Source: a virus. Taken from it: 36,645 nt of DNA. This document shows, piece by piece, positions 1 to 36,645 of this stretch. The position numbers were made by a program, and so were the translations under genes. Below the pieces are notes generated by a model. The model searched no databases, was not told the origin of the DNA, and was given only the letters and a program-made list of their open reading frames with translations. Within the stretch, counting starts at the first letter, position 1; each line of letters opens with the position of its first letter. The DNA is taken from positions 1-36,645 of the IMG/VR virus record IMGVR_UViG_3300050123_000027. One strand, 5' to 3'.

Positions 1-16
1 AGTTATTTCACCAGTA
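1..16. repeat. Terminal direct repeat (genome ends overlap)
   Basis: Bases 1-16 (AGTTATTTCACCAGTA) recur exactly at 36630-36645. A minus-strand fibre gene runs through the junction in phase, reading ...DTGEIT at the left end and TGEIT... at the right end. The repeat is therefore the overlap of a circular or circularly permuted assembly, giving about 36,629 unique bases. A true short terminal repeat is possible but less likely at this length. Confidence 0.85.
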
Positions 17-2115
17 TCCAACGCAGACATAACCGTTCCAGTTGCAGAAGCGAGAGTAAAATCGGCGGTTCCATATTTTAGAGCAAGCGAAGAAGAGGTA
101 TTGGTAGTCCCCAGTGTAACTACTTTTGCACCACCCCCCGTTGCAATATTAACTGTCTGTGCTGTGGCATCACTTGCAATAGCCAATGTACCCGTACCAC
201 TATTCATAGTTATGGTACCATTTGTAGACGTTATAGCTAGAGCTCCTGATCCATTTTGCAAAGTAGTAGCAGATGTTGTATTAGTACTTCCCAGTGTCAG
301 TGTTTTTACCGCACCACCGGTTGCTATATTTACAGTTGTTGCACTGGCATCCGTCGATATTCCCATCACACCAGTACCAGAATTATGAGTCTGCGCACCA
401 TTTGTTGAGGTTATATTAAGCGCGCCAGATCCGGACTGAACAGTAGTAGCTGAAGTAGTATTTGTTGAGCCAAGAGTAACTGTTTTTACTGCGCCACCAG
501 TTGCTATATTAACTGTTGTTGCGGATGCATCTGTGCTTATACTCATTGCACCGGTTGCACTTTGTATTCCCAATGTTCCGGTTCCAGAAATACTTAATGC
601 ACCAGATCCCGCCTGTAGGGTAGTAGCAGATGTCGTATTGGTTGATCCAAAAGTAGAAGTCTTAACCCCTGCCCCAGTTCCCACATTAATAGTGCTTGTT
701 GTGGCATCAGTAGCAAGAGAAACGGTTCCACCATTAGCAGTAATTCCTGCAAATGTTAACGTCTCAGTCGATCCCGAACCACCAAATGACAATCCCGTTG
801 TTCCACCAGAGAACGTAAAACTTCCACTTGTTAATGCGCCACCAGTATCACCAGTAATGGTAATGGTAGTAGCTGCTGAAGTAGTCCATACAGGGAGCGC
901 ACCGGCACCTTGAGAAACAAGAAGTTGCCCCAACGTTCCAACTCCGACCACATTTTGAAATGCACCAGTTGCCGTTGTCCCTGCGGTTATAACTGAATAC
1001 GCAGTGAATGTTGTATTTCCCGTTCCGCCACCTGCAACAACCGCTGTACCAAATGTTGGATTAGCAGCATTACCCTGAGAGATAAATGGAATGCCCGAAG
1101 TCGCTGAAGGAGCCACAGAAGAAACAGTATTACTTGTACCAGCAACAAGAGTTCCATATTGAGTTACTGTGCTTGCGGTATAGGGACTAAGGCCACCATT
1201 ACCAATAATGATACCGGTAAGGCCAGTCGTACCAGTTCCACCATTTGCAACACCCAATGTTCCAGTTAATGTTTCAGTTGTTCCTGCGCCAGCAAAGGTA
1301 AGTCCGGTAGTTCCGCCAGTAAAAGTGAATGCAGCACCGGTAAGCGCGCCACCACTATTTCCCGTTATAGAAATACTTGTTACTGTACCCGCATCAGAAC
1401 CAATCGCACCAGTGGCAGTATTAATCGTCACATAGTTCTTATTGGCAACTGCAACACCTTGTACGCCGGTTAATATAACACCAGCACTTGGTGCCTGAAT
1501 GGTAGTAGTAGCCGCTGCAGTGGTAGAACCAATAATTGTTGAATGCGCAGTGGCATTAGTTCCGATACTTATAGTTCCCACACCCGCAGAATTAACATCC
1601 AAAGTTCCATTTAAGTTAGTTGCTGAAATCGTGTTTACATCTATACGTATATTATCTATCTGAGCTGCATAATTAGCAGTACCAAAAGTAGGGTGGGTTA
1701 CGAATAGTCCATATCCAGTTGTCACTGAGCCCGCGCCCCCTTGAGTTCCACTGGCAACATATAATCCGTATCCCTCAGTAATAACAACGCCACCCGGCGG
1801 ATTGAATGTAGGATATAGTCCAATTGAAGCAGCCTTACCAATACTTAAAGTAGGCTCAAATGAAGTATCTATAAATAGACCATCCGCATCAACGCCAGCA
1901 GCAGAAATGTTCGGTCCTGTTATCCAAGCTCCGATACGATTAGGCAAATTTACCACAAGTCCAGAAATTCCTGGATGTGCGCCCGCTCCAATACCAGTGG
2001 TACCCACAACAGAGCCGGCACTCGATGTAATATCACCCGAAGCAACAATAGTTCCCGCAGGAACAGTGAAGTTTGCTGAACTAATTGTATTATTTATTGC
2101 ATTAATACTTGGCAT
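1..2115 (-). CDS. Long repetitive tail fibre, N-terminal and central part (continues at 36645-36186)
   Basis: The gene starts at ATG 2115 after AAAGGAG and stays open to base 1. Joined across the 16-base overlap with 36629-36186 it encodes about 852 residues. The N-terminal third (MPSINAINN...) contains blocks such as GYGLYVASGTQGG and GYGLFVTHPTFG. A Gly/Thr/Ser-rich beta-repeat shaft follows, with motifs like ITGNSGGALTG and four units of about 59 residues near the end (VNIATGGAVKT, LGSTNTTSATT). The C-terminal part, at the other end of the window, is a C1q/TNF-like tip. Low-complexity trimeric beta shafts of this kind are typical of phage tail fibres or spikes. I infer an adhesin role; the receptor is unknown. 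Confidence 0.85.
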   Translation of the reverse strand, partial: MPSINAINNTISSANFTVPAGTIVASGDITSSAGSVVGTTGIGAGAHPGISGLVVNLPNRIGAWITGPNISAAGVDADGLFIDTSFEPTLSIGKAASIGLYPTFNPPGGVVITEGYGLYVASGTQGGAGSVTTGYGLFVTHPTFGTANYAAQIDNIRIDVNTISATNLNGTLDVNSAGVGTISIGTNATAHSTIIGSTTAAATTTIQAPSAGVILTGVQGVAVANKNYVTINTATGAIGSDAGTVTSISITGNSGGALTGAAFTFTGGTTGLTFAGAGTTETLTGTLGVANGGTGTTGLTGIIIGNGGLSPYTASTVTQYGTLVAGTSNTVSSVAPSATSGIPFISQGNAANPTFGTAVVAGGGTGNTTFTAYSVITAGTTATGAFQNVVGVGTLGQLLVSQGAGALPVWTTSAATTITITGDTGGALTSGSFTFSGGTTGLSFGGSGSTETLTFAGITANGGTVSLATDATTSTINVGTGAGVKTSTFGSTNTTSATTLQAGSGALSISGTGTLGIQSATGAMSISTDASATTVNIATGGAVKTVTLGSTNTTSATTVQSGSGALNITSTNGAQTHNSGTGVMGISTDASATTVNIATGGAVKTLTLGSTNTTSATTLQNGSGALAITSTNGTITMNSGTGTLAIASDATAQTVNIATGGGAKVVTLGTTNTSSSLALKYGTADFTLASATGTVMSALDTGEIT
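60..720 (-). repeat. Four tandem ~177-180-bp coding repeats in the fibre shaft
   Basis: Equivalent points of the repeat (codons for G-S/T-T-N-T) lie near 103, 283, 464 and 641, so the period is about 177-180 bp. Each unit encodes about 59 residues with the core VNIATGG-AKxxTLGSTNT. The copies have diverged at third positions, so the repeat is old rather than an assembly artefact. Repeats like this can drive changes in fibre length by recombination. Confidence 0.8.
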
Positions 2116-2127
2116 GATCTTCTCCTT

Positions 2128-3090
2128 TTATGCAGGTGTCCAATTTCCCCATCCAGATACAACTTGCCATGTAAGATTGGCAGTTCTACATACAATTTTC
2201 AGCGTATCTCCCACTGCAATTGAAGTGAGTGTTCCGGTTGCACCAAGGGTTGTATTGGTATTTCCAATAAATATTTGTTGACCTGCTGCTTGTATAAACT
2301 GTATACCAAGCGCTGTATTTATATTGGCAACTTCTATAACATCTCCAATGGCAGAAGCTACAGGAAGCGTTAACGCAAGAGTTCCAGCCTTGTTACAAAA
2401 GTATCCATGATTTACGGCTGCTGTCTGATCAGCTGTTATAATCGTCCAGACAAATGATCCAGCACCTATGGCTGCTATCGTTATTGCATTTGCACCGGGA
2501 GTCACAGATATGCCAGCTCCGGCAGTAATCGTAGCCGTTCCTAATTTATCCGCTGTTGCCCCTGTTCCCATGGTGACAACTTTAGCTGTTGATCCAACGT
2601 TAATACCATCGATACCTGCAATATATGCGGCAATGATAGTTCCATTGGCACCGATTCGAGTCGTCGCTATTTCTCCTGCTGCTCCCGGACTTCCAATGGC
2701 AATATTATTACCCGTGGTAGCATCCCAGCTATTACCCGCAAGAGATCCAATCGCGATGTTTCCAAAGCCAGTAGTGAGTGATTGTCCGGCGTTCCATCCA
2801 AAAACTGCATTGTTCGTACCACTCGTTATGGCGGTTAAACTTGCCAATCCATAGCTTACGTTTTGTGAGGCAGTAGTTATCGAAGCTCCCGAAGCACCGA
2901 GCATTAAATTTGTCAGTCCAAAGTCTAATGTTTCAGTGCTAACCGCTCCCACAAATTTGGGCGTACTATTGGCGGTTATTATGTTTATGTTCCCCGCAGT
3001 GGGCGAAATAGCCCCACCCGTATTACCAGTTAAAGTTTGTATAAAACCACCGGGTCCCGATGACGTTATATATTTTCCCGATTGTGACAC
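2128..3090 (-). CDS. Tail fibre / adhesin-like protein with YadA-head-like repeats
   Basis: The start is GTG 3090, six bases after AGGAG; the product is 320 residues. Residues ~15-35 carry the motif TLTGNTGGAISPTAGNINI, also found in the 852- and 568-residue fibres. Residues ~90-130 hold units such as NNAVFGWNAG, GNIAIGSLAG and NNIAIG, which resemble the NxAxG left-handed beta-roll of YadA-type heads. The C-terminal half (TADQTAAVNHGYFCNKAGT to the WGNWTPA end) looks like a small globular tip. It sits 12 bases upstream of the long fibre in the same transcription unit. I infer a virion surface protein that binds the host. Confidence 0.75.
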   Translation of the reverse strand: MSQSGKYITSSGPGGFIQTLTGNTGGAISPTAGNINIITANSTPKFVGAVSTETLDFGLTNLMLGASGASITTASQNVSYGLASLTAITSGTNNAVFGWNAGQSLTTGFGNIAIGSLAGNSWDATTGNNIAIGSPGAAGEIATTRIGANGTIIAAYIAGIDGINVGSTAKVVTMGTGATADKLGTATITAGAGISVTPGANAITIAAIGAGSFVWTIITADQTAAVNHGYFCNKAGTLALTLPVASAIGDVIEVANINTALGIQFIQAAGQQIFIGNTNTTLGATGTLTSIAVGDTLKIVCRTANLTWQVVSGWGNWTPA

Positions 3091-3098
3091 AATTACTC

Positions 3099-3443
3099 CT
3101 AGTTACCGTTGGATCCGAAGAATGAAGTTAAATAAACAGCACCCACAGAAGGAGCCCCTTTAACATACGTACGTTGACCTGAGGCAACATTAAGTGATCC
3201 GCCCGTATCGGTTCTATTACTTGTTACATCAAGCAACACAAAGGCTCCTGCGGGCAATACGAAGTGATCGGTAATGCCATCCCAACTAAAGGTGAGCAAA
3301 ACATCAGTATTGTTTTGTAACCAATAAATACGACAAGGATTAATCAGTGAGCTTCCTATCCCTGCATAAGTTCCCGTAATACCACCAAATGCCAATGTTC
3401 TTAATGTTTCGGGATACATTCTGACTGCTAAATTATTGCTCAT
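3099..3443 (-). CDS. Small beta-rich virion protein, paralogue A
   Basis: The product is 114 residues with ATG after AGGGGA. It is visibly related to the next protein upstream (3452-3781). Both have an R-x-L-x-FGG/FAA-I-G-x-Y-A-G/P-IG-x-x-x-x-N stretch near residue 15-35, then NNTDVLLTFSWDGITDHFVLP (paralogue B: NTTDVTLTISFGNGVDNVVIP), and a C-terminal VKG(A/T)P-S/G-VY strand. It lies among fibre genes, so a fibre-associated, baseplate or decoration role is likely. I do not recognise a named family. Confidence 0.7.
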   Translation of the reverse strand: MSNNLAVRMYPETLRTLAFGGITGTYAGIGSSLINPCRIYWLQNNTDVLLTFSWDGITDHFVLPAGAFVLLDVTSNRTDTGGSLNVASGQRTYVKGAPSVGAVYLTSFFGSNGN

Positions 3444-3451
3444 TATGTCCC

Positions 3452-3781
3452 CTAATTATTGTAAGCTACTTCAACATATACCGATCCAGAACCAGGAGTG
3501 CCTTTAACTGAAACAATAGTGCCTACAGCCATTCCTAGTTGTGATGCCGGCGCATTACTATTTGATCCAAAGTTCCACATTTTAGTGGTAAGAGTTGGTA
3601 TAACAACATTATCTACGCCATTACCAAATGAAATGGTAAGTGTCACATCGGTAGTGTTTGTAATTGTAAGAATTACCGCTCTATTAACAAATGCAGCTCC
3701 GATGGGAGCATATGCAGCTCCAATTGCTGCAAAACCAAGTGTTCTAATCGCATCAAATTGTACTCTTGTCCCTAATGCCAT
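3452..3781 (-). CDS. Small beta-rich virion protein, paralogue B
   Basis: The product is 109 residues with ATG after GAAGGAG. It is colinear with its downstream neighbour, so the pair probably arose by tandem duplication. Both copies are predicted to be almost entirely beta-strand, with no signal peptide or membrane segment. The location suggests a virion protein of the tail-fibre region. Function is inferred from position only. Confidence 0.7.
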   Translation of the reverse strand: MALGTRVQFDAIRTLGFAAIGAAYAPIGAAFVNRAVILTITNTTDVTLTISFGNGVDNVVIPTLTTKMWNFGSNSNAPASQLGMAVGTIVSVKGTPGSGSVYVEVAYNN

Positions 3782-3840
3782 TACATCTCCTTCGATATAA
3801 TTGCGTGCTTCATTACTACTCTTTGTTAGTCAACCGCTAG

Positions 3841-4062
3841 CTAACTAACTAATTCTGCGTCTACTGGCTTTGCTGATTCTTCTAATTCAGCTTTTTGTGC
3901 TGCAGTTTGAGCTTCGGAATCTTTCTTCATTTGCTTGATATCATTTATTGCATCGAGGCATGCATCAATTGCATCTTCATATGGAGATCCCATTGGGATA
4001 TTAAATACATATGTGCGATCATTCTTTTCAACGGCTAATGCTACAAATCCTGAAACGTTCAT
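3841..4062 (-). CDS. Small acidic hypothetical protein
   Basis: The product is 73 residues with ATG after AAAGGAG. An N-terminal beta part (MNVSGFVALAVEKNDRTYVF) contains NIPMGSPYEDAIDACLDAI and is followed by a charged helical tail rich in Lys, Glu and Ala. The motif P-x-G-x-P-Y-E-x-A resembles small phage proteins found next to tail fibre genes, possibly assembly helpers, but I cannot name it. It sits between the HNH endonuclease and the small virion paralogues. Confidence 0.65.
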   Translation of the reverse strand: MNVSGFVALAVEKNDRTYVFNIPMGSPYEDAIDACLDAINDIKQMKKDSEAQTAAQKAELEESAKPVDAELVS

Positions 4063-4105
4063 AATAAACTCCTTTAATAAGAAATACAGATATTAAACTA
4101 CTGTA

Positions 4106-4735
4106 TTATATAACATGTGCCCATGCTTTTTTCTGTTTAATTTTATAAATAATCGAAGCTTCCATTTTATAGCTTTTTGCTATCCTGGTTACCGGAACTC
4201 CCATTTCAATTAATTTTTTAATATCACTAACCTGATTTTCATTAAGATTTGCTTCGGGATTTCTATATACTTCATCACTTCTTCTCTTTTCTTTACCATC
4301 CAAGGAATTATTCTTAGAAGTAACCAAAAATAAATGCTTTGGATTTGAGCATCGAAGATTATCGCATTTATGACAAACAATCATTCCTTGTGGAATATCT
4401 CCGAAATTAACTTTCCAAGAATATACATGAATGCTAATGCGGGGCTCAGTTCTGCAATGATTCATACGAACATACTTATCATTTCCTCGCTTTGTTACCC
4501 AATCCCAGCATCCAGGCCCCTTGATAACATTTCTTTCAAAGTATTTATGCAAATGCTCAGCCTTTTCAGAATCGGACAATTCAGAAAACTTTTTACGAAC
4601 CAACCATTTTGGAGAAGCTAATCGATAGCATTTATTACTACAAAATCGTGGCATTGCTGACCGGATAGATCTAGTTGCTGTATGGCTAATCCCACACGAT
4701 AAGCAATCATATGTATATTCTTTCATCATTTTCAT
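4106..4735 (-). CDS. HNH homing endonuclease, free-standing
   Basis: About 209 residues from ATG 4735; GTG 4744 or ATG 4726 are alternatives. The N-terminus has a four-Cys zinc site (CLSCG ... FCSNKCY). The middle has W-D-W and R-x-S-x-H-x-x-S-W blocks, then the HNH core GMIVCHKCDNLRCSNPKHLF (His, Asn and His visible). The C-terminal 45 residues (NENQVSDIKKLIEMGVPVTR and onward) form a helix-turn-helix module shared with the HNH protein at 20825-21328. The gene lies between a fibre gene and a small gene with no split gene around it. It therefore looks like a free-standing invader that cleaves DNA at a specific site. A 12-bp hairpin precedes it. Confidence 0.85.
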   Translation of the reverse strand: MKMMKEYTYDCLSCGISHTATRSIRSAMPRFCSNKCYRLASPKWLVRKKFSELSDSEKAEHLHKYFERNVIKGPGCWDWVTKRGNDKYVRMNHCRTEPRISIHVYSWKVNFGDIPQGMIVCHKCDNLRCSNPKHLFLVTSKNNSLDGKEKRRSDEVYRNPEANLNENQVSDIKKLIEMGVPVTRIAKSYKMEASIIYKIKQKKAWAHVI

Positions 4736-4745
4736 ATGTATCACC

Positions 4746-4792
4746 AGGCATAGTAAACAGTTTAAATTGATTAACGTATATTTACTATGCCT
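4746..4792. promoter_or_regulatory. Perfect 12-bp inverted repeat before the HNH gene
   Basis: AGGCATAGTAAA at 4746-4757 is the exact reverse complement of TTTACTATGCCT at 4781-4792, with a 23-nt loop. In the minus-strand mRNA the hairpin ends about 10 nt before the HNH start codon and can hide the weak ribosome site. In the plus direction it is followed by TATTTTTAT, which would suit a terminator. I favour translational control of the endonuclease, or a boundary of the inserted segment. Confidence 0.6.
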
Positions 4793-4838
4793 TATTTTTA
4801 TACAATTCCAATGATTAAAATATAAATGCGATTATTAC

Positions 4839-5660
4839 TTAAGCAGCGCAAGTTACATTAGTCCATACGCCAGCACCAGTTGCTACGTATATACGGGAAG
4901 TAGCCCCAGCAGGATCAGTACGTATATATAAGTCGCCAGCTTCGAGGGCCAATCCAGCCGCAGGAGCACCCGCACCAGACAGAATCTGAATAGGACCAGG
5001 AAGATCAATACCTTGTCCAGCGGTGTTTATAACCACACTTCCACCAGTTACCAATACTTCACCAGAAGTTATAACGCCACCAGTGTTATTACCGATTGTC
5101 ACAATCCCCGTTCCCCCAACACCAATAGATGTTACGCCTGCTCCAGCTGTATTTATATCTACTGTTCCCTCTAAGTTAGTAGTGCTTAATGCATTACCGA
5201 TAGTTGTTGCACTAGCACCAGCGGCATTTATGTCCACCGTTCCCAATATATCAGTAGTGCTTGCTGCATTCCCGATAGCTGTTACCGCTGCACCGCCTAT
5301 ATTTAAATTAATTGCTCCTAATACACTGGTAGTGCTTGCCGCATTACCTATGGATGTTCCAGCTGCGCCGGCTGTATTTATAGTTGTTGTTCCGGTAAGT
5401 GAAATTGGGCCCGGGGTAACAGTTAATGATGCAAATAAACCGGCACCACCACCAACTTCAAGTAATACCCAATTAGCTAAATTATTAACTATTGAGGTAA
5501 TAACGTAAACCGCATTACCCGTTTTATAGACCCAAACAGTACCTATTTGTGCTTTATCTGCCGTTGTTGGAACGCGCAATGCTACGATTGGAAATGGGAA
5601 AACTTTTTGTAACGCATTGGTTAAACCATATGAAACAAGATTGATTGGTTGTACTGACAT
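4839..5660 (-). CDS. Tail fibre with tandem SIGNAxSTT repeats
   Basis: The product is 273 residues with ATG after AGGAG. The N-terminal ~75 residues (IGTVWVYKTGNAVYVITSIV, then ANWVLLEVGG) match the N-terminal domain of the 568-residue fibre at 34115-35821 (IGTFWLNT, NWVLLSGG), so both may dock to the same tail site. Residues ~90-190 contain about four units of ~24 residues with cores such as TSIGNAASTT and TTIGNALSTT followed by INTAGA. The C-terminal part (AGDLYIRTDPAG, RIYVATGAGVW) is a typical short fibre end. It diverges from the plus-strand regulator operon. Confidence 0.8.
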   Translation of the reverse strand: MSVQPINLVSYGLTNALQKVFPFPIVALRVPTTADKAQIGTVWVYKTGNAVYVITSIVNNLANWVLLEVGGGAGLFASLTVTPGPISLTGTTTINTAGAAGTSIGNAASTTSVLGAINLNIGGAAVTAIGNAASTTDILGTVDINAAGASATTIGNALSTTNLEGTVDINTAGAGVTSIGVGGTGIVTIGNNTGGVITSGEVLVTGGSVVINTAGQGIDLPGPIQILSGAGAPAAGLALEAGDLYIRTDPAGATSRIYVATGAGVWTNVTCAA

Positions 5661-5733
5661 TACTATCTCCTAATATAAGAAATGCTTCATTAAAAAATTG
5701 CTTCACTACAATCAGAGCATGAATACATCCGTG

Positions 5734-5762
5734 TTGCAATAGATATATATTTAATATATACT
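5734..5762 (+). promoter_or_regulatory. Sigma70-type promoter for the RHH/membrane-protein operon
   Basis: TTGCAA (5734-5739), a 17-bp spacer and TATACT (5757-5762) give an expected start near 5769, 29 bases before the regulator ATG. The spacer and flanks hold alternating TA-rich half-sites (ATATATAT, TATATATA) that a ribbon-helix-helix protein could bind. Self-repression is therefore plausible. Confidence 0.65.
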
Positions 5763-5797
5763 TTATATATACCGAACCAGCAATTGAGGCTCGACTT

Positions 5798-5953
5798 ATG
5801 AATAAAAGCAAGGTAAAGAACGTTTTGATACGAATTCCAGAAGATGTTTATTTAGCGCTTAAAGAAAGTGCTGATTTCAGATACACGACTGTTACGCATT
5901 ATATATTGCAGTCAGTTATTGAAAAGATAGCTCGCGAAAAACAGTTCGATTAG
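5798..5953 (+). CDS. Ribbon-helix-helix DNA-binding protein
   Basis: A 51-residue product. The pattern KVKNVLIRIPEDVYLALKES followed by TTVTHYILQSVIEK is the Arc/MetJ/CopG type: a short beta-strand with alternating polar residues, a first helix and a second amphipathic helix. The Shine-Dalgarno site is weak (GAGGC). It is the first gene of a three-gene plus-strand operon enclosed by minus-strand structural genes. I infer that it is a dimeric repressor controlling its own promoter and perhaps the divergent fibre gene. Confidence 0.75.
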   Translation: MNKSKVKNVLIRIPEDVYLALKESADFRYTTVTHYILQSVIEKIAREKQFD

Positions 5954-5965
5954 AAAGGAATATTG

Positions 5966-6121
5966 ATGGATGTATTTATACCTTCAATGCTTCTCATATT
6001 GATATTTTCATGTATAACACTTGGAATAATGGCATGGAGTGTACATCCATATTTACTTTTAGTAGTTATTCTTTTCGCCATATTATTTGCATACGAAGTA
6101 CACACAAAGAAAGAAGGTTAA
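5966..6121 (+). CDS. Small membrane protein, two transmembrane segments
   Basis: 51 residues; ATG follows AAAGGA by 6 nt. Two hydrophobic helices (residues ~4-24 and ~28-44) are separated by WSVHPY and followed by a charged tail HTKKEG. The size and layout fit a class II holin, but no lysis gene is adjacent because the endolysin is at 17917-18255. An inner-membrane host-interaction protein is the main alternative. Confidence 0.6.
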   Translation: MDVFIPSMLLILIFSCITLGIMAWSVHPYLLLVVILFAILFAYEVHTKKEG

Positions 6122-6128
6122 GAGAGAT

Positions 6129-6353
6129 ATGCTTAACATAATAGGGGACATACCAGGAATGATGTTAATATTTGGTGGACCGATATATTTAATTTATTTG
6201 GGGATCAGAAACTGGAAAAATATGGTTGAAGCAGAGAAACAAAAGAGGATGGCAAATCCTGTTACCATCCCTGAAAATATTGATCAAAAACTTACAATTA
6301 TTATTGTTTTACTAGCAATAATTGCATTTACATTATCCATTAGATTTCTATAG
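6129..6353 (+). CDS. Small membrane protein with N- and C-terminal helices
   Basis: 74 residues from ATG 6129, just downstream of GAGAGAT. One hydrophobic helix spans residues ~2-24 (GMMLIFGGPIYLIYLG) and another the C-terminal ~20 residues (TIIIVLLAIIAFTL), joined by a charged loop with KQKRMANP. It follows the preceding membrane gene by 7 bases, so the two are probably co-translated and may work together, for instance as a holin and partner. Its stop overlaps the end of the convergent ejection-protein gene by 6 bases. Confidence 0.6.
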   Translation: MLNIIGDIPGMMLIFGGPIYLIYLGIRNWKNMVEAEKQKRMANPVTIPENIDQKLTIIIVLLAIIAFTLSIRFL

Positions 6354-7757
6354 ATCTTTCTTGAATATATCAGAAAGCTTATCAAGTTTAGTTTGAACTC
6401 TTTCCTCTACCAATTCAGGAAGATTAGCTGGTGGCCTTCCACCATTTTCTTTAATAATTTGCTGCGCAGCTGAGTATTTTATTTTCGCAGCTTTATTAAA
6501 GAGTTCCATATCATTAATAACATCTAGTTTTCCTTTATCTGTTTGCGCAAGAGTTGGAATACTTGCAAGATATGCCTTCATCTCTTCATTGGTAAATCGA
6601 CCACCGAATATATCTTTGGCACCACGCAAAAAACTTGCAGATAATTTTTCAAATGATTCAGTATTGGGACTTGTTGTCTTTTGAACATGTCTTATTAGTG
6701 AAGAAACTGGACCTATAACAGCGCCTATTCCTCCGCCAATTAATGCGCCAACACCGGCACCAGCCGCAGCGCCTCCAGGGCCTGCAAGTAATCCACCAAT
6801 TGTCGCACCCGTAGCAGTGCCTGCACCCGCTCCAGCTCCAAGTCCTACATGATCTTCAATATTTTTAAGAACTGTATATAAAGAAGATACTGGAAGTCCT
6901 CCTTTTTTAACAAGATCTTTCATCTTATTAAGACGAGGTTGTGAAAAATCAGCTGCGTCTTTTTCAGTTCTTAATTTAGTAATATAGGGCTTTAATTCCG
7001 TATCAATTCTTTTCTGTTCTTCTTTTTCTTCTTTCTCAAAGCGAATTTTGTCAGCCCGATGTTCTTTTCTTAATTCTTTAGCGGTAACGCCACCTTCTTC
7101 TCCCGTTGCAGCTCCTTGACCAAAGGCGCTCGCCCTTTTTTTTGGTTCTGCCTCAGATTTCGATTGAGCTATCATGTCTTTCAGGTCTTGGGGCATTGGG
7201 TGGCCCATCATCATATCTTCTTGTGGAGACGACTGTGGTTGTCCGGGTTGTGATTGCGGAGGCGAGCCAAGCGATTGCTGTTGATTTTGTGATGCTTGCC
7301 GAGATTCGATCGATTTCATAAGTGCTTGAATTGGCGTTAATGGTTGCCCAGAAGCAAGCGATTGAAGCATGAGTTGTTCCGGAGAAGTATTAGCTCCCGG
7401 TATCTGATTCGCTTGCCCAGCTAATTGTTCAAGGTTTTGTTGTGGTTGCTGTTGTTCCTGAGTAGTTTGTGGTTGACCTTGTGGTGTTTGTTCTCCATAA
7501 GATTGTCCTTGTTGGCCACCACCAGAATTATAAAACTGGTTTACAGCTGGGTATGCGTACTTATCTTCAAGCCCTGCAATATAATTAGCTTCATTGGCAG
7601 GGAGTCCCAAACCAATAAGTCGCGACGTTTTCTCTCTGTGCGCTTCTCGACGAGCAAGTTGTGAAAACTTTTGTTCAGCAAGGGCAGAAAGGCCTGCGCT
7701 GAGACCCGAACCAAGTTGTTGGCCAATATTTGGTGCGCCTGGTACTATTTGTGCCAT
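6348..7757 (-). CDS. DNA-ejection / internal virion protein, Gln-rich with Gly-zipper segment
   Basis: 469 residues; ATG follows AAGGGG. The N-terminus (GAPNIGQQLGSGLSAGLSAL) is followed by a Gln/Pro-rich linker (~78-190), a Lys/Glu helical stretch (~220-290), and a Gly/Ala-rich hydrophobic segment (~300-350, ATIGGLLAGPGGAAAGAGVG). The C-terminus is helical (PELVEERVQTKLDKLSDIFK). Long Gln-rich proteins with a membrane-inserting glycine-zipper next to the tail genes are typical of podovirus ejection proteins, which form a trans-envelope channel (P22 gp7/gp16/gp20 class). The assignment rests on composition and position, not on direct similarity. Confidence 0.65.
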   Translation of the reverse strand: MAQIVPGAPNIGQQLGSGLSAGLSALAEQKFSQLARREAHREKTSRLIGLGLPANEANYIAGLEDKYAYPAVNQFYNSGGGQQGQSYGEQTPQGQPQTTQEQQQPQQNLEQLAGQANQIPGANTSPEQLMLQSLASGQPLTPIQALMKSIESRQASQNQQQSLGSPPQSQPGQPQSSPQEDMMMGHPMPQDLKDMIAQSKSEAEPKKRASAFGQGAATGEEGGVTAKELRKEHRADKIRFEKEEKEEQKRIDTELKPYITKLRTEKDAADFSQPRLNKMKDLVKKGGLPVSSLYTVLKNIEDHVGLGAGAGAGTATGATIGGLLAGPGGAAAGAGVGALIGGGIGAVIGPVSSLIRHVQKTTSPNTESFEKLSASFLRGAKDIFGGRFTNEEMKAYLASIPTLAQTDKGKLDVINDMELFNKAAKIKYSAAQQIIKENGGRPPANLPELVEERVQTKLDKLSDIFKKDL

Positions 7758-7759
7758 TA

Positions 7760-8647
7760 TTATGCCCCTTGTGTTGCAAAGTTAGGAGATGCAAACTGTT
7801 GTAGCCGATTAGCAATGCTCGATGGTTGACCTTGTTGTTGGGCCAATGCAGTTTGTTGCTTTTTAAGCCCTTCTTCTTTCATCTGAGCTGCTTGTTGATC
7901 ACTTAACTTTTGTGTTTCCCACTTATTTTTATAATGGTTATATACATAATAAGTTCCCGCAGCCAAACCAGCTACGGCGACCGGAATCCAGAACCATGGA
8001 GAAGCGAGTGTCGCAAGAGCTCCTGCGCCTAACTTTGCCCCAAGGCCTCCAACCGTAGCGGCTGCTGCCTTACCACCAACACCAAGTGCCGTTCCCGCCG
8101 CAGCTCCTGCCGCCGTTCCAGCAACATTGCTCGCAACCTGTTGACCAACTCCTGACTGCTGCTGAGGATTCATCCATTGATCTAATTTATTCAGAGCAAA
8201 ACCAGTACCCGCTGCCGCAACTCCAGGAGCAGCCGCAGAAGCAAATCCTTGCTGTGGGGGTTGATAAATATTTTCAAAGGATTGCGTGCCTAATCCAGTA
8301 TTTACCATATTGTTCAAGTTAGCTTGTTGGCCTTGTTCAAACTGTGATCTTTGAGCAAGTGATTTCAATTGAAAGTCGTTATATGCGCCTTTATATGCAG
8401 CATCGCTAGCGCTTCCACCGGGTTCAACACCCTGAGAAGCTAAAAATGCAGAAAGGTTGGGAACTGCCTGTTGGGCATAATTTCTATTTGCGGCTTGTTG
8501 AATCGGCTCAAACGAAGGGCTTGATTGACCCAACTGCTTTTGTGCTTGTCCAAGATAATCATTTAACAGATTTTGTTGCTGTTGTGTCTTTGTTGGAAGG
8601 GCCATTGCTTGGCCGGGATATCCAGTAAGAAAGTTTCCTTGTGCCAT
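7760..8647 (-). CDS. DNA-ejection-type protein with one transmembrane helix
   Basis: 295 residues; ATG follows AAAGGAG. The N-terminal half is Gln/Ala-rich and contains QQNLLNDYLGQAQKQLGQSS. Residues ~165-210 are Gly/Ala-rich (GTAAGAAAGTALGVGGKAAA). A strong membrane helix follows (~214-236, SPWFWIPVAVAGLAAG), then a basic Gln-rich tail. It sits 3 bases from the second ejection-type gene, so the pair are likely internal virion proteins delivered with the DNA. Confidence 0.65.
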   Translation of the reverse strand: MAQGNFLTGYPGQAMALPTKTQQQQNLLNDYLGQAQKQLGQSSPSFEPIQQAANRNYAQQAVPNLSAFLASQGVEPGGSASDAAYKGAYNDFQLKSLAQRSQFEQGQQANLNNMVNTGLGTQSFENIYQPPQQGFASAAAPGVAAAGTGFALNKLDQWMNPQQQSGVGQQVASNVAGTAAGAAAGTALGVGGKAAAATVGGLGAKLGAGALATLASPWFWIPVAVAGLAAGTYYVYNHYKNKWETQKLSDQQAAQMKEEGLKKQQTALAQQQGQPSSIANRLQQFASPNFATQGA

Positions 8648-8672
8648 ACATATTCTCCTTTAATTTTATTAC

Positions 8673-9212
8673 TCACTGTTGCAAGTACTCAAGTACTACA
8701 TAGCATATAGTAAATGCAGTTCTGTTACTTCCCGTGATAATAGTTACATTGGTTGCATCAACTTTTAGTTCTATATTATTGGCTAGGGTAGGACTTGCAT
8801 AAGGCAACGGAATGTAGTTTTTACCCACCGTATCATTCGCAACCCCATAAATACGCGTAAATGTTGTGATACCGGTACACGTTATCCCGTGAGCAACTGC
8901 TGTTGTACCGGTATTGGGTAGCGCGCCAAAATTAACTACCAAGCGAAATACTTGGCGATCGGGATTCGATTCATTATAGGTGGACGTCAATGGATTTGGG
9001 AAGAATATCTGCCCATTAATGAACTGATTAGTATCATACCAAGCAGAGTCTTTAAGGTTGAGCGCAAGGCGGACTCGGTTTAGATTTTGATATAATCGAA
9101 CGATAAGTTCTTTAAACTCAGGACTTGTAACTTCAGTTTCATATATCTCAGATACATCAAGAACATCAGTACTAGATACAAATAACCCATCATAAATATT
9201 AATATCCGGCAT
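8673..9212 (-). CDS. Tail-associated structural protein
   Basis: 179 residues; ATG follows AAAGGA. The N-terminal ~70 residues are helical (TSPEFKELIVRLYQNLNRVR), followed by beta-strands. The C-terminal part (NFGALPNTGTTAVAHGI, then ITTFTRIYGVANDT and YIPLPY) resembles small knob or collar-type domains that recur in phage tail proteins. It lies 9 bases downstream of the large tail-hub gene. The exact role is unknown; a tail knob or fibre attachment protein is likely. Confidence 0.65.
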   Translation of the reverse strand: MPDINIYDGLFVSSTDVLDVSEIYETEVTSPEFKELIVRLYQNLNRVRLALNLKDSAWYDTNQFINGQIFFPNPLTSTYNESNPDRQVFRLVVNFGALPNTGTTAVAHGITCTGITTFTRIYGVANDTVGKNYIPLPYASPTLANNIELKVDATNVTIITGSNRTAFTICYVVLEYLQQ

Positions 9213-9221
9213 ACAATTCCT

Positions 9222-11531
9222 TTATTGCAATCTGTCTGCAGTTTTCTTGGTATACAGAATCATTCCTTGTATCTCAAAGTCCTCAAAAGCAATGGCGGTC
9301 GTTCTTATTTGTGCGTCACTCATTGATATGAATATCTGAATACATTCACCATCACCTTGGAAATATACTGGATGCCAAACACGTTCTTGATCAGACTCTA
9401 AAGGGACCAATACATACGGAGATGTTTCAAGAATGTTATTTCCAACAATAGCTCCGGATTGAATACCATCGGCAACTAATCCCGTTTCGCTCGATGATGG
9501 ATAATATTCAACGGTAACTTGTCCATCAGTAGTAGTCATAACGCCGAAATCAATCTTCGACAGATACACGTTACTATCAACAGCTCCATACGGATTCCAT
9601 TGCTTAGAAAGTATTCCATAATTAGATACCCGAGCAACTACACCACCACCAGTATAAGTTCCGGTAAATGATGCGATAATACTTACCGTATTAATACCAC
9701 CGTCGCCAGCAACCGCAACCAAATTCTGAACTTTATATATTTGATTATTTATTCCAGTAGTACCCTGAGCATCACGAATATAAATATAATCTCCCACATT
9801 AAGCGTGTGATCTATTATAGTTACGTTAACTCGGCTGCCTGCTACCACCATATTAGTAATCTGCATTACTGAGGCATTTTGTGATATTTCAGGGTTCACA
9901 ATAAAGACGAATCCTTGCTGATTACCCGCTATCACTTGCCTGAATTGAGTTGCATTAACACCGCTATCCCATGTTTGATTCGCTTCTTCCCATGTTAATG
10001 GAGCGGATGAAGCCCACGTAGTTGCTATCTGCTGCTCAAAATAACCAAAAGCAGTAATACAATCATCGTTAAATGCCCACGCGCCATTCTTATAGTTAAA
10101 GACGAGTACTTTTGAGGGGTATACTTCATTTGAATTCTGAGTAATTGAGGGGAATGACCAATAAACCATCTCGGTGAAATAATCTCGTATTCCAGCTACC
10201 CGTTGAACGCCTACATCTTTATTACTTATCTGAAATATCTGATCGGGTATCTTGTTATCAATACGCTCAACGTTTGAACCGTTACACGCATGTACACCGG
10301 TATTACCGATAGCTAATACAAACTTATCAAAAGGAACGGGAGATTGTTGAGACTCACACCCCAATTCAGCATTGAGCTTTTGCCACTTGAACGGTTGTAA
10401 TCCATTACCCGTAAAGGCTAATTCAAACGTGCTTCGTTCAAAGAATACAATAAGTCGATCTTTAATAAATTCAGCGCTAATAATCGCTTCTTCCGATGGG
10501 GGTGGCAAGAATCCCGCACCATTACCCACACCAGCAGCATTATCAAAACCACCATTTTGAGCGGGTTCATACCAGGCATTTGCAGCGAATGGATTTCCAC
10601 GATTCGACCAACGAACTCGATTGATATAAGAGATATTATTAGCTTGTGCGGCATCAGTTTCTACGGTATTTAAAAGTAGTAAATATCCCTTAAAATTAAC
10701 GATTAATCGAGAAGTAACTACATATGGACCAGTATTTGGCGCACCACCATTAGGAGCAACATAAAATCGAGCTGCAGTCCATGTGGCGCCATCAGATGTA
10801 TACCAAATTGGGTCATCATTGGCACTCACAACACCATTTCTATTTACCACAAAGAAATTGGTAACGAACATAGTTATGACGTTAATGGTTGCTCCGCGGT
10901 ACATTGATGCCCAAAAGAAGTTAATATTGGTACCGTGCCAAATTGGATTAACACCAGTCCCCGATCTATTCCAGAATCCACCGGCAAATACGTACGCAAA
11001 TTGTGTATCAAACGCATACGATGGCTGATTATTAATCGGACCTGACTCATAAACAGTCAACCCCATAACCGGTTCAGCGGGATAGAAATATATCTGGGTA
11101 TTAATAGGGGCACCCGCAAATACATAGACTCCAGTGGTTGTATTATAAGTTCCTGATCCTGCCCCTGTAGTAAGCATGGTTACTGGAACTCCAAGTGCTT
11201 GTACCGTATAAATCTGAGTACCAATAGAGAACTCTTGTCCCACTTTGAATATTGCCCCAGGAACTGTTCCGGTAGCAGCGCCCGCACCACTTGTTATACC
11301 AACAGCAGCACCACCAGCTAAAGCGATCCTTAAGCGTGAATATAAAGGGGCCTGAGCAATAGTTGTCCAACCATAGCCCATCCATTCGCTTCCGAATCGC
11401 TTTCGAAGCCTGCCTCGGAATACGTACATGTTATCCAATCGAGCAAAAGCATCATCCATAATCAGAAAGGGTTTAGTGTCAGTCTGTAGACCCGTTTGAA
11501 ACGGAACTATACTGAAGCGATCGAATGCCAT
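9222..11531 (-). CDS. Large tail hub / stabilisation-type protein
   Basis: 769 residues starting MAFDRFSIVPFQTGLQTDTK, with DNMYVFRGRLRKRFG at ~35-50. The body is beta-rich with repeated Trp/Tyr/Gly motifs (DDPIWYTSDGATWTAARFY, RVRWSNRGNPFAANAWYEP). It also has a segment that reads like a receptor- or hub-type propeller blade (FERSTFELAFTGNGLQPFKW). Proteins with this opening and length lie next to the adaptor gene in many podoviruses and are generally compared with the P22 gp10 tail hub or needle stopper. I infer that role from size, order and fold type. No signal peptide or enzyme motif is visible. Confidence 0.65.
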   Translation of the reverse strand: MAFDRFSIVPFQTGLQTDTKPFLIMDDAFARLDNMYVFRGRLRKRFGSEWMGYGWTTIAQAPLYSRLRIALAGGAAVGITSGAGAATGTVPGAIFKVGQEFSIGTQIYTVQALGVPVTMLTTGAGSGTYNTTTGVYVFAGAPINTQIYFYPAEPVMGLTVYESGPINNQPSYAFDTQFAYVFAGGFWNRSGTGVNPIWHGTNINFFWASMYRGATINVITMFVTNFFVVNRNGVVSANDDPIWYTSDGATWTAARFYVAPNGGAPNTGPYVVTSRLIVNFKGYLLLLNTVETDAAQANNISYINRVRWSNRGNPFAANAWYEPAQNGGFDNAAGVGNGAGFLPPPSEEAIISAEFIKDRLIVFFERSTFELAFTGNGLQPFKWQKLNAELGCESQQSPVPFDKFVLAIGNTGVHACNGSNVERIDNKIPDQIFQISNKDVGVQRVAGIRDYFTEMVYWSFPSITQNSNEVYPSKVLVFNYKNGAWAFNDDCITAFGYFEQQIATTWASSAPLTWEEANQTWDSGVNATQFRQVIAGNQQGFVFIVNPEISQNASVMQITNMVVAGSRVNVTIIDHTLNVGDYIYIRDAQGTTGINNQIYKVQNLVAVAGDGGINTVSIIASFTGTYTGGGVVARVSNYGILSKQWNPYGAVDSNVYLSKIDFGVMTTTDGQVTVEYYPSSSETGLVADGIQSGAIVGNNILETSPYVLVPLESDQERVWHPVYFQGDGECIQIFISMSDAQIRTTAIAFEDFEIQGMILYTKKTADRLQ

Positions 11532-11532
11532 A

Positions 11533-12147
11533 TTAATATCCTATTGCAAGATACTGAAACAACACTGCTTTAGTGGTAACCGTAGTACGAGCAGAACCGA
11601 AGACGTTGAATCCAACATTGGTAAATGTTGATAATCGAGCAAATCCGTCCCCATCTGCTACGTTAGAGTAAGCAGTACAAACCTGCATAGACATAACATT
11701 AGTAAAAACAGGAATATTGGCTGCCACGGGAAAAGTAAAATTAGTGGTACCATTTGCCGATCCTTGTCCCCATTTCAAAAGAACTCCCGAAGGAAGATAG
11801 GTCCAACCGACCACATTAAGTCCGGGGCTATTATTCGTGCTCAGGATAGACGCAGTCATCGGTATTTGTACTGCAGCACCACCTGATACTATTTTATTAA
11901 GAAATAGCTCATCTATTGACGTAACGGTCGACAATAAGTTATATGCACCAACTTCACCTGCTGCGAATGCAGGAGCAGCACCTTGCACGGGCCAGGTAAT
12001 CCACTTATGCTTCCCTTGGTCTCCAGACGCAAAATCCACATGGTTAACGTCTATTAAAACTTGAAGAGCTTGGAAGTTGGCCAAAAGATCCGCCTGAGAT
12101 TGCGAGAGCTGATCAGTTGCCTGCGGAATATTTGCATTATAAGCCAT
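11533..12147 (-). CDS. Tail fibre/knob protein with gp53-like C-terminal domain
   Basis: 204 residues. The N-terminus is helical (NIPQATDQLSQSQADLLANF), with DQGKHKWITWP at ~43-55. The C-terminal ~90 residues (VVGWTYLPSGVLLKWGQGS, FPVAANIPVFTNV, LFQYLAIGY) have the G-x-x-x-LP-G-hydrophobic-WG pattern and the Y-x-A-I-G end of the gp53-like phage fibre tip. It follows the 33-residue membrane gene with ATG after AAGGG. I infer a tail-tip or fibre-type protein. Confidence 0.75.
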   Translation of the reverse strand: MAYNANIPQATDQLSQSQADLLANFQALQVLIDVNHVDFASGDQGKHKWITWPVQGAAPAFAAGEVGAYNLLSTVTSIDELFLNKIVSGGAAVQIPMTASILSTNNSPGLNVVGWTYLPSGVLLKWGQGSANGTTNFTFPVAANIPVFTNVMSMQVCTAYSNVADGDGFARLSTFTNVGFNVFGSARTTVTTKAVLFQYLAIGY

Positions 12148-12152
12148 GGTTA

Positions 12153-12254
12153 TTACCCTTCTCTAATGAAATCAAAAACAATATACGAAAGCGCCATTAG
12201 TAAAAAAACCAATACGCCCATCCACAAGAAATAACTTATATTGGATAATGCCAT
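12153..12254 (-). CDS. 33-residue single-span membrane protein
   Basis: MALSNISYFLWMGVLVFLLM, a further short hydrophobic stretch and the tail FIREG form one transmembrane helix. Its ribosome site (GGAGGT, 10 nt upstream) lies inside the Gly-rich C-terminal codons of the preceding gene, whose stop is one base away. The next gene starts 5 bases after its stop. The tight packing supports translation. A holin, antiholin or tail-membrane protein is possible; nothing decides between them. Confidence 0.6.
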   Translation of the reverse strand: MALSNISYFLWMGVLVFLLMALSYIVFDFIREG

Positions 12255-12255
12255 G

Positions 12256-13398
12256 TTAAAAGCTACCTCCACCCCAACCCCATCCACCGCCATGTCCAAA
12301 TTGAGTTTGTTCAGTATACTCAGTAGCCACGCGTTGGTTGGTGTTTTGCACTATTGTTCTACGCAAACAAAGACGCTCCTGTGTCTTAAATTCAGGCATA
12401 ATCAATTGAACGCTATCCATATCCATACGATCTTCGAATATCTTTTTAGATGCCCCATAAGCAATATATTGCCACCATTCTTCGAGTGCAGGTGTACCGG
12501 TAACGTTATTGGTATTATCCATTAAATATGTTGGGCGAGCGTATACTTCGAAATTGATCCGATATGGCTGATCAGGAACAGGACGAACAATAAACGTGTC
12601 ATTGTAATACAACATGCCTTGGGGTAAGGACATAATAGACGGCACTGTTTGACTATTGATCGGACGACCAGCACCAGGCGGATTTGTGAAAGTAATCGTA
12701 TATTGTCCCGTTGCATAGTTAATTGTGTTTGCCGCAATGACCGCAGTTGGTGGATTTAGTTTTGCTGCAGCGTATGCAGGATCGTTAATATCATAGAGAT
12801 TACCAACTGGATATGGATTACCCGTGGTTGGATCGACTACAGGAACATCAACCAAAGAAAGCCCCATGCCCAGACTATCAACGGAGTCGAACAATACTTC
12901 ATTTTGAAGCAAAGTGTATCGTTGTTGGAATCCCGTTAAAGGTGGTGGAAGTATGGCTTGATTTGCATTAACGAAACCAGTGTATGTCGTAGTAATGCCA
13001 TCGCCAATTTGACCGATAGAAGCGATGCTATTAACTTTTGGATAAACTCCAAAGAACTGTTCACGTGATTGCGTGAAGAATGATTGATATCCTGCCATAT
13101 ATACTGGTGGATGAACACTTATGTACAAGTTTTGAAAGTTATACAATGGATTATTTATCGCGCCACTAAAAGAGGCTATATCCGTGGGATATTTATCTTG
13201 GTAGGGATTAGTATAAAACGTAAATGTTTTCCGCAAGTTAAACATACGTAGATGTTCCGGAAAATCATAGATCACAAACGTATTTATATAATTTTCTAAT
13301 TCTTGTTCACTCAATTGTGCAGTAGATGGCGCACGAGTAAGTCGACGAACTTTATTCTTTATCGCTTGCAGAGTACTTGTTGGCGGAATTATTGGCAT
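12256..13398 (-). CDS. Head-tail adaptor / neck-type protein
   Basis: 380 residues. The N-terminus (LQAIKNKVRRLTRAPSTAQL, then LSEQELENYINTFVIYDFPE) is a helical adaptor-like domain that often opens phage head-tail connector proteins. The body is beta-rich with repeated Pro/Tyr motifs. Residues ~310-350 (ALEEWWQYIAYGASKKIFED, then DMDSVQLIMPEFKTQERLCL) read like the helical end of tail-tube or adaptor proteins. The C-terminus is Gly/Trp-rich (GGGWGWGGGSF). It sits between the FCCH protein and the tail hub, where the adaptor gene is expected. Confidence 0.65.
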   Translation of the reverse strand: MPIIPPTSTLQAIKNKVRRLTRAPSTAQLSEQELENYINTFVIYDFPEHLRMFNLRKTFTFYTNPYQDKYPTDIASFSGAINNPLYNFQNLYISVHPPVYMAGYQSFFTQSREQFFGVYPKVNSIASIGQIGDGITTTYTGFVNANQAILPPPLTGFQQRYTLLQNEVLFDSVDSLGMGLSLVDVPVVDPTTGNPYPVGNLYDINDPAYAAAKLNPPTAVIAANTINYATGQYTITFTNPPGAGRPINSQTVPSIMSLPQGMLYYNDTFIVRPVPDQPYRINFEVYARPTYLMDNTNNVTGTPALEEWWQYIAYGASKKIFEDRMDMDSVQLIMPEFKTQERLCLRRTIVQNTNQRVATEYTEQTQFGHGGGWGWGGGSF

Positions 13399-13401
13399 TA
13401 T

Positions 13402-13761
13402 TTATCCTAATACGTTGTGTAATGCAGCAGTTAAAATATCATTCGACTCGCCTATCGGCACTACTTGAGCACAGGTATTAACATATGATGGTGGCGTAAC
13501 CGGTATAGCAAACGCATCAAAAAAAGTAGTATCAATATCAATGGCAAAGGTAGTAGGACCCGTTACGACGATCGTACCCGTCAGCTGATTTGCTTGTTGC
13601 ATGCCACATGCCACGGGAATATCCAATCTCACAATAGTTTTTGATATATACAAGTGTGCAAAGGTTGTAGTAACGATCGCAGGATTTGCATTAGTGATCG
13701 ACTGAATAATACGCATTGCTGGTTGGAAGATCGGATTAACGATCGCGTAACAGGTAGACAT
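13402..13761 (-). CDS. Small FCCH-domain virion protein
   Basis: 119 residues; the ribosome site is weak (GGGTTCTAACT before ATG). Residues ~35-90 (VRLDIPVACGMQQANQLTGT, FAIDIDTTFFDAF) match the phage FCCH-like pattern: G-M-x-x-N, a beta-turn, then T-x-F-x-I-D-I-D-T-T. The same domain occurs in the 377-residue protein at 14318-15451 (GMTQLN, FTINIDTTAFTAF). It is probably a head surface or head-tail joining protein. FCCH-type domains are known to recur in phage structural proteins. Confidence 0.7.
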   Translation of the reverse strand: MSTCYAIVNPIFQPAMRIIQSITNANPAIVTTTFAHLYISKTIVRLDIPVACGMQQANQLTGTIVVTGPTTFAIDIDTTFFDAFAIPVTPPSYVNTCAQVVPIGESNDILTAALHNVLG

Positions 13762-13763
13762 AG

Positions 13764-14228
13764 TTAGAACCCAGTCGCACGTTCAACGGTTATAATCTCT
13801 TTACCAGCGTTAATACCAAAGTCGTCCATATCCACGAACTCAAGGCTCTGGAATGAATAACGGGCTACCTTGGTCCCAATTCTCATAGTTGGATTACCGT
13901 CTTTATCGACAGCATGCGCATGAACTGGATATCGACCGCTCTTATTGAGATGCTTCGCAACACCTAGTGGAATGTTGGCGATTTCTCCGTCGGTGAACTT
14001 ATAGTTTGTTACTTGATCGCCTTTATATACCTTGAATGAGAACTCTATATTCCCACCAGGAACTTCATAAAAGTGGAAGATCCCTTTAACCATTTCACGA
14101 TCTTTATCGCGCATGTATTCGTAATTTGGCCTCTCTTTTGCTGCTGGGCGAGATGAAGTTAAATTAACTGGAGTATTGGGATTCCGTGAATCCTGTGTAT
14201 TTTTCTCTGAAACTGCTACTTTTGACAT
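13764..14228 (-). CDS. Conserved-looking virion-region protein, basic N-terminus
   Basis: 154 residues from ATG 14228, which follows AAAGGA; an in-frame ATG at 14273 has no such site. The N-terminal ~40 residues are disordered (SRPAAKERPNYEYMRDKDRE). A compact beta domain follows (KGIFHFYEVPGGNIEFSFKV, with VTNYKFTDGEIANIPLG), then HLNKSGRYPVHAHAVDKDG and a C-terminal FVDMDDFGIN. It lies between the head fibre-like gene and the small FCCH gene. I do not know the family; a head completion or tail assembly role is likely from position. Confidence 0.65.
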   Translation of the reverse strand: MSKVAVSEKNTQDSRNPNTPVNLTSSRPAAKERPNYEYMRDKDREMVKGIFHFYEVPGGNIEFSFKVYKGDQVTNYKFTDGEIANIPLGVAKHLNKSGRYPVHAHAVDKDGNPTMRIGTKVARYSFQSLEFVDMDDFGINAGKEIITVERATGF

Positions 14229-14317
14229 CTTTTTTTCCTTTGACTCCACGAGTCCTTTAATAGGAGAGTGCATATATATCTACACTCTCCGTACATGAGT
14301 CTTAATGACACTAAGGC

Positions 14318-15451
14318 CTATAGTCCGCCATATGTTGACTTACCAGCAACCCAATACATAACGTCCGCAGCGGTTGTACCTGCAGGTCCAGTAATCGCAG
14401 CACCAGAAACGGTACCAAGACCACCTGTTCCAAGGATCATTCCTAAGAAACCAGTGTTTACTGTTGCATCAGCAAGTAATCCGGTTTGGGTATTAAATAT
14501 CTGTAGACCACCAATAGAAGGCACTTGTGCGCCAAGAACTATAAGTGATGTCGCAGTATCTTCACCGAATGGAGTAAGTTCAGGGAATGAACTTGGCTGT
14601 TGAGCAACAGTTGGATACGTGAATGCAGTGAATGCAGTTGTATCGATATTGATAGTGAAGTTATAGTCATCAATTACCGTTAAAATAATCGCATTGCTTA
14701 CATTTCCAGTAGGGAAACCAAGATTCAATGGATTTGGATTTAACTGTGTCATTCCAGAAACTGCTGGAATGTTGAATCGTATTTCTTGACCAGGCGTTAA
14801 ACCATGCGCACGCGCAGTACTTACTACCGCGTTAACCGCTTGAGTAACGTTCGTAATAACTCGAGCACGTGGATAGAACAACTGTGAATTGCCATTATTA
14901 ACAATTCGGTAGAATCCAGCACCACCAATAACACCAGGAGCAGTTGCTAATGCACTTTGCGCGTTACCAGTAAGAGTGAAGTTTGTGTTAAGTGTTACTG
15001 CACCAACAACAAAATCAATACCGTTAACATCTGTTTGCGCTGTATTGCTCATACGAACAACAGTACCCACAGAAATACCCGCTGTTGAAGCAGTACTTAC
15101 TACAGGACGAGTTGCGTTAGTTGTCGCTGTTGTTGCAACAGGAGCGCTTAATAGTGGTTGTGCGCCAGCTGTTTGAGCAGATGGATCATACAGAGTGAAA
15201 CCACCACTTACTAATGTATCACCAGTAACTACTTGTCCACCGTTTGCATAGTATTTAACAATACCTGTTCCAGCGGCCATTCCACGTTGCCAGAAGAATT
15301 CATTACCAGCAGCTGCAACGCCACCAACCGTACCAGAAGCGGTATAGTTACGTACGCTCAGCCAATCTACACCAGAAGGAATAGCAATTATTTGATTAAC
15401 AACGGTCGCAGGAACTATAAATCTACCTTGACCAATTATTGTACCGTCCAT
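14318..15451 (-). CDS. Head decoration / fibre protein with FCCH domain
   Basis: 377 residues; ATG follows AAGGAG. The N-terminal part (GQGRFIVPATVVNQIIAIPS, DWLSVRNYTASGT) and middle are beta-rich. Residues ~205-290 are the FCCH-type domain (ARAHGLTPGQEIRFNIPAVS, IDDYNFTINIDTTAF). The C-terminus is Gly/Ala-rich and ends VMYWVAGKSTYGGL. It starts 10 bases after the capsid stop codon, in the usual place of a capsid decoration protein, and presumably binds the capsid lattice. Confidence 0.7.
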   Translation of the reverse strand: MDGTIIGQGRFIVPATVVNQIIAIPSGVDWLSVRNYTASGTVGGVAAAGNEFFWQRGMAAGTGIVKYYANGGQVVTGDTLVSGGFTLYDPSAQTAGAQPLLSAPVATTATTNATRPVVSTASTAGISVGTVVRMSNTAQTDVNGIDFVVGAVTLNTNFTLTGNAQSALATAPGVIGGAGFYRIVNNGNSQLFYPRARVITNVTQAVNAVVSTARAHGLTPGQEIRFNIPAVSGMTQLNPNPLNLGFPTGNVSNAIILTVIDDYNFTINIDTTAFTAFTYPTVAQQPSSFPELTPFGEDTATSLIVLGAQVPSIGGLQIFNTQTGLLADATVNTGFLGMILGTGGLGTVSGAAITGPAGTTAADVMYWVAGKSTYGGL

Positions 15452-15460
15452 GATATCTCC

Positions 15461-16061
15461 TTATATAGCTAGAGTTGCGCGAAGATTCAATATCCAAAGA
15501 TCATTTAAGATTCTTGGAACTTCAGCGAATTTATAACCAACTGAAGCATTTAACGCTAATGGACCATCATATATTGGTGGGCGATAGATAAAGCTTGCGC
15601 TGTAACCATCTTGTTCAATACATGCATACGCTTCCATTCCAACGCAGAAGATGTTGTATACATCTGCGCCAAGAGATGAAGCATTAGGAGAGACTGATCC
15701 GATAGATGAGATCAAGAAACGAAGGTTGCCAATAGCACCCCATTCTGAACGCAATGCATTCATAGGAGCAGGATATTGGTTCTTTTGGATGAAACCATTA
15801 ACGTTATCAAGATTTCCGGTCAACTGTGTTGAACATAATGCGAAGTACGCATCACGAACTGGAGCTGTACCAAACTTATCTTCACCTTCAATGTTGTCCA
15901 TAATTGTGTATGCATTGTTGTTTAACAATGAGCGAACAATTGTGTCGACATCAGAACGTGTGATTTCTGTTGGGTTGTCACCATTAACACCACCGGTACA
16001 GTTAATAAATGATGCAGTAGCCGCAAGCATATCACGGGTCAACTGATCTTCAGTTTGTCTT
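15461..16061 (-). CDS. Major capsid protein, exon 2 (N4-gp56 type)
   Basis: Exon 2 of the split capsid gene. It opens in phase 2 (third base of a Leu codon), then RQTEDQLTRDMLAAT, and runs to TAA at 15461. With exon 1 it restores the conserved order LG-x-x-LRQTEDQLTRDMLAA of N4-gp56 family capsids. Residues that follow include GVNGDNPTEITRSDVDTIV, YFALCSTQL and a C-terminal domain ending NLRATLAI. Just upstream is an in-frame stop (TGA), so without splicing exon 2 cannot be read from exon 1. The protein forms the HK97-fold shell. A stand-alone start at ATG 16042 would lack the conserved N-terminal half. Confidence 0.88.
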
Positions 16062-17275
16062 CATTCTGTTACTTTTATGACCTATAAAACAATATAGGCG
16101 GATGGTCTTGTTAATCCCATCTCAACGAATTTCTTCGCTGTTCGGACTATCGCATACGCATTTTCAGCGTCTTCACCGTTTAGTCTCTGCGGGTCTTGAA
16201 ATTTCTTCAGTTTGGCTGTAATATTATTAATGACACTATTAACTTTTAAGGATAACCCATGTTTAATAAATTTGATCTTGCTTATGCAGCTGGCTATATA
16301 GACGGAGACGGATGCCTGTATATCGGCACCTTCGCAACCACTAAAGGCACAACTTATGAATTTTCTATACAAGTTAGCAGTGTTAAAAAAGAATCTACAG
16401 ATTGGCTCAAGAAGACTTTCGGTGGATCGACTCGATCTAAAGAAACAGAAGGAAACAGAAGAACGCCCCATGTCTGGACAATTAAAGGAAAGAAAAGCTT
16501 GAGCCTTGCTGAAGCAATACTTCCTTATCTTGTCGATAAAAACCAAGAGTGCCAAATATTTATTGAGTTCGCTTTGTCTATTATTAACAACAATTTTCAA
16601 CCGCTTAAAGATGAAGGCGTTGCTGATAGGGTTGCTCTTATTGAAAGAATAAGAGAAATCAGACACCACACCGGAGGCCTCAGAAGACAATTCATTTGTC
16701 GAATGAAAGGTATCTATGCATCGCTCACTCCGACTGATCTTGAAGTCGCCTATATGGCAGGACTCATAGATGCAGAAGGATGCTTCCGAGTTAAAAAATG
16801 GTCGGTTAAAAATAAACCAAATCCGGTATTCGCTATATGCCTTGAAATTGGCAACACCAAGAAAGCATTTTTTGAATGGATCTTGATGCGTTTCGGTGGA
16901 ACACTCGTGTTTGTCGAAGCTAAAACAGAAAATAGAAAACATTCTTGTATTTGGACTTTGAGCTCTAAACGACTCAATTTCTTCATTAATCGCTTTTGTT
17001 CTTATCTCAAGATCAAGAAGCCTGTTTGCGAAAAGATTATTGAATTCTTCAAAACCAATCTTCCCAACGGCGGAGATCGACACTCTGATGCCTTTAAAAA
17101 GACATATAGTGCCATTCTCGAAGTCCGAGAGAAGATTATTTCTGATATTCATAGTCTCAACGCTAAAGGTCATAATCCATCCGATTTATAACAAGTTCCC
17201 TCTGATTGCCTTCGCCATAACGCGGTCAGGGTTCCCAGTTTGTTTAGGCAAAGTTTAATGTCGCCAAGTACGTCT
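16062..17275 (-). ncRNA. Group I intron in the major capsid gene
   Basis: Core elements in minus-strand order: the P1 helix pairs exon GTCGCT (17281-17276) with GGCGAC (17265-17260), leaving the U-G wobble at the 5' splice site. The P element (CTGGGAACCCTGACC) and Q element (AATCAGAGGGAAC, 17207-17195) follow, and CCCT/AGGG can form P4. R is CAGAGACTAAACGG (~16190-16176), and a P8 hairpin CGC/GCG follows it. S is GATAGTCC (16151-16144), and GACTA/TAGTC makes P7. The intron ends in G (16062), exon 2 starts AAG and can pair with CTT before the guide (P10). Removal joins Leu-Arg in the correct capsid frame. The homing-endonuclease ORF lies between Q and R, so in the P6 region, antisense. Confidence 0.93.
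16259..17191 (+). CDS. LAGLIDADG homing endonuclease, antisense to its host intron
   Basis: 310 residues; ATG follows AAGGAT by 7 bases. Both dodecapeptide helices are present: LAYAAGYIDGDG at residues ~7-18 and VAYMAGLIDAEG at ~163-174. Their acidic last positions (D and E) serve as metal ligands, so the protein is a single-chain double-motif enzyme. Each half repeats the saddle fold, with FGGSTRSKE and FGGTLVFVEA, the strands that read DNA. It is encoded on the strand opposite to the intron and capsid mRNA. Its own promoter, or antisense transcription, must therefore express it. It should cut intronless capsid alleles near the exon junction. Confidence 0.93.
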   Translation: MFNKFDLAYAAGYIDGDGCLYIGTFATTKGTTYEFSIQVSSVKKESTDWLKKTFGGSTRSKETEGNRRTPHVWTIKGKKSLSLAEAILPYLVDKNQECQIFIEFALSIINNNFQPLKDEGVADRVALIERIREIRHHTGGLRRQFICRMKGIYASLTPTDLEVAYMAGLIDAEGCFRVKKWSVKNKPNPVFAICLEIGNTKKAFFEWILMRFGGTLVFVEAKTENRKHSCIWTLSSKRLNFFINRFCSYLKIKKPVCEKIIEFFKTNLPNGGDRHSDAFKKTYSAILEVREKIISDIHSLNAKGHNPSDL

Positions 17276-17662
17276 AGCGACACACCAAGACGAGCAGCAC
17301 ACTCATTGAGAACAGGGTCCTGATTTTGCAGGGTCACTTGTTCATTGAGTGTCACATAGGTCAATTCTCTGTCTTGGTTCATACGGCACCTATCTTTTAC
17401 CGTAAAACGAAATCTTCGCATCGATATCGACTGCGGTTAGATTTTGTGGCGGAGGAGTTACACCTGAGTTACCAAGTGGCACCATAGCCGTGTTTAATGG
17501 GTTGTACCGACGCATACGAAGAGTATTACCACCATTACGGGGCATATTCTTTTTCATAGCCGGGATTTTGTGAATCATATTTGGAACTGGCACTGACAAC
17601 AGCTTATAACTAAAGCTTTGTTGTACTGGACTCGGAAGGGAAGAAGTGGTTGTAATTGCCAC
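17276..17662 (-). CDS. Major capsid protein, exon 1, with internal stop and frame change
   Basis: GTG 17662 follows AAGGAG by 5 bases. Reading begins MAITTTSSLPSPVQQSFSYK and continues to SFYGKR, then meets TAG at 17392-17390 (90 residues). The next part, TYVTLNEQVTLQNQDPVLNE then CAARLGVSL, is in the +1 frame. N4-gp56 capsids keep the equivalents of FYG and YVTL adjacent, so about 37 nt (17398-17362) look extra. Removing one A from the AAAA run at 17398-17395 would also restore one frame, but would add about 12 residues. ATG 17382, after AGGTG, could start a separate second chain. A TACGG/CCGTA hairpin (17404-17382) spans the stop. The exon ends with CT of a Leu codon at the intron border. 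Confidence 0.82.
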
Positions 17663-17722
17663 GGTATCTCCTTGAAATATTATTACACATTTCAAGCTGA
17701 CGAAGCTTGTACGATACGTCAC

Positions 17723-17916
17723 GAGTTAGGCGAGGTCTCGATTATGCGCCTGGGGTAGAAGATTGCGAGTTCTTCAATATACGCGTGGCTAGTATAGAAC
17801 GGGAGGGTTAGTTGAGTAAAGGGGTGATAACTTCCATGTTAGTGAGCTGGAAAAGGAGAGAGCAAGAACCAACCCACTAACACGTCCATAGATGGACCTT
17901 GTGATGTATATTATTC
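17723..17916 (-). promoter_or_regulatory. Capsid-gene leader with hairpins and a -10-like TATACT
   Basis: No gene is visible here. In the minus-strand direction there is a GTCCAT/ATGGAC hairpin, then a 13-bp stem with wobbles (GTTAGTGGGTTGG with CCAGCTCACTAAC, 18-nt loop). A TATACT hexamer follows at 17796-17791, 17 bases after a poor -35 (TTACTC). An AGGCG/CGCCT stem lies nearer the start codon. The region could raise capsid mRNA output or stability. The promoter is only a fair match. Confidence 0.45.
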
Positions 17917-18255
17917 TTATAAATCTTGCATTTCGAAGTGGTCAGAGTCTACACGTGCAAATGAACCACCCCAGCGATTAAAGGGATGTAATGTTACCCA
18001 GTAATCACCGAAGAGTTTATAATCTGCATAATCAGTAAGATACACGCCATCTTTAAATAAGTTAAGATCGATCGCAAGTCGCTTACAATGCAAGCTATCA
18101 ATGATACCCTTACCTTCTTTGGCGTATATCGCTGCTTGCTCTGGTGAACGCTTAGCTTCGCCAAATGTAACTGAGTAAAGATGTGTTCCAAATATTTTAC
18201 ATAAAAGAAGTGATACGTTAGATGCGAATATAATTTGTTTTTCTTGGAGCGTCAT
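17917..18255 (-). CDS. M15-family endolysin (peptidoglycan L-Ala-D-Glu / D-Ala peptidase)
   Basis: 112 residues, a typical minimal M15C length. The zinc site reads SLHCKRLAID (His56, Asp63) and DSDHFE (His106), with acidic residues just before the last His as general base. WGGSFARVDSDHFE is the usual C-terminal signature (compare the T5 endolysin class). There is no signal peptide, so a holin or another export route is needed. Its start codon overlaps the scaffold stop (TAATG), so it is translationally coupled to scaffold. It lies between scaffold and capsid genes, not in a separate lysis cassette. It should cleave the host cell wall at lysis. Confidence 0.9.
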   Translation of the reverse strand: MTLQEKQIIFASNVSLLLCKIFGTHLYSVTFGEAKRSPEQAAIYAKEGKGIIDSLHCKRLAIDLNLFKDGVYLTDYADYKLFGDYWVTLHPFNRWGGSFARVDSDHFEMQDL

Positions 18256-19094
18256 TACATATTCCTTCGAGCATCATTCATCTCACGTCGTAATTGTTCT
18301 TGCAATGCAGGAGTTAACCCATTAGCAAATGCATTCGCTCGAGATAATGGAGAATCGCCTTGTTGTGGAGAAAGTGATGCGAGTGGTTTGGGTTTAGCCG
18401 CATTCTTTTGTATCTGTGCTTTCTCTGCCTCATAAGTTGGTTCTACTTTAACTGCAGCCATCTTCTTAATTGCTTTATATGCCATTGCTTTAGCTCCATA
18501 AACGTCAGTTGATGTTCCCAATACTTGTGCCAACTCGGGATCTTCAGCTTGAAGACGAGCTATAGAGTCCGACGATACAATATTATAATAGTCTGGATAC
18601 TTAGCAAGAAGCTTAGATTCTTCGGTCATTACCGTTGATCGTTGTTCGGTTTGCTTAACCATTCCGCGCAACTTCTTAACTTCTGCCGCAAGTGCTTTTA
18701 TATGCTTACCTTCAGCAATATCATCGGTACCTATTTCGATATCAACATCTTCTATTTCTTGAGTAGATTGCTGTTGGGCTTGTTGCTGCATATTGTATTG
18801 CTGCATTTCATACGCCCGCAACTTTGCCAAAGCTTCATCTCGTTCTCGGTCGCTCCGTGCTTTATCATCCCTAAGAGTTCTAAAGTTTCTGGCTTGATAG
18901 CTGTCTTCTTGAGGTTTGCTTGTAGGAATAGGAGTAATGTCAGGTTCATTAACTACCTCCGCATTGTCAACGGTTTCTTCCACTTCTACTTCATAAGACT
19001 CAACAGCTTCTTGTGGAAGCGGAATAATTTCTTGAGTCGGCTTCATATTACCACTAACTTGGCCATCTCTATCATATTTTATTTCAAAACTCAT
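18255..19094 (-). CDS. Scaffolding protein (probable)
   Basis: 279 residues; ATG follows AAAGGAG. It is acidic and Gln/Glu-rich in the first ~150 residues (EVEVEETVDNAEVV, MQQQAQQQSTQEIEDVDIEI) and has a coiled-coil-like stretch (HIKALAAEVKKLRGMVKQTE). A helical Ala-rich part follows, with a basic C-terminus (LQEQLRREMNDARRNM). An acidic, helical protein of about 280 residues just upstream of the capsid gene matches phage scaffolds, whose basic C-terminal helix binds capsid subunits during procapsid assembly. I infer the role from composition and order. Confidence 0.8.
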   Translation of the reverse strand: MSFEIKYDRDGQVSGNMKPTQEIIPLPQEAVESYEVEVEETVDNAEVVNEPDITPIPTSKPQEDSYQARNFRTLRDDKARSDRERDEALAKLRAYEMQQYNMQQQAQQQSTQEIEDVDIEIGTDDIAEGKHIKALAAEVKKLRGMVKQTEQRSTVMTEESKLLAKYPDYYNIVSSDSIARLQAEDPELAQVLGTSTDVYGAKAMAYKAIKKMAAVKVEPTYEAEKAQIQKNAAKPKPLASLSPQQGDSPLSRANAFANGLTPALQEQLRREMNDARRNM

Positions 19095-19119
19095 ACTGCT
19101 CCTTTTGGTTCAAGAACCT

Positions 19120-19611
19120 TTAATTAATTAATAATGGAGATGCTTCTTCTTCCCCATTAAGTGTCTTTGCTTTTTTAAGAAGTGTGCCATTGTAATCACA
19201 CAGCACATAAAAGAGTAACTCTTTTTCTTCTTTGGGTAAGTGCGCTGCATTATTTACTAAGTATATCGCAGTCTCTGGATCTGGGAGTGTCCATAGATAT
19301 TCAAGATCATTACTAGATCGACGAAACTTAAACATTGATTGATTATAATCGGGAGATGGGCACCATCTGTGTGCCATAAAGTAATTACGGAATACATTTT
19401 CAAGCAATTTTTCTCTCTTTGTAATTACTTGTATATAAAAGTCACCGTTGTATTTATCTATGTGGGTATTAATGCATTCCCATATACTCGACATGTAATC
19501 TTTTTGAAGTTCGCGCTGAACATCGATTACATTATTTGAATCATGACCCTTTGAAACAAGGTCAGTGGCGATCTTACCTACGGTTTGACTCCGCGAGTCC
19601 TCTCTTTTCAT
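19120..19611 (-). CDS. Conserved-looking hypothetical protein in the head region
   Basis: 163 residues from ATG 19611, which follows AGGAGGAG by 5 bases; an upstream ATG 19659 has no ribosome site. It is mixed alpha/beta with ELQKDYMSSIWECINTHIDK and NVFRNYFMAHRWCPSPDYNQ. The motif WTLPDPETAIYLVNNAAHLP is followed by EEKELLFYVLCDYNGTLLKK. It has no membrane segment or known active-site motif. It lies between the basic small proteins and scaffold, so a head or portal-associated role is possible. I do not recognise the family. Confidence 0.6.
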   Translation of the reverse strand: MKREDSRSQTVGKIATDLVSKGHDSNNVIDVQRELQKDYMSSIWECINTHIDKYNGDFYIQVITKREKLLENVFRNYFMAHRWCPSPDYNQSMFKFRRSSNDLEYLWTLPDPETAIYLVNNAAHLPKEEKELLFYVLCDYNGTLLKKAKTLNGEEEASPLLIN

Positions 19612-19739
19612 ATACTTCTCCTCCTGCTTAACCAAGATATACCATAAAAGGGCCCCCACTTACAATAATGGGGGCTGGATACAAGTATCCGAGATGAAGT
19701 GAGAGTGAAGTAATTTAAGTAGATCAAGTTTTTTACGTT

Positions 19740-19955
19740 TTACTTTTTCTTCTTCATCTTTTTTTTAGGCGCTGATGACTTCTTCTTAGAAAGTCCGGCT
19801 TCGCTCAAAGAAATCGCAATTGCTTGCTTGGGATTAGAAACAATAGGTCCTTTTTTAGAACCACTATGCAACTTACCTTCTTTGAACTTATGCATTTCGG
19901 ACTTCACGCGGCTCTTTTTAGCCTTTTTTGAAGCTGTTTTTTTTAACTTAGGCAT
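19740..19955 (-). CDS. Lys-rich small protein, DUF6496-like
   Basis: 71 residues; ATG follows AGGAG. The central signature MHKFKEGKLHSGSKKGP and KQAIAISLSEAGLSKKK matches the small basic DUF6496 pattern (K-x-G-x-L-x-S-G-S...KQAIAIALSEAG), whose role is unknown. Both ends are Lys-rich and probably bind DNA or RNA. It may be a virion or nucleoid protein packed with the genome. It is next to another, more extreme Lys-rich protein. Confidence 0.75.
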   Translation of the reverse strand: MPKLKKTASKKAKKSRVKSEMHKFKEGKLHSGSKKGPIVSNPKQAIAISLSEAGLSKKKSSAPKKKMKKKK

Positions 19956-19963
19956 AAGAACTC

Positions 19964-20158
19964 CTATTTCTTTTTGAGTCCGTGACTCTTCTTTTTAGAT
20001 TTATCTTCTTTTTTATGTACTTTTTCTATCTTCTTATGAATCTTTTCATCTTTCTTCATATCTTTTTCAGCTTTGTGATGCAGTTTCTCTTCTTTTTCGT
20101 GAAGCAGATGTTCTTTTTTATGCAGCTTTTTAGTTTTAGCTGTTTTATGTTTTGCCAT
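19964..20158 (-). CDS. Very Lys/His-rich helical protein
   Basis: 64 residues from ATG 20158, after AAAGGA. About half of the residues are Lys or His, in heptad-like runs such as KLHKKEHLLHEKEEKLHHKA and EKVHKKEDKSKKKSHGLKKK. It is probably a charged coiled helix that binds nucleic acid or DNA in the capsid. The low complexity limits any homology claim. Confidence 0.7.
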   Translation of the reverse strand: MAKHKTAKTKKLHKKEHLLHEKEEKLHHKAEKDMKKDEKIHKKIEKVHKKEDKSKKKSHGLKKK

Positions 20159-20168
20159 GATTATTCCT

Positions 20169-20612
20169 TTATACGTTACTATCATCTACTTGGGGCGCAC
20201 CGAATCCACGAACCGTATCATCGAGATATGGAGTTGAGTAATAACCCGCTTGTGGGTACTCATGGTGTATTGCCTGGCGGGGAAGATTAGCCATTGCACC
20301 CATATCTTCTTGCACAATACCACCATCGGCAAGTTCTTGTCTACGTCGTGGATCAATACCGGCATAGAATTCATTTTCCATATCAGTAGTACGAGCGAAT
20401 GCACGCTGATCTCGCTTTTCAGAAAGGTTATACATCTCTGCGTATCTTTCACGAGATTCATGCCGTCTTAATGCGCGTTCTTGATAGTTTTCTGGTGTAT
20501 CCATATCAGGCTTCTGAAAACCATAATTGATAGATAAGCGTTCATTGCTTCTATCTTCTCCACGATTACGTCCGCGTATCTCTGGAGATGGCTCTATATT
20601 CTTTCTTGCCAT
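20169..20612 (-). CDS. Polar Arg/Glu-rich protein, paralogue of the 21394-21771 protein
   Basis: 147 residues from ATG 20612, after GGGAG; the in-frame ATG 20660 lacks a ribosome site. The N-terminus is disordered with RxxR motifs (PSPEIRGRNRGEDRSNERLS). The C-terminus has GIVQEDMGAMANLPRQ, then YPQAGYYSTPYLDDTVRGFG. The paralogue has GMIHEDPRAIANLPQE, then YPKTGPYMPEMIDDTLRGVD. The shared block G-I/M-x-x-ED-x-x-A-x-ANLP is unusual and implies a conserved function. It is likely to be an internal head or portal-associated protein. Family unknown. Confidence 0.65.
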   Translation of the reverse strand: MARKNIEPSPEIRGRNRGEDRSNERLSINYGFQKPDMDTPENYQERALRRHESRERYAEMYNLSEKRDQRAFARTTDMENEFYAGIDPRRRQELADGGIVQEDMGAMANLPRQAIHHEYPQAGYYSTPYLDDTVRGFGAPQVDDSNV

Positions 20613-20676
20613 TGTTAATCTCCCATGTCCCATTTTCAACCATAAGGGGCGCAAAAGCACCCCTTATTTCAACCAC

Positions 20677-20823
20677 TTATCTCACGCGCGATGTTTCTTC
20701 AAAGACCAATCGTTCTTCGACTTGTCTTCTCGGCTTCTTGGACTTTTTCATGTTCGGCGGAACTCCAAGAATTTTATACGCGATTTTCTTTGCTTTGCCT
20801 TTAGGGCGTGGCGCCTGACACAT
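20677..20823 (-). CDS. Small basic protein next to the HNH gene
   Basis: 48 residues: PRPKGKAKKIAYKILGVPPN and a Lys/Arg-rich body, then the tail VEERLVFEETSRVR. It starts 1 base after the stop of the HNH gene. No ribosome site is obvious, so it probably depends on readthrough or coupling. It belongs with the cluster of small basic proteins before the scaffold gene. Unknown function. Confidence 0.5.
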   Translation of the reverse strand: MCQAPRPKGKAKKIAYKILGVPPNMKKSKKPRRQVEERLVFEETSRVR

Positions 20824-20824
20824 G

Positions 20825-21328
20825 TTAAAATCTCCAGTTTTGTTTAGACTTTATAGCTTGTATCGCCGACTTAGAAACTCCAAAATCTTTTCCAATTCTT
20901 GTACAAGTGACACCCATTTCAAGAAGCTTTCTTATCTCGAAAACATTATTATCAGTTAATTTAGAGTTAGGACCCTTTTCACCGTTCATAGGATTCTCGA
21001 TATGCATCTTTACTAAGTTTTCACTCTTTCCAAGAAATTGGCAGTTATCTGGAGAATAATCTTTCGAAGAATCAATTCTATCTAGAGCTAATCCAACCTT
21101 CCAATTATTATCCAAGCACCACTGATAAAACATGCTAGGATTTAACTTCCATTCATCGCACACCTTTATGCCTTTACCTTGATAATAAGGAAAGTCATTT
21201 GGCGCTGCATTATAACACCTAGTTAAGATGGTATATCGCAAACGATACAATGGATGTTTAATACTAATTTCATGAACTTTACCATTACTTACAATTTTTG
21301 AGTTGTAATTCCAACCTTTAGCACACAT
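20825..21328 (-). CDS. HNH-type homing endonuclease, free-standing
   Basis: 167 residues from ATG 21328, after AAAGGA; ATG 21364 is a possible upstream start. The core follows the phage HNH pattern GKGIKVCDEW, FYQWCLDNN and LDRIDSSKDYSPDNCQFLGK, with D/R/N at expected positions. The C-terminal 45 residues (KLTDNNVFEIRKLLEMGVTC, KDFGVSKSAIQAIKSK) form a helix-turn-helix related to the tail of the HNH protein at 4106-4735. It splits two small virion genes but no single gene is visibly interrupted. It looks like a free-standing invader. Confidence 0.82.
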   Translation of the reverse strand: MCAKGWNYNSKIVSNGKVHEISIKHPLYRLRYTILTRCYNAAPNDFPYYQGKGIKVCDEWKLNPSMFYQWCLDNNWKVGLALDRIDSSKDYSPDNCQFLGKSENLVKMHIENPMNGEKGPNSKLTDNNVFEIRKLLEMGVTCTRIGKDFGVSKSAIQAIKSKQNWRF

Positions 21329-21393
21329 AGAATATTCCTTTCCAATATGTCCCAAGTTTATCATTTACAACCCTTTATTGTAAGATATGCCAT

Positions 21394-21771
21394 TTAGACC
21401 TTTTTCGGGTACATATGGCTACGACGTTGACGATCATCGTAATCCATTTGCATATCAACACCACGAAGTGTGTCATCAATCATTTCTGGCATGTAAGGAC
21501 CAGTTTTTGGATAAGGCATAATGCGAACTTCTTGTGGAAGGTTAGCAATAGCACGAGGATCTTCATGGATCATTCCCGCATCACGAGATTCTTGAGCCAT
21601 TTTTCCCCCGCGTCCTTCATATTTACCCGGAGAGAAATCAGCGCGTCGTTCACGATCCATCATTGGAGCGCTTTCACGGTAGCCATCTTTATCATGACGA
21701 ATCTCATCATTGAAATGATCCTTGTGGTGCATTTCTTTACCACTTGAGTAGTGTCTTTTTTTTGCTGCCAT
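21394..21771 (-). CDS. Polar protein, paralogue of the 20169-20612 protein
   Basis: 125 residues from ATG 21771, after GGGAAGG. It is highly charged (HHKDHFNDEIRHDKDGYRES, MMDRERRADFSPGKYEGRGG). The shared paralogue block GMIHEDPRAIANLPQE and IDDTLRGVD lies near the C-terminus. The pair, with an HNH gene between them, sits between portal and the Lys-rich proteins. The role is unknown; it is likely packaged or portal-associated. Confidence 0.65.
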   Translation of the reverse strand: MAAKKRHYSSGKEMHHKDHFNDEIRHDKDGYRESAPMMDRERRADFSPGKYEGRGGKMAQESRDAGMIHEDPRAIANLPQEVRIMPYPKTGPYMPEMIDDTLRGVDMQMDYDDRQRRSHMYPKKV

Positions 21772-21835
21772 TGTTGGCCTTCCCAGTAACTGCGGAACAC
21801 GCCGCAACGTATAGACAATACGTCTAACTTAATCT

Positions 21836-21979
21836 TTATTTATTTATCGGTGGCTGTTGTCCAGAACCATGCATACTTTCAGCTAATTCAGCTAGTTTCT
21901 CCACCAAGGAAACAACCGATTCAATATTATCCACCGTTAAAATTTTGCTTAACGATTCGATCAACATAAGAAATTGCAT
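21836..21979 (-). CDS. Small helical protein, 47 residues
   Basis: The ribosome site is strong (AAGGAG, 5-6 bases before ATG). A single amphipathic helix is followed by a Gln/Pro-rich tail: MQFLMLIESLSKILTVDNIE, then VVSLVEKLAELAESM. It sits 17 bases after the portal stop. Its size and charge suit a small portal-associated or regulatory protein. Unknown function. Confidence 0.6.
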   Translation of the reverse strand: MQFLMLIESLSKILTVDNIESVVSLVEKLAELAESMHGSGQQPPINK

Positions 21980-21996
21980 GTCATCTCCTTAAGATA

Positions 21997-24078
21997 TTAC
22001 GCTGGAGCTCCAGCCATATTTGCCTGACTAACTTCTTGCTGAATTGGTTTCTTCATAGGCCCTTGTGCGCCAAGTTGTATTTCTTGATCGAGCTTTTCAC
22101 GTTGCTTAAGCATGTCTGAAAGAGTAAGTAGTTGTTGAATATGATTCATATCAAGCGTATCAACTTCTTTTAATGCTTTAACGAGATTGAGTAAACCAAT
22201 GTCTTGATCTTTAATCGCAGCGGCACGACGTTCAACGGCAAGGGCACTATTCTCTTCGATGCGACTATCACGCTCACGTCCCAATCCAACGTCAGCAACA
22301 GCCTTCGCCTTAAGCGCTTGTGTTTTGGCTTCTTGTTCTTGCATTGCTGCTTGCAGTTGCATTTGTTGCATTTGCATTGCTTGTTGTTTTTGCTGTTCTA
22401 TTGCTTCGATAAGCTGTTTTTTATCTTGGAGAGTAGCGGATTCAATTATTACACTATCGGGGATTGGAAGGCCGGCCTCACGAAGCTGTAATAACTGAGC
22501 GAATTGCATTTGTTTTTGTGTGGTAGTATTTAAGCCTTCTTCAACAACTGCATGGTATTTACCGAACGCTTTATTATAAAACTGAGGAGCTGGCTCTTTA
22601 CCTTCCAATATCTTTTTAACTTTACCGGGAGTAAAGTTTGCTTGAATGATATCGATCATGATACGACCAAGCAATTTCTGAGAATGGTCAAGCTGATCGA
22701 ATAGTATTTGCAGCGTTGTAAGACCGGCACCTTGCCGGAGCATAGACAAGATGCCAGCCTTATCGTCAGTAGCCGAACCAAGTAATTCTTCATTAACACC
22801 TGATATCTCCATAACCTCTTTAGCCATTATTTCAGATATCTGAATAGTGGTAGGAGGTATAACAGGAGATTGGATTTGCTGTACATCAGTCATCGATGCT
22901 TCTTCTTTAAGCGCAAGACCACGGCCCTGACCAGAGAGATTAAATACATCAAGAGGATTAACCAACGCATTCTCTTTATATATCCATCCTGAGTTAATCT
23001 GTGACTCAAGAATATCTAATTCAATAACTTTTCTACGGTTATATAAATACTGTGGATCGCGCAAACCACGGACCACACCCTGTATACGCTGCGGGAAATA
23101 GGGCATTTGTGGATTGAAATAGCCAAAAACAGGAACAAATGGATAGAGGTCAGTACCGTTTGGGTTTGGTCCATCATAGAGAACCTTTCCTTGAACAACG
23201 ATAGCAAGTTTAACCGTTGGTATAGTTTGATCGATAACGGTAACTGACGGTTCTTGTCTTAAGAACTCAGCAAGCATCTCATCATCACCACGCCATTCCA
23301 TGGTCTCGCCAGTCGCAGCGTCGGCAAGCATCTTCTGTATTCGGTAATCACGGTAATAGAATTGATCGTACGTAAGTAAGTTCTTCATACCATAGTTATA
23401 CGACTCGGGCATAAACTGGAACTTGCCATCACGAGCAGAACCAGAGTCATTGCCCTGAAGTCCCATGATAATCTCTTCATAGTCAGGCATTAGCGAGATA
23501 ACTTCTCGTTTAGTTAAGAACGAGCGCTTCCATATCGAGTTACAATCAGAGAGATCATGCTTCCTAAAAAAGGGGTCGATTAAGAAGCTATTGTATGAGC
23601 AGTTATCAACTCGTATGTTTCCCGATATCGGATCTGAACGATAATCAACCCAGACCTCGAGTAAATTCATTCCGGTTACTAATCCACCATGAAACGATTC
23701 TGAGATAGTCTCAAGAACGCTCTCTTGGTTATTTACCCACATGAGTATTTTGCTGAATTGATCTGCTGTTTCCGCGTCACCATTTTCTATCGGAGTAACA
23801 ATTGTTGATTTTCGGTTCTTCCGCTGATGGCCGCCGATCATATTAGTAACGCGCCGAATACGATTGAAGTTAAATTGACGACGGCGATTAGCGGGAAGAT
23901 TGCCATAAAGATCGTTAAAGATGGTTTGATCGCCCGATTCAAATCGAGTATCAGCATCAGCTTCTGACCAGAATGATTGATTTATCGTAATAGACTCGGC
24001 ATAGAATGCTTCCATGCGGGACAATATCGCTTTGTCATTTTCATTGTAATATTGAGGACCCAGTTCGGGAAAAATCAT
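21997..24078 (-). CDS. Portal protein (P22-type)
   Basis: 693 residues from ATG 24078, which follows AGAAAGG by 8 bases; an upstream in-frame start at 24105 lacks a good site. The N-terminus MIFPELGPQYYNENDKAILS leads into the crown/wing region (RQFNFNRIRRVTNMIGGHQ, FHGGLVTGMNLLEVWVDYR), matching the conserved P22 gp1 block. The middle has YPFVPVFGYFNPQMPYFPQ and the stem-like YNRRKVIELDILESQINSG. From residue ~550 a long Gln/Ala coiled coil (QQKQQAMQMQQMQLQAAMQE) forms the C-terminal barrel. The length is close to P22's 725. The 12-subunit ring would be the DNA gate and terminase docking site. Its own promoter lies just upstream. Confidence 0.88.
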   Translation of the reverse strand: MIFPELGPQYYNENDKAILSRMEAFYAESITINQSFWSEADADTRFESGDQTIFNDLYGNLPANRRRQFNFNRIRRVTNMIGGHQRKNRKSTIVTPIENGDAETADQFSKILMWVNNQESVLETISESFHGGLVTGMNLLEVWVDYRSDPISGNIRVDNCSYNSFLIDPFFRKHDLSDCNSIWKRSFLTKREVISLMPDYEEIIMGLQGNDSGSARDGKFQFMPESYNYGMKNLLTYDQFYYRDYRIQKMLADAATGETMEWRGDDEMLAEFLRQEPSVTVIDQTIPTVKLAIVVQGKVLYDGPNPNGTDLYPFVPVFGYFNPQMPYFPQRIQGVVRGLRDPQYLYNRRKVIELDILESQINSGWIYKENALVNPLDVFNLSGQGRGLALKEEASMTDVQQIQSPVIPPTTIQISEIMAKEVMEISGVNEELLGSATDDKAGILSMLRQGAGLTTLQILFDQLDHSQKLLGRIMIDIIQANFTPGKVKKILEGKEPAPQFYNKAFGKYHAVVEEGLNTTTQKQMQFAQLLQLREAGLPIPDSVIIESATLQDKKQLIEAIEQQKQQAMQMQQMQLQAAMQEQEAKTQALKAKAVADVGLGRERDSRIEENSALAVERRAAAIKDQDIGLLNLVKALKEVDTLDMNHIQQLLTLSDMLKQREKLDQEIQLGAQGPMKKPIQQEVSQANMAGAPA

Positions 24079-24097
24079 GCTTAATACCTTTCTACAC

Positions 24098-24111
24098 GAA
24101 CACAAGTGTTC
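24098..24111. promoter_or_regulatory. Perfect dyad, GAACAC-AA-GTGTTC
   Basis: A 6-bp perfect inverted repeat with a 2-base centre lies between the portal promoter -10 (24123-24128) and the portal start. It is placed like an operator downstream of the transcription start. It could bind a dimeric regulator, for example the early HTH or RHH protein. Not tested. Confidence 0.45.
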
Positions 24112-24122
24112 ACTTTTGCATT

Positions 24123-24151
24123 AGTGTAGAAGGGTGGCGAGCTTGTATCAA
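24123..24151 (-). promoter_or_regulatory. Sigma70-type promoter for the portal/late operon
   Basis: On the minus strand: TTGATA (24151-24146), a 17-bp spacer, then TACACT (24128-24123), with an expected start near 24116. It reads into portal (ATG 24078) and the downstream head and tail genes. It lies between the exported-protein genes and portal, so structural expression can be controlled apart from terminase. Confidence 0.65.
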
Positions 24152-24188
24152 GTATTTAATCTTAATTGATCTCCATTATTGATCCCAC

Positions 24189-24515
24189 TTACTTTATTAT
24201 TAAATACAGAATCAATTTGTAATACTCTAATCCAGTAACAGGTGACAACGCAGTTGTATTTATGAGCATATTACATATCGCCCTTCTTAATTCTCTCCGA
24301 CGCGATGGCTTATGTATCACAAGTATTACCGGAACTCTTCGGGGAAAAGATGCGTACATTGATCTGATATATCTATGCTGTGGCGCTATAACATGCCTTC
24401 GGTTTCCCATACTATTACCCGACAAGATAATATCAGGAAGATCAACAGCGTTCGATCGACGATGGGTTGCGCATTGAAGAGAAAGGGACCACAAAAGTAA
24501 CACCAAGGGCAACAT
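24189..24515 (-). CDS. Possible exported or membrane-anchored basic protein B
   Basis: 108 residues. It begins MLPLVLLLWSLSLQCATHRR, a hydrophobic core followed by Cys and basic residues, which could be a signal peptide or an atypical lipobox (the residue before Cys is Gln, which is unusual). The body is basic (MYASFPRRVPVILVIHKPSR, RRRELRRAICNML) with a hydrophobic C-terminus. Its ATG overlaps the TAA of the upstream exported-like gene (TAATG), so the two are coupled. A lysis accessory, spanin-like or host-effector role is possible. I do not recognise it. Confidence 0.55.
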   Translation of the reverse strand: MLPLVLLLWSLSLQCATHRRSNAVDLPDIILSGNSMGNRRHVIAPQHRYIRSMYASFPRRVPVILVIHKPSRRRELRRAICNMLINTTALSPVTGLEYYKLILYLIIK

Positions 24516-24826
24516 TACTTTTTCTTGTCTGACTTTAATCTTCTCTCAGCTAATGCGACCATTAAAACTTTTCTACTATAGAGGAAATTTCCATTAACTT
24601 TTCTAATATTATTCTCCGCCAATAGCGCCTGAATTGAATCGAAACTATTGCGTCTTCGCTTGATCCATTCTCCACGCATACATCGACGAGAATGGGAAGT
24701 GGCGGCATTTTGATAGTAACTTACTGGATTACTGTGAGATCGTTGGCGAGAATGCGCGCCGGAATAAGAATCAGTAGAGAATAAAACGACGGAACTTATC
24801 ATCACTAAACGAACTATATTCATCAT
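24515..24826 (-). CDS. Possible exported basic protein A
   Basis: 103 residues from ATG 24826, after AAGGAG by 6 bases; the in-frame ATG 24856 lies at the predicted transcription start. The N-terminus MMNIVRLVMISSVVLFSTDS is a signal-peptide-like hydrophobic segment followed by GAHSRQRS. The mature part is Arg/Ser-rich with one Cys (SHSRRCMRGEWIKRRRNSFD) and a helical Lys-rich tail. It has its own promoter and is not part of the terminase transcript. Its role is unknown; the layout is like a moron. Confidence 0.6.
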   Translation of the reverse strand: MMNIVRLVMISSVVLFSTDSYSGAHSRQRSHSNPVSYYQNAATSHSRRCMRGEWIKRRRNSFDSIQALLAENNIRKVNGNFLYSRKVLMVALAERRLKSDKKK

Positions 24827-24861
24827 GATGGTCTCCTTGTTATCGAAAATATCCATAAATG

Positions 24862-24890
24862 ATAATAACTCTATTTCTTATTGTCGCCAA
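24862..24890 (-). promoter_or_regulatory. Sigma70-type promoter for the exported-protein pair
   Basis: TTGGCG (24890-24885), a 17-bp spacer and TATTAT (24867-24862) on the minus strand. The expected start is near 24855, about 30 bases before ATG 24826. It would let the two small genes be expressed separately from terminase and portal. Confidence 0.55.
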
Positions 24891-24968
24891 GTGATAATAA
24901 GAACTTTATTGCGAAACTATTGCTAATTAATATACCCTTCGGTCTGCGCAAGCTTCTCCATGCTTACT

Positions 24969-25175
24969 TCATATTTTCGGATTAAGTATGTGATCATCTA
25001 TAAGCTTGCCATTATCCTTTATGAATCCTTTAATTTCATTAAACAAATCGCATAGAAACTTTATATCTTTTTCCGCTTGAGTTTGTCTTTTGTCGAGAAT
25101 AATTTGAGTTTTAGTTATATCAATCATTTGATTGATTAATTCATCAAAACTGCCGATCATTTTATTTTTTTTCAT
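24969..25175 (-). CDS. Small coiled-coil-like protein
   Basis: 68 residues from ATG 25175, overlapping the end of the previous gene by 14 bases; starts upstream lie inside the previous gene. Heptad-like helix: MIGSFDELINQMIDITKTQI, then a charged DKRQTQAEKDIKFLCDLFNE. It has no known motif. It is probably a partner of the gene before it. Confidence 0.5.
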   Translation of the reverse strand: MKKNKMIGSFDELINQMIDITKTQIILDKRQTQAEKDIKFLCDLFNEIKGFIKDNGKLIDDHILNPKI

Positions 25176-25353
25176 TACGCATATCCACATAGTCATAAAT
25201 AGAATTTACAAGCTTATTAATAATTTCCTTGGAGCTGACGGTCTCTTTACTCCAATCAATTTTCATATTAAAAGTTGTCAATCCTTCATTATTGTTATCA
25301 ACCTGCTGCATTTCCAAGAAATCATCTTTGAAATAAACTCTATTCTGTTTCAT
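25162..25353 (-). CDS. Small acidic/helical hypothetical protein
   Basis: 63 residues from ATG 25353 after GGGAA; a longer reading from a TTG at 25428 would start inside the terminator hairpin, so I reject it. It begins MKQNRVYFKDDFLEMQQVDN, with the rest helical (SKETVSSKEIINKLVNSIYD). It sits behind a promoter, a short leader ORF and a terminator hairpin. Unknown function. Confidence 0.5.
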   Translation of the reverse strand: MKQNRVYFKDDFLEMQQVDNNNEGLTTFNMKIDWSKETVSSKEIINKLVNSIYDYVDMRNEKK

Positions 25354-25370
25354 AAATTTCCCGTTAATTT

Positions 25371-25445
25371 TTATATACAAAAAGGGTCGCCCAACAACAC
25401 AATCAAGTTTGTCTGCGACCCACAACAAAGGCTAACCAAGCCCAT
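25371..25445 (-). CDS. Possible leader peptide spanning the terminator
   Basis: A 24-codon reading frame, MGLVSLCCGSQTNLIVLLGD then PFCI, runs across both arms of the hairpin and stops at 25371. There is no clear ribosome site. If translated, ribosomes would hold the terminator stem open. It may be only chance. Confidence 0.25.
   Translation of the reverse strand: MGLVSLCCGSQTNLIVLLGDPFCI
25379..25421 (-). terminator. Intrinsic terminator or attenuator downstream of terL
   Basis: On the minus strand GGGTCGC (25421-25415) pairs with GCGACCC (25390-25384), with 24 bases between the arms, and TTTTT follows (25383-25379). It lies after the terL stop, but also after a TTGCAA/TAATAT promoter and before the next gene (ATG 25353). 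It may therefore act as an attenuator for that gene. Confidence 0.7.
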
Positions 25446-25474
25446 AAAAGAATCTAGATTAATAATTCTTTATT

Positions 25475-25503
25475 ATATTATCATACTTACAACAACATTG
25501 CAA
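25475..25503 (-). promoter_or_regulatory. Sigma70-type promoter upstream of the attenuator
   Basis: TTGCAA (25503-25498), 17 bp, then TAATAT (25480-25475) on the minus strand. It lies just inside or after the terL 3' end. With the terminator after it, transcripts reach gene 25353 only if they read through the hairpin. Confidence 0.55.
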
Positions 25504-25509
25504 TATATT

Positions 25510-26910
25510 TCAATATTTTGGCAGATCATCACGGAATACCGAGGGTAGATTACTTTGATTACCATACATAGCCTCCTCGTATCTTCTATTTAAATCTTCA
25601 GCGCTTAATCCATCTCTTGTTTTACTCAATGATAAGCACAGGTATCTCATAGCATCCGCATAATGTGAATGAATATCGTGCAGAGGCTGATCTTTATATA
25701 CTTTACGCTTAACATCGAATTCCTGTCTATAGTTCTCGAGCGACTTTAATAATCCAGCGCAGTTGATCTCATCAATCCAGATCTTGCTAAATGAAGATCT
25801 TACAGCCTCTATGCCATCCTCAATAGGAACGCTCGGCACCGTTGATCGTCGTTCTCCCCTTGTGTTAGTTTGGAACTCGAACTTCAATCCCAATTGCTGC
25901 GCCTTCTCAAGTCTCGTTAATCCAGAGCCAAACTCTTTAACTGCAATATCAGATGGAGCAAAGTGCTTCCCATAAGTGTAGGGCTTCGAGTTTATAACTT
26001 TAACATAGTGCTCAAGACCTTCTTTATTCTTTTCATAACAATCTATAATACGAACTTGCTGACCAACAACTTGATAAAAGATAATTACCGTACTATCTCT
26101 AACACCCAGATCCCATGCTGTATTAACACGAAACGATGCTTCCCATGGAACGATACCAATCTGTCCTTTAACACGCATACGATCGAGATATTTAGCGTAA
26201 TACGAACCTTCTACGCCTTGATCGAACGAGCAATAGTATTCCTGCTGTATAAGATCATCGCTCATCTCACCTGACATGCGCTCTTTTTCAATCTCTTGTA
26301 ATGGAATATGTCGTGTGTCTTCAACAGTAAGCTTATATGCAAACCAATCTTCGGTATTTTGCATTGCGATGTTCCATAAATCCCAAAGATGATTCTTTCC
26401 CCTCGGCGTGGAGATAAATAAAGCCCATCCATCAGCGGCAGTGAGAATCGGTCGAACGAATTGGTAAGCACGGGGATCAGAAAGAGCGTATTCGGAGAAG
26501 ATAAATCCCATTGCGTTTGTACCAACAAGCGATGTATCAAAATTATCAGACCCAACTATTTGTATCTGACTCCCATTCTTAAATCTAATACGCATTTGTT
26601 GTTCGTTTTTAGACTCTAATATCTCAGGTGGTATGAAGTCTAATACACGCATTCCATCAATAGTTATTGCATCCCATAAGATACGACGACCAGAACTGAA
26701 AGTAGGGAATACATAGAAGATAGTACCAACTTTCTTAAGTGCTTCCCGTATAGCGAGATTGAACGCAGCTAAATCCTTCCCGGCGCGCCGTGGGAGAATC
26801 GCTATTATGCGCCTATAGCCTTTATCCATGGCAGTGAAGATTGGAATTTGATATGGCCTTGGATGGAAGCGATTGAGCTTAATAACGGTTTCGATGGAAA
26901 GATTATCCAT
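25510..26910 (-). CDS. terL: Terminase large subunit
   Basis: 466 residues. Walker A is AILPRRAGKD (~37-46). Walker B-like is AMGFIFSEYA (~133-142), with SE where DE is common. Coupling motif FISTPRG lies at ~165-171. The nuclease has Asp267 (AWDLGVRDS), Asp321 (APSDIAVKEF) and Asp419 (HSHYADAMRYL), the RNase H-like metal triad. Its start touches the stop of the DUF551 gene. The motor cuts and pumps concatemeric DNA through the portal, fed by the small subunit at 28005-28526. A terminator follows. Confidence 0.95.
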   Translation of the reverse strand: MDNLSIETVIKLNRFHPRPYQIPIFTAMDKGYRRIIAILPRRAGKDLAAFNLAIREALKKVGTIFYVFPTFSSGRRILWDAITIDGMRVLDFIPPEILESKNEQQMRIRFKNGSQIQIVGSDNFDTSLVGTNAMGFIFSEYALSDPRAYQFVRPILTAADGWALFISTPRGKNHLWDLWNIAMQNTEDWFAYKLTVEDTRHIPLQEIEKERMSGEMSDDLIQQEYYCSFDQGVEGSYYAKYLDRMRVKGQIGIVPWEASFRVNTAWDLGVRDSTVIIFYQVVGQQVRIIDCYEKNKEGLEHYVKVINSKPYTYGKHFAPSDIAVKEFGSGLTRLEKAQQLGLKFEFQTNTRGERRSTVPSVPIEDGIEAVRSSFSKIWIDEINCAGLLKSLENYRQEFDVKRKVYKDQPLHDIHSHYADAMRYLCLSLSKTRDGLSAEDLNRRYEEAMYGNQSNLPSVFRDDLPKY

Positions 26911-27090
26911 TTAAACTTTCTTTTCAGGTAATGGCATCCAATGTGTTATATAATAATCATTACATTCTGAACAGCACCCACAAACATCAAATTCTTTATT
27001 GAAATTTCCCACATCAATATTTCCGTATTTATCCATAACGAGATATATGCCTACTTCTTCGGGTAATTTATCTTTAACACTCGTCCACAT
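26911..27090 (-). CDS. DUF551-family small protein, copy A
   Basis: 59 residues from ATG 27090 after GGAG. It is recognisable by the DUF551 bounds: MWTSVKDKLPEE at the start and YYITHWMPLPE at the end, with a central GNF and a Cys cluster (CGCCSEC). Two further copies are on the plus strand at 33641-33832 and 33834-34055. DUF551 proteins are widespread in phages and have no known function. It ends directly at the terL start. Confidence 0.85.
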   Translation of the reverse strand: MWTSVKDKLPEEVGIYLVMDKYGNIDVGNFNKEFDVCGCCSECNDYYITHWMPLPEKKV

Positions 27091-27118
27091 TATTCATCTC
27101 CATCTATGGAAAGGTTAT

Positions 27119-27301
27119 TCAAATACAATCCTCAGTATCAACAATCTCTGCAATTGCACAAACGAGTTCGTCTTCAATATAAGTAAAACATTTTTCGTAT
27201 AACCGAGAACCGCCATCCTTAGTATGCAATTCAATGGAATTAAGAGTATCGAAAAGCATTTTCACTTCTTCAATTTGCTTTCTTCTTTTACTATCTAACA
27301 T
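27119..27301 (-). CDS. Small acidic helical protein
   Basis: 60 residues from ATG 27301 after GGAGAGA. MLDSKRRKQIEEVKMLFDTL leads to FTYIEDELVCAIAEIVDTE. It overlaps the end of the previous gene. No domain is recognised. It is probably a small regulator or partner. Confidence 0.55.
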   Translation of the reverse strand: MLDSKRRKQIEEVKMLFDTLNSIELHTKDGGSRLYEKCFTYIEDELVCAIAEIVDTEDCI

Positions 27302-27674
27302 TATCATCTCTCCATATCTCAATCCATTGGTTAGCAGTATAAGAATAGTTCCTTGTTCCGCGCTTACACATTGCTATATAACCACATCCACAGAACAGTG
27401 GTGTATTCCCATCAAGAACCATTATTCTCTTACATTCGCTACATCGCATCACGCGAACTGGTTTAAGTGGCTTAGGACATCCCTCTGTGCAGTTTTTAGT
27501 ACCAAGCTCTGCATCAACTAAGTCCTTGTGGCATTGATCAAGCTCCCAATAGAATAAAAGGGTATCTTGAGAACTCTTGTGATGCATTTGGTGCTTACAG
27601 AAGCTTCTCGAGTCTCGCTTACGGTTTTCATAGTAGATATCATCTGCTTCTTTATTCGGATTCCAATCATTCAT
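27291..27674 (-). CDS. Cys/His-rich zinc-ribbon-like protein
   Basis: 127 residues. It has several Cys pairs: FCKHQMHH, NCTEGCP, MRCSECKRI and LFCGCGYIAMC. The last two form a likely zinc ribbon (C-x2-C...C-x-C) at ~77-104. It starts at an ATGA overlap with the preceding gene. It could bind nucleic acid or mediate a protein contact near terminase. No known family is clear to me. Confidence 0.6.
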   Translation of the reverse strand: MNDWNPNKEADDIYYENRKRDSRSFCKHQMHHKSSQDTLLFYWELDQCHKDLVDAELGTKNCTEGCPKPLKPVRVMRCSECKRIMVLDGNTPLFCGCGYIAMCKRGTRNYSYTANQWIEIWRDDNVR

Positions 27675-27853
27675 GTATCACACTCTTCACTACAGTTTCT
27701 ATCACTATACTTAACATCAATCTTCTTGCGCTCCATTAAAGGCAATTCACCATAAAAACGAGTTACGCGATCAGCTCTCACTGAATTGTTAGAACCTTCA
27801 CATATGGCAACATATTCACCGATAAACTTAATCTTGTGCTTACACTTCATCAT
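27671..27853 (-). CDS. Small basic protein with Cys residues
   Basis: 60 residues from ATG 27853 (or 27850, with adjacent ATG). MMKCKHKIKFIGEYVAICEG leads to SDRNCSEECDT. The four Cys may bind metal. It is coupled by overlap to both neighbours. Unknown function. Confidence 0.5.
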   Translation of the reverse strand: MMKCKHKIKFIGEYVAICEGSNNSVRADRVTRFYGELPLMERKKIDVKYSDRNCSEECDT

Positions 27854-28008
27854 TCAACTTTCTTCTTATCAGGTACTCGGTGAACTTGCATATCTTTCAT
27901 GGGACACTCAAGATCCGACAAAGAAATGTTTTTTTTCCGAGGAACCATATTAATCATCCCGCAAATCTTACAATAAAAATGATAATATCCAGTCAATTCT
28001 TCCATCAT
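27850..28008 (-). CDS. Small zinc-finger-like protein with duplicated tail
   Basis: 52 residues (start 28008 or 28005). HFYCKICGMI is a CxxC pair with a later Cys (LECPMK). The tail RVPDKKKVE repeats the tail of the small terminase (IVPDKKKVE), as does the DNA of the junction. It starts inside the terS stop (ATGATG). Too short for the usual gene filters; the overlapping starts support it. Confidence 0.6.
   Translation of the reverse strand: MMEELTGYYHFYCKICGMINMVPRKKNISLSDLECPMKDMQVHRVPDKKKVE
27851..27888. repeat. Duplicated gene-junction repeat, copy 1
   Basis: About 38 bp matching 28006-28045 with a 2-base gap. It encodes the C-terminal VPDKKKVE, includes an AAGAAGAAAG ribosome site, and carries the overlapping stop/start ATGATG. 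The repeat is a whole gene boundary, not a random sequence. Confidence 0.8.
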
Positions 28009-28526
28009 TCCACTTTCTTCTTATCAGGTACTATCGGTGAACTCGGATATGTCTCAATCATCACCTTGATATTGCCATGCTGTTCATTCTCTTTCTTCAA
28101 CTCAGATCTCCATTTTTCAGTCTCACGCCATACCTTCGAGTAATGTGGCATTGTGATATGTACCGTACTCGCATTAAGATCGCTTTTAAGGGCTCCCTTT
28201 TCCCTTCGATAACCAATGATACGCTTTGCCGCTTCATATGCTTTAGCAAGAACCTCACAAGCGGGAATCCAGCGATACACGTCATCAACACAGATACCCC
28301 TAATATCAAAATATTCTTCGATTATGAGTGCATCTTCATTTGTACGAGCCCATTCTAACATCTCAACACCAAGACGTTCTTTAAACTGATCACTCGCAGG
28401 AAACATCTGTAAACTATACGTATTCAGATACTCATCCCACTTTGAGTTATCAGTCGGTTTTATCTTGGAAATGGTAGACTTGGTTATTTTTCTTCTGATT
28501 TCATCGGTCTTTCTCTTAACTGTCAT
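28005..28526 (-). CDS. terS: Small terminase subunit (probable)
   Basis: 173 residues. The N-terminus is basic and Lys-rich (TDEIRRKITKSTISKIKPTD), with a helical DNA-binding-like section DQFKERLGVEMLEWARTNED. The middle has DDVYRWIPACEVLAKAYEAA, then a C-terminal stretch MPHYSKVWRETEKWRSELKK. Small terminases recognise pac/cos DNA and regulate the large subunit. The gene lies directly after RusA and five genes before terL. The start overlaps the RusA stop (TAATG). Identified from order, length and helical layout. Confidence 0.75.
   Translation of the reverse strand: MTVKRKTDEIRRKITKSTISKIKPTDNSKWDEYLNTYSLQMFPASDQFKERLGVEMLEWARTNEDALIIEEYFDIRGICVDDVYRWIPACEVLAKAYEAAKRIIGYRREKGALKSDLNASTVHITMPHYSKVWRETEKWRSELKKENEQHGNIKVMIETYPSSPIVPDKKKVE
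28006..28045. repeat. Duplicated gene-junction repeat, copy 2
   Basis: The partner of 27851-27888, at the end of the small terminase gene. The two copies surround one small gene, consistent with a tandem duplication or unequal recombination that created the extra reading frame. Confidence 0.8.
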
Positions 28527-28972
28527 TATTTAATCTCAATAAATGTAAATTCAGTTCTTGGTTGAGATGCATAACGTTTAGTTGATGTAATAGAAGCAAT
28601 AATACAATCATCATCAAGAATAATACCAGTAGCGGCGTCTTCGGCGAATTTTAAAAGATTAGATAAATCCGGACGAGTGATATGTATTTGATTCTCCATC
28701 TCAAGTTGCTTCTTAACAGTAACGCGAGGGAAACACATATAAAAGTTAATATCTAAGTGAAGAGCAACTCCTGAAAAGATAGGTCTATCTTTATGTTGCT
28801 GTTGGAGCTGAACACCCCATGAATGCTTTAATTGCTTTTGAGAGTCCCACACATGTCCTTGGCTGAACCGTGGTCTTTCTAACGGGATTGGTTTCCCCAA
28901 GATGCAATATTTTATTGTATCCCGATTGACGATTGAATTGGTTGAATCTTTTCTGGTGACTGCTACATCCAT
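28526..28972 (-). CDS. rusA: RusA-type Holliday junction resolvase
   Basis: 148 residues. The family opening is KYCILGKPIPLERPRFSQGH. The catalytic block is ITRPDLSNLLKFAEDAATGI then DDDCI and TSTKRYA, which fits the RusA pattern PDxxNLxK...DD..I...K. Acidic residues at ~102, 112 and 121 would bind Mg. RusA resolves recombination junctions, which is useful to a phage that replicates by recombination and packages from concatemers. It is between the replication protein and terS. The N-terminal ~20 residues are extra. Confidence 0.9.
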   Translation of the reverse strand: MDVAVTRKDSTNSIVNRDTIKYCILGKPIPLERPRFSQGHVWDSQKQLKHSWGVQLQQQHKDRPIFSGVALHLDINFYMCFPRVTVKKQLEMENQIHITRPDLSNLLKFAEDAATGIILDDDCIIASITSTKRYASQPRTEFTFIEIK

Positions 28973-29007
28973 ACTACTTTACTCCGATTCTTCTCTCTTG
29001 GTTGATT

Positions 29008-30174
29008 TTAGAAGTCTCCTTTGAAGTGATCTTGTAGTATGTCTCGGATGCTTCGCTGACCGCTCTCTTTAAGAGACTCATGACCGGTATTGGTCAGGTG
29101 AGTATACTCCAATTCGTGAGGATCTGTCACGGGTTCTTTGAGTTCGTGACGTTTTGTCTCGGACTGATTTGGATAAACCGAGTAAACATAACTCTCACCG
29201 AACTCAATACACAGATGACAATCCGATGGGTTGTGAATCGAAAGAGCATTGCGCCAACGATCTGCCATTACATTCGCAAGATCAACCGAGAGGTCTCTTT
29301 TCGCTTTCTCAAGAATACCAGACCAATAAACAGGATCTCGATGTGCAAGCTTATCGTTATCTATCTTCCAGAAAGCGGCGTCTTTAACATCCCTGGACTT
29401 GTACTGCTGATACATTGGCGGTTTAACTTCTTTATCCTCGTATTGATTACTCTCGTTCTTATTCGCCGATTTCTCATCGAACGATTTACAGCAAACAATC
29501 ATGTAACCAACGGGACTTCGAACAGTTCCTGCCTTCTGGAGCTTAATCAATGCACTTCGAACAGCCTTTTCACTGTATTTGGATAACTGGACCTTATCTT
29601 GATACGTCAAAACTGGTTTTTTAATATCTTCAACATACTGCTTAATCATTACTTCTCTCGTTTTTTTCGAATCGATCGAATTTCCTCGCATGTACGCGCG
29701 CTCGTGCACGTGTTTAGAGACTTGTTGATCAAGATCGAACGATCGATCGATATTATAAATAAAACTACTAATATATTGTGTGACTTCTGGCAATAGAAGC
29801 CTTAATTGAAAGTAGGCCAATTGCGGAAGATACTTCTTTAAATATGAACGAACTTGGATATCATTGAAATATGAAGAGATTCGATAGAGACAAGACTTCT
29901 TATGGCGATAATTTGTTACAAGTATCCCAAGTTTTATAAACTTCCCAATTAATCGATTAACATATTCTCTACTTTTAAATCCAGCAAAAGCCGCAAGTGT
30001 ATCTTGTCTAATGTATATCTGTTTACCCTTATTCCACCAATAAAGCAGACAATTAAATATCTTAAGCTCTCCATCACTCATTTCAGAAAACACTTTTACC
30101 GGATCTAATGATACTTCCAGAGAAACCTTCGGATCTATTAAGTCAAAAAGTGGATCTGATTTTCTAATTCTCAT
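29008..30174 (-). CDS. Winged-helix replication protein (probable initiator)
   Basis: 388 residues; ATG follows AAGGGAG. The N-terminal domain contains SDGELKIFNCLLYWWNKGKQ, then RQDTLAAFAGFKSREYVNR, a winged-helix arrangement common in plasmid and phage replication initiators. A second HTH lies near residue 190 (KYSEKAVRSALIKLQKAGTV). The C-terminus has WRNALSIHNPSDCHLCIEFG. It is the first gene of the terminase-side operon, diverging from the plus-strand early genes. I infer an origin-binding or replication role, not proven by any catalytic motif. Confidence 0.65.
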   Translation of the reverse strand: MRIRKSDPLFDLIDPKVSLEVSLDPVKVFSEMSDGELKIFNCLLYWWNKGKQIYIRQDTLAAFAGFKSREYVNRLIGKFIKLGILVTNYRHKKSCLYRISSYFNDIQVRSYLKKYLPQLAYFQLRLLLPEVTQYISSFIYNIDRSFDLDQQVSKHVHERAYMRGNSIDSKKTREVMIKQYVEDIKKPVLTYQDKVQLSKYSEKAVRSALIKLQKAGTVRSPVGYMIVCCKSFDEKSANKNESNQYEDKEVKPPMYQQYKSRDVKDAAFWKIDNDKLAHRDPVYWSGILEKAKRDLSVDLANVMADRWRNALSIHNPSDCHLCIEFGESYVYSVYPNQSETKRHELKEPVTDPHELEYTHLTNTGHESLKESGQRSIRDILQDHFKGDF

Positions 30175-30224
30175 ATGATAAAGGCTCCCTTATTACATTG
30201 GGAGGTAAAACTTATTTTCGATAA

Positions 30225-30464
30225 ATGAAAGAGTATATTTTTATGTGCACTAGAGAGAAATGCATTTGTAATGATCGGATGGAAATACTTATCGAAGAAA
30301 TGCACAACATGCTTAATGAATGCTGCAAAACAGATCAAGAAAGAATAGAAATCGCCGCAGAACTTTGCTGTCTTTTTAGGGCGCACCTCGAACATATTAA
30401 TCTTTGGGATAGCTTTAGGAAAAATATTGAATTCGATATCGAAGAAATTAATAAACGATATTAA
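30225..30464 (+). CDS. Small Cys-containing helical protein
   Basis: 79 residues starting MKEYIFMCTREKCICND, with a possible shorter start at ATG 30243 after AAAGAG. The rest is helical with paired Cys (MLNECCKTDQERIEIAAEL, CCLFRAHLEHINLW). A longer reading of the opposite strand here is Phe/Ile-rich and looks like a shadow. It is divergent from the replication gene. Unknown function. Confidence 0.55.
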   Translation: MKEYIFMCTREKCICNDRMEILIEEMHNMLNECCKTDQERIEIAAELCCLFRAHLEHINLWDSFRKNIEFDIEEINKRY

Positions 30465-30561
30465 TTCCCCAAAAAGAATATTTGCCGCTACAGAGGGATG
30501 GACTTGTGGATCGATTGATTGGAAGTCTTGACGGGAACGCCTAACTCGTTTATGCTTGTAT

Positions 30562-30678
30562 ATGCCTAATGAATTAAGGTTAGATGACAAATTGAAATCA
30601 TTATTCATGCGTATAAACAATCTTTCGGGGATGTTTTCAGAAATCCATGAATTAATTGAAGATGACTTGTCGTTATAA
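30562..30678 (+). CDS. Possible small protein, 38 residues
   Basis: MPNELRLDDKLKSLFMRINN, then LSGMFSEIHELIEDDLSL. It is a helical, acidic sequence with sensible composition, but there is no clear ribosome site. It may be real and co-transcribed with 30225-30464, or chance. Confidence 0.35.
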   Translation: MPNELRLDDKLKSLFMRINNLSGMFSEIHELIEDDLSL

Positions 30679-30690
30679 TATTAGTCTGTC

Positions 30691-30748
30691 CTTTGTGCAT
30701 AAAAGATAGATTGAGGTTGTAAATATTATTTCCTTCTTTGTGCATAAA
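30691..30748 (+). repeat. Two 13-bp direct repeats, CTTTGTGCATAAA
   Basis: CTTTGTGCATAAA is at 30691-30703 and 30736-30748, 45 bp apart. They lie in a gene-poor 230-bp interval that otherwise shows only a terminator. They could be protein-binding sites or iterons near an origin. Confidence 0.5.
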
Positions 30749-30837
30749 GTTGGTCCTAATGATGATCATAATTCTTCCCTGGGTGTTCTAGTTAGCAGCA
30801 TGGGTTCAAACAAACGGCTTCTAGGGTTAAAAAGTTT

Positions 30838-30868
30838 AAAGCTTCGATTAATTTCGGAGCTTTTTTCT
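30838..30868 (+). terminator. Intrinsic terminator between convergent small genes
   Basis: AAAGCTTCG (30838-30846) pairs with CGGAGCTTT (30855-30863), with one wobble and an 8-base loop, followed by TTTTTT. It would end plus-strand transcripts from 30225. The A-rich other side could make it partly bidirectional for the gene at 30914-31132. Confidence 0.7.
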
Positions 30869-30913
30869 TGTAGTGCTTTAATCTGTCATGTTTCCGCCTC
30901 GAACGAGACTTGG

Positions 30914-31132
30914 TTATTGTATAGGCAATTTAAAAAGAGGCAAGTCCTCAGTTTTAATTTCTAATGACTCTTCTTGCTCAAATTCCTCTTCATAACAATC
31001 AACACAGAATAGAATCTGATCTATTTTTGCCTCTATTCTTTCAACTGATTGCATGTGCTCTATAAGCTTATAAACAAAAAGAGTCGCAACCAAACTGAGA
31101 ATAAAAGATCGGCATAAACTTGAATAATTCAT
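30914..31132 (-). CDS. Small membrane protein with coiled tail
   Basis: 72 residues; ATG after AAGGGT. One transmembrane helix (SFILSLVATLFVYKL) at ~9-23 and then an acidic amphipathic stretch (ERIEAKIDQILFCVDCYEEE). It follows the HTH regulator in the same small operon. It could be a superinfection-exclusion or inner-membrane protein. Unknown. Confidence 0.55.
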   Translation of the reverse strand: MNYSSLCRSFILSLVATLFVYKLIEHMQSVERIEAKIDQILFCVDCYEEEFEQEESLEIKTEDLPLFKLPIQ

Positions 31133-31136
31133 TTAC

Positions 31137-31400
31137 TTAACCCTTCTTTATGGATGCTTCTTCTTTTTCGATCCACGACTCAAAGATACACAGCGATTTG
31201 TAATTAGTCTGCCTCAAGTCCATCAAAAACGATCTAATTAGATCCATAGATACACCAAGCTCTCTTGAAAGCTGCTGAATGGATCGTGGGTTTGCCTTCA
31301 TAATAAATCTAATACGGCTTCTCAAGTTAGCCGTGAATTCATCGTGCTGCGCTTTTTTTGCCAATTTTGATTCGTGCATCATTCCCGTTTCAAATGCCAT
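31137..31400 (-). CDS. HTH transcriptional regulator (probable repressor)
   Basis: 87 residues from ATG 31400, which follows AAGGGGA; ATG 31421 has no good site. The HTH reads NPRSIQQLSRELGVSMDLIR at about residues 39-58, with a basic helix before it (NLRSRIRFIMK). It sits on the minus side of a symmetric bidirectional promoter at 31431-31481, facing the early operon. I infer that it binds the 14-bp inverted repeat and sets the balance of the two transcripts. Confidence 0.65.
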   Translation of the reverse strand: MAFETGMMHESKLAKKAQHDEFTANLRSRIRFIMKANPRSIQQLSRELGVSMDLIRSFLMDLRQTNYKSLCIFESWIEKEEASIKKG

Positions 31401-31430
31401 AAATTCCCCTTGTTGTTTCAATATATATAC

Positions 31431-31481
31431 AATATAACATTATTTTAAATAGGTTGCAATATTGTGCAATAATGTTATATT
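31431..31481. promoter_or_regulatory. Symmetric bidirectional promoter with a 14-bp inverted repeat
   Basis: AATATAACATTATT (31431-31444) and AATAATGTTATATT (31468-31481) are perfect reverse complements, 23 bp apart. The centre has palindromic TTGCAA (31454-31459), usable as -35 in both directions. Plus: TATATT at 31476-31481, spacer 16. Minus: TATATT at 31436-31431, spacer 17. Both -10 boxes lie in the repeat arms. The plus strand leads to 31514; the minus strand leads to the regulator. Confidence 0.75.
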
Positions 31482-31513
31482 TATATAGATATTAATCAAC
31501 CCGAAGGAGCATG

Positions 31514-31699
31514 ATGAAATTGAGCGTTTTTGTATCAAGTGTCTTACGTGATGTAATGGCAGCGCCACATCAACCATTTGGTATTGATATACATTTTGAT
31601 TTGGGTTTATCTACGGTCGAAAATTCGAAAGAAGAACAATGTCTAGAAGTAAATGGATCATCACTCAATAGAATAAAATTCAGCATAAGGATTGAGTAA
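31514..31699 (+). CDS. First early gene, small protein
   Basis: 61 residues from ATG 31514, 4 bases after AAGGAG; ATG 31511 is too close. MKLSVFVSSVLRDVMAAPHQ, then GIDIHFDLGLSTVENSK. A compact alpha/beta sequence with no known motif. It is first in the early operon. Its stop overlaps the next start (TAATG). Confidence 0.6.
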   Translation: MKLSVFVSSVLRDVMAAPHQPFGIDIHFDLGLSTVENSKEEQCLEVNGSSLNRIKFSIRIE

Positions 31700-31908
31700 T
31701 GAAATCTGACAATGGTCAAATCGGAGATGTATACGTACAACACGAACTGGACTGTACAGGACTTGCTCTTTTAAAAACAGAAGAGCGCAAAGCTCTACAA
31801 CTTATGGATTCTGGGCAATGTTGCTGTAAAAACATTGTTTGGTGGGCATATGGTTTAGATGGATGGGAAAAGATAAATTTCGAAGAAATTGAAAGATTAA
31901 ATAAATGA
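31699..31908 (+). CDS. Small Cys-rich early protein
   Basis: 69 residues. MKSDNGQIGDVYVQHELDCT leads to LMDSGQCCCKNIVWWAYGLD. It has CCC near residue 41 and is otherwise acidic. The start is coupled by overlap to the previous stop and the end overlaps the next start (ATGA). Unknown function. Confidence 0.6.
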   Translation: MKSDNGQIGDVYVQHELDCTGLALLKTEERKALQLMDSGQCCCKNIVWWAYGLDGWEKINFEEIERLNK

Positions 31909-32165
31909 CCAAGATTAAAAAAGTGAATGAGTGGAAATGGATAGCGAAAAGAACTTATAAGCACAAAAAAACAGGGGAGCTGTTCATTGACACCAAAGGA
32001 CTAATTCCTGATTTTCTAGCTGCTGCAATTGAAACGATAGATGACAACAAACAAAAAGCGTTCATTATTGATTGCATTCTGAAGATGAACGATGAATACG
32101 ATAGAGTGGAATTCGTTAAGAGCTATATAACTACACATGTATGGGACAAAAATGGAATCAAGTGA
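31905..32165 (+). CDS. Small early protein
   Basis: 86 residues. MTKIKKVNEWKWIAKRTYKH, then a helical part (LAAAIETIDDNKQKAFIIDC). It is coupled to its neighbours by overlaps at both ends. No domain is recognised. It probably acts with the ERF protein downstream. Confidence 0.6.
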   Translation: MTKIKKVNEWKWIAKRTYKHKKTGELFIDTKGLIPDFLAAAIETIDDNKQKAFIIDCILKMNDEYDRVEFVKSYITTHVWDKNGIK

Positions 32166-32913
32166 AAATAACTTTCTCAAAGCAGTAGAAGCACTCATCT
32201 CTCACCGAGAAAGCGAAGTATATAAAGATCTTAGAATGCTGATCGACGAGCGACTTAATCCAAAAGAAGACACTTCACGATCAACGGAGTTAAACGAATT
32301 ATTCACCGCACTTGCTAAGGCTCAATCTGAAATGCAATCAGCTCAGAAGGCTAGCGAGAACCCCTATTTCAAATCAAGATATGCCGACCTTGAAGAAGTA
32401 GTTAATTCATCTCGTCCAGCACTTACCAAGAATGGATTAGCGGTACTTCAACAAATCGTACTCAATGATGATGGCCAAAGTTTACTACACACTATATTGG
32501 CACATTCTTCTGGCCAGTTTATTGAATCGCGTATGCGTATAGTTCCCCCAAAAAACGACATTCAATCATTCGGCTCATACCTCACTTTCTTGCGGAGATA
32601 TTCATATGCCGCCCTTATTGGGGTTGTTACAGGAGAACAAGATGATGATGGAGAAGTAGCCATGGTAGAGGCACGCCAGATAATCGCGAAAGGACCATCA
32701 AACAAATATAATCCCAAAGAACAATCGTTTGAGACAGTGACTAAAGAGCAATTAGAAGAGATGGAGTATGAACTTCAGGGTTGTCCAGATCTCGCTGAAG
32801 AGATCATGGATAAGATGCGCATACAAAGCTTAGCTGATTTGCCCAAGTCTAAATATATGGTCTCAATACAAAGAATAAGAGAGATTAAGAACGCACGGTC
32901 AGGACTTAAATAG
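32152..32913 (+). CDS. ERF-family single-strand annealing protein
   Basis: 253 residues from ATG 32152 (MESSENN), overlapping the previous gene by 14 bases; ATG 32137 is an alternative. ERF signatures in order: KASENPYFKSRYADLEEVVN (~60-80), RPALTKNGLAVLQQ (~84-97), then LLHTILAHSSGQFIESRM. QSFGSYLTFLRRYSYAALIG then DDDGEVAMVE close the core. The C-terminal third is the variable Lys/Glu tail. It anneals single strands for recombination or genome circularisation and would partner with the RusA resolvase. Confidence 0.88.
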   Translation: MESSENNFLKAVEALISHRESEVYKDLRMLIDERLNPKEDTSRSTELNELFTALAKAQSEMQSAQKASENPYFKSRYADLEEVVNSSRPALTKNGLAVLQQIVLNDDGQSLLHTILAHSSGQFIESRMRIVPPKNDIQSFGSYLTFLRRYSYAALIGVVTGEQDDDGEVAMVEARQIIAKGPSNKYNPKEQSFETVTKEQLEEMEYELQGCPDLAEEIMDKMRIQSLADLPKSKYMVSIQRIREIKNARSGLK

Positions 32914-32925
32914 TAGGAAGCAATA

Positions 32926-33174
32926 ATGAATCCCGAGAAAAAAGGACAAGATTATTCAATGGCTATAGTCATATCACTTCTTGTGGGAATTATTATTATA
33001 TCATGCGTGGCATTCCACTCGATTTATGAAGAATGCCATCAAGAACGAATAAGCAGAATAGGGATGGCTGATTATATTGAAGCAATGAATACCACCCTCT
33101 ATCAAGACAATGATGATATGTCAGAGCGAATTACCCGACTTGAAGGCTTAATGATTAATCCGAGACGACGATAA
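32926..33174 (+). CDS. Small membrane protein, early operon
   Basis: 82 residues; ATG follows TAGGAAG. A hydrophobic helix at ~12-32 (SMAIVISLLVGIIIISCVAF) follows a short charged start. The soluble part is acidic with a coiled end. It could be a host-takeover or superinfection protein. Unknown. Confidence 0.6.
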   Translation: MNPEKKGQDYSMAIVISLLVGIIIISCVAFHSIYEECHQERISRIGMADYIEAMNTTLYQDNDDMSERITRLEGLMINPRRR

Positions 33175-33201
33175 ACCATGGCGATATAAAAGGAGATTGT
33201 A

Positions 33202-33636
33202 ATGCAAAGCATCCAACCAGAGTTTTTTACCGCACCATTGATAAAATATACCAGACCATCGCGCTATGACTTTGCACCACATAAAACATCATGGATATTC
33301 TCTGACGGTGATTATAAAGAGGTATACATACAGCAAAGTGAAAACTTAGAACAACCCATTTGGGAAAGAATGGGAATTGAACTTGAAAGACGATGGTTAG
33401 AAGAGAGAGAAAATATGAAATGGATTAAGAAGGGCGATCTTCCTTGGCGTTGTCCCCATGTAAATAAAACAGATGTTCTCATTGAAGAAGAGGGAAATGT
33501 ATATGTTTGGACTACCGATTATCCAGAACCTATCGGTGACTATAAATTCATATTTCTACACGAACTCTTAGATCAAGAATATTTAAGTCCCAGACGAGTT
33601 TATTTAAGAAATGAATGCAAATGTTGGAAGAGTTAA
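33202..33636 (+). CDS. Hypothetical early protein with DUF551-like start inside
   Basis: 144 residues; ATG after AAAGGAG. It begins MQSIQPEFFTAPLIKYTRPS. Residues ~72-82 are MKWIKKGDLPW, resembling the DUF551 opening of the two genes that follow (MKWISVKDRLP). The second half could therefore be a diverged DUF551 copy fused to another part. It ends RNECKCWKS. Unknown function. Confidence 0.55.
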   Translation: MQSIQPEFFTAPLIKYTRPSRYDFAPHKTSWIFSDGDYKEVYIQQSENLEQPIWERMGIELERRWLEERENMKWIKKGDLPWRCPHVNKTDVLIEEEGNVYVWTTDYPEPIGDYKFIFLHELLDQEYLSPRRVYLRNECKCWKS

Positions 33637-33640
33637 AAAC

Positions 33641-33832
33641 ATGAAATGGATTAGCGTTAAAGATAGGCTGCCCAAGGAATTCATCGCCTGCATAGTAGCA
33701 ACCCACAGAGAAGTGGTATGTGCTTATTGGGTAGAGCTACCAGCACACTTTCGTAGCATAGACAGAGAAGACGGGATAAATAGCGATGAAGTAACCCACT
33801 GGATGCCACTACCCCCTTCTCCGGAGAAATAG
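33641..33832 (+). CDS. DUF551-family small protein, copy B
   Basis: 63 residues from ATG 33641. MKWISVKDRLPKE at the start and EVTHWMPLPPSPEK at the end are the DUF551 marks. The middle is acidic with DREDGINSDE. It follows the larger protein with 4 bases between stop and start. Tandem with the next copy. Confidence 0.8.
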   Translation: MKWISVKDRLPKEFIACIVATHREVVCAYWVELPAHFRSIDREDGINSDEVTHWMPLPPSPEK

Positions 33833-33833
33833 C

Positions 33834-34055
33834 ATGGAATGGATTAGTGTTAAAGATAGATTGCCCGATCATCCAAGAGACTATCTCGTTATAGATAGAG
33901 ATTTGAAAATTGGGATTGGAAATTTTGATATAAACAAAGGTGAATTTAATATTTGCAACCACTGTTGTGATGTTGATTACGAATATATTACCCACTGGAT
34001 GTATTTACCGGGTAGAAGCTCAGATAATGCAACCCAATGTGCTCCACCAAAATAG
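33834..34055 (+). CDS. DUF551-family small protein, copy C
   Basis: 73 residues. MEWISVKDRLPDHPRDYLV then CNHCCDVDYEYITHWMYLPG, with an extra tail after LPG. Its start is nearly identical to copy B in DNA (TGGATTAG-GTTAAAGATAG), so a recent tandem duplication is likely. Copy A (26911-27090) shares a Cys cluster with this copy. Function unknown. Confidence 0.8.
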   Translation: MEWISVKDRLPDHPRDYLVIDRDLKIGIGNFDINKGEFNICNHCCDVDYEYITHWMYLPGRSSDNATQCAPPK

Positions 34056-34098
34056 CCTTAAGGCCCCCGCACTTTGTGCGAATACGGGGGATTTAAGG
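34056..34098. terminator. Convergent-gene hairpin (likely bidirectional terminator)
   Basis: CCTTAA / TTAAGG outer arms, CCCCCG (34064-34069) with CGGGGG (34085-34090), and a GCAC/GTGC inner stem. It lies between the convergent DUF551 copy C and the S74 fibre. The T run is short in either direction, so termination may be only partial. Confidence 0.6.
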
Positions 34099-34114
34099 AG
34101 CAGTCACGAGGAGA

Positions 34115-35821
34115 TTATAAGAATCTTTCTTCTAACTCTTTAACTCTTTTTTCTAACTTAATTAATTCATTAAGGAGCAATGATGGCATCTCATGATATT
34201 TCACTGAAAATGGTAATCCATTCTGATCTTTAGCAGTTAAATAAGGGAAAGTTTCTTCAACTTCTTCGGCAATCAATCCATATTGCTTAACGCCAGGCTT
34301 TCCATCATTAAATTCAAACGACACTGGACGCAGTTTCATTATATTCGAGCTATCTTCAGACATGTCTGATATTGAGTTCTTGAACCTTCTCGATGAAGAT
34401 ATGGTACCAAGTTGACCCGTTGAAGAAATAAGAACTGCTATCGCATCTGCAGCAGTCGTTGTAATTCCACGAACACCGGATATATACGTCTTATTGGTTA
34501 CAATAGCTCCGGCAACAGTTGCATCATGCCCCAATCTCATTTCATTAGATTGACCAGCAGTACCAGTACAACTACCAAGAATTATATTATAGTTCTCAGT
34601 GGTATATGCAGTCCCAGAATTATATCCAAGTCCAATAGATGCAATAGAGGTAGTTGTATTGGTCAAAGAACCATATCCAATTGAACTACATTGCTGAAAT
34701 GTGCCAGCACCTCCTCCATCCATCGCATGATAGCCCATAGAAGTATTCTGACCGGTGCCAGAAAGCAATGTGGACATATTACTTTCGCCAAATGCACAAT
34801 TGGATGGGGATGATACATTGGCCAATAGCGAATTAGCGCCAAATGCACTACAAAGTCCTGCAGTAGTTGCCGCATTCATGGAATTGTAACCCATTGCTGT
34901 ATTTGATTGAGATCCAGCAGTAGTTAATGAAACAAATACTCCAGTACCAACTCCAACTTGACCAGGAGCAGTTAATGTTAAATTTCCAGAGTTCTTTCCA
35001 ATAATTGTATTGCCGCCTGCATCTGTAACATTTAGAGTAACAACATTTGTCGCGCCACTAAATTTAACTGATGAACCACAATTTAATGTTGAATTTCCGG
35101 CAATTATATTTAATACCCCAGCAGATGGTACCGCCGTCCCTGAATCAGTTGGAAATGAACTTCCGATAGTTCCTGATGGCGTTATTGTTACAGTTGAACC
35201 AGCGCCAGAGGTAGATATAACGCCCGATCCATTAATAGTAAGAACTCCGAGTGCGGGAGTTGCCGTTCCGGCTTGCGTTACAAAACTTGAAGATATCGCC
35301 CCGGAAGGAGTAACTGTTAATGTAGATGTTCCTGGATTACCCACAACGGTAATAACGCCCGATCCAACAACATTTATATTGCCCGCGGTTGGAGATACAG
35401 CTCCGCCACTATTACCTGTTAAGGTAGACGCCACTCCAGTTCCCACTGTTGAGAATGTAATGGTATGCGTTCCAGCAACCCCAACACCAGTAATGGTTGT
35501 TCCATCACCAACAACATTAATGTTGTTAACCAATGGACTAATAGCTCCGCCACTATTGGATGTAAGTGTTTCAACATTGCTAATTCCTCCTGATAGCAAT
35601 ACCCAGTTACCCTCTTTTTTAGGAGAAGTTACTATATTAGCCAAGTACCATAGATTTTGATTGATAGTATTGAGCCAAAAAGTACCGATCTGGAAAGTCT
35701 TATATGGACGAGTAGTATAGTTTGCAGCAGTTGGATCTTTTATTTCCAGATAAAGCTGAGCCGGAACTAAATTAAACGGTAGAGCCTGGAGACCATTTAG
35801 GAAAAGATTATTTTGGATCAT
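34115..35821 (-). CDS. Tail fibre with C-terminal S74 intramolecular chaperone
   Basis: 568 residues; ATG follows GGGGG. The N-terminus (RPYKTFQIGTFWLNT, NWVLLSGG) is shared with the fibre at 4839-5660. The shaft has TLTGNSGGAVSPTAGNINVV repeats. Residues ~290-430 hold YadA-like units (NTAMGYNSM, SAFGANSLL, SIGLGYNSG). The C-terminus SSRRFKNSISDMSEDSSNIM, then RPVSFEFNDGKPGVKQYGLI and EEVEETFPY, is the peptidase S74 chaperone with the Ser/Lys self-cleavage motif. The chaperone trimerises and then releases itself. Confidence 0.85.
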   Translation of the reverse strand: MIQNNLFLNGLQALPFNLVPAQLYLEIKDPTAANYTTRPYKTFQIGTFWLNTINQNLWYLANIVTSPKKEGNWVLLSGGISNVETLTSNSGGAISPLVNNINVVGDGTTITGVGVAGTHTITFSTVGTGVASTLTGNSGGAVSPTAGNINVVGSGVITVVGNPGTSTLTVTPSGAISSSFVTQAGTATPALGVLTINGSGVISTSGAGSTVTITPSGTIGSSFPTDSGTAVPSAGVLNIIAGNSTLNCGSSVKFSGATNVVTLNVTDAGGNTIIGKNSGNLTLTAPGQVGVGTGVFVSLTTAGSQSNTAMGYNSMNAATTAGLCSAFGANSLLANVSSPSNCAFGESNMSTLLSGTGQNTSMGYHAMDGGGAGTFQQCSSIGYGSLTNTTTSIASIGLGYNSGTAYTTENYNIILGSCTGTAGQSNEMRLGHDATVAGAIVTNKTYISGVRGITTTAADAIAVLISSTGQLGTISSSRRFKNSISDMSEDSSNIMKLRPVSFEFNDGKPGVKQYGLIAEEVEETFPYLTAKDQNGLPFSVKYHEMPSLLLNELIKLEKRVKELEERFL

Positions 35822-35876
35822 TATTTACCCCCATATAATCAAGCTGATTTATTCCATTAAGACAAAAGTCCATAGA

Positions 35877-36176
35877 TCATGCCTCTGTATTTAATGATTC
35901 ACGAGCAGTTCTATCTTTATAATTTGGTTGAGAAAAAACCAGCGTTGCATATTCATCTGGATCGGTCGGTATCATTTTTATCCCATTAATGGCGAGCTTT
36001 GAATCCCATTCAGCCTTAAGACGAGCGAAACAACGTTCATATTTATGCATAAGAACCCACTGCAATCTGCGATTCATATCTTCATCAAATATATCGTTAT
36101 TAATATCGTTTTTAATAACACTTTTTTGAATTTCCGAAACTGTGAATAATTCTTTATCGTTAACTGAAATTTTCAT
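35877..36176 (-). CDS. Small protein between two fibre genes
   Basis: 99 residues; ATG follows AAAGGA. MKISVNDKELFTVSEIQKSV then DMNRRLQWVLMHKYERCFAR and KLAINGIKMIPTDPDEYATL. The layout (beta-hairpin then helices) and the position between fibre genes suggest a fibre assembly or chaperone protein. Not a family I can name. Confidence 0.55.
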   Translation of the reverse strand: MKISVNDKELFTVSEIQKSVIKNDINNDIFDEDMNRRLQWVLMHKYERCFARLKAEWDSKLAINGIKMIPTDPDEYATLVFSQPNYKDRTARESLNTEA

Positions 36177-36185
36177 ATTATTCCT

Positions 36186-36645
36186 TTAACATTGTAAATA
36201 GCCACAAAATGACGTGTATAAATCAGTAGCATCTCCATAGATGTCTGCAGTGTTTGCCGCCTCTCCCGCAATTTTTATATTAAAAACAGAAGTATCAGCA
36301 GCATCCATGTCGCACAAATTAGAAATATTCTGTCCAAAGGAAAAATTTCCAGCGCCCCTATCTTGAAGTAATTGATAATTCCTATTAGATGTTGCAATTT
36401 GAGCCTGGAAATCATTAGCGATGGTTAGACCTTGTACAAAATAATGTGCATGAAATACATATTTTCCCGTTACCGGTGCTGTAAATGTACCATTTGTATT
36501 AAAATCTGAGTTCTGGTCAAATACTTCGGTTAATGCCGTAGTACTACCGAGTCGCCACGAAGTATTATTACCAGTCACGTTACTATCTTGACTAGGTAAG
36601 AATGCGAGAAATGCTGATTGTAGCGGATAAGTTATTTCACCAGTA
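36186..36645 (-). CDS. C-terminal C1q-like tip of the long tail fibre
   Basis: This is the 3' part of the gene that begins at 2115. It reads GEITYPLQSAFLAFLPSQDS, then NGTFTAPVTGKYVFHAHYFV and ISNLCDMDAADTSVFNIKIA, ending TSFCGYLQC. The pattern F-x-A-F-L at the start, F-x-x-N-G-x-F-x-A-P-x-x-G-x-Y-x-F and the final strand are typical of C1q/TNF-like trimeric jelly-roll tips. It is in the same frame across the 16-base overlap. A GTG at 36578 is not needed as a start. Receptor-binding tip. Confidence 0.85.
   Translation of the reverse strand, partial: TGEITYPLQSAFLAFLPSQDSNVTGNNTSWRLGSTTALTEVFDQNSDFNTNGTFTAPVTGKYVFHAHYFVQGLTIANDFQAQIATSNRNYQLLQDRGAGNFSFGQNISNLCDMDAADTSVFNIKIAGEAANTADIYGDATDLYTSFCGYLQC

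Follow-up and report, generated by a model that had tools for sequence, protein, structure and literature searches.

A 37-nt guides-only mini-intron in a phage coat gene, predicted to be excised by the ribozyme of a neighbouring group I intron

The coat (major head protein) gene of the virus described here is interrupted twice, by a large group I intron (the big intron) and, 86 nt upstream of it, by a 37-nt insertion that we predict, with a probability of about three in four, to be a non-autonomous mini-intron excised by the ribozyme of the adjacent big intron (Table 1). The window, meaning the whole stretch of DNA analysed, corresponds to a 36645-base virus record of IMG/VR and contains terminase, P22-type portal and major head protein genes; the 3′ coat exon matches the PHROG major head protein. 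Alignment and covariation establish, at the level of sequence, both insertions, three pairings that covary, a one-sided dependence and a group I core. One natural group I ribozyme would probably remove two introns of one mRNA, namely itself and a guides-only satellite of 28–41 nt, which would make the big intron unlosable.

Table 1 Features of the interrupted coat gene (window positions).
Feature	Position	Strand	Basis or remark
Coat (major head protein) exon 1a	17399..17662	-	GTG start 17662, end ...TTTACGGT; alignment to intronless relatives
Mini-intron, 37 nt, coat nt 264, AAAAGATAGGTGCCGTATGAACCAAGACAGAGAATTG	17362..17398	-	spliced alignment; 55 distinct units in relatives
Mini-intron guide 1, ATAGGT and GCCGTA	17382..17393	-	P1 + P10, covariation in relatives
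Mini-intron guide 2, ACCAAGAC	17371..17378	-	pairs exon 17291-17284
Middle coat exon, 86 nt, mini-intron to big intron	17276..17361	-	spliced alignment
Group I intron (big intron), coat nt 350, 1214 nt	17275..16062	-	covariance model, core covariation in relatives
Big-intron P1	17283-17276:17265-17258	-	GTGTCGCT:GGCGACAT, U.G at splice site
Big-intron P3	17253-17247:16177-16171	-	
Big-intron P4	17238-17235:17205-17202	-	
Big-intron P7	16185-16181:16149-16145	-	
Coat exon 2	15461..16061	-	alignment to intronless relatives
Antisense LAGLIDADG homing endonuclease gene, 310 aa, P6 loop	16259..17191	+	Pfam, I-MsoI match, codon-position pattern
Promoter-like TTGAAA-17-TAATAT	16196..16224	+	34 nt upstream of endonuclease ATG; weak in window alone, stronger in relatives

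The first-pass annotation had placed a minus-strand group I intron in the capsid gene, and the ends that it assigned, 17275 and 16062, proved right. The last base of the upstream exon is a U (17276) paired to G 17265, the intron terminates in G 16062, and joining 17276 to 16061 gives GVS-LRQTEDQLTRD, the same residues as in dozens of intronless relatives, which in alignment represent exact empty sites for the big intron. As Rfam's group I model performs poorly on this intron branch, we built a covariance model from 12 introns (195–251 nt) that lack a homing endonuclease gene (HEG) in relatives' coat genes, with the window kept out of the training. This family model matched the window in two minus-strand pieces, 16062–16246 (65 bits, E 2e-15) and 17081–17275 (13 bits, E 0.02), which together give the exact intron ends. 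Across the P3–P9 core of the 12 HEG-less introns, P7 included, 96.8% of cells were paired, with 31 doubly changed pairs, versus 42–48% of cells in slid control alignments; the core comprises P3–P8 with a P7/P3 pseudoknot, as expected of group I. The Rfam group I model RF00028 scored 15 bits for the window and 22 for the relative L067, below its gathering score of 50 bits, and Rfam at gathering scores returned no matches in the window and 18 relatives; that score is a detection threshold rather than a structural feature, and membership rests on the family model and the covariation. These results indicate that 17275..16062 is a group I intron inside a phage coat gene, the splicing of which is predicted.

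Removal of the big intron had also been taken to restore the capsid frame. The junction residues agree with that claim, but the frame stays broken after the big intron is removed, since the 37-nt insertion, which the earlier reading had overlooked, remains; the coat needs these 37 nt removed too. Retained, the insertion puts an in-frame TAG at 17392–17390 and a +1 frameshift into the gene. Inserts of 28–41 nt occur at the identical codon junction in many coat genes of relatives, and the frame is broken in every case. The coat frame of the window is closed as read, which would fit a broken coat gene containing either a defunct relic or an artefact of assembly. Against this stand the 55 distinct units, which come from many metagenomes, covary and keep a constant geometry, and coat exons that spliced alignment finds intact on both sides; we regard the idea as extremely improbable. 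An assembly error or plain frameshift had been considered for the 37 nt and was dropped after alignment of the relatives. No coat gene with the mini-intron was found to have a near-identical counterpart without it that could represent a spliced copy; the best pair was about 91% identical.

The insertion carries splice-site signals of the group I type. In the window, it reads, between 5′ exon TACGGT and 3′ exon ACCTAT, AAAAG, ATAGGT, GCCGTA, TGA, ACCAAGAC and AGAGAATTG. Within guide 1, GCCGTA pairs with the 5′ exon (17404–17399) in a P1 of 6/6 pairs with a U.G at the splice site, and ATAGGT pairs with the 3′ exon (17361–17356) in a P10 of 6/6 pairs. A linker of 3 nt (TGA in the window) leads to guide 2, the target of which, 17291–17284, directly adjoins the big-intron P1 strand 17283–17276. 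All 55 units have a P1 with U.G and a P10, as group I introns do, and the terminal G of the mini-intron is present at 18/18 unbiased loci and in the window. At 28–41 nt, there is no room for P3–P8 and hence for a catalytic core of its own; by this anatomy, the mini-intron falls short of an autonomous group I intron. Involvement of the HEG in the mini-intron was rejected, since HEG-less big introns (195–251 nt) keep the mini-intron.

We then evaluated the guides over the 55 distinct mini-intron units. For P1, the combination TACGGT:GCCGTA was found in 50 units and TATGGT:GCCATA in 4. The P10 base opposite the third position of the Thr codon is Watson–Crick paired in 55/55 units (G:C 35, A:T 10, T:A 5, C:G 5), following all four codons. 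The Tyr-Gly codons read TACGGT in 12/12 mini-bearing genes versus 7/51 mini-free genes. The set was enlarged by pattern scans in which a GTGCCGTA-like guide was a requirement; the conservation of guide 1 is accordingly judged on the unbiased set (19/19 including the window, one with GTGCTGTA) and on the four TATGGT/GCCATA units, obtained by scanning without regard to the mini-intron. A broad 15-base pattern scan gave mostly chance matches.

Guide 2 follows the big intron. Its target ends 8 nt before the 5′ splice site of the big intron, flush with the 8-bp P1, in three site classes whose guide-2 sequences are completely different: GTTTATCTG:CAGATAAAC for introns at coat nt 290, CTGATTCTG:CAGAATCAG at 314 and ACCAAGAC:GTCTTGGT at 350. 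A linker of 3 combined with an offset of 8 was the unique optimum register, with a mean of 7.53 of 8 pairs, while a few 290-class guides form only 3–6 of 9 pairs at the strict register. Permutation of own versus swapped partners gave p<5e-5 for the 290 class and 3e-4 for the 314 class; p was 1 for the 350 class, the window's own, whose four members are too alike to discriminate. Five pair types occur at one guide-2 position, and in genes with two such big introns (L205, L210, L214), guide 2 matches one only. Mean duplex energies lay between −8.8 and −11.7 kcal/mol for cognate guides and between −2.3 and −4.8 kcal/mol for shuffled ones, and unconstrained folding returned all three helices in 82–100% of cases versus 0–2% with a shuffled guide. 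On the alignments, all three pairings (P1, P10 and guide 2) covary.

The two insertions also occur together. Among 78 informative coat loci of the unbiased set, 18 carry the mini-intron together with one of the big introns (at 290, 314 or 350), 60 carry neither, and 0 are discordant; introns at 26, 36, 38, 93, 157, 166, 210, 237, 296, 312 and other positions have no mini-intron of their own. In reverse scans, which searched for big introns and ignored the mini-intron, a mini-intron lay upstream in 12/12 cases at 314, 4/4 at 350 and about 35 of 39 at 290. Four 290 introns are without it (L241, L246, L248, L254), three of them confirmed by spliced alignment. Conversely, 55 of the 56 distinct mini-intron units could be judged downstream, and a big intron at 290, 314 or 350 then followed in 55/55. 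This distribution indicates a one-sided dependence, in which the mini-intron needs the big intron. All mini-bearing cases come from metagenome contigs of one group of uncultivated phages, and shared descent explains part of the co-occurrence, whereas the covariation is independent of descent. A comparison of the cores of mini-less 290 introns with those of mini-bearing ones could show big-intron changes that serve the mini-intron.

A short insert of this kind could instead remain in the mRNA and be bypassed during translation. This is what happens to the 50-nt insert in gene 60 of T4, likewise a short frame-breaking insert near a homing endonuclease and possibly group I derived (PMC5009743). 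The size is similar, the take-off codon would be Gly (GGT), many units have early stop codons, and a stem-loop stands right behind the take-off; yet there is no stop immediately after the take-off codon, and the landing codon, which must match the take-off codon in T4, does not match here. None of the inserts ends in GGN (0/55), the last codons being AAG 21, TTG 11, ATG 10, TAG 9 and others 4. The T4 insert also has no guide to a neighbouring intron (PMC5009743), and bypass leaves unexplained the register of guide 2 to the big-intron 5′ splice site, the covarying P10 and the dependence on the big intron. Because the T4-type landing codon is lacking, we rejected ribosome bypass, which we hold to be very unlikely. 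Splicing from the mini-intron 5′ site directly to the big-intron 3′ site was rejected as well, as the 26, 50 or 86 nt lost, all of them 2 mod 3, would break the frame.

Excision by the neighbour's ribozyme is favoured because the mini-intron has every splice-site signal of a group I intron, no core, a frame break and an address for one downstream intron; its removal at the RNA level by that core is the most likely reading. P1, P10 and the terminal G fit group I chemistry and are silent on whose core is used, and free introns can act in trans, so that another agent, a trans ribozyme or a protein, might remove the mini-intron while guide 2, for example, delays big-intron splicing until the upstream site has been processed. 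This is unlikely, given that guide 2 addresses one particular downstream intron and that no mini-intron was seen without it. In excision by the big intron's ribozyme, pairing of guide 2 with the exon, flush with the big-intron P1, would tether the mini-intron beside that ribozyme, and its P1 and P10 would dock in the shared core in a geometry that we infer. The mini-intron would probably be excised first, by guanosine attack between 17399 and 17398 followed by ligation to 17361; guide 2 would thereby be freed, and the big intron could then splice itself. With a mini-intron in place, loss of the big intron would be lethal, locking it in, and the mini-intron may be carried along with the big intron in homing.

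The LAGLIDADG open reading frame was confirmed to lie antisense to the big intron, between the Q and R elements and hence in the P6 loop, with its stop codon abutting the 5′ strand of P6. The protein has two LAGLIDADG domains (Pfam 8e-12) with the motifs AAGYIDGDG and MAGLIDAEG, acidic residues included, and its nearest solved relative is I-MsoI (4e-7); by homology, it is a LAGLIDADG homing endonuclease with putative cleavage of the intronless site. Compared with L042, amino acid identity is 57% in the HEG frame and 39% in the sense ORF that overlaps it; substitutions number 111/79/165 at codon positions 1/2/3, a pattern identifying the plus-strand frame as the conserved, coding one. Expression from an antisense transcript, as the first-pass annotation proposed, is most likely, probably from the gene's own promoter: a Shine-Dalgarno AAGGA stands just 5′ of the HEG ATG, and many antisense HEGs in relatives have promoter-like sites and Shine-Dalgarno sequences upstream. 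The window's promoter match is 9/12, reached by 13% of shuffles and so no better than chance; several relatives have 10–11 of 12 matches at the same place. In sample 3300050122, two other contigs with sequence identical to the window (L001/L212; L004) stop at opposite borders of the 47 nt upstream of the HEG at window 16206–16252, which suggests that the assembly broke at the HEG or that the population varies there.

An antisense ORF with LAGLIDADG motifs is present in 37/98 distinct coat introns, at nt 290, 296, 312, 314 and 350. The antisense transcript might pair with the unspliced intron and regulate splicing or its timing, which would be compatible with the mini-intron explanation and would fit both the conservation of the orientation across five sites (37 distinct introns) and the promoter-like sites of the relatives. 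We nevertheless consider such regulation quite unlikely: related introns at 36/38, and two introns at 312, have sense LAGLIDADG genes, and HEG-less introns are found at the same coat sites. Since sense-HEG and HEG-less introns exist, splicing does not need the antisense transcript.

The coat gene is an intron hotspot, the 98 distinct introns occupying 24 insertion positions (L004–L232, e.g. L029, L205, L224), with up to six insertions in a single gene of relatives and a near-identical 3′ end (...GGTCATAAAAGTAACAGAATG) common to many. Another group I intron match (L056:3839-4176, 90 bits) lies upstream of the coat gene, probably in a different gene, and, away from the coat gene, the window's minus strand carries two more endonuclease genes, of the HNH type (4106–4744 and 20825–21364). 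Among the isolate phages searched, coat relatives were distant only (about 25% identity) and HEG relatives partial only (28–30%). Close coat relatives were found in MAGs labelled Simkaniaceae and Parachlamydiaceae (MAG contigs L233 and L234), as well as Lokiarchaeota and Thermotoga; two cases are on phage-sized contigs, and the binning is possibly wrong. From these labels, chlamydial hosts for this phage group are a possibility worth testing.

If the proposed excision is true, a natural self-splicing ribozyme serves a second, core-less intron, which suggests a route by which selfish introns could lock themselves into essential genes and offers a simple model for guide-only introns becoming dependent on shared catalytic RNA. 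A step of this kind has been proposed in the descent of the spliceosome from group II introns. The group III mini-introns of euglenoids are reduced and presumed to depend on catalytic RNA elsewhere, but are chloroplast introns derived from group II. For a natural core-less group I mini-intron, we found no paper among the open-access articles searched.

What the antisense endonuclease contributes on its own is a large, conserved sample of an arrangement that is widespread in this phage group and, in kind, already published. Mycobacteriophage LittleE has a major capsid intron, the splicing of which was shown by RT-PCR, with a bottom-strand LAGLIDADG ORF (I-CreI-like); LittleE is an unrelated phage, no mini-intron was reported, and its protein has 177 aa versus the two-domain 310 aa here (Pope et al. 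2013, PMC3706429). Group I introns of Didymium nuclear rDNA likewise contain an antisense HEG, for which an own promoter was proposed, but the HEG is of the His-Cys box type, in eukaryote rDNA, with a spliceosomal intron inside it (PMC9548176). Comparable to the proposed excision of the mini-intron is the action of engineered group I ribozymes that excise internal RNA segments, namely trans-excision-splicing, which uses a group I core, P1 and P10, and spliceozymes, which use P1 and a second recognition helix (PMC4094466, PMC6155759). Those systems are engineered and carry their guides in the ribozyme; in the coat gene, by contrast, it is the segment to be excised that contains both guides, with the adjacent intron as the presumed ribozyme. 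Excision of the mini-intron by its neighbour's ribozyme, the best explanation of the sequences, would be the natural counterpart of engineered trans-excision-splicing, and its guide geometry, in which the linker measures 3 nt and the tether sits flush with P1, would then be usable in the design of excision ribozymes.
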